The notes below the pieces were generated by a model. It was not told the origin of the DNA, searched no databases, and saw nothing but the letters and a program-made list of their open reading frames with translations. Below are positions 1 through 57,661 of a stretch of 57,661 nt of DNA, piece by piece. Every line of letters begins with the position of its first letter. Within the stretch, counting starts at the first letter, position 1. The translations under genes and the position numbers were made by a program. Source of the DNA: an uncultured Myxococcales bacterium (lineage in GTDB: Bacteria > Myxococcota_A > UBA9042); the NCBI GenBank assembly GCA_937910235.1, contig CALENB010000192.1, positions 1-57,661 on the forward strand, given 5' to 3'.

Positions 1-589
1 GGTGCTCGAGGTAAGGGGAGAAGTCCTCGCGCTGAATCATGCGACCGTTGATCTCGGTGGCGGTCGCGAACCAGTACGAGAACTCGGTAGGCACCAGACG
101 CTCCCAGAACCGACGCGCCGAATCTGGCCGAGCGAGCAGCGCGCTGCGCACCCAAGGTAAGACCTGCGACGCGATGCTGTTGCCGTGAAAGGTGTCGAGT
201 GGACGCTCAAACGCACCGCATGTGGGCAGCAGCGCCCGCACCCGATGGGGCTGACGATGCGCCGCCTCCAGGGTGACCTGCACGCCCATGCTGTGGCCCC
301 AAAGCACGACATTCTCGGCGCCGAGTTGGTCACACACGTGCCAGATATCGTCTGCGAGCTGCTCGATCGTGAGGGTGGCGTCGTCTTTCGGCAGCGCGCT
401 GAGACCGTGGCCTCGGTAGTGGGGATGGATGAAGCGGAGACGATCGCCGAAGTCGCGCTGAACGTACTTCCAGATGTAGCCGTCACAGCCGATTCCGTCG
501 CAGAGCACGACGATCGGAGCGCCCTCGGTCCCTGACACCCGTACGGAGAGGGGCGTGCCGTCTGCGGCGTCGATCACGTGCGTGCTCAT
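1..589 (-). CDS. alpha/beta hydrolase, partial (C-terminus outside window)
   Basis: Read on the minus strand from an ATG at 589, an open frame runs off the left edge after about 196 codons. It shows the alpha/beta-hydrolase pattern: a first strand ending in VVLCDGIG (oxyanion-hole region), then HPHYRGHG, then the nucleophile elbow GHSMG with Ser at about residue 100. The catalytic Asp and His would lie beyond the window. The substrate cannot be told; esterases, lipases and C-C hydrolases share this fold. The start codon overlaps the stop of pssA by four bases (ATGA), so the two are probably translationally coupled. A lipid or ester substrate would suit a phospholipid-synthesis neighbour, but that is inference. 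Confidence 0.85.
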   Translation of the reverse strand, partial: MSTHVIDAADGTPLSVRVSGTEGAPIVVLCDGIGCDGYIWKYVQRDFGDRLRFIHPHYRGHGLSALPKDDATLTIEQLADDIWHVCDQLGAENVVLWGHSMGVQVTLEAAHRQPHRVRALLPTCGAFERPLDTFHGNSIASQVLPWVRSALLARPDSARRFWERLVPTEFSYWFATATEINGRMIQREDFSPYLEH

Positions 590-1344
590 CCTGCGGCCAC
601 CTCTGCGCGGACGCCGATGATGAAACCGACGCCGATGTAGCCGACCAGCACCGCCAACGGCAGCCAGAAGAAGACCTGCAGCGGGATGACGATGAAGATC
701 GCGGCGCCGAGCACTACCTGGCAGACAAAGCCGAGTTGGCTGCTGGCGCGACGCAGCTTGGGCAGTGGGAGGTTGCTCACCATGAGCAGGGCGTTGATGC
801 CAAGCAGCGCCGGGAAGACCGCCATCACCTGCGGCGTCAGCATGGCCTGCTCGCGGGCGGCGAGGAAGATCATCGAGATCAGCGCGCCAGAGAGGGTGGA
901 TGGCAAACCGTGAAAGACGCGCGGGTGCTCGGCAGCGGTGACGTTGAATTTCGCTAGGCGCAGCGCGGTGAAGAGGCCGTGGAGGATGCACAGCGCGGCG
1001 AGGACGCCGCTGGCCGCGATGGGGCCGAAGGCGGCGCGGTAGCCCCAGACTTCGGGCGCGAGCACTGGCGCGGCGGCCCAGATGAGCGCCGCGGGAGCGA
1101 GACCGAACGCGACCAGATCAGAGAAGGAGTCCATTTGGATGCCGAACTCGCTCGTCGCATCGAGGCGCCGGGCCACGGTACCATCGAGCTTGTCGATCAG
1201 CACGCAGAGCGCGACGAGCCAGGCGGCGCGGTCGACTTTGCCTGAGAACGAGCTCGCGATGGAGAGAAAGGCGAACGTCATCCCGATGCACGTGATCAAG
1301 TTGGGCGGCACGGCTTTGAGTGGGAAGGAATCGAAGAGCTTCAC
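586..1344 (-). CDS. pssA: CDP-diacylglycerol--serine O-phosphatidyltransferase
   Basis: This integral-membrane enzyme transfers phosphatidyl from CDP-diacylglycerol to serine, the first step toward phosphatidylethanolamine. The complete CDP-alcohol phosphatidyltransferase signature is present around residues 50-75: D-KL-DG-TV-AR, eight residues, then G-IQM-D-SFS-D. These aspartates bind metal and catalyse. Several hydrophobic segments span the 252 residues, the usual size for the PssA subfamily. The start is GTG, supported by GGAGG seven bases upstream. The gene sits 41 bp after the giant lipoprotein and overlaps the hydrolase downstream, giving a three-gene minus-strand operon. Phosphatidylglycerophosphate synthase shares the motif; length and the N-terminal pattern favour serine as acceptor. 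Confidence 0.88.
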   Translation of the reverse strand: MKLFDSFPLKAVPPNLITCIGMTFAFLSIASSFSGKVDRAAWLVALCVLIDKLDGTVARRLDATSEFGIQMDSFSDLVAFGLAPAALIWAAAPVLAPEVWGYRAAFGPIAASGVLAALCILHGLFTALRLAKFNVTAAEHPRVFHGLPSTLSGALISMIFLAAREQAMLTPQVMAVFPALLGINALLMVSNLPLPKLRRASSQLGFVCQVVLGAAIFIVIPLQVFFWLPLAVLVGYIGVGFIIGVRAEVAAG

Positions 1345-1385
1345 GGTGGCACCTCCCGAGGCGCGACAGCGTAGCCGTCGGTGAC

Positions 1386-4300
1386 CTAGGGGCGCAAGGC
1401 TGGTGCAGGCGTGGCGGCGCTGGGTGGTGCGGAGGCGGGGTTCCGGAGCGCTGGTTTGGCCCGCGTCGGTACCGTGGGCGCTGGGTCCGACGAAACGGGG
1501 CGAGTGGGCGCGACGGCGCGGCTATCGGTCGGCGGCGCGAGGGCCCGGAGACTGCGACGTAGCACGGCGAGCGCTTGCCAGTGAATCGCGAGGTGTCTGG
1601 CGTGCGTCGAGCTGCGTGTCCCGTCGCCGCGAGGCTCGGACCGCGCGGCTCTGTCGTGGGCCCTGCGCAGGGCGCCAAGCGCGACGACGCGCGCCTCTGC
1701 GAAGCGGCCGGCGTCGGCGAGAAAGGCGGCATGGCGTACGAGCGGGAGCTGGCTGGTCTCGCTGTTGTGCGCCGCGGCCGTCAGGCTCCAACGCTGGACC
1801 CGTGTCGCGTCCTGCAAGCGGCCGAGGCGACCCAGCGCCGTCGCCACAGTGTCGAGCAAGGCGTGCGCCGATTCGCCGCGCTGCCCGACGAACTCCGGAC
1901 CCACGAAGGCCAGAACAGCGGCGGGAGACGCGCCAGCCAAGAGGCGCGCGTATCCGAGGTTGTTGCGTCGACTGCGGCCCTCCGGCTGGGCGTTGAACGC
2001 GCGCTGGGCTTCGGCGATGCCGGCGGAAGCGGCGCCAAGCAGCGCGAGATCGTCCAGGCCGACGTTGACGAGGTAGCGACGCGCCTCGCCGTCTGGCGTG
2101 GCGACGATGAGGGCCGCGGCCATCGCGCGAATGCGGGCGCGTGGGGCGACAGCCGCGTGCTGCTGAGCGGCGGCCAACGCGGCCAGCCAGCGCAAGCGGG
2201 TGCTGTCCGACTGACCACCCAACTCCTTGGCGAGCGCCTGTCGCGTGTCATCGTTTTGCATCTGGCTGAGCCCCGCCGCGAGCGCTACGAGCTGCCAGTC
2301 GGCTAGGCCCGCCAGGGGGCGACCGCCGCGACACTGCGCCAGCGCAGCGGCGTCGCCGAGCTGCAGTCGGATGCAGGCCAGTGCGCCGACCGGACCTTGG
2401 ACAGCCGCGGCGCTGATCAAGAACTCGCGCGCGATCGTTCGCTCGTCGTGCGCGAGCGCGTCGCGGGCGGCGCGGGCCCAGATCTGCCAGGGGGCGTCGT
2501 GCAGCGCGGCGGAGGCGCGGGCCCAGGCGCGAGCGAGCGGCAGGTCGCCAGCGGCCAGGGCGAGTCGAACGGCGGCGGCGCCGTCGGTCACAGGCAGGGA
2601 GCCCGGTTGAGCCTGGCGCAGCCACGCCAACCCGCTGGGGGAGAAGCTGCGAATCGCCCGGAAAATTGAGGTGGGGCGCTCAAGCTGGGCGTCACCCCGG
2701 AGCCCGACTGGGGCCTTGCCACGCATCCAGGGCGGCATCGACAGCAACAGCTTCTGCGCGGCCGCCGGTCGCCCCCACGCCACCAGCCGATCGACCTGTC
2801 GACCGACTGCGGCGGCGCGCGCCATCGGCGCGTAGTAGGTGCGCTTGTGTGTGCCATTGAGCGCCGCGTGCGCGGCGGCGACCACCGCGGCATCGTCGGA
2901 CGCGGCGGCGACGACCCGGAGGCGAAGCTCTGCGAGCGCCCGGGGCAGCCGGGCGCCGTTGGTCGGGCGCGCCATCGCTAACACGGTGTTCCCAAGAACC
3001 GGGTGGCCCTGGATCGTGAGCGCGTGAGCCAGGCGGATCGCGCCTTGGGTGCCAGACGTGCGCAGCCAGGCGCGGGCCGTGGGACCGATAACGTCGGCCG
3101 CTGCAGGGGTCAGATCCACATGCATGTGGGCCGCTTCGTCAGCCCGTGGAGGGGCACGCGCCAAGGAGATCAAGATGGCCGCCGCCGCGCGCGCGGCGAT
3201 GTCGTCGGACGCAGGCGACGCCGCGCGCAGGAGCGCGGCGCGCGCCGTCGGCGTCATGGACGTGCTGTTGCGTGCGTGATGCCGATGCCAATCGACATCG
3301 GAGGTCAACGCCGGCATGCGCGCGAGCGGCGCCTCACCCAGCGCCACGATCGCGCGCTGCGGCTCACCCTTTGCACACAGCTCCAACGCGAGCCAGGCCC
3401 GCGCGTCGGGCATGTTGCGCGATAACGCCGCGATATCGCGCAGGAGCATCGTGACCGCTGGATCATTGGGGCGCCCGTAGCGCAGCGCGACCCGGGACGC
3501 GAACGCCAACCACCAGGGTTCTGGCCGCGGTCGCTCGGCGAGGAAGCTCGCGAGCAGCGCTGGCCCGCCACCGTGTTGCAGCAATGTGCCAGCGACAGCG
3601 CCAAACTGCCCTTCCAACCAAGGCATCGGGTGCACTTCAGCGGCTCGCAACAGGTCCAAGGCCGCTGGTACATCGTTCGCGCCGACACGCTCCGCAACGG
3701 ACCACGCCCACAACGTCGCGACGTTGGGCAGCGCGTCGCGCCATTGACGCAACCACCGCCGCAGCGCGGCGCGCTCGCCCACAGAGTCCGCTGCGTCCGC
3801 CAGGCAAAGGACCGCCGGCGGCGGGCTGAGGTAGGAGCGGAAGCGCGAGCCACGTTGGCTGCCGCCGCTCGCGTGGGTCAGCGTCGCGGCCACGGCGCGA
3901 TGCCACAGGGCCATCGCCGCTTTCTTGTGGCCTGCGGCGAACTGAATCTTGCCCTGGCGACACAGCATCGACCCGTCGTCGCCGACTTGCGTCAGCGCCA
4001 GCGCGCCTAGCGCGGCGGCCTCCCGCAGATAGCCTTCGTCGGCCAGCGCCGCAGACGACGCGAGGGCGGCGTCGCCGGTATCGAGCGCGCGCCCCACGCG
4101 CAGACGCGCCAACGCCAACGCCTCGCCGCGCGACGACGGATCGTGCCGCACAGAGAGCGCAGCCCGCATGTCCAGGGCTGCGGTGGGTACGGCTGCGCTG
4201 CGCCCCCGTTGGGACGGGCCGTGCTCCGTCAACAGATCTTGGGCCACCGCGCGCGCCTCACGCTCGGCGCCGACATGCAGCAGCGCCGCCATGACGCCGC

Positions 4301-7247
4301 GGTCGACGACCGGCCCCTTGGCGCGCAACCGACGCAGCGCAGCGAGCAGGGCGCGCCGATCGCCGAGAAAACCAGCGACGACGACGCGAACGCGATCCAA
4401 CTCCCGGTCGCTGTCCGTCAACGCGGAGAGGGCCTCGTGCAGCTCCGCCATGCGACCCTGCGCGAGCGCGGTGTCGACGAGCGCTTGCCAGTGCTGCTTG
4501 GAAGGGCCAGCGAGCGCAAAGCTGCGCAGGGCGGGATGAAAGGCTTCCATTCGGCCCAACCGCAGCAAGTCCGTCACGAAGGCCAAGTGCATGAGGACGT
4601 CTTTGGGATGGAGCACCAAGGCTTCGGTCAGCAGCTGCACCGCAGCCTCCGCGTGGCCGTGTTGCTCGAGAATCTGGACGGCCTGGCGCCAGGTCTGCGG
4701 CCGTCGACGAGTGATCTTGATCCCGCGCATGAACACCGCCACTGCGGCGTCCACACGCCCGTCGCCCAGCAGCGCGTCGGCCCAGGCGAGGTAGCTTGTC
4801 TGGCTGGAGCGGGTGCGCGCGGTCTGAAACTTTCGCTCAAAGAAGTGCGTCGCCATGCGATCGAAGCCGTGATCGGCGAGCAGACGCGCCATCGTGAGCT
4901 GGTGGGTGAGGCTGATCTGGTGCTTCTCGACCTGCACGGCGATTTGATAGGCGGCGGGGACGTCGCCCATGTGCTGCGCACACGCCAACCCTTGCTCAAC
5001 GGCGAGCTTGAACGTGCGGGCGTCACGCTCGGCGACGAAGCGCTGACTGAGGGCCAGCGTGACAGTGCAGAGGCCATGGCGCCAGGCCACATTCAAGAGC
5101 GAGCGACGATCGGCCGGACGAAGCCCGCCGAGCGCGGCGAACTCCAGCAAGATCTGACCTGCACGGTCCGCGTGGCCTAGCTGGGCGTGGGCCGACGCCT
5201 CCGCGATCGAAAAGTGAAGGCGCGCGGGTACCGAGTTGCCGGCCGTGCTCTGACGACGGAGCTCCGGCAGGTACTCGAGCAGCAGGTCAGCCGCGCCGGA
5301 GGAGGCGATGCGACGCAGCTCCGTGTCGCTCAGCGCCGGCGCGCGGCTGTCGGACACTGTGCGCACACGCTTCAGGGACGGCAATCGCTCGCCGATCGTC
5401 CCCGTGCCGGCCGTACGGGCGAGCGCGTTGGCGAGCCAACGTCGACCGAGCAGTTTATCGGGACCAAAGAGGAGGCGGCGCGCGACGCGCCACGAGAGCG
5501 CGATGTCGTCGACGGAGTGGAGCCCTGTCTCGTCCAGCCAGCGCGCCAACGCCTGCGGCTGCGCGGTGGTCGCCAAGAAGCGCAGAAAGGCCTCGGCGTC
5601 GAGCTCAGCGCCGGTGGCGCGCGCGACCGCAGTGGCCCGCCGCCACGCGGTCAAACCAGCGTCCACACGACCGTGCTGGTAGCTCACCTGCGCCAGCGCG
5701 AGGAGCGTCTCGGTGTCGGCGTGCGGAGAGCGTCCGAGCACGCTCAAGCTCGGCCGAATGGCCAGCCCCCAGTGACGCCCCTTGCGCAGCATCGCCAGCA
5801 CGAAGATTCGTCGCCGGCGCACAGCGTCGACCCGCGCCGGCCCGCCGGCTCGCAGCGCCGTGTTGAGCGCGTCGGCGTAGTCGACCAGCACCTGTGCGCT
5901 GCCCGGTTTGATGCGGCCCAACAACAACGTCGCCGTCACGCGGCCGCTCGCGGTCGCGACGCTGCCGTCGCCGCGATCGCGCGCAGCTTCGTCACGCCAA
6001 ACGGCCGCATCCTTGGGGAGCGAGACGCGCCACAGCCGCGCCAGCAGCAGCGCGACCGCCCCCTTCGTGACCGACTTGCCGTCGGCCGCAGCCACGGCGC
6101 TCTTGGCCAACGCCCGCGCCTCGACCAACTCGCCCTTCTGCCGCGCGATCTCGGCCTGAAGTGCGGTTGCGCGTGGCGACACCGGCTGGCCGACGAGCAG
6201 CGACGCGCCAACGTTGTGGGCGCCGGCGACCAGCAAACCCTCGACGAGGAGCAGGCGCTCTTCCACGCCGCCGGAGAAGCCGACCGAGATCCGTTCGAGT
6301 TCGTCGCGATTTGTCGACGACAGCCCACGCAGGTGGTTGCGAATCAGCAGACGCAGGTAGGCCAAGCGATCTGCGGTCAGCGCGCCCTTTGCCTCAAGAA
6401 TGAGCCGCCACACGCCGACGACCAGCAGCGGATCAGCCTCCACCTCAGGCACAGCGGCGATGGCGCGCAGCTGCGGAACCGACAGGTGCGCGCCTCGAAG
6501 TGCCTTGGCCCACGCGGTGCGATGGCTGGGGCCCCGACGACGTCGGGCGGCATACATCCACGTCGCCCACGTCTCCGCGGCGCCCGGCCACTGAGCGAGG
6601 CTGTCGGCGATCGCAGCGTCCACCAGAGGCCAGCGCTGCCGATCGATCAACGCGCGCGTAATCCCGGCTTGCCACAGCGCTCCAGCCCGCGGACCCGTAC
6701 GCGGTCGCGCCGCAGCGAGCTTGGCGACCAGCATCGGCGCGGTGAGCTCGGCCCAGTGGACCAGCAATCGCGCGTGAAGATCGCAGGATCTGGCGCTGTT
6801 GCAAGCGGGCGTGCGGTGCGGCGCGAGCAGCGTCCACGCGGCCGCCGGGCGATGGTGCGCGCGCGCATACCAAGCGATGAGGCGTTCGACAGCCTGCCAC
6901 GCGTCATCGTTGTTGGGAGATGTCGCCGCTTGCATCACACGCGCGGCCACCTTGCGAGCCGCATCTGCGCGCCCAAGTCGCGCCAGCGCGATCGCCTCGT
7001 AGGCCAAGCTGTCGGCTGAAGGCGATCCAAGCCGTCTCAAGCCACGAGCTGCAACCAGCGCCTGCGCATCGTTGCCCTGCCGAACCTGACGGGCGAGGTA
7101 GCGCTGCCAGCCGTCGGCGGTGGTCGGCATCACCTCAGCCGCCGACGCTGCGCGCGGAGCGGGTCCCTTGCGGGCGGCACTGCAGGCGACACAGGCGACG
7201 AGCGCCAGCGCCGGCAACAGGCCGATGACAAGGGAGCGACCGCGCAT
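1386..7247 (-). CDS. giant helical-repeat (TPR-like) lipoprotein
   Basis: A 1953-residue exported protein. The longer frame begins further upstream, but the ATG at 7247 is preferred: it has GGAGG six bases before it and opens a clean lipoprotein signal, MRGRSLVIGLLPALALVAC, with lipobox LVAC and Cys at about 19. The rest is an Ala/Leu/Arg-rich chain of paired helices with many TPR-like patterns (for example SLAYEAIALARLGRADAARKV), ending in a Pro/Ala/Thr-rich tail of about 70 residues. No enzyme motif was recognised. Such proteins act as periplasmic or outer-membrane scaffolds. It leads the operon with pssA and diverges from a kinase gene across 193 bp. The function is unknown. Confidence 0.82.
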   Translation of the reverse strand: MRGRSLVIGLLPALALVACVACSAARKGPAPRAASAAEVMPTTADGWQRYLARQVRQGNDAQALVAARGLRRLGSPSADSLAYEAIALARLGRADAARKVAARVMQAATSPNNDDAWQAVERLIAWYARAHHRPAAAWTLLAPHRTPACNSARSCDLHARLLVHWAELTAPMLVAKLAAARPRTGPRAGALWQAGITRALIDRQRWPLVDAAIADSLAQWPGAAETWATWMYAARRRRGPSHRTAWAKALRGAHLSVPQLRAIAAVPEVEADPLLVVGVWRLILEAKGALTADRLAYLRLLIRNHLRGLSSTNRDELERISVGFSGGVEERLLLVEGLLVAGAHNVGASLLVGQPVSPRATALQAEIARQKGELVEARALAKSAVAAADGKSVTKGAVALLLARLWRVSLPKDAAVWRDEAARDRGDGSVATASGRVTATLLLGRIKPGSAQVLVDYADALNTALRAGGPARVDAVRRRRIFVLAMLRKGRHWGLAIRPSLSVLGRSPHADTETLLALAQVSYQHGRVDAGLTAWRRATAVARATGAELDAEAFLRFLATTAQPQALARWLDETGLHSVDDIALSWRVARRLLFGPDKLLGRRWLANALARTAGTGTIGERLPSLKRVRTVSDSRAPALSDTELRRIASSGAADLLLEYLPELRRQSTAGNSVPARLHFSIAEASAHAQLGHADRAGQILLEFAALGGLRPADRRSLLNVAWRHGLCTVTLALSQRFVAERDARTFKLAVEQGLACAQHMGDVPAAYQIAVQVEKHQISLTHQLTMARLLADHGFDRMATHFFERKFQTARTRSSQTSYLAWADALLGDGRVDAAVAVFMRGIKITRRRPQTWRQAVQILEQHGHAEAAVQLLTEALVLHPKDVLMHLAFVTDLLRLGRMEAFHPALRSFALAGPSKQHWQALVDTALAQGRMAELHEALSALTDSDRELDRVRVVVAGFLGDRRALLAALRRLRAKGPVVDRGVMAALLHVGAEREARAVAQDLLTEHGPSQRGRSAAVPTAALDMRAALSVRHDPSSRGEALALARLRVGRALDTGDAALASSAALADEGYLREAAALGALALTQVGDDGSMLCRQGKIQFAAGHKKAAMALWHRAVAATLTHASGGSQRGSRFRSYLSPPPAVLCLADAADSVGERAALRRWLRQWRDALPNVATLWAWSVAERVGANDVPAALDLLRAAEVHPMPWLEGQFGAVAGTLLQHGGGPALLASFLAERPRPEPWWLAFASRVALRYGRPNDPAVTMLLRDIAALSRNMPDARAWLALELCAKGEPQRAIVALGEAPLARMPALTSDVDWHRHHARNSTSMTPTARAALLRAASPASDDIAARAAAAILISLARAPPRADEAAHMHVDLTPAAADVIGPTARAWLRTSGTQGAIRLAHALTIQGHPVLGNTVLAMARPTNGARLPRALAELRLRVVAAASDDAAVVAAAHAALNGTHKRTYYAPMARAAAVGRQVDRLVAWGRPAAAQKLLLSMPPWMRGKAPVGLRGDAQLERPTSIFRAIRSFSPSGLAWLRQAQPGSLPVTDGAAAVRLALAAGDLPLARAWARASAALHDAPWQIWARAARDALAHDERTIAREFLISAAAVQGPVGALACIRLQLGDAAALAQCRGGRPLAGLADWQLVALAAGLSQMQNDDTRQALAKELGGQSDSTRLRWLAALAAAQQHAAVAPRARIRAMAAALIVATPDGEARRYLVNVGLDDLALLGAASAGIAEAQRAFNAQPEGRSRRNNLGYARLLAGASPAAVLAFVGPEFVGQRGESAHALLDTVATALGRLGRLQDATRVQRWSLTAAAHNSETSQLPLVRHAAFLADAGRFAEARVVALGALRRAHDRAARSEPRGDGTRSSTHARHLAIHWQALAVLRRSLRALAPPTDSRAVAPTRPVSSDPAPTVPTRAKPALRNPASAPPSAATPAPALRP

Positions 7248-7440
7248 CGAACCTCCAAGTGGCGAGATCAGCCCTGACGACCGACCCTGGGGCAACGCAT
7301 CGGCAACGAAACCTATTTCATGCCGATTCAACGGAGCATGCCGTAAGCCAGCGGCCACTGCACGGTGCAGGGCCATGGTAGGCAGGAGGACCGACGCTGC
7401 CGCCCTTGCCGCGGACCCTCTGAATGCCTAAAACAAGCGC

Positions 7441-9645
7441 ATGCTCATTCCTGGCACCCAGCTCGATCGCAACACACGACTCCGAGCTCTCGTTGAGCGC
7501 GGCGGTGAGGCTGAGGTGTGGCGGGGCGAGGACCGGCAGCTCGGCCGGGACGTCGCGGTCAAGATCCTGCAGGCCGTGGACCCCTGGGGCCAAGCCGACG
7601 CCACGGCGCAGGAGCTGCGGGCCTGGCGAGAAGCCCGCGCCGTGGCGCGACTGCTACACCCCGCGATCGCCGCGGTTTATCACGTCGGCAGTTGGCAGGG
7701 CCGCCCCTTCCTGGTGATGGAGTGGGTCGACGGGCTGACCCTGCGCGACCGACTCGCGGACGGCGTTGTGCCGCCGGGCCTCGCGGCGACCTGGCTGCGC
7801 GAGATCGGGCGCGCCGTGCAACACGCGCACGATCGGGGCGTGATTCACTGCGATCTGAAGCCCGAGAACGTCCTGATCCGACCGAGTCGACCCGGTGTGG
7901 GCGCGATCAAGCTCGTCGACTTCGGGCTCGCGCGGGGCGAAGGGCTAGCCCACCACTCGCCCGTGCAAGTCCGCGGGACCGCAGCCTACCTGCCGCCCGA
8001 GGCTGGCCTTCAGCCACCCGACCCGGCTGGCGATCAGTTCGCGCTCGCGGTGATCGCGACCGAGCTGCTGAGCGGGCGACGTCCCGAGCGACACGATGGC
8101 GGCCTCAAGCTGCCGATCCTGCCGGCGGCGCTGGGTCCGGGCGTGAAGGCGGCGCTGCGCCGGGCGTTGGCGGCGTCGAGTGCAGATCGCTTCCCCGATG
8201 TGGCGTCTTTCGTCGACGCCATCAGCGCCCACCTGCCCTCGGCGGCTGCACAACTGAGCCTCGCCGACTCCGGACCGGCCGGGCTGCGGGGACCACGAAG
8301 CGCCGCAGCGGGCCCCCACGCCGCGCTGCGCCCAGATGAGCTGACCGCGCTGCCTGCTGCGACGGCCGAGCTGTTGGTCTTGGCCTTGCATGGGGCCATT
8401 CAGCGCGACGATCAGCTCGACCGATGCCTCGGCGGCCCGGGACTTGACGCCGTACGACGACGGCTCTTAGCCACCGGTGCGCTGCAAGCTGACGCGGGCA
8501 GCATGCGGCCGCTGGTGGCGAGCCTCGCTACCGACGCGAACAATCGACTTCCGGACGGGCTGCTGCGGCGCGCACACGTCGCCATCGCCGAGGGCTTGGA
8601 GCGTGGTGACGTGGGTCTGGCGTGGGTCGCCGAGGCGGCGGCGACGGCGTGGCTACGCGCTGGACGACCGGCCGATGCCGCGCGCTGCCTGCAGACGCTG
8701 GCCGATCACACGCCCGTCGCGCGGGCGCGCTGTGCCCTGCTGGAGCGCGGCGCCGCGCTGAGCGCGGCGTCGCCGGACCCGGCAGCGCATGCGGCTGACT
8801 GTGTGCGCTGGGGGATGGCGGCCGCAGGCTGTGGCTTGCGCCGTGACGCCGAACGCGCGATGGCCGCGGCCCTCGACGCGCTGGAGACCGCTGCGAATCC
8901 GCTCGACGGCGCCGGCTGGAGCTTGCGCGCGTCGATTCGCGAGCTGCGGGGCGACGCAACCGGGGCCGCGGAGGCGTGGCAGGCCGCGGCCGATAGCGAG
9001 GGGGATCCGGTCGTCCGCGCCCGCGCCCTCATCGGCCACGCACGGTCGCTGCTGCGCGCAGGCGAGCCCGCGCTGGTCGCGGCCCTCGCGTCGCAACGCG
9101 CCGCGGACGCGGCGGACGCGCCACACATCTCCGTCGCGGCGGCGCTGACGACCGGGGTCGCGTTGGAGCGAGCTGGAAAGTCGGCCCAGGCGCTGACGAT
9201 GCTGCGAGTCGGCGCGTCGGATGCGCTGTCGTTAGGCGAGCCGCTCGGCGCAGCCGTAGCGTTGGTGACCCTGGGCGAGGCCCTGCGGCGGGTGGGTCGA
9301 CCTGACGCGGCGCGGCTGCAGTTGGAGGAGGCCGAGGACGCACTGCGCGGCCAGGGCGCGGTGGCGGTGGCGGTGAGTCTCGCGCTGCTGCGTGGCCGGG
9401 TGGCCCTGGATGAGGGCGAGCCCTGGCAGGCGTGGGGTGCGGCGCAGCGCGCCGTGACGTTGGCAGAGATCCTGGCGCTGCGGCCCCATGAGCAGGCCGG
9501 CTGGGAGCTCGCGCGCGCTGCGGCGGAGGCGGCGGGGCTGCCGGCCGAAGCGCGGCGAGCGCAGCTGGCGCTGGCGGCGATGCGGAAGCGAGCGGGGCGG
9601 CCGCTGAGCGAGGCAGATGGGTGGTGGCTGGATGCTGTGGGGTGA
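7441..9645 (+). CDS. Hanks-type Ser/Thr protein kinase with C-terminal helical repeats
   Basis: The N-terminal 270 residues form a protein kinase domain: VAVK lysine at 41, HCDLKPEN at 136-143, DFG at 160-162, and a GTAAYLPPEA activation segment. Two features are odd. The glycine loop is degenerate (ERGGEAEVW, one of three glycines kept). The catalytic loop has Cys instead of Arg before the Asp, a non-RD type that often does not need activation-loop phosphorylation. Residues 300-734 are Ala/Leu-rich helix pairs resembling TPRs, a usual protein-interaction tail. No membrane segment is evident, so it is probably cytosolic. No clear ribosome site precedes the ATG. It diverges from the giant lipoprotein gene. 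Confidence 0.87.
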   Translation: MLIPGTQLDRNTRLRALVERGGEAEVWRGEDRQLGRDVAVKILQAVDPWGQADATAQELRAWREARAVARLLHPAIAAVYHVGSWQGRPFLVMEWVDGLTLRDRLADGVVPPGLAATWLREIGRAVQHAHDRGVIHCDLKPENVLIRPSRPGVGAIKLVDFGLARGEGLAHHSPVQVRGTAAYLPPEAGLQPPDPAGDQFALAVIATELLSGRRPERHDGGLKLPILPAALGPGVKAALRRALAASSADRFPDVASFVDAISAHLPSAAAQLSLADSGPAGLRGPRSAAAGPHAALRPDELTALPAATAELLVLALHGAIQRDDQLDRCLGGPGLDAVRRRLLATGALQADAGSMRPLVASLATDANNRLPDGLLRRAHVAIAEGLERGDVGLAWVAEAAATAWLRAGRPADAARCLQTLADHTPVARARCALLERGAALSAASPDPAAHAADCVRWGMAAAGCGLRRDAERAMAAALDALETAANPLDGAGWSLRASIRELRGDATGAAEAWQAAADSEGDPVVRARALIGHARSLLRAGEPALVAALASQRAADAADAPHISVAAALTTGVALERAGKSAQALTMLRVGASDALSLGEPLGAAVALVTLGEALRRVGRPDAARLQLEEAEDALRGQGAVAVAVSLALLRGRVALDEGEPWQAWGAAQRAVTLAEILALRPHEQAGWELARAAAEAAGLPAEARRAQLALAAMRKRAGRPLSEADGWWLDAVG

Positions 9646-9684
9646 GGCGGCGGATGGCGTGGTTAGGCGCAGGGCGGCAAAAAC

Positions 9685-9724
9685 GAAGACGGCCGGTTAG
9701 CGTTGAGGCTAACCGGCCGTCTTC
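9685..9724 (-). terminator. Rho-independent terminator of tRNA-fMet
   Basis: A perfect 17-bp stem (GAAGACGGCCGGTTAGC and its complement) closes a six-base loop. On the minus strand it is followed by GTTTTTG, so it ends the tRNA-fMet transcript eight bases after the tRNA. On the plus strand the kinase gene ends 39 bp before it, and the hairpin may serve both directions. Confidence 0.85.
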
Positions 9725-9729
9725 TTAGC

Positions 9730-9805
<76 letters not shown>

Positions 9806-9818
9806 GCTGCGACGTCGG

Positions 9819-9846
9819 ACTCTACGGATCCTCACCCCAAGGTCAA
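9819..9846 (-). promoter_or_regulatory. sigma70-like promoter for tRNA-fMet
   Basis: On the minus strand, TTGACC and TAGAGT are separated by 16 bp, with the -10 ending 14 bases before the tRNA 5' end. With the hairpin downstream this makes a complete single-gene transcription unit. Confidence 0.6.
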
Positions 9847-9892
9847 CCCCCCAAGCCAACAAAACCCCACCAAACGCGACATCATCCGCCAA

Positions 9893-10291
9893 TCACCCCA
9901 GCTCATCCGCCAAATCCTCCAACAACTCAGTCACGTCAGCGAGCGGCCCCTCATGGCTCTGCGCCACCGCCAACCGCCGCGCCTCCTCCGCAACGGGCTG
10001 TGCCTCTGCAAACCGACCCAGCCCCATCAAACATTCCGCGCGATGTAGCCACGCCATCATCAGATCCGGCTGCAGCTCCGCTGCCCGAGCATAGTGCGGC
10101 TCAGCGTCCGCCAGCCGTCCGGCGTCCTGCAACGCCCGACCAAGCGAGAACCGCGGCGGCGACTTGTCCGGAAAACGCGCGACCATGGCCTCAAAGCGGG
10201 CGATGCGCGGATCGGGCGGTGCCTGCCCGGAGTCAGGTTGCTCAGCCTGTGACTGTGGCGTGTCGGCGGGCGTGGATGGATTCTGGGTCAT
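9893..10291 (-). CDS. small TPR-repeat protein
   Basis: The 132-residue protein starts at the ATG at 10291, which has GGAGG eight bases upstream; the frame remains open further upstream, but that part reads as non-coding. The N-terminal 35 residues are Pro/Gln/Ser-rich and disordered-looking. They are followed by two to three tetratricopeptide units (PRFSLGRALQDAGRLADAEP, then AWLHRAECLMGLGRFAEAQP). It is probably a soluble protein-interaction adaptor; no partner can be named. It diverges from the transpeptidase gene. Confidence 0.8.
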   Translation of the reverse strand: MTQNPSTPADTPQSQAEQPDSGQAPPDPRIARFEAMVARFPDKSPPRFSLGRALQDAGRLADAEPHYARAAELQPDLMMAWLHRAECLMGLGRFAEAQPVAEEARRLAVAQSHEGPLADVTELLEDLADELG

Positions 10292-10435
10292 GACCGGGCC
10301 TCCAGCGCATCGGGCGCCGTCACGAGCATGCCGTCCGAGCCGCCGCGCGCAAGGCCTCAGCCGCAGGGTCGCAAGATCCCCGGCGCTTGCGACGCCACTG
10401 ATTCGATCCACCACCTGATTGCAGCGACTGTTTTG

Positions 10436-10463
10436 TTGCTGACTGACGACCTGCGCCGATACT
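10436..10463 (+). promoter_or_regulatory. candidate promoter for the transpeptidase gene
   Basis: TTGCTG and GATACT are separated by 16 bp, about 65 bases before the preferred ATG at 10529. The match is moderate. Confidence 0.35.
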
Positions 10464-10528
10464 CGCCGTCACGCGCGCCGCCTCTGGCTGCGGTGCTCGA
10501 ACACACGGCAAAGTCGCGCGCAGCGGCC

Positions 10529-11995
10529 ATGAAGACGAGGTTTACGGTGGCGAAGCAGCAGGCAAGCGGAACGGGCGTGGAAGTAGCGCCGTTGCTCATC
10601 ATCGGCATCCTGACGCTGGTCGCCTTGTCGCTCTGGCTCTGGCGCGGCACCAACTTGCAGACCTCAGCGCGGCCCTCGTCGCTCGTGGTGCTCGCCCCCG
10701 GTGGCAGCGTGCAGCCGCCACCGCCGAGACCGGCCGTCGAGACCGAGCTGCGGGTGCCGGTGCTGCCTGAGGGCGTCGTGAGCAGCCATTGGCGTCCGCG
10801 CGCCGTGGCGGTCAAGTCACGAAGCGGCGTGAAGAAGACGGGCGCTGCGACCGCACAAAACCAGCCCCACAGCGAGGCGGCACCCCAAAGTGAGGCGGTG
10901 CTCCTGCGCCCCGATGGCTCGGAGTTGGGGCTGACGCTGGTTCCCCAGGTGCAGCGCAACATCAAGCGCCGCCTTGAGCGGGTGCGAGTGCCCTACGGCG
11001 CCGTGGTGCTCATGGATGTGCACTCCGGCGCGATCAAGGCGTGGGTGGAGCACCAGGAGGCAGGCGAGCCGGCTGGCGAGGGCAACGGGCTGACACGTGC
11101 GGTGGCGCCAGCGGCCAGCGTCTTCAAGATCGTGACCGCGGCGGCGTTGTTGGAGTCGGGAGCGCAGCCGGAGACTGAGACGTGCTTTCACGGCGGGCAC
11201 CACAGCATCACCCGCAAGATGCTGAACAACAGCGCGAAGGACACGGAGTGCGAGAGCCTCGCCATGTCCCTGGCGCGGTCGAGCAACGTCGCGTTTGGCA
11301 AGCAGGCCGTGCAGCGGCTGTCTGCCGGCGCGTTGACCGCGACGGCCGAAGACCTGTTCTTCGGCAAGGCCCTGCCCTTTGACGTGCAGGCCGCGCCGTC
11401 GGCGGTGAACATCGGCAACACGGACCTCGCGCTGGCCCGCGCCGCGGCTGGATTTGTGGGCACCACGCTGAGTCCGCTGCATGGCGCCGCGCTCGCCGCC
11501 GCCGTCGCCAATCAGGGCGTGTTGATGCACCCCTACCTCGTCTCCAGCGACAGCCTGCAGCCAGGCCGCGTGCGCACGCCCAAGGCGATCGGTCGGGTCA
11601 TGTCGGGCAGCGTCGCGCGGGATCTGCGTGAGATGATGGCCCTCACGCTCACAGACGGCACCGGCCGCCTGCAGTTTCGCTCCTGGCCCAAGGCGCTCGA
11701 GAAGATCCAGGTCGCGGGCAAGACCGGCACGCTGGTGCGGAACGTCGACGGCGTCTACCGTCACTACACCTGGTTCGTCGGATTTGCGCCGGCGGAGGAT
11801 CCGCAGATCGCAGTGGCCGCGCTGGCTGTGAACGGAAAGAAGTGGCGTATTCGCGGCCCCTCCCTCGCGCGTCACGCCCTGGCCTCGTGGTTCCTAAGCG
11901 CCCAGGGCCGGGCCGCGCGCTCCGACAAGAGCGCCGCGCAGCGCCCCGCTCACGAGCCGCGCTCTTCGCCCGCGCCAGCGGCCGTGATCCGGTGA
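10529..11995 (+). CDS. penicillin-binding transpeptidase (stand-alone domain)
   Basis: A 488-residue membrane-anchored D,D-transpeptidase that should cross-link peptidoglycan. All three active-site motifs are present: SVFK (Ser about 197, Lys about 200), SSN (about 251-253) and KTG (about 398-400). One membrane segment lies near residues 19-38 (APLLIIGILTLVALSLWLW), followed by a Pro/Ala-rich linker. Neither a glycosyltransferase nor a recognisable class B pedestal domain precedes the catalytic part, so it is a minimal PBP. The frame is open to 10328, but I prefer the ATG at 10529 because it sits directly before the membrane anchor; the ribosome site is weak. It could instead be a D,D-carboxypeptidase-like or beta-lactam-sensing protein. 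Confidence 0.85.
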   Translation: MKTRFTVAKQQASGTGVEVAPLLIIGILTLVALSLWLWRGTNLQTSARPSSLVVLAPGGSVQPPPPRPAVETELRVPVLPEGVVSSHWRPRAVAVKSRSGVKKTGAATAQNQPHSEAAPQSEAVLLRPDGSELGLTLVPQVQRNIKRRLERVRVPYGAVVLMDVHSGAIKAWVEHQEAGEPAGEGNGLTRAVAPAASVFKIVTAAALLESGAQPETETCFHGGHHSITRKMLNNSAKDTECESLAMSLARSSNVAFGKQAVQRLSAGALTATAEDLFFGKALPFDVQAAPSAVNIGNTDLALARAAAGFVGTTLSPLHGAALAAAVANQGVLMHPYLVSSDSLQPGRVRTPKAIGRVMSGSVARDLREMMALTLTDGTGRLQFRSWPKALEKIQVAGKTGTLVRNVDGVYRHYTWFVGFAPAEDPQIAVAALAVNGKKWRIRGPSLARHALASWFLSAQGRAARSDKSAAQRPAHEPRSSPAPAAVIR

Positions 11996-12014
11996 CAAAA
12001 ACCCTTACCTATCC

Positions 12015-12044
12015 TTGACAGGCCCCAGCTTGGCCAAGTACAAG
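12015..12044 (+). promoter_or_regulatory. promoter of the tRNA-Gln/tRNA-Glu pair
   Basis: A consensus TTGACA is followed after 18 bp by TACAAG, about 107 bases before tRNA-Gln. It probably drives both tRNAs and perhaps the downstream aminomutase. Confidence 0.5.
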
Positions 12045-12150
12045 CCCCTTCGCGACCGGGTTGAGCGCCCGTCGTACGTGTTTCGAATGCCCTCCGCTTG
12101 CGCCACCGCGCGACAGCAGAGTTCAGCCACCGAATCACACAGCTCCCGAC

Positions 12151-12221
12151 TCGGGGATCGTCTAATGGCAGGACTGGAGACTCTGAATCTCCCTATCTAG
12201 GTTCGAATCCTAGTCCCCGAA
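12151..12221 (+). tRNA. tRNA-Gln (anticodon CTG)
   Basis: The cloverleaf is complete: acceptor TCGGGGA/TCCCCGA, anticodon arm GGAGA-CTCTGAA-TCTCC, T arm CTAGG-TTCGAAT-CCTAG, and discriminator A. The 71-nt gene is followed by CCC, so CCA is not encoded. Confidence 0.95.
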
Positions 12222-12294
12222 CCCTGGCCTCCGCCGCCCCTTCCAACTATCGCGCCTGCCAGCGCTGGAAGGGACCGCGGAAGCTTCATCCACT

Positions 12295-12366
12295 GCCCCG
12301 TTCGTCTAGCGGTCAGGATGCAGCCCTCTCAAGGCTGAGACAGGAGTTCAAGTCTCCTACGGGGTA
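12295..12366 (+). tRNA. tRNA-Glu (anticodon CTC)
   Basis: The acceptor GCCCCGT pairs with ACGGGGT (first pair G-T). The anticodon arm is CAGCC-CTCTCAA-GGCTG and the T arm AGGAG-TTCAAGT-CTCCT. CCC follows the discriminator A, so CCA is not encoded. The gene lies 73 bp after tRNA-Gln in the same orientation. Confidence 0.94.
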
Positions 12367-12425
12367 CCCAACGCCGGGCGAGCTTCATGCTCGTCCGGCG
12401 TTGTCTGTTTTGCGGCGTTGTCGGC

Positions 12426-13559
12426 ATGGCCACGTCGACTGCTCCCTGGAACCGCATGACCGACGCCGCCACGCCCGACACAGCTCCGCCCAACTGGCTG
12501 GACTGGCGCTGGCAGCTCCAGCACACCCTGCGCGGCCCTGCCCTGGCTCAGCGCTTCAACCTGCCCCCAGCGAGTGCGGCCTGGATGGCTACGGGCGCCG
12601 GCTTTGAGATCGGGGTGACGCCGTGGTTTGCCGACCTGTGTGCCGAACAGGGCCGCGACGGCGCGTTGGCTCGGCAGGTGCTGCCCTCCCGCGAAGAGGC
12701 CGACATTGCGGCGTTTGAGCGCGCCGATCCGCTGGGCGAAGACCCGCACCGTGTCGCGCCTGGCGTGGTGCACAAATATCCCGATCGGGTGCTGCTGCTC
12801 GTCACCGACACCTGCGCCAGCTATTGCCGATACTGCACCCGGGCCCGTTGGGTGGCGACGCAGAGCGAGTCCCTCGACAGCGCGGCGTTGGACGCGGCGA
12901 TCGCCTGGATCGCGGCCAACCCGATGATTCGGGACGTCCTGATCTCCGGTGGCGACCCGCTGCTGCTCTCGACGCGGCGGCTGTCGCGGCTCCTCGATCG
13001 GCTCGCGGCGATCGACCACCTGCAGTTCATCCGCATCGGCACCCGCGTGCCCGTCTTCTTGCCGATGCGCGTCGACGCGGCGCTCGCCGACGCGCTGCGG
13101 CCACGTCGGATCCCCATCTACGTGAACGTGCACATCAACCACTACGCGGAGCTGCCCGACTTCACCCGCGATCGCCTAGCGCTGCTCGCCGACGCTGGGA
13201 TCCCGCTCGGTGGCCAGGCGGTGCTGCTGCGCGGCGTCAACGACGACGTGAACACCCTCCGAGACACGTTCTACCGGATGCTGGCCTGCCGCGTGCGGCC
13301 GTACTACCTGTTTCACTGCGACCCGGTGATCGGCACATCTCACCTCCGCACCACCGTGGATCGGGGCTTGGAGCTGATGGCCGGGCTCGTCGGTCATGTC
13401 AGCGGGATGGCGGTGCCCAAGTACTGCGTCGATCTCGAGGGGGGCGGCAAGGTGCCGCTGTGGCCGTCCTACATCGAGGGCAGAACGCCGACGGCGCTGC
13501 GTGTGCGGGGCTACGACGGCCAGCTCCACGCCTATCCGAACGAGCCCCGCGAGCCATGA
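12426..13559 (+). CDS. kamA: lysine 2,3-aminomutase family radical SAM enzyme
   Basis: This PLP- and [4Fe-4S]-dependent radical SAM enzyme should convert L-lysine to beta-lysine. The cluster motif C-x3-C-x2-C is at about 130, 134 and 137 (CASYCRYC), followed by ISGGDPLL. The two aspartates that bind the lysine epsilon-amino group in the clostridial enzyme have counterparts at about 299 (HCDPV) and 336, with the PLP lysine at about 342 in GGGK. The spacings match the family. At 377 residues it is shorter than the clostridial catabolic enzyme and close to EpmB-type proteins, which make beta-lysine for elongation factor P. The chosen ATG follows the tRNA-Glu gene by 59 bp; an ATG ten codons later is also possible. 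Confidence 0.87.
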   Translation: MATSTAPWNRMTDAATPDTAPPNWLDWRWQLQHTLRGPALAQRFNLPPASAAWMATGAGFEIGVTPWFADLCAEQGRDGALARQVLPSREEADIAAFERADPLGEDPHRVAPGVVHKYPDRVLLLVTDTCASYCRYCTRARWVATQSESLDSAALDAAIAWIAANPMIRDVLISGGDPLLLSTRRLSRLLDRLAAIDHLQFIRIGTRVPVFLPMRVDAALADALRPRRIPIYVNVHINHYAELPDFTRDRLALLADAGIPLGGQAVLLRGVNDDVNTLRDTFYRMLACRVRPYYLFHCDPVIGTSHLRTTVDRGLELMAGLVGHVSGMAVPKYCVDLEGGGKVPLWPSYIEGRTPTALRVRGYDGQLHAYPNEPREP

Positions 13560-13586
13560 GCCGGCGAGCGCACCACGCGCGGACGG

Positions 13587-15254
13587 TCAGCCGAAGGGCA
13601 CAGACCCGACGTATTTGTCGTCGAACTTGGCGTCAACCGACGTAAACCGCGTAAAACGGCCCTCAAAGTGCAGGTTGATGGTCGCGAGCTTGCCGGCGCG
13701 GTGCTTGCCGATGATCAGCTCGGTCTGCTCCGGCGCCGCGGTCTCGGGGTTGTAGATGCAGTCCCGATACACGAACAGGATCATGTCCGCGTCCTGCTCG
13801 ATCGCGCCGGACTCCCGCAGATCGCTCATGATCGGGCGCTTGTTGGCGCGCGACTCCAAGCTTCGGTTCAGCTGCGACAGGGCGATCACGACCACGTTCA
13901 GCTCTTTGGCGAGCCCCTTGAGCGACCGCGAGATCTCACTGATCTCCTGCTCTCGACTCTGACGCGAGCCGCCGGTGCCCTTCATCAGCTGCAGGTAGTC
14001 GACGACGATGACGTCCAACCCCTCGGTCATCGCGACGCGCTTGGCGCGGGCGCGCAAGTCCACGGAGTTAATGCCGGGCGTGTCGTCGATGTACATCTTC
14101 AGCTGGCCCAGATCGGCCGTCGCCTCGCGCAGCGTGACCTCATCGTCCTGGCTGATCGTGCCCTTCTTCAGGTCGCCGAGACCCACCCGCGCGCGCTGCG
14201 CCAGCAGCCGCTGCACGAGCTCCTCTGCGCCCATCTCCAGCGAGAAGATCATCACCGAGCAATCTTCGCCGATGCGCTCACCGTCCGGCACCTTCTGCAG
14301 CGCGATCGCGAGGGCCACGTTGAGGGCGAGCGCGGTCTTTCCCATCGCCGGCCGGGCTGCGAGGATGACGAGACTCTGCCGGTGAAAGCCGTACGTCACC
14401 GCGTTCAGATCCCGAAAGCCAGTGTCGAAACCGACGACATCCTGGCCGCGCTCCCGGGCGGCGAGGACGTTCTGAAACACCGCCTCAACGACGGGCGCGA
14501 TGTGCTTGTGGCGCGTGCCGATCGCTCGGTCCAGCGCGGCGACCAGCTGGTCCTGCACGAGGTTGACGACCTCGTCGGGATCGGTGCCGTGTTTGTAGCC
14601 TTCAACCTGAATCGTGTGGGCCGCGGTGAGAATGCGACGCACCTGCGCCAGACGCGCGATGGTCGTGGCGTAGTGCTCCACCGAGAGCGAGCTGCCGGCG
14701 TAGCTGCTCAGCTGAATGATGTACTTGAGCCCACCGGCGCGCTCGTGTTCATCTTTGCGTAACAGCTCGGAGTGAACGGCGATGGGCTCGATCTTGCGAC
14801 CTGCAGCGAAGAGCCGCGTCATGGCCTCGAAGATCAGACCATGCCGGGCGTCGTAGAAGTCCTCTGGGCGCACCTCACCGACCACCAGGGCCACGGCGCG
14901 GGCGTCGATCAGCGCGCTCGACAGCAGCGCGCGCTCAGCGTTGAGGTCGGATGGCGGCTGCGGATCTGGGTTGCGCATCGCGCGCTGCGGCGATGGGTTC
15001 CGATTGGACGGCCGATCGCGGGGAAGGTCCGCGGTGGGCGAACGCATAGCGAGCGCGGCGCCGGCTACCAACCCGTCTGGCGCCGCCGCCTCCGCGGGGG
15101 AACCGGCGAAGCCCAGGTCGCGAAATCCCGGGTCGTCACCTGCCGCGTCAAGATCGGCGAGATCGCCGGGAACGTAATGATCATCGCGCGGCGGCGGCTC
15201 CTCCGCGGGCGGAATTGTGTCGTCGGCTGGGTGGTCTGGGGGGGTGGCGCTCAT
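13587..15254 (-). CDS. dnaB: replicative DNA helicase DnaB
   Basis: This hexameric 5'-3' helicase unwinds DNA ahead of the replication fork. The N-terminal primase-interacting domain begins near residue 102 (DLNAERALLSSALIDARAV). The RecA-like motor has Walker A ARPAMGKT (about 300-307), Walker B VIVVDYLQLM, and the C-terminal motif DLRESGAIEQDAD. No intein or frameshift is seen. Unusually, about 100 Pro/Asp/Ala-rich residues precede the normal domain. I chose the ATG at 15254; a TTG 12 codons upstream is also open, and neither has a good ribosome site. It converges on kamA across 27 bp. Confidence 0.95.
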   Translation of the reverse strand: MSATPPDHPADDTIPPAEEPPPRDDHYVPGDLADLDAAGDDPGFRDLGFAGSPAEAAAPDGLVAGAALAMRSPTADLPRDRPSNRNPSPQRAMRNPDPQPPSDLNAERALLSSALIDARAVALVVGEVRPEDFYDARHGLIFEAMTRLFAAGRKIEPIAVHSELLRKDEHERAGGLKYIIQLSSYAGSSLSVEHYATTIARLAQVRRILTAAHTIQVEGYKHGTDPDEVVNLVQDQLVAALDRAIGTRHKHIAPVVEAVFQNVLAARERGQDVVGFDTGFRDLNAVTYGFHRQSLVILAARPAMGKTALALNVALAIALQKVPDGERIGEDCSVMIFSLEMGAEELVQRLLAQRARVGLGDLKKGTISQDDEVTLREATADLGQLKMYIDDTPGINSVDLRARAKRVAMTEGLDVIVVDYLQLMKGTGGSRQSREQEISEISRSLKGLAKELNVVVIALSQLNRSLESRANKRPIMSDLRESGAIEQDADMILFVYRDCIYNPETAAPEQTELIIGKHRAGKLATINLHFEGRFTRFTSVDAKFDDKYVGSVPFG

Positions 15255-15331
15255 GCGTGGCAGAGTGCCCGGCGCCGCGACGACGGGCAAGATGAACGGG
15301 GCGATTTGGTCGGGCGAGTGGGTCGGGCGAA

Positions 15332-15361
15332 TTGACGCGGCTGCGCGCCGCGAGGTAATAA
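15332..15361 (+). promoter_or_regulatory. strong sigma70-like promoter facing away from dnaB
   Basis: TTGACG, an 18-bp spacer containing a GC-rich hairpin, then TAATAA. It points into the 540-bp stretch before the gene at 15903 and overlaps a possible dnaB -10 on the other strand. Confidence 0.45.
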
Positions 15362-15670
15362 TAGGGTCGACAAACGAAGCGAAGTGGCCTACCCTGGTTG
15401 CGAGGATCGCTGCTTTTCATTGGCTTCGGCTATGGCCTCCCAGCCACCGCAGCAAAGACCGAGCGCCAGCTTGGCGATGAGCGGCCCCTCATATCCAAAG
15501 AAATCCGCGGGCATCCTCTAAGAGACCCGCGGGAATCAGGCCGACGCCTGATCGTGTCCATGGCCCACGCAGAGAAGAGATCGGATCGGCGCAACCGGAA
15601 GGTTGAACGGTCGACAATGCTACAGGATCGGAGGAGTGCTGCGGTGCGCGAGGCCGAGGCGGTGCACATC

Positions 15671-15744
15671 GCGGCTCCAACACCGCGGCTCCAACCACCG
15701 CGGCTCCAACCACCGCGGCTCCAACCACCGCGGCTCGAACGACC
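15671..15744 (+). repeat. 15-bp direct tandem repeat, five copies
   Basis: Units of GCGGCTCCAACCACC begin at 15671 (one base short), 15685, 15700, 15715 and 15730 (two substitutions). The unit length is a multiple of three, but neither reading frame through it looks like a real protein. Confidence 0.9.
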
Positions 15745-15902
15745 GCGACACCGACCGGTGACTTTCGGCCACGGCCCGAAGTGCTGGGTTGACCCGTCCC
15801 CCGCGCCGCGGCACCCCCGAGCACCTCGGACGTGTGTCACGTCGCCGCCTGTAGGCACCTTGAGAGTCATCGGAGCAGACCTCCGAGGAGAAAGAAGTAC
15901 CC

Positions 15903-16355
15903 ATGTGGAAGAAGTTTGAGCGCAGCGCTGGCACGACCAGCGGCAGAAGCACGACCTCGGCGACCCTGGCCGGCCCACGAGCGCGGCCACAGGTCGTCAA
16001 CCGCCGACGGCCCGCCGTGACCGAGGCGCCAACGGCGACGCGTCGTGTGGGTGGTCGGACAGTGACCACCGTCGACCTGAACCCGCCCCCGGCGGTCGCA
16101 CCTGTGCGTGCCCGACCGAAGGTCTCGCCTGAGGTCGCGGCGGCGAAGTCCCGCTGGAGCGAGCTGACCGGCAAGCTGTCGTCACGCGACGGCAAGCCCT
16201 ACTACCCCGACCGCACGTACGCGCAGGGCGACGTCATGCTGCACAAGCGCTTCGGCATGGGCGTGGTGGAGACTGTCGTGCACGAAGAGGCCGTCATGGT
16301 GCTCTTCCGCGACGGTCAGCAGGTCATCGAGATGGCGCAGGCCGCGACTCGTTAG
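15903..16355 (+). CDS. conserved hypothetical protein with C-terminal Tudor/CarD-like domain
   Basis: The 150-residue basic protein starts at an ATG preceded by GAGGAG twelve bases upstream. Residues 1-70 are Arg/Thr/Pro-rich and probably disordered. Residues 100-148 (YPDRTYAQGDVMLHKRFGMG, then strands ending in VLFRDGQQVIEMAQA) resemble the small beta-barrel in CarD- and Tudor-like proteins, with the pattern G-D-x-x-x-H-x-x-F-G-x-G-x-V. A role in binding nucleic acid or RNA polymerase is plausible but not shown. A hairpin follows and ugd converges on it. Confidence 0.75.
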   Translation: MWKKFERSAGTTSGRSTTSATLAGPRARPQVVNRRRPAVTEAPTATRRVGGRTVTTVDLNPPPAVAPVRARPKVSPEVAAAKSRWSELTGKLSSRDGKPYYPDRTYAQGDVMLHKRFGMGVVETVVHEEAVMVLFRDGQQVIEMAQAATR

Positions 16356-16365
16356 GGTCTCGGCG

Positions 16366-16390
16366 CGCCGGCAGCGCGAAGCTGCCGGCG
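16366..16390. terminator. hairpin between convergent genes
   Basis: A perfect 10-bp stem (CGCCGGCAGC/GCTGCCGGCG) with a GCGAA loop lies between the ends of the 150-residue protein gene and ugd. There is no T-run on either side, so termination is inferred from position only. Confidence 0.45.
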
Positions 16391-16397
16391 ACCTGCC

Positions 16398-17717
16398 TCA
16401 GGTGGGTGGGCGGCCGATACCGGCGTAGGTAAAGCCGGCCGCGGCCATCTTCTGCGGGTCCCAGATGTTGCGCCCGTCAAAGACGAGCCGACAGGGCGTC
16501 GCTGCGGCGAGCTCTTCCGGGCTGATGCCGCGAAACTCCAACCACTCGGTGACGACAGTGACGACGTCGGCGTTTGCGACCGCGTCACGCCACGTCGCGG
16601 CGTAGGCGATGTCGCCGCCGAGCACGGCATAGGCAGTCTCGCGGGCGACGGGGTCGTAGGCGACCACGTCCGCGCCAGCTGCGACCAACATCTGCGCGAC
16701 GACGATCGACGGCGCCTCTCGCATGTCATCGGTCTCAGGCTTGAAGGCGAGACCAAGCATCGCGATCGTCTTGCCGCGCACACCCTCCCCTGACTCAGCG
16801 CCGAAGTGCCGGAGCCCCTTCTCCGCGAGCACGCGCTTCTGGGCCGCGTTTACGACCTCTACGGCCTCCAGCAGCGCCATGTCGCAGCCGACGGACTGGC
16901 CGGTGCGCAGCAGCGCTTTGACGTCTTTGGGGAAGCAGGAGCCGCCGTAGCCGATGCCGGCGTTGAGGAAGTAGCGCCCGATCCGCCGGTCGGTGCCTAT
17001 GCCGCGTTTCACGTCGTCGACGTCGACGTGCATCTTGTCGCACACCCCCGCCATCTCATTCATGAACGAGATGCGCGCCGCCAGCATGCAGTTGGCGGCG
17101 TACTTGGTCATCTCGGCAGAGCGGCGCGCCATGAACAAGAGCTGATCGGGGCGCTCCACAAAGGGATGATACAGCTCGGCCATCCGCGCTTTGGCCCGGT
17201 CGCTGTCGGTGCCGATCACGACCCGGTCCGGGTGAAAGAAGTCCTCGATCGCGGCGCCCTCTTTCAAGAACTCAGGGTTGGAGACGACGTCGAGATCGGC
17301 CTCAGTCACCTGCCGCAGCACGGCCTCGACCTTGTCGCACGTGCCCACAGGGACGGTCGATTTACAGACCACCACGGTGTACCCGGTGAGGTGCGGCGCG
17401 ATCGCGCTGGCCACGCCTAGCACGTAGGTCAGGTCGGCCGAACCATCCTCGCCAGGCGGCGTCCCGACGGCGATGAAGACGCAGTCCGCGTCCGCCACCG
17501 AGTCCGCCGTGTCCGTGCTAAAGCCGAGGCGCTTGCCGGCGACGCTCTCCGCCACAACCGTCGCGAGCCCGGGTTCGTAGATGGGGATGGAACCGGCCTT
17601 CAACGCCGTGATTTTACGCTCGTCGATGTCGACGCAGATGACCCTGTGGCCGCCGTGGGCGAAACACGCCCCTGCGACCAACCCGACGTAGCCTGTCCCG
17701 ATAACTGCGACCTTCAT
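16398..17717 (-). CDS. ugd: UDP-glucose 6-dehydrogenase
   Basis: Oxidises UDP-glucose to UDP-glucuronate using two NAD+. The 439-residue sequence has the N-terminal Rossmann motif GTGYVGL (7-13), FIAVGTP, the substrate segment NPEFLKEGAAIEDF, and the catalytic cysteine at 261 in GYGGSCFPKD. The length is typical. The ATG lies four bases after the stop of the upstream GAPDH-like gene, and its ribosome site (GAGGTG) is formed by the last codons of that gene, so the two are translated as a pair. UDP-glucuronate would feed capsule or exopolysaccharide synthesis. Confidence 0.95.
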   Translation of the reverse strand: MKVAVIGTGYVGLVAGACFAHGGHRVICVDIDERKITALKAGSIPIYEPGLATVVAESVAGKRLGFSTDTADSVADADCVFIAVGTPPGEDGSADLTYVLGVASAIAPHLTGYTVVVCKSTVPVGTCDKVEAVLRQVTEADLDVVSNPEFLKEGAAIEDFFHPDRVVIGTDSDRAKARMAELYHPFVERPDQLLFMARRSAEMTKYAANCMLAARISFMNEMAGVCDKMHVDVDDVKRGIGTDRRIGRYFLNAGIGYGGSCFPKDVKALLRTGQSVGCDMALLEAVEVVNAAQKRVLAEKGLRHFGAESGEGVRGKTIAMLGLAFKPETDDMREAPSIVVAQMLVAAGADVVAYDPVARETAYAVLGGDIAYAATWRDAVANADVVTVVTEWLEFRGISPEELAAATPCRLVFDGRNIWDPQKMAAAGFTYAGIGRPPT

Positions 17718-17721
17718 GCAA

Positions 17722-18795
17722 TCACACCTCGTCGAAGAAATAGGGCTTGAAGACCTGAATCCGCTCGTTATACGAGCTCGGATCCAAGTGGAAACACGTC
17801 GCCGCGATGCTGCTCAGCAGGCTGTTGCCATCCTGCGGGGTGAAGCAGAACCCGATGACCTCGTTGTCGTTGCGGATGGTGAGCGTCGACTCGACGATGA
17901 CGGTCTGGTTGAGAATCCGGCCGTACAGACCATGATCACGGCCAAAGGAGAACACGGACGCTGTCGAGTCTTTGTGCGTCATCGCGACCAGCTCGTCGTC
18001 TTTGAACCGACGCTTGACCTCATCGAGCGTGATCGGCGTCGTGCGGCGCAGCTGAAAGTACAGCGAGTGCATGAACTGGGTGTTGAGCTTCACCGCGCTG
18101 GAGAAGAGATTGAGCTCCTCACCTTTGGTCTGGTACAGGTGATAGGCGTCGCGCGCGTGGTGGGTGCCAAAGCGCGGATCACCATGATTGCCAACCGTCG
18201 GCGCCGGGATGAAGTCCTTGTCCTGGCTCGTATCCGTGGCGCGGCGCATGCACAGAAATCGCCCCTCGTCGAGCACGTTGGCGTCGCCGTCGAAGCCGAG
18301 CAGGCGGCACAGGATCGAGAGGTTGTGGGTGTTGCAGCTGACGACCTGGATGTACTTGCCCGTCTTGTCTTCGACCGCCGCCGCGAGCGTGTCGTCGTTG
18401 ATGCCACGGGCGTACATGTGGCCAAAGCCGAACTCTGAGCCCTGCGCGATGAAGAGGCGGTCGGGCGTCTCGTAGCGCTTGTAGACGCTCTCCTTCATCT
18501 TGAGACCGATGGGGGTGCAGTCGATCACCACGGCCGCCGTGTCGAGCGCCTCCTCAAACGTACCGACCGGCTCCATGTCGAGCGCCAGGAACGCGTCCCG
18601 ACGATCAGCGTTGACGAACAGCTCGGCGCCAGCCTGCTGCAACGCCCACACCTTCGAACGATCGGTCTTGAGGGGGGTGTGCTTGTGAAAGAGCACCCGG
18701 TCGATGCCGAGCGCCTCCTTGCTGCGCACGAGCATCGCGATGAGCGGCTCGCCGATAGTCCCTGTGCCGACGACCAAGACGTTCTTCGAGATCAT
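17722..18795 (-). CDS. type II (archaeal-type) glyceraldehyde-3-phosphate dehydrogenase homologue
   Basis: A 357-residue Rossmann dehydrogenase: dinucleotide motif VVGTGTIG (8-15), VVIDCTPIGLK, and the active-site segment YIQVVSCNTHNLS with Cys at 154, followed by MRRATD and THHARDA. These match the type II GAPDH of archaea rather than the usual bacterial type I enzyme. The frame stays open upstream, but the ATG at 18795 has GGAG seven bases before it and opens directly into the dinucleotide fold. It is upstream of and coupled to ugd. Whether it is glycolytic or a specialised sugar or aldehyde dehydrogenase cannot be decided here. Confidence 0.78.
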   Translation of the reverse strand: MISKNVLVVGTGTIGEPLIAMLVRSKEALGIDRVLFHKHTPLKTDRSKVWALQQAGAELFVNADRRDAFLALDMEPVGTFEEALDTAAVVIDCTPIGLKMKESVYKRYETPDRLFIAQGSEFGFGHMYARGINDDTLAAAVEDKTGKYIQVVSCNTHNLSILCRLLGFDGDANVLDEGRFLCMRRATDTSQDKDFIPAPTVGNHGDPRFGTHHARDAYHLYQTKGEELNLFSSAVKLNTQFMHSLYFQLRRTTPITLDEVKRRFKDDELVAMTHKDSTASVFSFGRDHGLYGRILNQTVIVESTLTIRNDNEVIGFCFTPQDGNSLLSSIAATCFHLDPSSYNERIQVFKPYFFDEV

Positions 18796-18913
18796 TGCTT
18801 CGCTCCACTTTGCGCGCTCCGGAGGCGACGCAAGACTGGCAAGACTGGGTTGTGCGACCGCGACATCGACAGCGCAAAGACGACCGGAGCGTCGGCTGTC
18901 ATGGGGCGGACGG

Positions 18914-18941
18914 AGTATAGGGTTCGAGCTTGCGGAGTCAA
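18914..18941 (-). promoter_or_regulatory. sigma70-like promoter of the GAPDH-like/ugd operon
   Basis: On the minus strand TTGACT and TATACT are 16 bp apart, a strong match to consensus, about 118 bases before the ATG at 18795. Confidence 0.7.
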
Positions 18942-19068
18942 CGCGACACGGCAGCGACCAGCGACCATCTGGCACGTGTCACGACCCACGGCCGGCGAGC
19001 CACGGAAACACGCCCGCACCGGTGGCTTTTTTGCTGTATTTTCAGGCGCTCCGGCGATCGCGCCGGGG

Positions 19069-19098
19069 TTGACGCGACCACCCTTTCGGCCGTACTCT
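19069..19098 (+). promoter_or_regulatory. candidate gyrA promoter
   Basis: TTGACG and TACTCT are separated by 18 bp, about 108 bases before the gyrA ATG. A 6-bp inverted repeat (CCGGCG-ATCG-CGCCGG, 19051-19066) sits directly upstream of the -35. The rest of 18796-19206 shows nothing coding. Confidence 0.55.
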
Positions 19099-19206
19099 CC
19101 GCGCCCGATCCGCCCTGCATCTGACAGGCCACATCCGGGACTCGCCCCGACAGGCGCGAACGGCCTCACCGCCGTTTGCGTGCCCTCCTAACCACGGCAG
19201 GAGCCC

Positions 19207-22182
19207 ATGGCTGAGACCGACTCCAACAATGAGATCGCTGAGTTGAACAACAACGCGGCGACGGGCACAACCGACTTGAGCGCCGCTGCAGAGGCAGGCG
19301 CCGCGACGGGTGATACCGGCGGCGGCAGCGGCGGCAACGGCGGCGACGGCGGTGGCGGCGACGACGGCGGCTCCATCGGCGCGCACCCATACACGATCAG
19401 CATCGAGCAGGAGATGCGCTCGAGCTACGTCGACTACGCCATGAGCGTGATCGTCGGCCGCGCCCTGCCGGACGTGCGCGATGGTCTGAAACCCGTGCAT
19501 CGTCGGGTGCTGTTCACGCAGCATCAGATGAAGAACAACTTCAACGCCGCCTACAAGAAATCAGCGCGTATCGTCGGCGATTGCATCGGCAAGTATCACC
19601 CGCACGGCGACACGGCGGTCTACGACACCTTGGTGCGGATGGCCCAGGAGTTCTCGCTGCGGGCCCCGCTCGTCGATGGCCAGGGAAACTTCGGTTCCAT
19701 CGACGGCGATCCGGCCGCGGCCATGCGGTACACCGAAGTGCGCATGACCAAGCTCGCGCACGAGCTGCTGGCCGATCTCGACAAAGAGACCGTCGACTTT
19801 CAGGACAACTACGACGGCCACGACCGCGAGCCAACCGTGCTGCCAACCCGGGTTCCCAACCTGTTGGTCAACGGCTCGAGCGGCATCGCCGTCGGCATGG
19901 CGACGAACATCCCACCACACAACATGCGCGAGATCATCGACGCGACGGTCGCCTACATCGTCGACCCGGAGATCGAGGTCGGCGAGCTGATGCAGCACGT
20001 GCACGGCCCGGATTTCCCGACCGGCGGCATTATCTATGGTCGGCAGGGCATCTACGACGCCTACACGACGGGGCGCGGCAAGCTGAAGGTGCGCGCGGTC
20101 ACGCACATCGAGCAGATGGACAAGACGGGGCGTGAGCGCATCGTCGTTGACGAGCTGCCCTACCAGGTCAACAAGGCCCGGCTCATCGAGTACATCGCGC
20201 ATCTGGTGCGCGACAAGAAGATCGAGGGCATCTCGGATCTGCGCGACGAGAGCGATCGTCACGGCATCCGCATGGTCATCGAGTGCAAGCGCGACGCCAT
20301 CGCCGAGCTGGTGCTCAATCACCTCTACCGCCTGACCAACCTGCAGACCACGTTCGGGGTGATCGCGCTGTCGATCGTCGCTGGCCAGCCGCAGGTGCTG
20401 ACGCTCAAGGAGATGATCCGCCACTTCGTCGACCATCGCCGCGAGGTGGTGACCCGCCGTTGTCTGTTTGAGCTGCGGCAGGCCGAAGCGCGCGCGCACA
20501 TCTTGGAAGGCTTGCTGATCGCCCTCGACCACCTCGACGAGGTGATCCGGCTGATCCGTGGCAGCGCCGATGGGCCGACCGCCAAAATCAAGTTGATGGA
20601 GCGCTTTGAGCTGAGCGGTCTGCAGGCCCAAGCCATCTTGGACATGCGTCTGCAGCGTTTGACCGGCTTGGAGCGCGACAAGATCAAGGCCGAGCACGAC
20701 GAGCTGATGGAGCTGATCACCTGGCTGCGTCGGGTGCTGGCCGAAGACACGCTGCTCATGGAGATCATCACCGACGAGCTCATCGCGGTGCGGGACGAGT
20801 ACGCCAACGAGCGCCGCACCAAGATCGTGGACGACCTCGGCATGCTCGCCATGGAAGACCTGATCGCGGACGACGAGCAGATCGTGACGCTGACCAACAC
20901 CGGGTACATCAAGCGCACGCCGCTGACCGAGTACCAAGCGCAGCGGCGCGGTGGTCGCGGCAAGATGGGCATGACGACGAAGGAAGACGACGTCGTCAGC
21001 GATCTCTTTGTGGCGACGGCGCATCAGCCCGTGCTGTTCTTCACGAGCAAGGGGCGCACCTTCTCACTCAAGACGTACGAGCTGCCGAAGGGGACGCGCA
21101 CGACGCGTGGCAAGCCGGTGATCAACCTGCTGCCCGTCGAGAAAGGCGAGACGATCAAGGCGCTGCTGCCGGTCAAGACCTTCGACGACCCCGACGCGTG
21201 TGTGCTGCTGGCGACGCGCTCCGGCAAGGTCAAGAAGACCGCGCTTGAGGCGTACAGTAAGATCAGGTCCACCGGCATCATCGGCATTGTGCTCGAGGAA
21301 GACGACGACGTGATCGACGCGCGGCTGGTCTACCCGAACAGCACGGTGGTGCTGGCGACCCGCGATGGCATGGCGATCCACTTCCAGAGCAGCTACGACC
21401 GCGAGTCCGGCGTGGGCTTGCGGCCGATGGGGCGGGTGACGCGCGGCGTGAAGGGCATCACCCTGCGTGAAGGGGACGAGGTCGTGAGCTTGGCGGTGCT
21501 GCACACCGACGAGCGCGTCGCGGCCAACGCCGAGCTGGGCGAAGACACGGCGGAAGACGCCGCGCTGGTCGACGAAGACGCCGTGCTGGTCGACGAAGAC
21601 GGCGTGGTGATCGAGGCCGACGGGGCGCTGGAAGCCGACGATAGCGGCAGTGAAGAGGACGAGACCGACGACGACGGCGACGCTGGCGAGATCGCGGACT
21701 TCAGCTACGTGATGCTGACGATCTCGGAGAACGGCTACGGCAAGCTCACGCCACCGCAGGCCTATCGCATCCAGCGGCGTGGCGGCATGGGCCTCATCGA
21801 CTTGAAGACACGCAAGAGCGGCGAGCCCACCAAGACCGGCAAGAGCGTCGGTATGCGTGTGGTGCGCCCCGGTAGCCAGGTGCTCGTGCTGACGGCGAGC
21901 GGCAAGCTGATTCGGACCCCGATCGATCAGATCCGTGTGGTCGGGCGCAACACAGAGGGTGTGCGGGTCATCGTGCTCGACAAGAACGAGACGGTGGTGA
22001 GCTTCGACCACATCCATGTGGACGAAGAAGAAGAGGTCACGGTGGACGCGGTCGACGCCACCGATGCCGACGACGCCGCATCCAGCGAACCACAAGACAG
22101 CGCCAGCGCGGACTCGACGGGTGCGCAAGACAGCGACGCCGACGCCGCTGCTGACACCGAATCCGACGCGAGTGAGGTCTAA
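19207..22182 (+). CDS. gyrA: DNA gyrase subunit A
   Basis: The breakage-reunion subunit of DNA gyrase. The catalytic tyrosine is at about 175 (AMRYTEV). The quinolone-resistance region reads [13 protein letters not shown], with Thr at 136 (E. coli Ser83 position) and Asp at 140. A GyrA-box QRRGGRG at about 579-585 marks it as gyrase rather than topoisomerase IV; a second related QRRGGMG lies in the pinwheel. At 991 residues it is over 100 longer than usual. The extra length is a Gly/Asn-rich N-terminal stretch of about 55, an acidic insert near 779-828 inside the C-terminal beta-pinwheel, and an acidic tail of about 50. GGAG precedes the ATG. Confidence 0.96.
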
Positions 22183-22183
22183 T

Positions 22184-23545
22184 ATGGCTGAGAACGATCA
22201 GCGACAGAGCCGGAAATCCAGGCGGAAAGATTGGCGACACAACGGCAAGGGCCCCAAACGCGGCTCGAAGGGTCCGGCGTTGCCGGCGCCGGAAGATCTG
22301 CGGCGCTACACCAACGCTTGGTCCGTGGTGCTGACACCCAACACCATCAACCTCGCCACGGCGGGGCATCCGTGGCTGTTTGGTGGCGCGATCGCCCATA
22401 GCTTCCCGCCGACGGTGCGCCAGCCGCAGGCCGGGCAGGTGTGCGCGGTGTTTGGGCCTGAGGGCGAGTACCTCGGTCACGGCTACCACAACGCAGAGAG
22501 TCAGATCCGCGTGCGGATGCTCGGCCTGAGCGTCGCGGAAGAGGCGCCAAAGAGCTTGCCAGAGCTGAGTGAGCGCGTGATCGCGGGCTTAAAGCGGGCG
22601 ACGGAGCTGAGGACGGCGATGGGCGTGCCGTCGCGCGATACCGATACGTATCGACTGGTGAACTCCGAGGGCGACGGGCTGCCGGGCTTGGTCGTGGACC
22701 GCATCGCCGATGGCGCGGTGGTCTTGATCTCGACTGCTGGCGCGGCGCGCATGAGCGACGCGGCCGTGGGCTGGCTCACGGAGAACGGCTGCACCTGGGT
22801 GGTCGTGCGCACCGCGGGAGACACGCACCCAAGTGAGGGGCTCGAGGCCGGCGTCCAGCGGCTAGAAGGCACTGTGCCCGACGAGGTCTGGCACCTGCAC
22901 CACGGCATCCGCATGCGCGCCGAGCCGAAATATGGCCAGAAAAGCGGCGTCTACACCGATCAGTTCGGCACCCACCTGGCCGTGGCGCGGTTGGCTAAGG
23001 GCCGGCGTGTGCTCGATTGCTACAGCCACGGCGGCGGCTTCGGCCTGCACGCGGCGCGATCGGGGGCCAAACACGTGCGATGCGTCGACGCGAGTCAGAA
23101 AGCGGTCGACCTCTGCACGGCCAACGCCGAGGCCAACGGGCTGAGCGGCAACATCGAGGCGTGGTGCGGTGACGCTGTGCACATGCTGCGCGACATCGCC
23201 GAGGGGATCGAAGGCGATCAGCCCGACCTGATCATCCTCGATCCGCCCAAGTTCGCGACCCGCTCCGACGTGGTGGAGGACGCGCTGCGCAAGTACGTGC
23301 ACCTCAACGCGACGGCCATGAGCGCGCTGCCGCCGGAAGGTGGCTTCCTGGTCAGCTGCTCGTGCTCGGGCCGGATCGACCTGCAGACGTTCTTGCGGAT
23401 GTTGGCGCACTCCGGGCGCAAAGCTGGTCGGCAGGTGCAGGTCCTTGAGGTGCGCGGCGCGTCAGCCGACCACCCGAGCCTGCCCGCGCACGCCGAGTCG
23501 CGTTATCTGAAGGTGGCGATCTGCCGCGTGACCAACCGCATCTAG
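22184..23545 (+). CDS. class I SAM-dependent rRNA methyltransferase (RlmI-like)
   Basis: The ATG lies one base after the gyrA stop, with a GAGG ribosome site inside the end of gyrA; the frame is open further upstream but only inside gyrA. The basic N-terminus (about 35 residues) leads into a PUA-like RNA-binding domain (AGHPWLFGGAI) and then the methyltransferase fold: motif I VLDCYSHGGGFGLHAA, motif IV LIILDPPKF, and SCSCSG. This architecture is that of RlmI, which makes m5C in 23S rRNA. The exact target site is not certain. The protein has 453 residues. Confidence 0.88.
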   Translation: MAENDQRQSRKSRRKDWRHNGKGPKRGSKGPALPAPEDLRRYTNAWSVVLTPNTINLATAGHPWLFGGAIAHSFPPTVRQPQAGQVCAVFGPEGEYLGHGYHNAESQIRVRMLGLSVAEEAPKSLPELSERVIAGLKRATELRTAMGVPSRDTDTYRLVNSEGDGLPGLVVDRIADGAVVLISTAGAARMSDAAVGWLTENGCTWVVVRTAGDTHPSEGLEAGVQRLEGTVPDEVWHLHHGIRMRAEPKYGQKSGVYTDQFGTHLAVARLAKGRRVLDCYSHGGGFGLHAARSGAKHVRCVDASQKAVDLCTANAEANGLSGNIEAWCGDAVHMLRDIAEGIEGDQPDLIILDPPKFATRSDVVEDALRKYVHLNATAMSALPPEGGFLVSCSCSGRIDLQTFLRMLAHSGRKAGRQVQVLEVRGASADHPSLPAHAESRYLKVAICRVTNRI

Positions 23546-23572
23546 GGCTGCCGCTCCTGGCTGGAGACCACC

Positions 23573-25060
23573 ATGGCCAACAACCGCTATCTGCTCGCGA
23601 TCGACCAAGGCACCACCGGCACGACGGCGCTGCTCATCGATACCCAGCTGCACATCGTGGCCAAGGTCAATCGAGAGTTTCCGCAGATTTTTCCTGAGCC
23701 GGGCTGGGTCGAGCACGATCCCGAGGCAATCTGGGCTTCGGTGACGGATTCGGTCGCGGCGGTGTTGGCTGAGTCCGGGATCGGCGGCGACGCCATCGCG
23801 GCGATCGGCATCACCAATCAGCGCGAGACGACCGTCATTTGGGACCGGGAGACGCACGCGCCGATCTACAACGCCATCGTGTGGCAGTGCCGGCGCACGG
23901 CCGATCGCTGCGCCGCGATGCGGGACGCTGGTCACGAAGCTGTGGTGCACGCGACGACGGGGCTGGTCGTCGACGCCTACTTTTCCGGCACAAAGGCGGC
24001 GTGGATCCTCGATCGGGTCGACGACGCGCGGGCGCGGGCTGAGGCGGGCGAGCTGGCCTTTGGCACCATCGACTCCTTTGTCACCTGGCGCCTGACCGGT
24101 GGCGCGGCCCATGTCACCGATCCCTCCAACGCTTCCCGCACGATGCTCTACGACATCCACAAGCGCGGCTGGAGCGAGGCCATGTGCGACCTCATCGGCG
24201 TACCCATGGCGGTGCTGCCCGAGGTCAAGCCGAGCGCCCACATCTACGGCACCACAGCGGGTGTGCCTGGCCTGCCCGATGGCATCCCGGTGGCCGGAAT
24301 CGCGGGCGATCAGCAGTCGGCGCTCTTTGGTCAGCTCTGCACCCGCGTCGGCATGGCGAAGTGCACCTATGGCACCGGCGCGTTCCTGTTGATGAACACC
24401 GGCGCAGAGGCCGTCAACTCCAACCATCGGCTGCTCACCACCGTCGCGTGGCACGTCGGCGACGAGTTCAGCTACGCGCTCGAGGGCAGCGTCTTCATCG
24501 CGGGCGCGGCGGTGCAGTGGCTGCGGGACGGACTGGACGTCATCGAGAGCGCGCCACAGATCGAAGCGCTGGCCGCGTCGGTGCCCGACACTGGCGGCGT
24601 GACGTTTGTGCCCGCGCTCGCCGGCCTCGGCGCGCCGCACTGGCGTGAGCACGCCCGCGGCATCCTGACCGGGCTGACCCGCGGCACCACACGCGCGCAC
24701 GTCGCCCGGGCGACGCTCGAGGGCATCGCGATGAGCTGCGCCGACCTGCTCGAGGCGATGGAGAAAGACCTGGGCCACCAGCTCACGGAGCTGCGGGTCG
24801 ACGGTGGCGCCTCCGCCAATAACTTACTGATGCAGATGCAAGCGGACCTGTTGGGCTGCGATGTGGTGCGTCCCGAGGTGATCGAGACGACCGCGCTGGG
24901 TGCGGCGATCCTCGCCGGCATTGGCGCTGGGATCTTTGAGAGCGTCGAGGCGGCGCGGGAGACGTGGCGCGAGCAACGCCGCTTCACGCCAGGCGCCGAC
25001 GCGGCCGCGAGCACGGCCGCGCTGCGGCGCCGTTGGGCAGACGCCGTCGCCAAAGCTTAG
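23573..25060 (+). CDS. glpK: glycerol kinase
   Basis: Phosphorylates glycerol to sn-glycerol 3-phosphate. The 495 residues match the FGGY family throughout: LLAIDQGTTGTTALL at the N-terminus, the GWVEHDPEAIW segment, ITNQRETTVIWD, the glycerol-binding region, and the C-terminal ATP-site motif RVDGGASANNLLMQMQADLL. The length is standard. GGAG lies shortly before the ATG, 27 bp after the methyltransferase stop. No glpF or glpD is in the window. The product feeds phospholipid synthesis or glycolysis. Confidence 0.96.
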   Translation: MANNRYLLAIDQGTTGTTALLIDTQLHIVAKVNREFPQIFPEPGWVEHDPEAIWASVTDSVAAVLAESGIGGDAIAAIGITNQRETTVIWDRETHAPIYNAIVWQCRRTADRCAAMRDAGHEAVVHATTGLVVDAYFSGTKAAWILDRVDDARARAEAGELAFGTIDSFVTWRLTGGAAHVTDPSNASRTMLYDIHKRGWSEAMCDLIGVPMAVLPEVKPSAHIYGTTAGVPGLPDGIPVAGIAGDQQSALFGQLCTRVGMAKCTYGTGAFLLMNTGAEAVNSNHRLLTTVAWHVGDEFSYALEGSVFIAGAAVQWLRDGLDVIESAPQIEALAASVPDTGGVTFVPALAGLGAPHWREHARGILTGLTRGTTRAHVARATLEGIAMSCADLLEAMEKDLGHQLTELRVDGGASANNLLMQMQADLLGCDVVRPEVIETTALGAAILAGIGAGIFESVEAARETWREQRRFTPGADAAASTAALRRRWADAVAKA

Positions 25061-25069
25061 GTCGCCGAT

Positions 25070-25100
25070 CCTTGGCGCACTCAGACGAGGGCCGCCAAGG
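25070..25100. terminator. possible terminator hairpin after glpK
   Basis: An 8-bp perfect stem (CCTTGGCG/CGCCAAGG) with a 15-base loop lies between two convergent genes. No T-run follows. Confidence 0.3.
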
Positions 25101-25144
25101 AGCGCTCGGGCGCGACGCGGTGATCGCAGCGATCCGTCCGCGGG

Positions 25145-25930
25145 TTAGACGAGCAACCCACGTGCCCGCGCCCAGCGCTCGAACGCGTGCGTGAGCGCCT
25201 CAAACGAGGGCACCTCGAAGTAGTCCGTCTGGATCTCGGTGGTGACAAACGGCCGCGCCGCCATCGCGTCGAGATCGAAGGGGTGCACCGTCACGCCCGG
25301 CGAGAGCGCGTGAGTCAGCTCACCGATGGAGCTGATGAGGCCAGCGCCAAACGCGCGCAGCGCTCCCTGCTCACGAATCAGACCAAACTCAACTGTGAAC
25401 CAGTAGATCCGCGCGAGCGCAGCGACGTCTGCGTCGTTCGCATCGCGCCCGGCCTCGCCGAAACGCTGAAAAAACTGGCAGAAAGCGGGCAGCGTCAGCA
25501 AAGGCACGTGGCCGAATTGGTCATGGAAGAGGTCCGGCGCTGGGGTGTAGTCCAGATCGGCGCGGCGCCGAATGAAGTCCGTCGCAGGGAACCGGCGCGT
25601 CGCCACGAGCTCGAAGAAGGGCCGCTCAGCGACCAGCCCCGCCACACGCTCCAGGCGCCAGCCCGTCAACCGGTCGAGGTTCTTGGAGAGGGTTCGCAGA
25701 CTCGGGATGCGGCCGCTCTCAAAGCCGGCGAGATCAAGGCCATCAAGCACGGGTTGGCAGGCCGAGCGAGCGAGGCGGGGCCGCTGCCGATCGTACAATA
25801 ACTGCCACGTCGCCTCTTCTTCTGCGGTATAGGTGGGGCGTGGCGGTAGTTCGTGCACGGCAAGTCCTGCGAGAGTGGGCGGCCCCTTGTAGCGATCTAC
25901 GCGCTCCGCGCCAAGTCCACGCCGCGCCAT
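25145..25930 (-). CDS. phhA: phenylalanine 4-monooxygenase (aromatic amino acid hydroxylase)
   Basis: A non-haem iron, tetrahydrobiopterin-dependent enzyme hydroxylating phenylalanine to tyrosine. The 2-His-1-Glu iron site is present: HDQFGH with His at about 136 and 141, and Glu at about 181 in YWFTVEFGLI. At 261 residues it is the short bacterial form without an ACT regulatory domain. The frame is open 90 codons further upstream, but that part reads as basic low-complexity sequence; the ATG at 25930 fits the family N-terminus. Its ribosome site is weak. No pterin dehydratase (phhB) is adjacent. Tryptophan hydroxylase activity cannot be excluded. Confidence 0.9.
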   Translation of the reverse strand: MARRGLGAERVDRYKGPPTLAGLAVHELPPRPTYTAEEEATWQLLYDRQRPRLARSACQPVLDGLDLAGFESGRIPSLRTLSKNLDRLTGWRLERVAGLVAERPFFELVATRRFPATDFIRRRADLDYTPAPDLFHDQFGHVPLLTLPAFCQFFQRFGEAGRDANDADVAALARIYWFTVEFGLIREQGALRAFGAGLISSIGELTHALSPGVTVHPFDLDAMAARPFVTTEIQTDYFEVPSFEALTHAFERWARARGLLV

Positions 25931-25999
25931 GTTCAAGGTGAATCGACGAGACAGCGCGCGGTGGTGGCGACCCTCATCCCGGTCAGCGGCTGACTTTTC

Positions 26000-26027
26000 T
26001 TGGCAGGCGCGCCGAGCGAGCCATACT
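26000..26027 (+). promoter_or_regulatory. candidate promoter for the SGNH gene pair
   Basis: TTGGCA and CATACT are 16 bp apart. The implied start lies just before GGAGGA at 26035, giving a very short leader. Confidence 0.35.
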
Positions 26028-26048
26028 CGTCCCTGGAGGATTTCGCTG

Positions 26049-26987
26049 ATGCGCCGAAGACTGCTGATACGTTTACTCGCACGTGTGCTGACCCGAGGGT
26101 TGGTGCTGACCGCGTTGCTGCTCGCGACGCCGGTGCACGCCGCCGCGCCGTTCAAAGACGCGACTCGACCGATCAAGGCCGTGGTGATTGGTGGCTCCAT
26201 CTCGATGTATTATCGGGGCAACTACGGCGACTTCCTGCAACACGGCTGCAAGAACCTTGAGGTGGTCAATCGGGCCAAAGTCGGCGCGGGTGGCCCTGCC
26301 CTCGTCAAGCAGCTGCGCAAGGCGGTGCTCGGCGACCGCAAGCTCATGGCGCAGGTGAAGGGCAAGCATCCGTGGCTGCTCTTTCAAGGTGGGCTCAACT
26401 CGGTGTTCTCGCCGGAGATGACCTCGGAGAATCTCGCCAAGATGTTCAAGCTCGCCAAGTCGAGTGACTTCCAAACCTTCGCGTTGACGCTGACGCCGTG
26501 GGGCGACGCGTCTGACAAGCGCTTTGTGGGGTTTGAAGGGGTGTTCTACGTGCGCGCGACCAAGCACATCAACCAGTTCCTGCTCGGCAAGTTGACCCCA
26601 GATCAAGCCCTGGGTGCGCGCGCGAAGGGGCGACCGCACGAGTGGATGAAGGGCGAGGTGCCCGACCGCGCGGTGGACGTCTTTCACTCCGGTCTACGCG
26701 ACGGTGGCGCGACGTTGCTGCCCGCGGCGCCGCTCGAGCGCCGTTTCTCGCACAGTCGGTATCGAAAACGTGTCAAACAACAAGCGCAGCTCGTCGCAGA
26801 GGCGCGAGCCGTGCCGCGTAACTTCCTGAAGAAGTCCTACCGCGACTTCGATCACATCCACCCCAACAGCTCCGGACACCGGCTGCTCGCCGTCGCGGTG
26901 TGCGCCAAGGCGCCGGCGTCGTGGGGTTGTGACTGCGCCCGCATCAAGCGGTCCGTATTCAAGGGCCACGTGATGGACCCGAAGTAG
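26049..26987 (+). CDS. exported SGNH/GDSL-hydrolase-like protein
   Basis: The 312-residue protein has a Sec signal peptide (hydrophobic core about 17-27, cleavage near VHA-A at 31). The ATG at 26049 has GGAGGA eight bases upstream. The SGNH residues are recognisable: Ser at about 50 in IGGSIS, Gly/Asn in GGLNS (Asn about 117), and Asp 268 with His 271 in DHIHPN. These enzymes deacylate or transfer acyl groups on polysaccharides and lipids. Its place next to a second SGNH protein and across from an MBOAT acyltransferase suggests a periplasmic role in polymer O-acylation. The substrate is unknown. Confidence 0.78.
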   Translation: MRRRLLIRLLARVLTRGLVLTALLLATPVHAAAPFKDATRPIKAVVIGGSISMYYRGNYGDFLQHGCKNLEVVNRAKVGAGGPALVKQLRKAVLGDRKLMAQVKGKHPWLLFQGGLNSVFSPEMTSENLAKMFKLAKSSDFQTFALTLTPWGDASDKRFVGFEGVFYVRATKHINQFLLGKLTPDQALGARAKGRPHEWMKGEVPDRAVDVFHSGLRDGGATLLPAAPLERRFSHSRYRKRVKQQAQLVAEARAVPRNFLKKSYRDFDHIHPNSSGHRLLAVAVCAKAPASWGCDCARIKRSVFKGHVMDPK

Positions 26988-26988
26988 C

Positions 26989-28368
26989 ATGCAGCACCGT
27001 CTCGCCCCACTGATGCTCATCGCCCTCCTCGTGAGCTGTGGTGCCGCCGCGCCGAGCGGCGCGGCTGGCGTGACGCAAAAAAACGCCGAGAAACCGAAGT
27101 CCCGGGCGTCGCATCGGCGGGTCCGGGCGCTTACGCAGCGGCCCGCCGCACCTCGCCAGGCCGCGGCGGCCGACGACGGCGGCGGGCTACGCTCCGAGCT
27201 GCTCCATCTGCCGATCTACGACCCGTCCGGCCAAGCGATGCGCCCGTTTCACGCCGCGCTCGCCCGGGCTGCGGCCGGACGAGGTCAGGCCCGCATCGCG
27301 TTCTGGGGCGCGTCGCACACCGCCGCCGATCTCTGGACCGGCCACGTGCGCCGCGAGCTGCAGCTCGCCTATGGCGACGCTGGCCACGGCTACATGATGC
27401 CCGTGCGCTGGCACCTGGGGTTGCGCCACCAAGACGTCAACGTCAAGGCGTCGACGGGCTGGCAAGTCTCCCGCTACCGACAGGTCGACCCCGTGCCCGT
27501 TGGCGACTACGGCTATGGCGGCGTCGCCGTCTCCAGCGACGATCCCGAGCAGTGGATCACGTTCTCAACGTGCACCGACAACGTCTGCGGCCGAAAAGCG
27601 GAGGTCGTTGAGGTGTGGGTGCGCAATGAACCCAAGGGCGGCACGCTGCTGGTGACGATCGATGGCGTGACCCGCAAGCTCTCGACGCAGGGCAAGCGGC
27701 GCGCGGCGCAGGAGCATCGTTTCGAGCTGCCCGATGGCGCGCACACCGTGGATATCCGGCCCGCTGGCGATGGTCCGGTGTTGCTCTACGGCGTGGTGAT
27801 GCAGCGCAAGGTACCCGGGGTGATCCTCGACCAGATGGGGATTCCAGGCATGCGCGGCGAGATCGTGCTGCACTGGCGCGAGCAGAACTGGCGACGGCAC
27901 GTGCAGCGACGGGCGCCCGACCTGCTGGTCCTGGCCTACGGCACCAACGCCGTCGGTGACACCCATCGACCCATTCGTCAGTTCGTGGCGAATTGGCGGC
28001 GCGTGCTGCAGCGGCTCAAGCGTGCCGCGCCTGGGGCCTCATGCCTCCTGGTCGGACCTACCGATCGCCCCCACAAGGCCGACAGCCACGGCGTGCGGCG
28101 CCATCGGCAGCAGCAAGACCTGGTGATCGCCGCGCAGAAGCAAGTCGCGGCGGAGTTCGGTTGTGGCTTCTGGGACGCGGCGGCGGCGATGGGTGGTCGC
28201 GGCGGCATGCTGAGGTGGGTCGCCGCAGGGTTGGCGCGCGGCGATCATGTGCATCTCAGCCGCGAGGGCTACGCGCTCAAGGCGGAGCGCTTTCTGTGGG
28301 CGTTGCTGCAAGGCGTGCCGCCGCGAACGGCCCGCAGCGCTGCGGTTTCAGCGCCGGCGCTGCCCTAG
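26989..28368 (+). CDS. SGNH-hydrolase-like lipoprotein
   Basis: The 459-residue protein follows the previous gene by one base. Its signal ends in lipobox LVSC (Cys 17), so it should be a lipid-anchored envelope protein. A Lys/Arg/Ala-rich linker (about 20-60) precedes the SGNH domain: Ser at about 109 in FWGASHTAADLW, Asn at about 320 in AYGTNA, and Asp 419 with His 422 in DHVHLS. About 150 residues of beta-rich sequence sit between the first two blocks (GGTLLVTIDGVTRKL, HTVDIRPAGDGP), like a carbohydrate-binding insert. Its stop overlaps that of the convergent gene. Confidence 0.8.
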   Translation: MQHRLAPLMLIALLVSCGAAAPSGAAGVTQKNAEKPKSRASHRRVRALTQRPAAPRQAAAADDGGGLRSELLHLPIYDPSGQAMRPFHAALARAAAGRGQARIAFWGASHTAADLWTGHVRRELQLAYGDAGHGYMMPVRWHLGLRHQDVNVKASTGWQVSRYRQVDPVPVGDYGYGGVAVSSDDPEQWITFSTCTDNVCGRKAEVVEVWVRNEPKGGTLLVTIDGVTRKLSTQGKRRAAQEHRFELPDGAHTVDIRPAGDGPVLLYGVVMQRKVPGVILDQMGIPGMRGEIVLHWREQNWRRHVQRRAPDLLVLAYGTNAVGDTHRPIRQFVANWRRVLQRLKRAAPGASCLLVGPTDRPHKADSHGVRRHRQQQDLVIAAQKQVAAEFGCGFWDAAAAMGGRGGMLRWVAAGLARGDHVHLSREGYALKAERFLWALLQGVPPRTARSAAVSAPALP

Positions 28369-30077
28369 CGCGCGGTTTTGGCGGCGAGATAGGCGCGCAG
28401 ACCAGCCATCCAGGTGCCGTAGATCGCCTTGCCCAGCGTGCGCTGACCCAGCGGGGTCAGGTGGCCGTAGTCAGCCCAGCCCAGACCTTGCTTGACCCAC
28501 CGCCCCATGGCGCCGTCGCCCCCCATGAGCCCGCGGCTATCGAGGAAGGCGCACCCGGTCTTTTCGGCGACGCTGCGCTGCCAGGCGATCAGTCGAATGG
28601 TGTTGGGATCGCTGATGATCTTGCCGCGCTTCTTCTTGCCGTGGTCGGTCGGGCCGATGATGAGGCAGGCTTCGCGCGCGCCAAGTCGCAAGCGACCGAT
28701 CACGTTGACATAGCGATCGACGTAGCGCGCCTCCGTGATCTTGTCGCCGCGCGAGTTGCCGCCATAGTTGAACACGACCAGCGCCGCAGGCCGATGCTGC
28801 AGCTGGCCGGCCATGTGTGCCGCGTCACTGTTGAGCCAGCGCCGCGCGCGTGCGCCGACGACACCGAGGCTGTCGTACGTGATGCCCTCCGTGCGCTCAA
28901 GCGCGGCGCCGTACACACGGACGCGACCGCGGGTGACCCGCACCCGAATGTCGTGGGGGCCGTCCGGCAGGTCCCACGAGCGATAGGTGTCCCGACCACC
29001 ACCCACCAGCTTGATGACCTCGGTCTTGCCGTCGATCCGGACCTGGAGCGCGCCCGCGGCCACGCCGCGCCAGAACAGCTCGAAGCGATTCGCCCGCGCG
29101 CCCGACCCCGCCTTGGTGGTGCGCACACGGAAGCTGGCGCCGGCCCGACCGATCGCGGCGCCGCCCGCGTAGCCATAGGCGCCATCTCGCAGGCCGCCGC
29201 CGAGATAGTTCCGCACCTTCCACTGCTCGTTGGTGGTCCACCGCACGCCCTTGCGGCGGTACCACTGCGTGCGCGAGGCGGCGAGCAGATAGCCGTGACC
29301 GCCGTCGCCAAAACGGCGCTGCAACAACACCCGCAGCACGTGACTGATGCCGTCGTTGGCGAGGTGAGAATCGCCGTAGTGGCGGATGCGCACGTGTTTG
29401 CGTGTGCCGCGCGCGCGGGCCGCCAGCGCCTGCCAGAAGACACGCAGGCGCGCTGGATGTTCGAGCATCACGAGCGGTTTGCCGATCGTGGCGTCGCTAA
29501 TGCGCAGCGCCAGCGGCAAGGGCGGATCGGCGACGCCAACCTTCGGAGCTGTCGCCGGCGTCGCCTTCATCGGCGGCGCACCGTGTTCGCCTTGCGCGCC
29601 AGGGGCTGCCAGCGCGGCCGAGGCGGCGGGACCAACGGCCGCCTCAGCACGCCGTGCAGCCGGACGAGACCCAGACGCCGCGGGACCCGCTCGCGACCCT
29701 GCGGGGCCAGACCGCGCGGGGAGAGCGGCAGCCGGGCCCGTCGACAGGCTGGGATCGAGCGCCGCCAAGGCCGCCTCTTCCTCTTCGGCGCTGAGCTTCG
29801 CGGCGCCGCTCGTGCCGCCAGGCAGCGCGTTCTGCTCTGCGGTCGGCGGTTGCGTAAACGTCACCGCGCGCACGAGCGGGGAGGCGTCGAGCTGTCCAAA
29901 GTAGCGATACTCCTCCATGGCTGGATGGGCATACGGGATGAGCCAGAGCAGCGCGAAGACGGCGGCGACACCACCAAACTCACGCAGAGCGGGCCACGGA
30001 TCGCCCAGGATCACGGGCTTTTCAGCGTCCGTGTCGCTGGCGACGGGGGGCGTAGGCTCGAGCTGCGGGTCAGACAT
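28365..30077 (-). CDS. membrane-anchored SGNH-hydrolase-like protein
   Basis: 570 residues. A cytoplasmic N-terminus is followed by one membrane segment near 34-50, an Ala/Pro/Gly-rich spacer (about 85-170), then an SGNH domain. Ser is at about 237 in HYGDSHLAND, Asn at about 441 in FNYGGNS, and Asp 536 with His 539 in DYGHLT. A beta-rich insert between blocks resembles the one in the facing lipoprotein, so the two are probably distant paralogues. It follows the MBOAT gene by 80 bp on the same strand and is its likely periplasmic partner. Its stop shares a CTAG with the convergent gene. Confidence 0.82.
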   Translation of the reverse strand: MSDPQLEPTPPVASDTDAEKPVILGDPWPALREFGGVAAVFALLWLIPYAHPAMEEYRYFGQLDASPLVRAVTFTQPPTAEQNALPGGTSGAAKLSAEEEEAALAALDPSLSTGPAAALPARSGPAGSRAGPAASGSRPAARRAEAAVGPAASAALAAPGAQGEHGAPPMKATPATAPKVGVADPPLPLALRISDATIGKPLVMLEHPARLRVFWQALAARARGTRKHVRIRHYGDSHLANDGISHVLRVLLQRRFGDGGHGYLLAASRTQWYRRKGVRWTTNEQWKVRNYLGGGLRDGAYGYAGGAAIGRAGASFRVRTTKAGSGARANRFELFWRGVAAGALQVRIDGKTEVIKLVGGGRDTYRSWDLPDGPHDIRVRVTRGRVRVYGAALERTEGITYDSLGVVGARARRWLNSDAAHMAGQLQHRPAALVVFNYGGNSRGDKITEARYVDRYVNVIGRLRLGAREACLIIGPTDHGKKKRGKIISDPNTIRLIAWQRSVAEKTGCAFLDSRGLMGGDGAMGRWVKQGLGWADYGHLTPLGQRTLGKAIYGTWMAGLRAYLAAKTAR

Positions 30078-30157
30078 CGGTGCGGGGTCTCTGGGTGAGG
30101 GGGACGGGATTCGGCGGGGCTACGGCGACGGAGAGGAGGGTAGGTCAGCACGCGTGG

Positions 30158-31624
30158 TCAGAACTGGAAGTAGATGAAGGGCACCACGTCCGTCTCGGCG
30201 ACGGTGGCGACGGCGGCGGCGAGCGCGGCGAGCGCGACACCCTTCGCGGCGACGGGCCATTTGGTGAAGATCCCGGCCAGCTGGTCGACCCAGCGACGCG
30301 GGGTCCAGTGGATGCCATAGGCCACGCCAAGCATGACCCAGACGCCCGTGTCGATGCGGGCCAGCCCCCAGCCGTTGGTCAGCAGGTGCGTGGCGTAGGC
30401 GGCAGCCTCGGTGAAACCGGGCGCGCGGAAGAGGATGCGCAGGATCACGACGAAGTGGAACGTCAGCGCCACTTTCCACAGGATCTGGTGCCACGGTTGG
30501 TCGAACTCGTTGACCCGCCGGCCGTTTCTTCGCACCAGCGTCCGGTTGACGCTGATGGCGAGGCCATGGATCGCGCCGTAGACTACGAACGTCCAGTTCG
30601 CGCCGTGCCAGAGCCCGATCAGGATGAGGGTGATCAGCGTGTTGCGATGGGCCATCCAGACCGATCCACGAGAGCCGCCGAGGGGAAAAAACACGTAGTG
30701 GCGCAACCAGCCAGCCAGGGTGATGTGCCAGCGGCGCCAGAAACCGGCGACGGTGGTGGCGGCGTAGGGGCGGTCGAAGTTCTCGGGCAGCTTGTAGCCG
30801 AGCAGCTGGGCCGTGCCGATCGCGACGTCGGTGTACCCGGAGAAGTCACAGTAGATCTGCATTGTGTACGCGTACAGCGCGATCAGCAGCTCGGGTGAGG
30901 AGAACAGATTTGGGTTGGAGAAGGCGCGATCGACGAGGTTCACGGCGAGAAAGTCGGCGACGACGACCTTCTTCACCAAGCCGCGCGCGATTCGAAACAG
31001 CGCCGCGCCGACCTGATCGTGGTTGAGCGACACGCCGCGCTGAAACTGGGGCAGCAGATCCGCCGCGCGCACGATGGGCCCCGCCACCAGCTGAGGGAAG
31101 AAGCTGACGAAGAGCGCGAACTTGAGCAGGCTCTTCTCGGCGGGGATCTGTTTTCGATACACGTCGACCGTGTAGCTCATGGTCTGAAATGTATAGAAGC
31201 TGATACCGACGGGCAGCACGATGTCGTAAAGCGGGATCGCGAGGTCGCCGCCCAGGCCGGTGACCACGCCGGACACCGATTGGAGAAAGAAGTTGGTGTA
31301 CTTGAAGTAGCCGAGCAGCCCGAGGTTCATGGCCAAGCTGGCGAGCAGCAGACCTTTGCGCTTGCCGACCCGCGCGTCCGGCGTCGCTTCGATGCGCTGC
31401 GCGACCCAGAAGTCGACCAGCGTGGAGGCGAGGATGAGCGCGATGAAACGCGGATTCCACGCCATGTAGAACAGGTACGACGCCACCAAGAGGAAGGCGA
31501 AGCGAAGCGTCCTCGCCGCCGCGGCGACGGGATCGGAGGCGCCCCGCGCGGCGGATCCAATCGCCCACGACCCGAACACGGTGACGACGAGGAAGACTAG
31601 AAATAGGAGGCTGTTGAAGAGCAC
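30158..31624 (-). CDS. MBOAT-family O-acyltransferase (AlgI/DltB-like)
   Basis: A polytopic membrane protein of 488 residues that should move acyl groups across the membrane onto a surface polymer. The invariant histidine is at about 340 in IGLWHGANW; upstream are FFPQLVAGPIVRA, DFSGYTDVAIG and NFDRPY, all typical of AlgI-like members. The GTG at 31624 is preferred: it gives the family N-terminus (V/M-LFNSLLFLVF) and has GAGG about seven bases before it. A TTG four codons upstream falls inside that ribosome site. In alginate and similar systems the MBOAT works with SGNH-fold partners, and three are encoded next to it. Confidence 0.92.
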   Translation of the reverse strand: MLFNSLLFLVFLVVTVFGSWAIGSAARGASDPVAAAARTLRFAFLLVASYLFYMAWNPRFIALILASTLVDFWVAQRIEATPDARVGKRKGLLLASLAMNLGLLGYFKYTNFFLQSVSGVVTGLGGDLAIPLYDIVLPVGISFYTFQTMSYTVDVYRKQIPAEKSLLKFALFVSFFPQLVAGPIVRAADLLPQFQRGVSLNHDQVGAALFRIARGLVKKVVVADFLAVNLVDRAFSNPNLFSSPELLIALYAYTMQIYCDFSGYTDVAIGTAQLLGYKLPENFDRPYAATTVAGFWRRWHITLAGWLRHYVFFPLGGSRGSVWMAHRNTLITLILIGLWHGANWTFVVYGAIHGLAISVNRTLVRRNGRRVNEFDQPWHQILWKVALTFHFVVILRILFRAPGFTEAAAYATHLLTNGWGLARIDTGVWVMLGVAYGIHWTPRRWVDQLAGIFTKWPVAAKGVALAALAAAVATVAETDVVPFIYFQF

Positions 31625-31768
31625 GGTCGCCCTCAAGACGCGGTCTTCGCCGCTTCAGGGATGAAGCCTTGCGCCGGTGTTCGCGCCCTGTCGGCACAAA
31701 CGCAGGGGCAAGGGGGGGGGAGGCCAAGCGGCGGCGGCCAGAGGAGGGCGCTGAGGGCGAGCTCAGGG

Positions 31769-32287
31769 CTACTCGGTCGGCGTCACCACCCAGCGATACA
31801 TGGCAGCGCGCACCTCAGCCCACGCTTCGTCGTCCATTCGTAAGCGCACAAACTTGACATAGAGCCCGTCGAGAATGGCTTCGAGGCGGTCGAAGAGGGC
31901 CAGACGCTCGTCGAGGCGCTCGTCGTCCACGCTCGTCAGCACAGTCGGCAACTTGGCGGCGCCAAAGGTGAACGTCTCGGCAGAGAAAGACACCTCATAG
32001 TGCTGCTCGCCATGGTCGACCAGGATCCGCGTCTTCGCCACTTTCTTGCCGGTTCTAAGGGCCGTTCGCGCTTCTTCAGCCTGCGTCGGCGCGTCGGATT
32101 TGACGGTGTTGCCGTCCGCGCCCAGCCCCGGGGCCTCCAGCACCAAGCTCTGACCGAAATCGACCGCGACCGCGCCGATGTTCTCAAGCTCGATGTGCGT
32201 GCTGTTGCGCTCCGACTCGAACCACAGCCAAGTCAAGAACTCGCGGCCAAGCCAGCTGGTGCGATCGGCGTTGTCATTGGCGCTCAT
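31769..32287 (-). CDS. RdgC-like protein, C-terminal half
   Basis: 172 residues, from an ATG with GGAG seven bases upstream (the frame is open further up). It starts with SWLGREFLTWLWFESE and continues with a beta-rich domain containing ALRTGKKVAKTRILVDHG and FGAAKLPTVL, a pattern I associate with the C-terminal part of the recombination-associated protein RdgC. It lies 34 bp after a gene resembling the RdgC N-terminal part. RdgC binds duplex DNA as a ring-shaped dimer and limits RecA. Assignment is by motif memory, so moderate. Confidence 0.6.
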   Translation of the reverse strand: MSANDNADRTSWLGREFLTWLWFESERNSTHIELENIGAVAVDFGQSLVLEAPGLGADGNTVKSDAPTQAEEARTALRTGKKVAKTRILVDHGEQHYEVSFSAETFTFGAAKLPTVLTSVDDERLDERLALFDRLEAILDGLYVKFVRLRMDDEAWAEVRAAMYRWVVTPTE

Positions 32288-32321
32288 TTGGGGCTCCGTT
32301 GCAGATGCGTGTGACCGACGT

Positions 32322-32951
32322 TCAACGACCGGCGAGGTGAAAACGCTCGGATTCGAGGGACTCGAGGCGCTCAAGGTCTTCTTCGCTCATGCCACGCAAC
32401 CACAGCACCGTGATCGCGCCGACGGGGCGCAGCGACAGCGAAAACGTCTTCTCAAAGAGCTCAACAAACGTACCTGCGATGGTCTTTGAGGTCGAGAACA
32501 GGCGCAGCTCGCCCGATCCGATGTTCCAGGCGGCCTCGATCAACTGCATGCGGGCGAGGCTGCGGACTCTCAGGTCCTTCTTCACCTCCACCTTGATCTG
32601 GTCACGCTCGGTCTTGGTGAACTTGTCGCGCTGCAGCTTCTTCATCCGGTCCTTTTCGACGGCGATGAGGTGGGCCTTGAGCGTCACGGCGGGGATCTTG
32701 AGCGTGTCGATGCGCATGCGCAGCACGACGACGCCGCTGGACTCGATCACCTCAGCGGGCACCCACGAGCTCTCGAATGCGTCGTCGAAACGCACCCAGC
32801 CGGCGGACATGTCCTCCTCGCTGTGGGGCTGAATCTCCCGGAATCCGTTGGCCTCAAGCGCGTCGGCCCACGTCTGCTCGACGGCCTCTTCGGGCAGCTC
32901 GCCCAAGGTGACAAAGCGGCTGTAGCTAGCAGAACCGTTGAGTAAGCCCAT
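32322..32951 (-). CDS. RdgC-like protein, N-terminal half
   Basis: 209 residues from an ATG with GGAGG six bases upstream. The order of segments follows RdgC: GWVRFDDAFESSWV, VVVLRMRIDTLKIPAVTLKAHL, a basic helix EKDRMKKLQRDKFTKTERDQ, then RSLARMQLIEAAW and a strand-helix pair ending TFSLSLRPVG. E. coli RdgC is about 300 residues in one chain; here the frame stops and the next gene continues the theme. Both genes have their own ribosome sites, which argues for a stable two-subunit form rather than a fresh frameshift. Confidence 0.65.
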   Translation of the reverse strand: MGLLNGSASYSRFVTLGELPEEAVEQTWADALEANGFREIQPHSEEDMSAGWVRFDDAFESSWVPAEVIESSGVVVLRMRIDTLKIPAVTLKAHLIAVEKDRMKKLQRDKFTKTERDQIKVEVKKDLRVRSLARMQLIEAAWNIGSGELRLFSTSKTIAGTFVELFEKTFSLSLRPVGAITVLWLRGMSEEDLERLESLESERFHLAGR

Positions 32952-33067
32952 GGCGACCTCCTGAGGCTGCGGCGGCAGCGCGGCTGGCATAGTCGACGAG
33001 ACCAGGGATTGCAATGCGGACGAGGAGATGAGCGGCGGACGCACCTCGACGTGTCCGACGGGCCGAA

Positions 33068-33976
33068 CTACGCGCCCGAGATATCGGGCAGCGCGCGCTT
33101 GCCGCTGCGGCGCGCGGCGAGAAACGCGTCGATCTGGCGCCAGAGCGCGGCGCGCACGACGTCCCGCTCCTGAAAGAGCTCATGGCGGGCGTTCGGGATC
33201 TGCACGAAGGTGCCGCGTGGCAGCCGCGCAGCAAACGCGCGGATCGCCGCCGGTGGCACGAGGGAGTCGAGGGCGGGGGCGACCAGCACACACGGCGTCT
33301 GGATCCGTTCAGCAAATCCGGGCGCGCAGACCAACGCGAGCGAGTTCAGGGCTGCGCGCAACCAAGCGATCGTCGCGCCGCCGGTGATCAAGTCCGGCTG
33401 GGCGTCGAGCAGCGCGAGGTAGCGTTCGAACCTGTCGCGGTCCTGGGTCAGCGCGTTGCCTTCGAAGACCCGGCCTGCCGCCTCGGAGCTGCCCGGAACA
33501 AACCGCTCGCCTTGACCGAACGCGACGAGGAGCTCGGCCCCGATCCGCACCAGCGGCAGCGGCGCAGGCAGGGTGATCCCGAGCATGGGCGCCGACAGGA
33601 CGAGCGCGCCGAAGCGACCAGGGTGGTCGTGCGCCGAGCGCAGCGCGATGTGGGCGCCCATCGAGTGCGCGAAGACGACGGGGCGGTCGAGGCTGAGGTG
33701 CGTGGCGAAGGCGTCCAGATCCTGCACATACCGCTCAAAAGTTCGAATGTACCCGCGCCGAGGTCGCCGGCCGACTGGCGTCGATCCGCCCTGGCCTCGC
33801 CAGTTCAACGCCCACACCGCAAAGCCACGATCGTGGAGCGCGGCGGCGACCTCGTCGTATTTGTCCGTGGGCTCTCCGCGACCGGGCAGGAGCAGCGCGG
33901 GCGCGCCACCGACCAAGGGCCAGCGCTGATAACGCAAACGCGCGCCGTCGCTCGTCTCAAACCAATCCGTCTGCAC
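33068..33976 (-). CDS. alpha/beta hydrolase (lysophospholipase-like)
   Basis: A serine hydrolase of about 302 residues. It shows LLPGRGEPTDKY (oxyanion region), WALNWRGQGGS, the nucleophile elbow AHSMG (Ser about 105; Ala replaces the first Gly), a candidate acid in APALDSLVP, and the catalytic His in NARHELF. The pattern resembles monoacylglycerol lipases and lysophospholipase L2 (PldB). The start is uncertain: I chose GTG at 33976, preceded by GGGGGAT, but a GTG 14 codons upstream (34018) is also open. No signal peptide is seen, so it is probably cytosolic. Confidence 0.85.
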   Translation of the reverse strand: MQTDWFETSDGARLRYQRWPLVGGAPALLLPGRGEPTDKYDEVAAALHDRGFAVWALNWRGQGGSTPVGRRPRRGYIRTFERYVQDLDAFATHLSLDRPVVFAHSMGAHIALRSAHDHPGRFGALVLSAPMLGITLPAPLPLVRIGAELLVAFGQGERFVPGSSEAAGRVFEGNALTQDRDRFERYLALLDAQPDLITGGATIAWLRAALNSLALVCAPGFAERIQTPCVLVAPALDSLVPPAAIRAFAARLPRGTFVQIPNARHELFQERDVVRAALWRQIDAFLAARRSGKRALPDISGA

Positions 33977-34128
33977 GCCATCCCCCGTTTGCAGCCGAGC
34001 CGCCGGCAGGCCGCCCACACGCCACCGACACGGCCGTGGGACGCGACGTGCGCCCGCTCACGCACTATGGTGCCCGACGTCCGTGCGGCCTCAAGTAACT
34101 CTCCCGGTGGCGGGGCGACGGGACCGGC

Positions 34129-34157
34129 TTGTGTGAGGCGGAACGTGCCCCTACACT
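34129..34157 (+). promoter_or_regulatory. candidate promoter for the UDP-sugar dehydrogenase operon
   Basis: TTGTGT and TACACT are separated by 17 bp, about 115 bases before the ATG at 34272. Nothing coding is evident in 33977-34271. Confidence 0.45.
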
Positions 34158-34271
34158 CCGCCGCCACTGGGGGTCCACGCGGAAATGACCCTCGCCCAGA
34201 GACCGCGCAACGAATCGCCGTGGCCGCGGCAGCCGCAGCGACGCCGCCAACCCGAGCTGAGAGACAAGATT

Positions 34272-35573
34272 ATGAGCCTGAAAGACCGAATCGCCTCCAA
34301 GCAAGCCCACGTCGCCGTCGTCGGACTTGGCTACGTTGGGCTGCCGCTGGCCGTCCGGATCGCCGAGGTTGGGCTGCGCACCTACGGCATTGACATCAAT
34401 GGTCCGCGTGTCGCCCGCATCAACGACGGCATCAGCGACATCGGCGACGTCGACAGCGCCGACTTGGCCCCGCTGGTCTCGGCCGGCCTGCTGAGCGCGC
34501 ACACCGACTTCAGCGTGATCGCCCAGGCTGACGCGGTGATCATCTGCGTGCCGACCCCGCTTGGAAAGACCAAGGATCCGGACATCTCCTTCATCGTGAA
34601 GGCCACTGAGGCGGTGTCGCCCCACATCAAGCAGGGTCAGCTCTTTGTGCTCGAGTCGACCACGTACCCCGGTTTCACGACCGAGGTGCTGGCCCCCATG
34701 CTCGAGCAAGAGAGCGGCCTGACCGCGGGGGTGGACTTCCACGTCGCCTTCTCGCCCGAGCGCATCGACCCAGGTAACGAGAAGTACGGCGTCCGCAACA
34801 CGACCAAGATCGTCGGCGCGATGACGGAGGCCGGCGGCGAGGCCGTGCAGGCGCTCTACAACGCGTTCATCGACACCGTCATGATCGTCTCAAGCCCGAA
34901 CGCGGCCGAGATGGTGAAGTTGCTCGAGAACACGTTTCGGGCCGTCAACATCGGCCTCGTCAACGAGCTCGCGGTGATGTGCAACAAGCTCGGCCTCAAC
35001 ACCTGGGAGGTCATCGACGCCGCGGCGACCAAACCGTTCGGCTTCATGCCGTTCTACCCAGGCCCGGGCTTGGGTGGTCACTGCATCCCGATCGATCCGC
35101 TCTACCTGAGCTGGAAGCTGCGCAGCCTCAACTATCAGGCCCGTTTTATCGAGCTGGCCGACAACATCAACACCGGCATGCCGGCCTACGTGGTGCGGTT
35201 GGTGCAAGACGCGCTGAACGACGTCTGCAAGGCGACCAAGGGCGCGCGGCTGCTGGTGCTGGGTGTGGCGTACAAGAACGATATCGATGACTACCGCGAG
35301 TCACCTGCCATCGACATCATCGATCTGCTCAAGGGCAAAGGCGCCAAGGTCGACTTCTACGATCCCTACGTGCCGTCGTACATCGAAGAGGGGGTCGCGC
35401 ACCACGGCATCCCCGATCTGGCGGAGCTGGAGAGCTACGACGCGGTTGTGCTCACCACGCACCACAAGGTTTTTGACTACGCCGAGGTGGTGCGCCGCGC
35501 CCAGCTGGTCGTCGACACCCGCAACGCGACGCGTGGGCTGACGGAAGGCCGCGAGAAGATCACGCTGCTGTAG
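34272..35573 (+). CDS. nucleotide sugar dehydrogenase (UDP-HexNAc 6-dehydrogenase, WbpA/TviB-like)
   Basis: 433 residues. A Rossmann motif VVGLGYVGLPLA (about 16-27) is followed by CVPTPLGKTKDPD, the STTYPGFT segment, AFSPERIDPGNE, and the catalytic cysteine at 271 in GPGLGGHCIPIDPLYLSWK. That last motif is typical of enzymes oxidising UDP-GlcNAc or UDP-ManNAc to the uronic acid, in contrast to the FPKD form of ugd elsewhere in this window. The ATG at 34272 directly precedes the fold; the upstream open frame is probably not translated. It heads a three-gene run with a membrane protein and a kinase. Product: precursor for a surface polysaccharide. Confidence 0.9.
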   Translation: MSLKDRIASKQAHVAVVGLGYVGLPLAVRIAEVGLRTYGIDINGPRVARINDGISDIGDVDSADLAPLVSAGLLSAHTDFSVIAQADAVIICVPTPLGKTKDPDISFIVKATEAVSPHIKQGQLFVLESTTYPGFTTEVLAPMLEQESGLTAGVDFHVAFSPERIDPGNEKYGVRNTTKIVGAMTEAGGEAVQALYNAFIDTVMIVSSPNAAEMVKLLENTFRAVNIGLVNELAVMCNKLGLNTWEVIDAAATKPFGFMPFYPGPGLGGHCIPIDPLYLSWKLRSLNYQARFIELADNINTGMPAYVVRLVQDALNDVCKATKGARLLVLGVAYKNDIDDYRESPAIDIIDLLKGKGAKVDFYDPYVPSYIEEGVAHHGIPDLAELESYDAVVLTTHHKVFDYAEVVRRAQLVVDTRNATRGLTEGREKITLL

Positions 35574-35595
35574 CCTCAGCCCAAACAACAACCCT

Positions 35596-36768
35596 ATGGT
35601 GAATCCAAGCTCAGCCCGCAGCCCTGCGCCAAGCGCGAGCCGCCGCGAACTCCTTGTGCGGTGGAGCGTCGGCCTCGCCATCGGCGCGCTATTTACTTGG
35701 TTATCCGCGCGAAATTGGCCGATCGATAAGCTCTTCTCGGGGACGCTGACGCTTGGCGCAGACCGCTCGGGGGCGCACAGCCTCTTGCTCGTCAACGACG
35801 CTGGCGCCGTGAACTGGTCCCTTCGCCTGTGGAATCTGGGCGGCTATCTCGGCTGCCTGTTTGTCATCCACTGGCTGCGCGTCCTGCGCTGGCGGCCCCT
35901 GTTGCTGGCCTTCGCGCCGGCGCCGCTGCGGGTCGTCAACCGCATCGGCGCGGTCGGGTTCATGGCGGTGTTCATGCTGCCGCTGCGGCTCGGCGAGCTG
36001 GTGCGACCGTGGCTCACGCACGACGACACCGGGATCCCGTTCGGCACCGGGCTGTCCACGATCGCGGTGGAGCGTGTCGTCGACGGCCTCATGGTCACGC
36101 TGCTGCTGTTTGCCGTGCTGGTGCAGGTGCCCGACACGCAGCTCGAGCGCTACCCGCAGCTGTTGGTCGGGGCCTATGGCGCGCTGAGTGTCTTCGGGGG
36201 CGCGACGGTGGTCCTGCTCGGCACCCTCGTCGCCCGCGCGTGGACGCTGCGCCTGCTGCGCAGCCTGATCGGCGTCGTCTCGGTAGGGCTGGCCAACAAG
36301 ATCATCGGCCTCGTCACCACCTTCATCGACGGGCTCTCGGTGCTGAAGAGCCCCGTGGCCGTGTTCTCATTCCTCGGCATGACGGTGCTGTACTGGGGCA
36401 TAGTCGGCTTTGGCGTCTGGCTCATGGCCATCGGTTTTGGCTTGGACGTGCCGCTCATCGCCGGCTACACCATGATGTGCTGCCTCGTCGTCGGGATGAT
36501 GATCCCCAACTCGCCCGGCAACGTCGGTTCGTTCTGGTATTTCATGTTGCTACCCGCCGGACTATACGGCGTCGACACCGAGAGCCCGCGCGCGATCGGG
36601 TTCGGTTTGGGCGTGTGGTTCGTGCAGACGGCGCTCGTCTGCCTCGTCGGCGCGTGGGGGCTCTGGGCGCGGGCGCGGGCCCAGCTGGCGGCGAGCGCGC
36701 ATCCCGATGGTCCCGGTCGGGCACATGCCGATGGCGTGGTGCGTGACAGTTCCAGCGCGCATGAGTAG
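35596..36768 (+). CDS. YbhN/lysylphosphatidylglycerol-synthase-type membrane protein
   Basis: A 390-residue polytopic protein of the UPF0104 / LPG synthase transmembrane family. The landmarks are MLPLRLGELVRPWL, ERVVDGLMVTLLL, and near the end PNSPGNVGSFWYFMLLP. No aminoacyl-transferase domain follows, so it is not a full MprF. Such stand-alone proteins are proposed flippases or transporters for lipid-linked substrates. It lies 22 bp after the nucleotide-sugar dehydrogenase, which suggests work on the same glycan or lipid-linked intermediate. The tail after about 365 is hydrophilic. Confidence 0.85.
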   Translation: MVNPSSARSPAPSASRRELLVRWSVGLAIGALFTWLSARNWPIDKLFSGTLTLGADRSGAHSLLLVNDAGAVNWSLRLWNLGGYLGCLFVIHWLRVLRWRPLLLAFAPAPLRVVNRIGAVGFMAVFMLPLRLGELVRPWLTHDDTGIPFGTGLSTIAVERVVDGLMVTLLLFAVLVQVPDTQLERYPQLLVGAYGALSVFGGATVVLLGTLVARAWTLRLLRSLIGVVSVGLANKIIGLVTTFIDGLSVLKSPVAVFSFLGMTVLYWGIVGFGVWLMAIGFGLDVPLIAGYTMMCCLVVGMMIPNSPGNVGSFWYFMLLPAGLYGVDTESPRAIGFGLGVWFVQTALVCLVGAWGLWARARAQLAASAHPDGPGRAHADGVVRDSSSAHE

Positions 36769-36780
36769 CCTCGCACCGCC

Positions 36781-38109
36781 ATGATTCAGGGTTTCCCCAG
36801 ATCTTTCGGTCCCTACGAACTGCTCCGACCGCTGGGTCGCGGCGGGATGGCCGAGGTGTTTCTCGCGCAGGCAAAGACCGCGCGAGGCGACGCTAGGCTC
36901 GTCGCCCTCAAGCGCATGCATGCCGGGGTGAGTGAAGACACCGGCGCGGTCGAGATGCTGGTAGCCGAGGCCCGTCTCGCGATGCGTTTCGACCACGAAA
37001 ACATCGCGTCGAGCTTCGAGCTGGGCTGTCATGACGGCGCCTACTACATCCTCATGGAGTACGTAGACGGCCTGGATCTCGGGGCTGTAGCGCGCTTGGC
37101 GGAGTCGCTGGGCGAGCGGATGACGCCAGCGGCGTGCGCCTTCTCGGCGCTGGGTGTGGCGCGAGCGCTATCACACGCCCACGAGCTGACCGACGACAGC
37201 GGCGCTCATCTTGGCGTCGTCCATCGTGACGTGAGCCCACAGAACATCCTGGTGAATCGTCGCGGCGAACTGAAGCTGATCGATTTCGGCGTGGCCAAGG
37301 TCGCGTCGCGGATCCAGCAGACCATGGCCGGGGTCATTAAGGGCAAGTACGCCTACATGTCGCCCGAGCAGGCCAGCGCCGAGAAGATCGATGGGCGCAG
37401 CGACGTCTTCAGTCTGGGGATCTGCCTACACGAGTGGATCACGGGCGAGCCGTTGTTTCGCGGCCCCAACTTGCTGTCGCCGTTCGCGATCCTGCTCGCC
37501 GTTCGGGAGCAGCCGGTGGCGCGGGTCGACGCGGTCGTGCCAGAGGCGGGCTCTGAGCTGGCCGACATCGTGGCGCGCTGCTTGTCGCGTGATGTCGCAA
37601 AGCGGTTCCCGTCCGCCACAGCGCTCGGCGACGCCCTCGAGGACTGGCTGCGACGCCACGCGGCGGGCTACGGGCCCGAGGCGCTGCGTGACTACGTCAC
37701 GGACCTGTCGATGCGTGCGCCGGGGGGCACCGTGCCGCAGCGCTCTTTGGCGACGCCGCCGATGTCGAAGATGCTGAGCAGCGAGTTCGCGCCGTCAGAG
37801 CTCAGCGTCGTGGCGCGATCGCCGCTAGAGACGGGCCTGCCGCCGACGCGACGGCCAGCCGCACCCGGCCTTGGGCCTCCGTCGCTCGGGCTCGGTGCGA
37901 CCCGCGCACCAGCCCAACCACCGCGCGAAGCGGCGATTGCAGCGGGCCCGCCGCCCTTGACGCCGCTGCCGCCGCCGGCGCAACGACGAGGTCTGCGACG
38001 GCCCAGCCGCCGCACGGTCATGCAGCTGCTCTGGGTGGGATTGGCCGCGCTGGTGTTCTCTGCAGGGTGGTCGATCGTCGCGACGATCAAGCGGCTCGAC
38101 GTCTTCTAG
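36781..38109 (+). CDS. transmembrane Hanks-type Ser/Thr kinase
   Basis: 442 residues. The kinase domain is intact: glycine loop LGRGGMAEV (18-26), Lys 44, catalytic loop HRDVSPQN (148-155), DFG (168-170), and KYAYMSPEQ. HRDVSPQN is a form I associate with myxobacterial kinases. A Pro/Ala-rich juxtamembrane stretch (about 330-405) leads to one membrane helix near 417-434 and a nine-residue tail, so there is almost no outer sensor domain. It starts 12 bp after the membrane protein gene, which ties it to that operon. Substrates are unknown. Confidence 0.92.
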   Translation: MIQGFPRSFGPYELLRPLGRGGMAEVFLAQAKTARGDARLVALKRMHAGVSEDTGAVEMLVAEARLAMRFDHENIASSFELGCHDGAYYILMEYVDGLDLGAVARLAESLGERMTPAACAFSALGVARALSHAHELTDDSGAHLGVVHRDVSPQNILVNRRGELKLIDFGVAKVASRIQQTMAGVIKGKYAYMSPEQASAEKIDGRSDVFSLGICLHEWITGEPLFRGPNLLSPFAILLAVREQPVARVDAVVPEAGSELADIVARCLSRDVAKRFPSATALGDALEDWLRRHAAGYGPEALRDYVTDLSMRAPGGTVPQRSLATPPMSKMLSSEFAPSELSVVARSPLETGLPPTRRPAAPGLGPPSLGLGATRAPAQPPREAAIAAGPPPLTPLPPPAQRRGLRRPSRRTVMQLLWVGLAALVFSAGWSIVATIKRLDVF

Positions 38110-38139
38110 CCCACCACACGGCCCGCTTCGATCAGCTGA

Positions 38140-39555
38140 TCAACTGGGGCGCAGGTCGCCGAGGCGCACCTTCAGCTGCATGGCGCCCACGCGCACCTCA
38201 GCCTCGCCGCGCCTGATCGCCTCCACCACGCCCTGTTTGCCGGCGAAGAGCCCGGCGATCAGCTCGACGTTGGCGCCCACCGCGAGGCCCACGACCTCCG
38301 CTCGCTCGGGGCGAATCTCGTACGGCCGGCCGCCGCCGCCACCCACAGGTCGATCCGGTCCGCGTCCGCGATCTGGGCCACGATCTGGGCCACGGCGTGG
38401 GCCGCGATCTGGGCCGCGATCCGGACCGTGACCTGCGCCACGATCTGGGCCGCGACCTGCGCCACGATCTGGGCCGCGACCTGCGCCACGATCCGGGCCG
38501 CGGCTGTGGTCCGGCTGCGGTCCGCGATCCGCACCGCGTCCTTGATTGGGTCCACGACGCTGGTCGGGTGCCGCGTCAGGGCCGCCGCCGCTCTGCTGGT
38601 TCGCGCCCTGACCAGGGACAGGCCCACGGCCGACGGGCTGAGATGCCGAGGCGCTCGGTGCGTGGCCGTCACCCTGGGGTCGCTCACGGAGCAGCGCCAT
38701 GGCGCGATCACGCATCGCGCGGCGCTCGGCCGCCTCACGCTCGGCTTCCTCATCGCGCGCGGCCACCCCCGTTCCAGCCGCAGCCAGGATGGGACGATTG
38801 GGGCGCGCACGCCACGGAACGGCGGGGCGCGCGGCCTGTTTGGGACGCTCGGGCGCTGGCGCCGCAGCTGCCGTCACGGCGCCGACGGCGGCGCGCGTGT
38901 GGGCGTCATCTGCCGCCTGGACCATCGCGCTGAGCCCGTCGGGATCGCGATCGTCAGACCAGGTTAGCGCCTGCAGGCTCGGCCATAACGCGCGCAGCCA
39001 TGCCGCTACCGCGTCGGTCGCGAGCGCTTCGTCTGCCTCTGCCGCTGCGTGTCCAATTCGCAGCTCAACGCGCCACCCGTCCTCGCCGGCCTCCGCCCAC
39101 GGCGCCGCCACGGCCGCAGCGCCCGCGACCAGGGTTTCTTGCGCCGACGCCAGCAGGCTGAGGTCGAACCGCGCCTCGGGCGGCAGGCTCAACAGCAGCG
39201 CGAGCCCCGTCTCATCCACATGCACGCCGAGGTGTACGTGGCAGCGATCGACGCGCTGCGCTTCGACGGTGTGATCCGCTCGGGTCAGCCGCTCACGCTC
39301 ATCGGACGTGCGGCACCACGCGACGCGTTGGGCGCGCACGACGTGACCGTTGAAGAAGCTCGGATGGTCGTAGCTGCTCCACAGCTCAAAGCCCTCGGTG
39401 TCCACCTCAGCGGACTCCGCGGCACGGCGAAGCAGGTCGAGCAGGCGCATGCGAACACGGCCGCGCTCCAGATTGAAGCGGTTGCTGCGCCACTTTCGTT
39501 CGACGTAGGCGTCGAAATCAGTGGCCAGCCAACCGGTAAAACGTTCGTCGAACAC
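38140..39555 (-). CDS. hypothetical protein with RGPDRG repeats and C-terminal KOW-like domain
   Basis: 471 residues from a GTG with GGGAG eight bases upstream. Residues 1-220 form an unrecognised mixed alpha/beta region (FDERFTGWLATDFDAYVERK). About 230-330 is Ala/Arg-rich, 330-405 is a low-complexity tract of Gly-Pro-Asp-Arg repeats, and the last 45 residues look like a KOW fold (VGANVELIAGLFAGKQGVVE). KOW modules bind RNA, the ribosome or RNA polymerase, and RG-rich tracts bind RNA, so an RNA-related role is a reasonable guess. It lies 17 bp after ilvE on the same strand. Confidence 0.72.
   Translation of the reverse strand: MFDERFTGWLATDFDAYVERKWRSNRFNLERGRVRMRLLDLLRRAAESAEVDTEGFELWSSYDHPSFFNGHVVRAQRVAWCRTSDERERLTRADHTVEAQRVDRCHVHLGVHVDETGLALLLSLPPEARFDLSLLASAQETLVAGAAAVAAPWAEAGEDGWRVELRIGHAAAEADEALATDAVAAWLRALWPSLQALTWSDDRDPDGLSAMVQAADDAHTRAAVGAVTAAAAPAPERPKQAARPAVPWRARPNRPILAAAGTGVAARDEEAEREAAERRAMRDRAMALLRERPQGDGHAPSASASQPVGRGPVPGQGANQQSGGGPDAAPDQRRGPNQGRGADRGPQPDHSRGPDRGAGRGPDRGAGRGPDRGAGHGPDRGPDRGPRRGPDRGPDRGRGPDRPVGGGGGRPYEIRPERAEVVGLAVGANVELIAGLFAGKQGVVEAIRRGEAEVRVGAMQLKVRLGDLRPS
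38430..38501 (-). repeat. 24-bp tandem repeat inside the KOW protein gene
   Basis: Three head-to-tail copies (38430, 38454, 38478; the last with one substitution) encode eight-residue units of the GPDRGAGR type. Shorter degenerate 12-bp copies continue toward 38360. Being in frame, the repeat can change length without breaking the gene. Confidence 0.85.
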
Positions 39556-39572
39556 GGCCGTTGCTCCCGACG

Positions 39573-40508
39573 CTACAGGTCAAAGTAGGTGAGCCACGCA
39601 GCATGCGCGTCGCTGCGACCCTTGACGACATCAAAGTAGAGCGACTGCAGCCGCTCCGTGATCGGACCGCGTGCGCCCGCGCCGATCGCGCGACGATCCA
39701 CGCTGCGAACCGGCGTGACCTCGGCGGCCGTGCCCGTCATGAAGACCTCGTCGGCGAGGTACAGCTCGTCGCGCGCAAAAACCCGCTCAACGGCCGGGAT
39801 TCCAAGCTGTGAGGCGAGCTCGAGGATCGTAGCGCGCGTGATGCCGGCCAGAATGTTGAGCCCAAGCGGCGGCGTGATCAGGACGCCGTCCTTGACGATG
39901 AAGAGGTTCTCGCCCGAAGCCTCCGTCACCAAACCGTTCTCGTTGAGCAAGATGGCCTCGCCAAAGCCGTTGCTGAGGGCTTCGCGCTTGGCGAGGATGG
40001 AGTTGATGTACTGGCCGGTGAGCTTGGCTTTGGACAGCGTGCCGGCGTGCCCAGGGCGCTGGTACGACGAGATGCAGGCGTCGATGCCTTTGGCGAGCCC
40101 GTCGTCGCCGAGGTAGGCCCCCCAACGCCAGGCCGCGATCATCGTGTGAGTTGGATTGGTCGTCGCGCCGATGCCCATCGTGCCTTCGCCCAAATAGATC
40201 ACCGGGCGTAGGTACCCGCCGGCTAGCTTGTTTGCCTTCAAGGTCGCGACGCAGGCTTCGACGACGGCCGCGCGCGTGAGTCCGATGTCTTTGGCGGTGA
40301 TGGTGATCAGATGGCAGCTGCCGAACAGACGGTCGATGTGCTCCTGCAACCGAAAGACAGCGCCGACGCCAGGCTTGATTTCGTAGCTACGGATCCCCTC
40401 AAACGCGCCGAGCCCATAGTGGAAAGTGTGGGTCAGGTGAGACAGGCGAGCGCGATCGGCGACGACCATCTCTCCGTTCAGCCAGACCATCGTCTCGGGG
40501 TTCGACAT
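39573..40508 (-). CDS. ilvE: branched-chain amino acid aminotransferase
   Basis: A PLP fold-type IV transaminase of 311 residues that interconverts Leu, Ile and Val with their 2-oxo acids using 2-oxoglutarate. The landmarks are FHYGLGAFEGIRSY near the N-terminus, the lysine region SKAKLTGQYINS (Lys about 162), EASGENLFIV, and GTAAEVTPVRSVD. The ATG at 40508 has GGAGG six bases upstream; the longer frame adds an unrelated 26 residues. It diverges from glmU across 164 bp and is followed closely by the KOW protein gene. Confidence 0.95.
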   Translation of the reverse strand: MSNPETMVWLNGEMVVADRARLSHLTHTFHYGLGAFEGIRSYEIKPGVGAVFRLQEHIDRLFGSCHLITITAKDIGLTRAAVVEACVATLKANKLAGGYLRPVIYLGEGTMGIGATTNPTHTMIAAWRWGAYLGDDGLAKGIDACISSYQRPGHAGTLSKAKLTGQYINSILAKREALSNGFGEAILLNENGLVTEASGENLFIVKDGVLITPPLGLNILAGITRATILELASQLGIPAVERVFARDELYLADEVFMTGTAAEVTPVRSVDRRAIGAGARGPITERLQSLYFDVVKGRSDAHAAWLTYFDL

Positions 40509-40672
40509 AGAGTCCTCCAGTGGGTTCGCGAGGGCAGCCTCGACGCAAAGCGGCGGGAGCATAGCCACGGGCACTCGTCGCGGCAACGACTAGGCGGCGG
40601 ACGGCGCGCGGCGACGACGAATGTGGCGCAACTGCGAGCTTCGCGGTACACCAACCGCCGCCGGAGGTTTCC

Positions 40673-42115
40673 ATGGCCAAGCAACGTCGCGCCGTCGTCA
40701 TTCTCGCAGCGGGACAGGGTTCCCGCATGAAGAGCAGCACCCCGAAGGTGCTGCACGAGGTGCTCGGCAGTCCGATGATCGCGCACGTCCTGAAGGCAAC
40801 GACCGCGCTCGCGCCGGAGCGAATCGTCGTCATCACGGGCCATGGCCGCGCCGCTGTCGACGACTGGGTCGCGCAGTGGGCGATCGAGAACGCCGCGCTG
40901 CTGGGCAGCTGTGCCGTGTCGTGCATCGAACAGGTCGCGCCGCGCGGGACCGGCCACGCCGTGCAGTTCGCGCTGCCGACGCTGGCCGAGGTCGACGAGG
41001 CCCTCATCCTCTATGGCGACGTGCCGCTGCTCCGTGTGCAAACGCTGGAGGCCCTGCTCGCAGCCCGGAAAACTGGGGCCATCAGCCTGTTGGCCGGCAA
41101 TCTGAGCGATCCCTCCGGATACGGCCGGGTGTTGCTCGACGCCGAGGGTCGGGTCGCGCGGATCGTGGAACACGCCGACGCCACGGCTGCCGAGCGTGAT
41201 GTGCAGCTGGTCAACGCTGGGATGATGGCGGTGGACGCAGCCTTCCTGCGTGGGGCGCTCGGCCGCCTCGACGACAACAACGCCCAGGGTGAGCTGTACC
41301 TAACGGATTTGCTTGAGATCGCGACGCAGGACGGCCTCCCTGGGGCGGTCCACATCGCCAGCGACACCGCCGAGCTGCAGGGCGTCAACACCCGCGCACA
41401 GTGCGCCGAGGCGACCGATACGCTGCGTCGCCGAGTCATCGAAGCGCATATGGCCGCCGGCGTCGCGATCGAGCGGCCTGAGCTGACCTGGATCGAGTCT
41501 GACGTCGCGATCGGGCAAGACAGCATCATCCGTGGCGGCGTCGAGCTCCGTGGCCGGACGACGCTCGGTGCGTTCGTGGAGGTCGATCGGGGCTGCGTCT
41601 TGCGGGACACGGTGGTCGGCGATCGCGTCCATCTCAAGCCGTACACGGTGGCTGAAGGGGCGCTCATCGGCGACGCGACGGCCGTCGGCCCGTTCGCGCA
41701 CCTCCGGCTCGGCACCGATCTGCGGGCCGGGGTGAAGGTGGGCAACTTCGTTGAGACGAAGAAGGCGCTGCTACACGACGGCGCCAAAGCGAGCCACCTC
41801 AGCTACTTGGGCGACTGCGAGATCGGCGCCGGCAGCAACATCGGCGCCGGTACGATCACCTGTAATTATGACGGCGTGAACAAACACCGCACCGTCCTCG
41901 GCGCGGGTGTCTTCATCGGCAGCGACTCGCAGCTAGTCGCGCCCGTCACGCTCGGCGACGGCGCCTACGTCGGGGCGGGCACCACCGTCGTCAAGGACGT
42001 GCCTGCCGGGGCGTTGGCGGTCGCCCGAGCGCCGCAACGTAACATCGAGGGCTGGGTCGCCCACAAGAAGGCACGCCAAGCGGCGGTCCTGGCGGCGCGG
42101 GTCGATTCGAAATAA
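40673..42115 (+). CDS. glmU: bifunctional GlcN-1-P acetyltransferase / GlcNAc-1-P uridyltransferase
   Basis: Makes UDP-GlcNAc, the peptidoglycan and LPS precursor. The N-terminal pyrophosphorylase has LAAGQGSRMKSSTPKVLH and LYGDVPLL. The C-terminal left-handed beta-helix has hexapeptide repeats, with the acetyl-CoA and GlcN-1-P site around GNFVETKKA, SHLSYLGDCEIG and GAGTITCNYDG. 480 residues, slightly longer than the usual 456. GGAGG lies five bases before the ATG. It is followed by glmS, which supplies glucosamine-6-P; glmM is not in the window. Confidence 0.96.
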   Translation: MAKQRRAVVILAAGQGSRMKSSTPKVLHEVLGSPMIAHVLKATTALAPERIVVITGHGRAAVDDWVAQWAIENAALLGSCAVSCIEQVAPRGTGHAVQFALPTLAEVDEALILYGDVPLLRVQTLEALLAARKTGAISLLAGNLSDPSGYGRVLLDAEGRVARIVEHADATAAERDVQLVNAGMMAVDAAFLRGALGRLDDNNAQGELYLTDLLEIATQDGLPGAVHIASDTAELQGVNTRAQCAEATDTLRRRVIEAHMAAGVAIERPELTWIESDVAIGQDSIIRGGVELRGRTTLGAFVEVDRGCVLRDTVVGDRVHLKPYTVAEGALIGDATAVGPFAHLRLGTDLRAGVKVGNFVETKKALLHDGAKASHLSYLGDCEIGAGSNIGAGTITCNYDGVNKHRTVLGAGVFIGSDSQLVAPVTLGDGAYVGAGTTVVKDVPAGALAVARAPQRNIEGWVAHKKARQAAVLAARVDSK

Positions 42116-42194
42116 ACGTTCTTGCCGCAGAAAACCACTAAGCTGACTGGGAATCCAAATGCCGCCGCCGCGCTGGCAGCGAACGGAGTGTTGT

Positions 42195-44024
42195 ATGTGT
42201 GGAATCATTGGCTATGTCGGTCACCAAGAGGCCTCTGCCGTCATCGTTGAGGGCTTGCGCCGGCTGGAGTACCGCGGCTACGACTCCGCGGGTGTCGCCA
42301 TCTTGAACGGCGGGATCCACTTGCGTCGCGCCGTCGGCAAGCTCATCAACCTCGCCGACAGCCTCGCCGCGCTGCCCTTGAACGGGTCGGTCGGGGTGGG
42401 GCACACGCGCTGGGCCACGCACGGTCGGCCCACAGAGCCCAACGCTCACCCCCACGTGGTCGGTCGCATCGCGGTGGTCCACAACGGCATCATCGAAAAT
42501 CACCACCAGCTGCGCGCCCGCCTGGTGGCGGATGGTCACGTGTTTTCGTCGGAGACAGACACGGAGATCTTTAGCCATCTCATCAACGCAGGCGTGAGCA
42601 AGGGGTTGAGTCTTGAGGACGCCGTCTGCGCGGCGACGAAGGATGTCAGCGGCGCCTACGCGATCGCCGTGCTCGACGTCGACCATCCAGAGTGTGTGGT
42701 GGTCGCCAAGCAGCAGAGCCCCCTGATTCTGGGCGTCGGCGCAGGCGAGACGTTCTGCGCGTCGGACATCCCGGCGATTCTGATGCACACGCGCGACGTG
42801 ATCTTCATGGAGGATGGCGACATGGCGATCCTCACCCGCGACGGCTACGAGCTGAGGCGCTTCGAGACCGGCATCAAGGTTGAGCGAGCGGTGACACGGA
42901 TCGAGTGGAGCGCGGTCGCCGCCGAGAAAGATGGCTACGAACACTTCATGCTCAAGGAGATCCACGAGCAGCCGCGCGCGATCACCGACACGATCCGAGG
43001 TCGCATCAGCATGGCCGACGGCGACGTGTATTCGGAGGGCATGGAGATCACGCGTGAAGATCTCGCCAATCTGCGCCGAATCGTGATCATCGCCTGTGGT
43101 ACGAGTTGGCACGCGGCGCTCATCGGCAAGCAGTACATCGAAGAGGCGACCCGCATCCCCGTTGAGGTCGATCTGGCGAGCGAGTTCCGCTACCGCAACC
43201 CCATCGTCGACTCACGCACCCTGGTCATCGCGGTCTCGCAGTCTGGCGAGACCGCGGACACCCTCGCCGCGCTCAAGGAATCGCAGCGACGTGGCGCCCG
43301 CGCGGCGGCCGTCGTCAACGTCATCGGCTCATCCATCGCCAGGGCTGCGGGCAACGTGCTGTACACCCACGCGGGGCCGGAGATCGGGGTCGCGAGCACC
43401 AAGGCGTTCACGACACAGATGGCGGCGCTCTACCTCATCGCGGTGCGTTTTGGCCGCATTCTGGGCACGCTCAACGCCGATCAAGGCCGCGCGCTGTTGA
43501 CGGATTTACTGGCCGTGCCCGGTGATGTCGCGCGCGCCATCGAGCTGAGCGGCGCCGCCCGAGACATCGCCAAGACCTACGTCGGCGCGACGAGCGCGCT
43601 GTATCTCGGCCGCGGCCTGCTGCACCCGATCGCGCTGGAGGGGGCGCTCAAGCTCAAGGAGATTAGCTACATTCACGCAGAGGGATACGCGGCCGGCGAG
43701 ATGAAACACGGCCCGATCGCCCTGGTAGACGAGTTCACTCCGACCATCATCGCGGCGCCGCGGGGCCCGACCTACGAGAAGACGTGCTCCAACCTACAAG
43801 AGGTCGCGGCGCGCGGTGGGGCGGTGATCGCGATCGGCGATGAGGACGACGATGAGCTGCGCAGCATGGCGGACGCGTATCTGCCCGTGCCCCGATCGAC
43901 GCCGTGGACGGCGCCGTTCGTCTCGGTCATCCCGATGCAGCTGTTGGCCTATCACCTCGCCGATCTCAAGGGCACGGACATCGACCAACCGCGCAACTTG
44001 GCGAAGAGCGTGACGGTCGAGTGA
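42195..44024 (+). CDS. glmS: glutamine--fructose-6-phosphate aminotransferase (isomerizing)
   Basis: Converts fructose-6-P and glutamine to glucosamine-6-P. The true start is the ATG at 42195 (GGAG upstream), which places Cys right after Met (MCGIIGYVG); Met removal exposes the N-terminal nucleophile. The glutaminase domain (about 1-220, with GHTRWATHG) is followed by two SIS domains (SQSGETADTLAALKESQRRG; ASTKAFTTQ) and the C-terminal loop ending in NLAKSVTVE. The length, 609, is standard. The 79-bp gap from glmU shows no obvious glmS ribozyme core. Confidence 0.96.
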   Translation: MCGIIGYVGHQEASAVIVEGLRRLEYRGYDSAGVAILNGGIHLRRAVGKLINLADSLAALPLNGSVGVGHTRWATHGRPTEPNAHPHVVGRIAVVHNGIIENHHQLRARLVADGHVFSSETDTEIFSHLINAGVSKGLSLEDAVCAATKDVSGAYAIAVLDVDHPECVVVAKQQSPLILGVGAGETFCASDIPAILMHTRDVIFMEDGDMAILTRDGYELRRFETGIKVERAVTRIEWSAVAAEKDGYEHFMLKEIHEQPRAITDTIRGRISMADGDVYSEGMEITREDLANLRRIVIIACGTSWHAALIGKQYIEEATRIPVEVDLASEFRYRNPIVDSRTLVIAVSQSGETADTLAALKESQRRGARAAAVVNVIGSSIARAAGNVLYTHAGPEIGVASTKAFTTQMAALYLIAVRFGRILGTLNADQGRALLTDLLAVPGDVARAIELSGAARDIAKTYVGATSALYLGRGLLHPIALEGALKLKEISYIHAEGYAAGEMKHGPIALVDEFTPTIIAAPRGPTYEKTCSNLQEVAARGGAVIAIGDEDDDELRSMADAYLPVPRSTPWTAPFVSVIPMQLLAYHLADLKGTDIDQPRNLAKSVTVE

Positions 44025-44027
44025 CGC

Positions 44028-44831
44028 TCAGTAGTCGTCCAGATCGTCCCGGCCATCGTGGCCCTCACGCCCTCGGCGGGCCTCGTTGACGACATCAGCA
44101 GCGGCGTCGGCGGCGACTTCGGCGGCGGCCCGAACAGTCGTCGCGGCCGCGTCGGCGACCCGCTCCACCAAACTCGTCAGGCTGCGCCGGCCGAGTCGAT
44201 GCCTGAGCCGCTTCTCGGGCTCCTCGGGCGCGCCTTCACCGGCGACGCTCCGCTCACGCCCTTCTGCGCCGCCACCGCGTACGCCCGGGCTGCTCGACCG
44301 GAGATCGGCGCCGCCCGCTTCTGCGTGCGGGTCGGCATCCTCGCCCAGGCCGGCGTCGCTGGTCGCGCCAAGATCGGCCTCAGCGTCCTCCGCGTCCTCC
44401 TCCGTCGCGCGCCAGTACCAGGGTTTCTTGCGCGGCTCGACCTTGACCTTCGGCTTCGCGCCACCCCGCACATTGGCGCGGAGCGTGCCGTCCTCATTCG
44501 GGATGAACCGCACCTCGAGACGGATCTCGAACGACACGGCGGTGAGGATTTTTGCGAGCTCTTCGCCGACGTCGAGATGATCAAGGAACGTCCGCAGCTC
44601 ACGGCCGACCAACGCCATCGCTTCGGTCTTAGTCGCGTCGACCTGTTCCATCGTGCTCGCGATCAGCTCTTTCGGCACCGCGGCGGCGACCACGGCGCGC
44701 AGGCCCTCTTCCGACGTGATCAGGCGCGTCAGGCGGGCCGCGATGTTCTGGCGTAGCTTGTCGTGTGTCGGATCGACGCCGTGGCTTGAGGGCGCACCGG
44801 CATGGGGTTCAAACGTCTCGTCGGTCGACAT
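44028..44831 (-). CDS. hypothetical protein, Ala/Glu-rich
   Basis: 267 residues from an ATG with GGAGGG six bases upstream; the frame is open further but unlikely to be coding. Residues 20-110 are helical (TRLITSEEGLRAVVAAAVPK, then a segment with RTFLDHLDVGEELAKIL), followed by strands (SFEIRLEVRFIP) and a charged, disordered middle. The C-terminus is an amphipathic Ala-rich helix (TTVRAAAEVAADAAADVV). I do not recognise the family. It converges on glmS with a three-base gap and diverges from the spike gene. Confidence 0.7.
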   Translation of the reverse strand: MSTDETFEPHAGAPSSHGVDPTHDKLRQNIAARLTRLITSEEGLRAVVAAAVPKELIASTMEQVDATKTEAMALVGRELRTFLDHLDVGEELAKILTAVSFEIRLEVRFIPNEDGTLRANVRGGAKPKVKVEPRKKPWYWRATEEDAEDAEADLGATSDAGLGEDADPHAEAGGADLRSSSPGVRGGGAEGRERSVAGEGAPEEPEKRLRHRLGRRSLTSLVERVADAAATTVRAAAEVAADAAADVVNEARRGREGHDGRDDLDDY

Positions 44832-45167
44832 GATGCGCCCTCCTGCCAACATGGCTTTGAGCCAACCTAGGATCGAAGTCGCGACGCGGCGCGTCAAGCG
44901 GCCAACTAATCGCCCGGTAATGCGGCGTCCGCGACGGTTTGCGCCGCGCATGACCGAGGCCGTCGCCCGTCACAGCTCCGCACCGACGGAGGCGACTCTG
45001 AGGCTGTGTACGCCTTCGGCGGCGGAAACCGGGGCGCTGTGACCCCATCGCCGCGGGCCCAACGACCGCAGCGATTGCACCGCAGCGGTGCTGTGGCTAG
45101 TCTCGGTCATATCCAGCGGCGTCAGTTTTCGCATGTCCGCTATCGATCGCCAAACAGGAGACACGCC
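44832..45167. other. divergent intergenic region upstream of the spike gene
   Basis: No gene is supported here. It holds a weak promoter-like pair with a palindrome in its spacer (45075-45103) and the ribosome sites of the two flanking genes. Confidence 0.5.
45075..45103 (+). promoter_or_regulatory. possible promoter with a palindromic operator
   Basis: TTGCAC and TAGTCT are 17 bp apart. A perfect palindrome GCACCGC-A-GCGGTGC (45077-45091) overlaps the -35 and fills much of the spacer, where a repressor would block RNA polymerase. The promoter match alone is weak. Confidence 0.3.
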
Positions 45168-45980
45168 ATGCTGCTCGAAGCCACCAAGCGTGACCCGTTC
45201 AAGACAAACGGAGTCGTCGTCGGAATCGTCGTCGACAACAAGGACCCGAAGGGTCACTACCGCGTGAAGGTCAAGTTCCCGTGGGTGTCCGAAGCGGGCG
45301 ACTACGCCAGCAGCGTCAGCGACAAGGAAGACTTCCGCTCGACCTGGTGTCGCCTGACCTCATTCATGGCGGGCTCGCGCAAGGGTGAAGATCTGCGCGG
45401 CTCGTTCTTCCTGCCCGAGGTCGACGACGAGGTGCTGCTGGCGTTTGAGCACGCCGACCTGCGCCGCCCCTACGTCATCGGTTCGCTCTACAACGGCGTC
45501 GACAAGCCGATTCACGACAACGAGAGCCAGAGCGGCGAGAACAACTTCCGCTCAATCCGCTCGCGTGACGGCCACATGCTGCAGTTCGTCGACGACAACA
45601 GCGGCGACCAGCGCTTGATTCTGCAGAACTTGGTGCAGTCCGCGGACACGGTCAAAGCGCCGCGGGAGCGTGACGGCCACTGGATCTGCCTCGATCAGTC
45701 CGGCAGCGTCGACCAGATCGAGATCTACGATCACACCCAAGAGCACTACATTCTGATCGACACGAAGAACAAGAAGATCACCATCGAGTGTGTCACCGGC
45801 GACATGGACATCCTCGTCGAGAAGACGATCACCATGAAGTGCACCGACCTCAAGGTGGACGCGTCGAACAACATCGAGATGAAGGCCGGCAGCAACGTCG
45901 AGATCGAGGCGGGCAGCACCATGAAGCTCAAGGCCGGCAGCTTGATCGAAGAGAAGGCCGGCAAGATCACGCTGAACTAG
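45168..45980 (+). CDS. VgrG/gp5-like baseplate spike protein (short form)
   Basis: 270 residues from an ATG with AGGAG seven bases upstream. The N-terminal half is the OB-fold domain of gp5/VgrG spikes (GVVVGIVVDNKDPKGHYRVK, FPWVSEAG, FFLPEVDDEVLLAFEHAD, PYVIGSLYNG). The C-terminus has four tandem octads (235-266: NIEMKAGS, NVEIEAGS, TMKLKAGS, LIEEKAGK), the pattern of the trimeric gp5 beta-helix needle. The gp27-like ring of full VgrG is missing, so it resembles gpV or the spikes of extracellular contractile systems. It is followed by a terminator and then a DUF2169 gene. No sheath, tube or ClpV gene is near. Confidence 0.85.
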   Translation: MLLEATKRDPFKTNGVVVGIVVDNKDPKGHYRVKVKFPWVSEAGDYASSVSDKEDFRSTWCRLTSFMAGSRKGEDLRGSFFLPEVDDEVLLAFEHADLRRPYVIGSLYNGVDKPIHDNESQSGENNFRSIRSRDGHMLQFVDDNSGDQRLILQNLVQSADTVKAPRERDGHWICLDQSGSVDQIEIYDHTQEHYILIDTKNKKITIECVTGDMDILVEKTITMKCTDLKVDASNNIEMKAGSNVEIEAGSTMKLKAGSLIEEKAGKITLN

Positions 45981-45999
45981 CGTCCGCCAAGCCTATTCG

Positions 46000-46040
46000 C
46001 TGCGGCCCATCCGGTAGTCCCGGGTGGGCCGTAGTTATTT
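46000..46040 (+). terminator. Rho-independent terminator after the spike gene
   Basis: A 15-bp stem (CTGCGGCCCATCCGG with its partner, two G-T pairs) closes a five-base loop and is followed by TTATTT. A -10-like TATACT at 46056-46061 just downstream could start a separate transcript for the next gene. Confidence 0.7.
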
Positions 46041-46115
46041 CGAGGGCCGTGACGATATACTGCGGGCCGCATCACCCGTCCGCACCGACGGGCAACCGCA
46101 GGGGAACCGCGCCGC

Positions 46116-48503
46116 ATGGCTGACTTGCGCAAGGGATATTGGGTTGAGCTGCTGCCGACGGAGCGATCCGACGGTCAGCTGGTGATCGCGTTCATCGCGC
46201 GGCGCACGTTCACGATCCCCGACGATGACGCGACGATTCAGCCCCTGGAAGACGATGATCAGCCGCCGATGCTGGAGGCCGATCGCTACGACGACGGCGA
46301 CGCCGAGACGGCCGCGCCGACGCTGGAGAGCGATCTGGTCGCGGAAAAAGCGCGCTGCGACGTGATCGTGGTGGGCAAGACGTATGCGCCGAGCGGCAAG
46401 CCCACGCGCGAGTGGGAGTGCGCGATCCGCGTCGGCACCGTGCTGCGCCGACTGCGCGCGCTCGGGCCCCGGCAGGCGCATTACACCCGGCCACTCAAGA
46501 AGGACGGCAAGCCCGTGCCGCAGCCGCCGCGCTTCTCGGAGCCGACGCCGGTCAAGGAGGTGCCGCTCAGCATGGCGTATGCGTACGGCGGCCAGACGTG
46601 GGTGATCCCGGACGCGCAGACGCTCGCGATCTCCCGCCAGGTTGAAGGCGTGATGGCCGAAGAGGGCAAAGCGGCGCGCGAAGCCAAGGCGGCCGCGAAA
46701 GAGGTCAAGGCCGAAGAAGCGGCAAAAAAGCAGAAGGAAGCGGACGAAAAGGCGTTCCTTGAGGCGCCCGTCGGCGGTGGCGCCGGTGAGGACGAGAAGC
46801 TGAACCGCGCCTGGGGTGAGTTCGGCTACGACGGCGACGGCGTGCGGGTGTGGGGTGAGGCGACGTCTAAACGTGGCACGGCGGTGATGGATCTCGACGG
46901 GTTCGCGGCGTGGCAGGCGGCGCAGGACGAGGCGGCCGCCGCCGGGGCGCAGGCGCCTGCCAAGGACGAGATCGAGCGGCGACGCAACGCGGCTGGCGAG
47001 GCGCTCGAGACCGACGACGGCGTCGCGATTCTGACGGACGATCTGCTCGCAGCGGCGCAGTCCGAGGGTGCGGCGGAGCAGGCCGATCTGAAGGCTGTGC
47101 AGGCCGCCGCGGCGAAGAAGCGACGACGCGACGAGGTGCTGCAGGGCGACGGTACCCAGATGTTCGACGTCGCCGACCTGCCGGACGAAGACGACGCGCC
47201 GCCGGCCTGGAACGATGATCTGCGCGATGATCTGAAGGAGAAAGACGCCGAGGAGCGCGCGCTGCTGGACGCAGACTTCAAGGCGCGGGCCAAGCTGCGT
47301 GAAGAGAAGCTGGCCGAGTTCCCCAAACTGCCCTGCCCCACCAACCCGTATGGCCGCGGCTTCATCGTGAGCAACGTCCCGCAGCTGGTGGAGGGGTTGC
47401 TGTTGCCGCAACTCGAAGATCCCGACGCGCCGCTGACGCCGCGTGATCTGCTCCAAGACATCTACAAGATGGACGACGTACCGCTGCCCGCCGGGTTCTC
47501 CACGTACCCGCGACAGGCACATCCCCGCGTCGGCATGGCGGGCGACTATCCGTCCGACATGAAGGACTACGAGGCCGTGCTCGAAGCGCACAAGCGCTCG
47601 CTCGACCTTGAGGATGATGACGATGTGCGGCTGCTGCGCGAGCTCGATAAGCGCCCGATCCCAGGGATGATGCAGCCCGGCTGGTTCAACAGCGCGGCGC
47701 CGACTCTTCAGCTGGCCGGCCTGCATGGCGACGAAGAGATCACGCTCACGAACCTCACCAAGGAGGGCACGCTCTTCTTTCGTCTCCCGGGCAAAGCGCT
47801 GGAGGCCGAGCTCGATCGTGGCGCTGGCGTTGAGCGAAAGGACCTGACGCTCGATACGATGATCATCGAAGCCGATTCGCGCACCGTGACGATGCTGTGG
47901 CGCGCACACTACGAGTTTGCAGACTGGGAGGCCCTTGAGTCGTATCCAAACCTCGTCGGTTGGGTGCTCGATCTCGACGTCAAAGACCGCCGCAACCGCG
48001 ATTGGGAAGAGGCGACCGCCAAGCAACGCGGGGAGGGCACGGCGACGCTCGACATCTCCGAGTTGGATCTCGACGGCGACAACGCCTACTGGCGCACCAT
48101 CTCCGATGAACGCAAGGCCAAGGAGGCTGCGGCCACGGCTGCGGCAGGCGGGACGGCGGCGCTGGATATCGACCGGATGGGTTTGTACCGGCAGGGCGAC
48201 GATGATGACGCGTGGGTGAAAGAGGCGTCGGATGGCACCGTGGATGTGAGCGCTGAGGCCGCCAAGAAAAAGGAAGAGGAAGCGTATCTTGAGAAGAAGC
48301 TGGCGGCGATGAAGGCCGCGGAAGCCAAGGACAAGGAAGATGAGGTGCGGCGTGAGGAGGTCGGCGCGGCCGCGGCGGCTGGCAAACCGATCCCACCGAA
48401 GGACGCCGACAAGACCCCCGTCGAGCTGAAGAAGGCGAAAGAGGCGCGGGCCAAGGCCATGGCGGACGCGCCGAAACCCGGCGTCCCGAAGCCGCCGAAA
48501 TAG
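46116..48503 (+). CDS. DUF2169-family protein with large charged insert and tail
   Basis: 795 residues. The DUF2169 landmarks appear in order: KARCDVIVVGKTYAPSGKP, VGTVLRRLRALGPR, PLSMAYAYGG (to about 159), NPYGRGF (about 410), FNSAAPTLQLAGLHGDEEI (about 523-541), and VTMLWRAHYE. In the family the GG and NPxGxGF segments are close; here about 250 residues of Ala/Glu/Lys/Asp-rich sequence separate them. About 160 further charged residues follow the domain. Insert and tail share a repeated G-T-x-x-(M/L/F)-D-(L/I/V)...W motif. DUF2169 proteins are type VI secretion adaptors that load effectors onto VgrG, consistent with the spike gene just upstream. No effector or immunity gene follows. Confidence 0.8.
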   Translation: MADLRKGYWVELLPTERSDGQLVIAFIARRTFTIPDDDATIQPLEDDDQPPMLEADRYDDGDAETAAPTLESDLVAEKARCDVIVVGKTYAPSGKPTREWECAIRVGTVLRRLRALGPRQAHYTRPLKKDGKPVPQPPRFSEPTPVKEVPLSMAYAYGGQTWVIPDAQTLAISRQVEGVMAEEGKAAREAKAAAKEVKAEEAAKKQKEADEKAFLEAPVGGGAGEDEKLNRAWGEFGYDGDGVRVWGEATSKRGTAVMDLDGFAAWQAAQDEAAAAGAQAPAKDEIERRRNAAGEALETDDGVAILTDDLLAAAQSEGAAEQADLKAVQAAAAKKRRRDEVLQGDGTQMFDVADLPDEDDAPPAWNDDLRDDLKEKDAEERALLDADFKARAKLREEKLAEFPKLPCPTNPYGRGFIVSNVPQLVEGLLLPQLEDPDAPLTPRDLLQDIYKMDDVPLPAGFSTYPRQAHPRVGMAGDYPSDMKDYEAVLEAHKRSLDLEDDDDVRLLRELDKRPIPGMMQPGWFNSAAPTLQLAGLHGDEEITLTNLTKEGTLFFRLPGKALEAELDRGAGVERKDLTLDTMIIEADSRTVTMLWRAHYEFADWEALESYPNLVGWVLDLDVKDRRNRDWEEATAKQRGEGTATLDISELDLDGDNAYWRTISDERKAKEAAATAAAGGTAALDIDRMGLYRQGDDDDAWVKEASDGTVDVSAEAAKKKEEEAYLEKKLAAMKAAEAKDKEDEVRREEVGAAAAAGKPIPPKDADKTPVELKKAKEARAKAMADAPKPGVPKPPK

Positions 48504-48575
48504 CGGCCCGAGTCGAAGCCTGAGCCCCCATCACCAATGATGACAAAAGACCGATAATTCCGGCTTGGAGACGAA

Positions 48576-50270
48576 TTGGCGCGCAAAATTTTCGGTAATA
48601 CGGACGGCTTGGCCGCGCTCGAGCTGGAGGGCCTGGAGAAGCTCTACACCTACCAGACGCCGCCTGAACGCATCGTCGGCGACACGCTCGGCCAACGGAT
48701 GTGCGCGCTGGCCCACACGATGGCCCGGCAGGTAGGGGTGCTGATCGATCGGCGTGGTCAGGTCACGCATGTGATCGTCGGGGATGGCAACGAGATCTTT
48801 CTGCCCGATGTCGGCCGACTGCGGACCTCAAAAGGGCGGCTGCGCGGCGTGCGATTGGTGCATGTTCACCTCAAGGGTGAGGGGCTCAACGACGACGATC
48901 TGACCGACTTGGCGCGCTTGGGGCTCGACCTGGTGTGTGCGCTGACGCTGCAAATGGGTCGGCCTTTTCAGGTGCACATCGGCCACATCATCCCGACGCG
49001 CGAGGGCGAGATCGTCCACGACGTGCGACCGTTCGAGGTGCTTGAGCCGCTGATGTGGCCGGCCACCGCGTTCGCGGCGGACCTGATCATCCGTGATCTG
49101 GAGACCCAGCTGTCTCGGGTGCGACCGCGCGCCAAGATGGTGGGGGCCCGCGAGAGCGCGCTGCTGATCCACGTCGGACCCGAGAGTCAGTTGGAGGCCG
49201 ATGATCGCCTCGACGAGCTCGCGGAGCTGGCGCGGACGGCGCGTGTCGAGGTGCTCGGCCGGGTGACGCAACGCCGCCGCCAGCCTGATCGGGACACTGC
49301 GCTCGGCTCAGGTCGGTTGAAGGAGGTGGTCCTCGAGGCGATGGCGACCGACGCGAGCGTGTTGATCTTCGATCACGAGCTGTCGCCCTCCCAAATGCGG
49401 GGCGTCGCGCGAGAGACGGAGATGAAGGTCCTCGACCGCACGCAGCTGATCCTCGATATCTTCGCGAGCCGCGCGTCGAGCCGTGACGGCAAGATCAAGG
49501 TCGAGCTGGCCCAGCTGAAGTACAATTTACCGCGCCTGTCGGGCCGCAGCGACGCGCTGAGTCGCCTCGCCGGGGGCATCGGTGGCGTCGGACCGGGCGA
49601 GACGAAGCTTGAGGTCGACCGGCGCCGTGCGCGCGACCGCATCCACAAGCTCGAGCAAGCGCTGAAACGCATGACGCAGAATCGGGCCACGCGACGCGGT
49701 CGACGGCAACGAAACGGGGTCGCGACGGCGTGTCTGCTGGGCTACACCAACGTCGGCAAGTCGTCGTTGCTCAACGCGCTCTGCAAGTCTCAGATCTTCA
49801 CTGAGAACCTGCTGTTCGCGACCCTGGCGCCCACCTCCCGGCGAATTCGGCTGCCAGAGGGGCTGGACTGCGTGGTGACCGACACCGTCGGCTTCATCCG
49901 CGATCTACCGAAGGAGCTGGTGGGCGCTTTTGAGGCGACGCTGGAAGAGGCCATGGAAGCGGAGGTGCTGCTGCTGGTCGCGGACGCGAGTCATCCCCAA
50001 TTGGAGGCCCAGCTCCAGAGCGTCGAGCGCATCCTGCATGACCATGGGCTGAACGAGCACCCGCACCTCCTTGTGCTCAACAAGATCGACGCGGTCACGG
50101 ATTTTGCGACGGTGCGCGAGCTGGCGCAGCATCGCAACGCGATCTCCACCTCGACGCTGGATCGCCGCGGTATCCTGGATCTGATGGAGGCCCTCGAGGA
50201 GCTGCTGCAAGCGCCGCCACGTCGCATCGGTGGACCGCCAGAGACGGAGACCTGGAGCCCGCGCGACTGA
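48576..50270 (+). CDS. hflX: ribosome-associated GTPase HflX
   Basis: A GTPase that splits stalled ribosomes under stress. The HflX domain contains GSGRLKEVV, DHELSPSQ, DRTQLILDIFA, and the glycine-rich GGIGGVGPGETKLE. The G domain has P-loop GYTNVGKSS (about 388), DTVGFIRDLP and NKID. 564 residues is longer than the E. coli form (426); the extra part is an N-terminal domain of about 150 residues seen in other long HflX proteins. Translation probably starts at TTG (48576), with GGAG seven bases upstream; no in-frame ATG fits. Confidence 0.94.
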   Translation: MARKIFGNTDGLAALELEGLEKLYTYQTPPERIVGDTLGQRMCALAHTMARQVGVLIDRRGQVTHVIVGDGNEIFLPDVGRLRTSKGRLRGVRLVHVHLKGEGLNDDDLTDLARLGLDLVCALTLQMGRPFQVHIGHIIPTREGEIVHDVRPFEVLEPLMWPATAFAADLIIRDLETQLSRVRPRAKMVGARESALLIHVGPESQLEADDRLDELAELARTARVEVLGRVTQRRRQPDRDTALGSGRLKEVVLEAMATDASVLIFDHELSPSQMRGVARETEMKVLDRTQLILDIFASRASSRDGKIKVELAQLKYNLPRLSGRSDALSRLAGGIGGVGPGETKLEVDRRRARDRIHKLEQALKRMTQNRATRRGRRQRNGVATACLLGYTNVGKSSLLNALCKSQIFTENLLFATLAPTSRRIRLPEGLDCVVTDTVGFIRDLPKELVGAFEATLEEAMEAEVLLLVADASHPQLEAQLQSVERILHDHGLNEHPHLLVLNKIDAVTDFATVRELAQHRNAISTSTLDRRGILDLMEALEELLQAPPRRIGGPPETETWSPRD

Positions 50271-50340
50271 ACGCTGAGGATTCGGTGCGGACGGCGCCGT
50301 GCCCGTGCGCGCGGCGCTAAACGGCTGAATTACCCGGACA

Positions 50341-50754
50341 TCAGGAGTCGCCCGACCGGTCGCCGCGAGCGCCGGGGCCTCGGCTGCCGCTGCCACGGAT
50401 TCTGTTCTCGGTGCTCCGCCCCGGTGCGGCGCCCACGCCGGGCTTGAAGGTGCCGTCTTCAAATCGCTTCAGCTGTCGATCCCACAGATTGCGATACTGA
50501 TTGAAGCGCGCGATCGTGCTCTGCACCTTGAAGCGCAAGGTCGCGGTGGCGAACCCGGTGCCCGTCATCCCGCGCACGGCCCGCTTGAGCTGCTCGTATT
50601 CGACCAGCGGCGGCACCTTCTCCAGCCCATTAAAATACATGTCGAAGGCGCGTTTGACCTTCATCATACGCTGCTCGATGTCGGCGAGATCTTGATTGGT
50701 CTCGGTAGATCCCCTGACCCCGCGTGTCATCCCCGTCGTCTTCTTCTCGGCCAT
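50341..50754 (-). CDS. conserved hypothetical protein
   Basis: 137 residues from an ATG with GGAG nine bases upstream. The core (about 25-100) is helical and charged: QRMMKVKRAFDMYFNGLEKV, EYEQLKRAVR, and ARFNQYRNLWDRQLKRFEDG. The last 30 residues are Gly/Arg/Ser-rich. It looks like a coiled-coil or RNA-binding protein, but I cannot name a family. It diverges from the lipoprotein gene at 50930. Confidence 0.75.
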   Translation of the reverse strand: MAEKKTTGMTRGVRGSTETNQDLADIEQRMMKVKRAFDMYFNGLEKVPPLVEYEQLKRAVRGMTGTGFATATLRFKVQSTIARFNQYRNLWDRQLKRFEDGTFKPGVGAAPGRSTENRIRGSGSRGPGARGDRSGDS

Positions 50755-50929
50755 GAGGTCGTTCTCCCGCTGCGGACTGGTCCCGATGATACGCGCATCC
50801 AGACGGTCCCGTCGTCACGCCACGAAAACAGACTACCTGTCCCCGTTTACCGCCGCGCACCCCTGTATTATCCTCTCGCCTCGCACCCCGCGCAAACACC
50901 GTCGGCTACCAACCCGACAGGAGGACTGT

Positions 50930-52582
50930 ATGCGTCTTCGAATCCCCAGCCGATCACAGACCGGCACCGTTCGGCTGCCCCCACTCAGCCGTCTCTCCAC
51001 CCTTCTCGTGGGGACCGTAATCGCCACGCTGCTCGCGACCAGCTTGGTCGGCTGCGGAGAGAAAGACCCGGAGGAGAACTTCGGCCTGTGGAGCAACAAC
51101 GCCGCCGGCTGGGCCGAGTTGGGCAAGTACGTCGGGGATTCGAGCCACGACGTCAAGCTGCGCGCGCGCGGGCTTGAGGTGCTGATGACAAGCGGTCAGC
51201 CGACCCACGTCATCGACTTGCTGAACAAGCACGTCGCCGACAAGGCCGAGCGCGAGAAGATCTTGCTCGCGATGCGGCCGGCCATGGAGCAGCTGCTCAA
51301 GAACCCGAACGAGAAGCTGCAGCGCTACGCCAAGCAGGTCCTGTTCGATTCGCTCGAGATGATGTCCCCTGCGGAGGCAGACAAGAACCGCAAGATTCTC
51401 GCCGACTGGGCGTTTGGCGATTTCAGCCACGACGACAGCACCAGCAAGATCGTCGAGAAGCTCGGCCGGCGCGTGCGCCCCGAGGAGATCGAGAAGCTCG
51501 GTAACGCAGGGGTGAAGGGCGGCGAGATCATGCTCGCCAAAGGCATCGCACGCGGCGAGATCCTGGTGTTTCTGCAGGGACTGAAGTCGCCCGAGGGCAA
51601 AGCGGCGCTCATCGCCGGCCTGCGGCGCTACCACACGTCCCGCAAGAACGTGAAGGTGATGGAGGGCGAGCTGGGCTTCATCCAACGCACGCAGACCATG
51701 GACGGTCTGCTCTACTTTCTCGAGCTGTATGAGCGGCTGAGCCCCAGCGAGCATCCGTCGGACAAGGCGGCTGGGTCCCTCGCGATCGTCGCTGCGATGG
51801 AGTGGTTAGGCACGCCTGCAGGCAAGGCGCTGGTGAAGAAGGACTACAAGCGCATCAAACCCTTCGTCGAGCGCTTCCTGGTGCGGGACAACTGCGACGA
51901 TCGCTGGTGGGCGGTGCAGATGATGGTCAACCATGAAGGCGTCGCCGGGCTCAAAGCCGGACTCAACGGCCTGAAAGACGACATGAACTACGGGCAGGAC
52001 ACGTACGCCAACAACGACGTGAAGCTGATGATCACGGATATCTGCAAGGAAGACGTCGGCAAGCACATCGGTTTCGCAAAGGCACGCGGGGTCTTCGACG
52101 AGATCCTGAAGCTGCCCGCAACCAACGACAAGGGCGAGGAGTTCGGCTTTGTGAAGCGCATCGTCTCGATCCGCTGTCTGGCAGCTGACGCGAGTCCAGA
52201 GGCGCGGGCGGCGCTTGACGCGTATGTCACGAGTCGCAAGAAGATGAAGAAGGAGAGCGTCGTCGACCCGCTGATCGTGCCGCAGCATGGCGAGGGGCTG
52301 ACGCTGACGGATGTGGCGCGCGTGGCGCTAGACATCGTGGATTACACGAGCGAGCTCGACAAGCTCGCGGCCGCCGGCAAGCTCACCAAAGACCAGGTGA
52401 AGTGGCGCAAGACCTACGCCGGCTACTCGTTCGACCGCCGCATGAAGGCGCTCAAGGCGTTCGCCGAGGATCGCGCGGAATCGAAGATCAAGCGAGACGC
52501 AAAGAAGGACGCTGCAGAGGCAGCGGACGCCAAGGCAGGCGCCGGGAAGGCGGCGAAGAAGAACACGAAGAAGAAGAGGTAG
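50930..52582 (+). CDS. lipoprotein, helical (HEAT/TPR-like)
   Basis: 550 residues from an ATG with AGGAGG seven bases upstream; the frame is open 78 codons further but that part is not needed. The signal sequence ends in lipobox LVGC (Cys about 42; the leader is long because of a basic n-region). The body is made of charged helix pairs resembling HEAT repeats (RARGLEVLMTSGQPTHVIDL, then LQRYAKQVLFDSLE), and the C-terminus is a Lys/Ala-rich tail. A TATTAT -10-like element lies at 50866. No enzyme motif is seen; the function is unknown. A strong terminator follows. Confidence 0.8.
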   Translation: MRLRIPSRSQTGTVRLPPLSRLSTLLVGTVIATLLATSLVGCGEKDPEENFGLWSNNAAGWAELGKYVGDSSHDVKLRARGLEVLMTSGQPTHVIDLLNKHVADKAEREKILLAMRPAMEQLLKNPNEKLQRYAKQVLFDSLEMMSPAEADKNRKILADWAFGDFSHDDSTSKIVEKLGRRVRPEEIEKLGNAGVKGGEIMLAKGIARGEILVFLQGLKSPEGKAALIAGLRRYHTSRKNVKVMEGELGFIQRTQTMDGLLYFLELYERLSPSEHPSDKAAGSLAIVAAMEWLGTPAGKALVKKDYKRIKPFVERFLVRDNCDDRWWAVQMMVNHEGVAGLKAGLNGLKDDMNYGQDTYANNDVKLMITDICKEDVGKHIGFAKARGVFDEILKLPATNDKGEEFGFVKRIVSIRCLAADASPEARAALDAYVTSRKKMKKESVVDPLIVPQHGEGLTLTDVARVALDIVDYTSELDKLAAAGKLTKDQVKWRKTYAGYSFDRRMKALKAFAEDRAESKIKRDAKKDAAEAADAKAGAGKAAKKNTKKKR

Positions 52583-52608
52583 TCGTAGCGGACGCCGCGA
52601 TTCTCCGT

Positions 52609-52646
52609 ACCGGCCCGATCTCGCTGAGGTCGGGCCGGTTGGTTTT
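52609..52646 (+). terminator. Rho-independent terminator of the lipoprotein gene
   Basis: The stem ACCGGCCCGA/TCGGGCCGGT (10 bp, 11-base loop) is followed by TGGTTTTT. It begins 26 bp after the stop codon. Confidence 0.85.
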
Positions 52647-52753
52647 TGGAGGTTTCGTTCGTCTCAGTCCGCCCGGGCTACGCGCGGCTGACCGCGCTGC
52701 GACGCAGACGCCACCCGCAACTCGGCACGCCGGGGCGTGGACCAGCGCGGCGG

Positions 52754-53581
52754 CTATCCGACGTCGACGCGAAACAGCACGGATCCCACCATCAACTCGT
52801 CACCTGAGCGCAGCGACACGGGCATGTCGTCGATGTGGGTGAACGTGCCGTTGAGGCTACCTACGTCGATGACCGACAGCGTGCCGCTGTTGTTCTCCAA
52901 GCGCACGTGCCGACCGCTCATGAAACGATCCTGCGGGAACGAGAGGTCCGAGTTCTCGCGCCCGACGCTGAGCGTGCTCTTGTCCGTCGAGGCGACGCGA
53001 CCCGGCACGCCGGCGCTGAGGAGCTGCGTGACGTGGAGCTGCGGTGGCGGCAGCGGGGTGCCAAACGTCTCTTCAGGCACGGCGGAGTTGGGATCGAGCT
53101 GCTCTTGGGGCGCGTCGTCGCCGCGGCGCACGATGAGGTACTGCTCGCCGGCGAACACCGTGTCGCCGGACTGCACGACGGCGGGATCACGGATGCGGCG
53201 ATAGGCGCCGCCTTCCCCGGGCACGGCGGCGACCTGGACGTCGGGGCCATGGACCTCAAGCACGAGATGCTCTCCGTCAATGCCATGATCATTGGGGAAC
53301 GAGATGTCTGCCTGTCGGCCGACCACGTTGCGGCCTTGGCGCAGATCGTACACGGAACCTTCAGGCACAGGTCCACGCAGCACCACGAGCCGGGCCTGAA
53401 CGGCGGCTTGTATAGGCGCTGCGCCGGGATACGCGCCTGGGGGCGGGCCAGGCGGCGGACCGGCCATGAAGGAGGGCGGGTAGCCGGGCGGCGCAGGCGG
53501 CTCGGACGAAGCGCCGCAGTGACCACAGAAAGCAAAGCCGTCCGGAATAGGAGAACCACAGGTGGTGCACGCAATCGACAT
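52754..53581 (-). CDS. zinc-ribbon protein with two FHA domains
   Basis: 275 residues from an ATG with GAGGGG just upstream. A treble-clef zinc ribbon opens it (Cys 5, 8, 19, 22), followed by a Pro/Gly-rich linker (30-60). Two FHA modules follow. The first, about 63-152, has GRQADISFPND but lacks the usual Ser before His 105. The second, about 185-273, has GREN (207-210), S-x-x-H (222-225) and NGT (244-246), a complete phosphothreonine-binding set. It would read out Ser/Thr kinase signalling, for which two kinases exist in this window. It diverges from the PBP gene. Confidence 0.88.
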   Translation of the reverse strand: MSIACTTCGSPIPDGFAFCGHCGASSEPPAPPGYPPSFMAGPPPGPPPGAYPGAAPIQAAVQARLVVLRGPVPEGSVYDLRQGRNVVGRQADISFPNDHGIDGEHLVLEVHGPDVQVAAVPGEGGAYRRIRDPAVVQSGDTVFAGEQYLIVRRGDDAPQEQLDPNSAVPEETFGTPLPPPQLHVTQLLSAGVPGRVASTDKSTLSVGRENSDLSFPQDRFMSGRHVRLENNSGTLSVIDVGSLNGTFTHIDDMPVSLRSGDELMVGSVLFRVDVG

Positions 53582-53944
53582 CGACCCCTCGCTTGCCTGA
53601 CAGCACAGCCACAGGGCCGTGATGGAATGGCCGCAAGGGTTCCACGTCGCGCGCGGGCAGGCAACCCGATCCACGCCCGCTGCCCGCGCGAGAACGCAGC
53701 TTCGTCGCGCTCATGAGGACCGCCGGTCGCCGCCGCGACGAGGTCAGAGTGGCGTGTGGGAATCAGCGCAGCCGGCGGGCGGTTGAACCCGGCGACGCGC
53801 CGTTTTATCGCTGCCACGGCTAGGTGCCACTACACTGGGCGGCGCTGATTGGGAGCCTGAAGACTGGACCTCAAACCTGGGCCTTCACGCTGGGCCCTAA
53901 AGCCAGGCCCCCACACGACGGCACACGACGCGACGGGGGGCTTT
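53582..53944. other. divergent intergenic region between FHA and PBP genes
   Basis: No gene is supported. A weak TTGAAC (53783) with a poor -10 after 17 bp faces the PBP gene. Near 53865-53915 the heptamer CTGGGCC occurs twice, 13 bp apart, with its inverted form nearby. Otherwise I see nothing. Confidence 0.35.
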
Positions 53945-56248
53945 TTGACCAGCGACAGCACGAGCAAGACGACCGCAAGTGGCGGCTGGATCCGACGATG
54001 GATCCGGCGTGCTTTTGTGTTCGGCTTGTTTGCGACCGCCGCCGGCGTGGTCGTTGGCGCCATCGGCTTCAAGTCGCTCGAGGCGCGGCTGCCGGACGTG
54101 TTTTCGTTCGCCGCGTACAAAGACCTCGCCGTCGAAAACAGCCGCGTGTACGCCGCCGGTGGCGAGCTGATCGCCCGTTTTGGCGGCGAGCTGCGCACGG
54201 TTGTGCCCATGGCGCGCATCCCGGCGACGGTGCGATTCGCGGTGGTCTGCGCGGAGGACGCCGCCTTCTATCATCACCCTGGGCTCGACCTGCTCGGAAT
54301 CGCGCGGGCGCTGTGGGTCGACATCATAGAGGGACGCTACGCGCAGGGCGCCTCGACGATCACCCAGCAATTTGCGAAGACGCGGTTCTTGTCGAGCGAA
54401 AAGAAGGTGATCCGCAAGCTCAAGGAGCTGGTGCTGGCGCGTAAGCTCGAGCAGAAGGTGAGCAAGGACGACATCCTCGTGATGTACATGAACGAGATCT
54501 ACTTCGGTGACGGCCGCTATGGCGTCGAGGAGGCGTCGCGCTATTTCTTCGGCAAACCCGTCAGCGAGGTCAACGTCGCCGAGGCGGCGCTGCTCGCGGC
54601 GGTTGTGAACTCGCCGGCGCGGTTCTCGCCGTATCGCCACCCCGAGCGCGCGCTGGAGCGACGACGCTACGTGTTGCTGCAGATGCAGCGACGCGGCTAC
54701 ATCTCCGAAGCGGACGCTGCGCGTGGCAACGCGCATCCCCTGCCCACGAAAGCCCACGAAGACCGGGTGATTCGCGCGCCCTGGGTCGTCGCGGCCGTTC
54801 GCCGAGAGGTCCTGCAGCGTGTTGGCAACCGCGCGCTGCGCAGCGAGGGCCTGCGCATTGAGGTCGCCATGGACATCACCGCGCAGCGAGCCGCAGAAGC
54901 CGCGGTCGCAGCTGGCCTGCGCCGGTTGGACGCGCACTACAAGACCCGGGAGCCCCTGCGCCGCTACCAGACCGCGCAGGCGATGGATGAAGCCGGCAAG
55001 CAGCTCGCACGCCGCCGCAAGGGCAAGCCAGCGCGTGTAGGCCGTCCGATTCACGGCATCGTGCGCAGCTTCGACGTCGACGCAAAGACCTATGTCATCG
55101 ATCTGGGCGGCGAGCGCGGCACCCTGCATCGCGACACCCTGGCCAGATTTGTCGACGATCAGGGGGCGCCGCCCTCCTTTCGGCGCGGTGATCTCATCCG
55201 TGTGTCCATCCTGAGCCGAGACGCCACCGGGGGGTCCGTGCTCTCGCCGGAGCTGGGACCGCAGGCGGCGCTCGTCGCGATCGAGCCCAAAACTCGGCTT
55301 GTCCGGGCGCTGGTCGGGGGGGATGACGCGAATCTGCACCCCTTTCACCGCGCGCTCATGGCCCGCCGGCAACCCGGGTCGACGTTCAAGACGTTCGTGT
55401 ACGGCGCGGCCATCGAGGCTGGCATGGCGACGCCGGACACACGCGTCACCGATGAGAAGCGCACGTACACGAGCCACGGTCGGCCATGGACGCCGCGCAA
55501 CTACAAGGGGAGCTGGGACGGCAAGGCCCACAGTCTACGTGACGCCCTCGCGCGGTCGATCAACAGCATCGCCGTCGAGATCGCGCAGCGTGTCGGCCCG
55601 GAGAAGGTCGCGGAGTTCGCGCGTCGCGCGGGCATCCTCTCGCCGCTGCGCGCCGACCTGCCCTTGGCGCTCGGAGCCTCCGGGGTCACGCCGATCGAGC
55701 TCACCAATGCCTACGCCACGCTGGCGGCCGATGGGCTCTACGGCGAGCCTGTGCTGCTGACGCGCATCATCGATCGACATGGCAAGGAGCGCTTTCGTGC
55801 CGCCACCACGCTCACCCGTGTGATGCCGGCCAAGGTAGCCCACGCGCTGAGTGACATGCTCGGCGAGGTCGTCCGCCGTGGCAGCGCGCGCGGCGCACAT
55901 GTCGGCCGGCCTGTCGCGGGCAAGACCGGCACGACCAATCGCGCACGGGACGCCTGGTTTGTCGGCTTCTCACCCCGGCTCGCGTCCGCGGTGTGGGTGG
56001 GCTGGGACGACCGACTGCCGATGGCGAAGGGCTCTGGTGGCAAGCTCGCCCTGCCGATCTGGGCCGATTTCATGCGCGCCGCGCTGGATCGGGTGCCCGT
56101 GCTGCCGCTACCGCGGTTGCCCCACGTGTTGGGGACGCCGCGGGCGCCGCCGATCCCTCTGGATGATGACCCAGAGGCCGGCGCCGCGAACCTGACCGAC
56201 GAGCTCGCCGACAAGCTGGAGGCCGATCTCCAAGAGGTCCTGCCATAG
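53945..56248 (+). CDS. class A penicillin-binding protein (PBP1A-like, bifunctional)
   Basis: 767 residues, polymerising and cross-linking peptidoglycan. One N-terminal membrane helix (about 23-42) is followed by a GT51 glycosyltransferase with EDAAFYHHPG (Glu 104), QGASTITQQFAK, RKLKELVLARKLE and MNEIYFG (Glu 184). The transpeptidase has STFK (479-482), SIN (538-540) and KTG (660-662). Between them an OB-like segment (about 365-430) resembles the ODD domain of PBP1A. The start is TTG with a GGGGGG run four bases upstream; no in-frame ATG occurs before the glycosyltransferase. Confidence 0.94.
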   Translation: MTSDSTSKTTASGGWIRRWIRRAFVFGLFATAAGVVVGAIGFKSLEARLPDVFSFAAYKDLAVENSRVYAAGGELIARFGGELRTVVPMARIPATVRFAVVCAEDAAFYHHPGLDLLGIARALWVDIIEGRYAQGASTITQQFAKTRFLSSEKKVIRKLKELVLARKLEQKVSKDDILVMYMNEIYFGDGRYGVEEASRYFFGKPVSEVNVAEAALLAAVVNSPARFSPYRHPERALERRRYVLLQMQRRGYISEADAARGNAHPLPTKAHEDRVIRAPWVVAAVRREVLQRVGNRALRSEGLRIEVAMDITAQRAAEAAVAAGLRRLDAHYKTREPLRRYQTAQAMDEAGKQLARRRKGKPARVGRPIHGIVRSFDVDAKTYVIDLGGERGTLHRDTLARFVDDQGAPPSFRRGDLIRVSILSRDATGGSVLSPELGPQAALVAIEPKTRLVRALVGGDDANLHPFHRALMARRQPGSTFKTFVYGAAIEAGMATPDTRVTDEKRTYTSHGRPWTPRNYKGSWDGKAHSLRDALARSINSIAVEIAQRVGPEKVAEFARRAGILSPLRADLPLALGASGVTPIELTNAYATLAADGLYGEPVLLTRIIDRHGKERFRAATTLTRVMPAKVAHALSDMLGEVVRRGSARGAHVGRPVAGKTGTTNRARDAWFVGFSPRLASAVWVGWDDRLPMAKGSGGKLALPIWADFMRAALDRVPVLPLPRLPHVLGTPRAPPIPLDDDPEAGAANLTDELADKLEADLQEVLP

Positions 56249-56297
56249 ACGTCACGCCGCCGGGCAGTGACTCCTCGTTAGACGGCGCGCCCCGCTT

Positions 56298-56335
56298 CCC
56301 GGCCGCCAATCCCGGCCGACAATCCCGGCCGCTCT
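56298..56335. repeat. 13-bp direct repeat, three copies
   Basis: CCCGGCCG recurs at 56298, 56311 and 56324 with spacer CCAAT or ACAAT, between the convergent PBP and mrp genes. Each core is self-complementary, so small hairpins are possible. Confidence 0.6.
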
Positions 56336-56338
56336 GCG

Positions 56339-57439
56339 CTATGCCGGGCCGGCAGCGGCGAAGAAATCGCTGTGGTCGGGGCCCTGCGCGCGTTTGTGAT
56401 CGAGGACCGCGAGGCCCTTGACGGTGCGACCCGCTAGTTGGCGATACAGCTCAGCGTGTGCCGACTGCGGCTCTGCGGCGACCATGGGTCGGCCTGCGTC
56501 AGCGTGCGGCGAGACCGCCATCTCGATCGGCAGCGTGCCCAGCAAGGCGACGTCATGCTGAGCGCAGTGCTCGGCCGTGCGGCTCTTGCCGAAGATCCAG
56601 TACGTCTTGTTGTTGTCGGGGCACACAAAAAACGCCATGTTTTCGGCCAAGCCGACCACATCCACCTTCAACATGCGGAACATGCGAATGGCGCGCTGCA
56701 CGTCGGCGAACGCCACGTCCTGCGGCGTCGACACCACGACCGCGCCGCTCAGCGGGATCGTCTGGCTCAGCGTCAACACCACGTCGCCGGTACCGGGCGG
56801 CAGGTCGACGATCAGGTAGTCCAGCTCGCCCCAGGCGACGTCATCGATGAACTGCGTCACGGCGCGTCCGATCATCGGGCCCCGCCACACCACAGCCTCG
56901 TCGGGGCTGACCAACAGCCCCATCGACATGAACCGTACGCCATGGCTCACGATCGGGATGATCTGCTTGTCTTCGTTCACACGTGGCTTGGCGTCCGCGA
57001 CACCCATCATGATCGGGACGCTTGGGCCGTAGATATCGGCGTCGAGCAGCCCAACGCGCGCGCCCGCTTCGGCGAGCGCCACCGCCAGGTTGACCGCGAC
57101 GGTGGACTTGCCAACGCCGCCCTTGCCGGCGCCCACGCCGATGATGTGGCGCACGGTGGGCATACGCTCAGCTTTCGGTAGCCGCGCCTTGGGCACCTCG
57201 ACGCGGGTCTGAACCGCGCTCGCCGTGACGCCGGGGAGGACACGCAGCGCGGCCTTCACGTCCGACACCAGGCCGGCCTCTGCGGGGTCCAAGAACGATC
57301 GCAACACCAGGGTGACGCCGACCTTGTCGCCGTCGATGGTCACATCGCGAACGAGATTGAGCGTGACGATGTCGATGCCAAACTGTGGGTCGAGAATGCC
57401 GGAGAGCGCGCTGAGCACCTCGGTCTGAGTCAAAGCCAT
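56339..57439 (-). CDS. mrp: Mrp/ApbC-type iron-sulfur carrier ATPase
   Basis: 366 residues. An N-terminal MIP18-like domain (about 1-80; LDPQFGIDIVTLNLV) precedes a deviant Walker A P-loop ATPase GKGGVGKST (105-113), with DADIYGPS and DLPPGTGD. These proteins carry and transfer Fe-S clusters. The family C-x-x-C for cluster binding at the dimer interface is incomplete: Cys 273 is present but position 276 is Asn (FVCPDN). A Cys at 292 is not in the usual place. GGAGG lies eight bases before the ATG. It converges on the PBP gene. Confidence 0.9.
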   Translation of the reverse strand: MALTQTEVLSALSGILDPQFGIDIVTLNLVRDVTIDGDKVGVTLVLRSFLDPAEAGLVSDVKAALRVLPGVTASAVQTRVEVPKARLPKAERMPTVRHIIGVGAGKGGVGKSTVAVNLAVALAEAGARVGLLDADIYGPSVPIMMGVADAKPRVNEDKQIIPIVSHGVRFMSMGLLVSPDEAVVWRGPMIGRAVTQFIDDVAWGELDYLIVDLPPGTGDVVLTLSQTIPLSGAVVVSTPQDVAFADVQRAIRMFRMLKVDVVGLAENMAFFVCPDNNKTYWIFGKSRTAEHCAQHDVALLGTLPIEMAVSPHADAGRPMVAAEPQSAHAELYRQLAGRTVKGLAVLDHKRAQGPDHSDFFAAAGPA

Positions 57440-57661
57440 GCCTCTGTCCTCCTAAAAGCCCAGAATTGTGGGCGGCGGGAGGGTGGGCAGCGGCGACGCA
57501 GGTGTCAACGGGAACGCGCACTTGTCGAGCGGAACCGGGGCCCTGGCGCGCAGCAAATTGACCACGCACAAGCGACGCGGCCACACTGCCGGCGTGTGGG
57601 CCACGTAAACCCGGCGCGTGTCGGACCCAGGGCCTCAGCGGCTCGACCGGTCGACACGATC
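57440..57661. other. right-end region without supported gene
   Basis: 222 bp upstream of mrp to the window edge. It contains the mrp ribosome site; I see no convincing gene or promoter. Confidence 0.5.

Follow-up and report, generated by a model that had tools for sequence, protein, structure and literature searches.

Few steps of central metabolism are as conserved as the one carried out by glyceraldehyde-3-phosphate dehydrogenase (GAPDH), and the bacterial enzyme is regarded as being of type I. What, then, is the role of a gene resembling the archaeal type II enzyme in an uncultured Myxococcales bacterium, directly upstream of a UDP-glucose dehydrogenase gene? The window analysed here is the whole stretch of 57,661 nt (contig CALENB010000192.1). 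An earlier note on it, which rightly called type II GAPDH unusual in bacteria, had proposed an archaeal enzyme with a strong promoter of its own and a link to sugar-nucleotide oxidation. The explanation that we favour, with a probability of roughly 0.6, is a phosphorylating GAPDH belonging to a bacterial clade sister to the archaeal enzymes, probably NADP(H)-using and mainly gluconeogenic. Its direct basis is homology, fold, conserved residues, distribution, neighbourhoods and co-occurrence with or without type I GAPDH and PGK, and from these we infer residue roles, cofactor, substrate and direction.

The features of the locus are as follows.

16398..17717, minus strand: UDP-glucose/GDP-mannose dehydrogenase family protein (ugd), 439 aa, 4 nt downstream of the GAPDH-like stop
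17722..18795, minus strand: GAPDH type II-like dehydrogenase, 357 aa, with predicted catalytic C154 and H243, R184/R185 and K38
17725..17730, minus strand: GAGGTG, Shine-Dalgarno-like, 7 nt before the ugd ATG, formed by the last two sense codons of the GAPDH-like gene (read from the sequence)
18803..18806, minus strand: GGAG, Shine-Dalgarno-like, 7 nt 5' of the GAPDH-like ATG
18914..18941, minus strand: sigma-70-like promoter match TTGACT-16-TATACT, 10/12 (consensus match only)
19207..22182, plus strand: gyrA, divergent neighbour conserved in the genus (context)

The GAPDH-like open reading frame was confirmed as a real gene, since homologues at 52-85% identity were found across many genomes. 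Its coordinates had been given correctly; the strand, absent from the earlier note, is minus, with the ATG at 18795 and the TGA stop at 17724-17722. The sigma-70-like match lies about 120 nt upstream of the gene, in a region with two promoter-like sites against a shuffle mean of 0.2. The promoter described before is thus seen as one 10/12 consensus match; its strength does not follow, because a pattern match is no evidence of activity.

The window protein has no Pfam family above cut-off, and the type I domains Gp_dh_N and Gp_dh_C (PF00044/PF02800) were not found in it at E <= 1. Its whole-protein scores against the type II GAPDH models NF003251 and TIGR01546 were 93.1 (cut-off 185) and 58.4 (cut-off 232.9) bits, so that both curated cut-offs were missed. 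The family was further analysed in an alignment of 53 rows (A2), which holds the window protein and 52 of 80 retained loci, hand-chosen to thin near-copies. All 53 members matched these two type II GAPDH models with their best E-values (best E 4.8e-32), asd_B was matched in four with a best E of 2e-5, and a homoserine dehydrogenase model was absent from the seven models listed for them. The best solved relatives of the window protein are four archaeal GAPDH structures (PDB 1cf2, 1b7g, 2czc and 2yyy). The predicted model (mean pLDDT 90.8) superposed on these four with Z 34.3-36.1 over 321-326 residues at an rmsd of 2.2-2.4, compared with Z up to 25.5 for type I GAPDHs, which share the superfamily fold; among the 50 fold matches listed, there was no aspartate-semialdehyde or homoserine dehydrogenase, which does not prove that such a match is absent. 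In profile-profile comparison the probability was 99.8 (E 8.8e-30) with archaeal type II GAPDH and 38 (E 3e-4) with the type I GAPDH of the same genome. Models, solved structures and fold therefore agree on archaeal-type homology, and the homoserine or aspartate-semialdehyde dehydrogenase-like placement that had been named as counting against it did not appear.

Phylogenetic analysis, which the earlier note had suggested, separated the 53 family rows from 27 archaeal rows on opposite sides of one branch with 100/100 support in the careful tree, and the quick tree gave the same split. The tree is unrooted and its archaeal rows come from a sample of one phylum group (27 of 30 loci; L122, L142 and L149 were left out as near-duplicates), so it shows separateness and not the direction of transfer. 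A further alignment (A3) used nine of the 30 archaeal loci. Judged by its sequence, the gene is not a canonical type II GAPDH; it belongs to a bacterial clade of its own, sister to the archaeal enzyme. The description as the archaeal enzyme accordingly holds for homology but not for identity. This clade was not described in the open-access literature searched.

Residue conservation was compared between the two groups. C154, H243, R184 and R185 are invariant in 53/53 family and 27/27 archaeal rows, as are the positions of 1cf2 Cys140, Asn141, Thr142, Arg167, Arg168, His193, Asp197 and His219. We take Cys140 and His219 (1cf2 numbering) to be catalytic and the Arg167/Arg168 pair to bind phosphate. 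K38 closes the second strand and is found in 53/53 family and 24/27 archaeal rows, and a lysine here presumably favours NADP; the type I protein of the same genome has VAVND at the corresponding strand end, which we assume to suggest NAD. The archaeal SCNTT[GA]..R motif is missing in the family, which has SCNTHN in place of SCNTTG. Beside the nucleophile, T143 is replaced by H157 and G144 by N158, and R147 mostly by Val, Cys or Ile, with no Arg among the four commonest residues of that column, whereas the archaeal rows keep T143 and R147 in 27/27 and have Gly (22/27) or Ala (5/27) at G144. Further invariants are specific to the family (H157, N158, S120, H204, D322 and N324 in 53/53; Q240 in 52/53), together with the motifs QGSEFGFG, with QGSE for archaeal QGGE, and C-terminal TPQDGNS. 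These residues suggest an intact chemistry with a partly altered substrate pocket. The protein thus resembles archaeal type II GAPDH in fold, catalytic Cys/His, Arg pair, NADP-compatible Lys and an H...D motif, and differs from it in an identity of only about 22%, in SCNTHN, QGSE and TPQDGNS, in the loss of the arginine at position 147 and in its separate clade.

Of 267 matches in a pattern scan of 84,980 species genomes, 232 encode relatives, and the best 80 were kept. The family accordingly comprises at least 232 loci, scattered patchily across at least ten phyla. By record and tree labels, the best 80 of the 232 include Myxococcota, Acidobacteriota (Geothrix), Krumholzibacteriota, Gemmatimonadota, Bdellovibrionota and Thermodesulfobacteriota, as well as Binatota, Tectimicrobiota, Bipolaricaulota, Marinimicrobia (Fidelibacterota) and Actinomycetota. 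In the sample of the window's phylum it was present in 7/89 genomes: 4/4 of the genus, 0/18 others of the family, 3/30 others of the class and 0/37 others of the phylum. Two bins labelled Bathyarchaeota (L033 and L056) contain a gene of the bacterial clade and lack a canonical archaeal type II GAPDH; transfer or mis-binning is possible, and the two bins have no weight in our conclusions.

The genomes of holders were examined for other GAPDHs, PGK and PFK. A separate type I gapA, for which the earlier note had proposed a check, is present once in the window's genome (417 against an NCBIfam cut-off of 367), ending 3 nt before pgk in one operon, so the type II-like protein is a second GAPDH-like enzyme there; the genome also has two PFK genes. 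Forty holder genomes were hand-picked, five from the phylum sample and 35 from the 80 loci. PF00044 was present in 31 of them and missing in nine, one of which (G100) was restored to type I by a PF02800 domain at a contig edge. This left eight without type I (G031, G102, G104, G106, G107, G120, G121 and G122), a count that is not a random-sample rate given the hand-picking. Weak PF02800 matches in these were the family gene itself (G031 and G122) or below cut-off (G120 and G121). A search of 14 genomes, the eight included, yielded no canonical type II GAPDH. PGK is encoded in six of the eight, including G104, G106 and G107, where the family gene lies on chromosome-level records of 3.6-4.3 Mb, which makes assembly incompleteness a weaker excuse. 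These data suggest that the family protein seems to be the only GAPDH in a few bacteria. PGK was not found in the assemblies of G031 and G102, which counts against the GAPDH explanation. PFK is missing in five of the eight, in favour of a gluconeogenic GAPDH, and its presence in G106, G107 and G122 speaks against one.

A general rule by which the family replaces type I was not supported, as most holders keep type I and, within the window's phylum, PF00044 was missing in 1/7 holders versus 10/82 non-holders. When 148 genomes centred on G104 were surveyed, G104 itself was the sole holder of the family and seven genomes lacked PF00044; with a single holder, this survey provides no test of anti-correlation with type I. 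As a separate observation, the PGK of the Entotheonella genomes G106 and G107 (L103 and L104) is very divergent, at 236 bits versus 450-500 elsewhere. Its best solved relative is 2cun, which we take to be of archaeal source, with a second chain scoring almost identically; the combination of a divergent PGK and a type II-like GAPDH in these genomes hints at an unusual lower glycolysis.

The gene order at the locus could be read quite differently: in the earlier note's view the protein would act in sugar-nucleotide oxidation, as an enzyme or a flux switch with a functional tie to ugd. Model TIGR03026 identifies the ugd product as a nucleotide-sugar dehydrogenase (437 bits, cut-off 190), the two genes follow each other on the same strand in 4/4 genomes of the genus, and the last codons of the GAPDH-like gene do form a likely ribosome site for ugd, as had been described. 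This overlap is, however, not conserved in the three sister genomes, the tight junction being confined to the window, and the spacing of 4, 185, 37 and 246 nt in the four genomes indicates that the coupling is not conserved. Among the best 80 of the 232 relatives, ugd lies within 6 kb of the family gene in one locus (L010), which belongs to the window's own genus. A conserved functional link with ugd was therefore rejected. The C154/H243/Arg-Arg site also points to a small phosphorylated aldehyde, and we regard a role in sugar-nucleotide oxidation as very improbable. Within the genus, the neighbouring ugd product would draw on the same carbon further downstream and would not be a partner enzyme.

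Neighbourhoods elsewhere in the best 80 loci are lineage-specific, with no universal partner gene. In seven loci the family gene is preceded on the same strand by malate synthase and isocitrate lyase genes, as assigned by Pfam on one member per cluster, with isocitrate lyase 48-128 nt from it in five of these. In one locus (L044), fructose-bisphosphatase (FBPase) lies 15 nt downstream. These neighbours point to gluconeogenesis and not to sugar-nucleotide oxidation. Glutamate dehydrogenase precedes the gene in eight Geothrix-type loci, and HPr kinase is divergent from it in six acidobacterial loci. Other neighbours (TldD, DUF192, RNase G, SecD/SecF and fabF-type genes) have no visible metabolic link, and the majority of neighbourhoods are non-metabolic, which counts against the GAPDH and gluconeogenesis interpretation. 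In some acidobacterial loci, L075, L067 and L085 among them, a regulatory cluster resembling HPr kinase/RapZ/HPr/PtsI flanks the family gene on one side and fabF/ACP genes flank it on the other, the family gene lying on the opposite strand; of these neighbours, Pfam identified HPr kinase and the ketoacyl synthase, and the rest were assigned by eye.

Two further alternatives were weighed. The invariant family-specific residues around the nucleophile and elsewhere would also suit a dehydrogenase that shares the mechanism but takes a different phosphorylated or small aldehyde as substrate, such as erythrose 4-phosphate, with its specificity changed by the SCNTHN loop, QGSEFGFG and TPQDGNS. The replacement of T143, G144 and R147 beside the nucleophile counts against a GAPDH, most holders (31/40 by PF00044) have type I gapA, and a bacterial type II GAPDH, CDQ83_07070 of Pseudoclostridium thermosuccinogenes, which is set beside our clade by description only, showed no GAPDH activity with NAD or NADP (PMC6543838). 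Against another substrate, the phosphate-binding Arg pair and the catalytic pair are kept, and in the six genomes with PGK and neither type I nor canonical type II GAPDH, something must make or use 1,3-bisphosphoglycerate; we consider this alternative unlikely, though the most serious of those weighed here. The same inactive enzyme, for which the authors suggest non-metabolic roles (PMC6543838), and the redundancy with type I in many genomes would fit a non-catalytic or moonlighting protein. Catalytic residues that are invariant in every one of the 53 members make such a protein improbable.

For a gluconeogenic GAPDH, the favoured explanation, C154 would form a thioester by attack on the aldehyde or, in the reverse reaction, on the 1,3-bisphosphoglycerate acyl phosphate, with H243 as the presumed acid/base, R184/R185 holding the phosphate and NADP(H) bound with the help of K38. 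In the window's organism the enzyme would mainly run from 1,3-BPG to GAP, using NADPH and supplying the synthesis of hexoses and sugar nucleotides, beside an NAD-type glycolytic gapA-pgk operon, in a division of labour like that between gapI and gapII in haloarchaea and between gapA and gapB in Bacillus. In lineages lacking type I, it would serve as the sole GAPDH.

Bacillus subtilis GapB is a type I enzyme, and its structure (8wwz) matches the model of the window protein with Z 25.2. The likeness to GapB lies in the proposed role, that of a second, gluconeogenic, NADP-using GAPDH, since GapB is described as the gluconeogenic NADPH-dependent enzyme (PMC6079084). A comparable pair is found in the haloarchaea Haloferax volcanii and Haloarcula hispanica, where gapII is gluconeogenic and gapI is glycolytic with pgk (PMC10817205); there, too, a type I gene lies beside pgk and a type II-like gene elsewhere in one genome. 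Direction and regulation were demonstrated in the haloarchaea and are predicted here, for another clade and a bacterial host.

A 2019 paper stated that there was no functional evidence for class II GAPDH in bacteria (PMC6543838). The present family is a coherent bacterial clade with an intact predicted active site, gluconeogenic neighbours in some lineages and an apparent sole-GAPDH position in some genomes. If active, it would fill an apparent pathway hole in the genomes without type I, account at the cofactor level for the two GAPDHs of others and provide an outgroup for the history of the archaeal enzyme. We tentatively propose, at slightly less than even confidence, that it may represent a third phosphorylating GAPDH lineage ('bacterial type II-b') spanning at least ten phyla and missed by naming models, acting as a gluconeogenic NADPH-GAPDH beside type I and as the sole GAPDH in some Binatota, Entotheonella-like and Marinimicrobia lineages, which would make it the first functional type II-like GAPDH of bacteria.

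Several other elements were noted in the window. Within gyrA, a 21-bp tandem repeat in three copies (21553-21614) encodes an acidic insert in the C-terminal domain, and the GyrA protein also has a long acidic tail. A 15-bp tandem repeat of 5.3 copies with 95% matches (15670-15747) lies just upstream of a small plus-strand ORF (15903-16355). The ORF at 25145-26200 resembles by eye an aromatic amino acid hydroxylase of the phenylalanine 4-monooxygenase type and adjoins a glycerol-kinase-type gene of the FGGY family (23573-25060).
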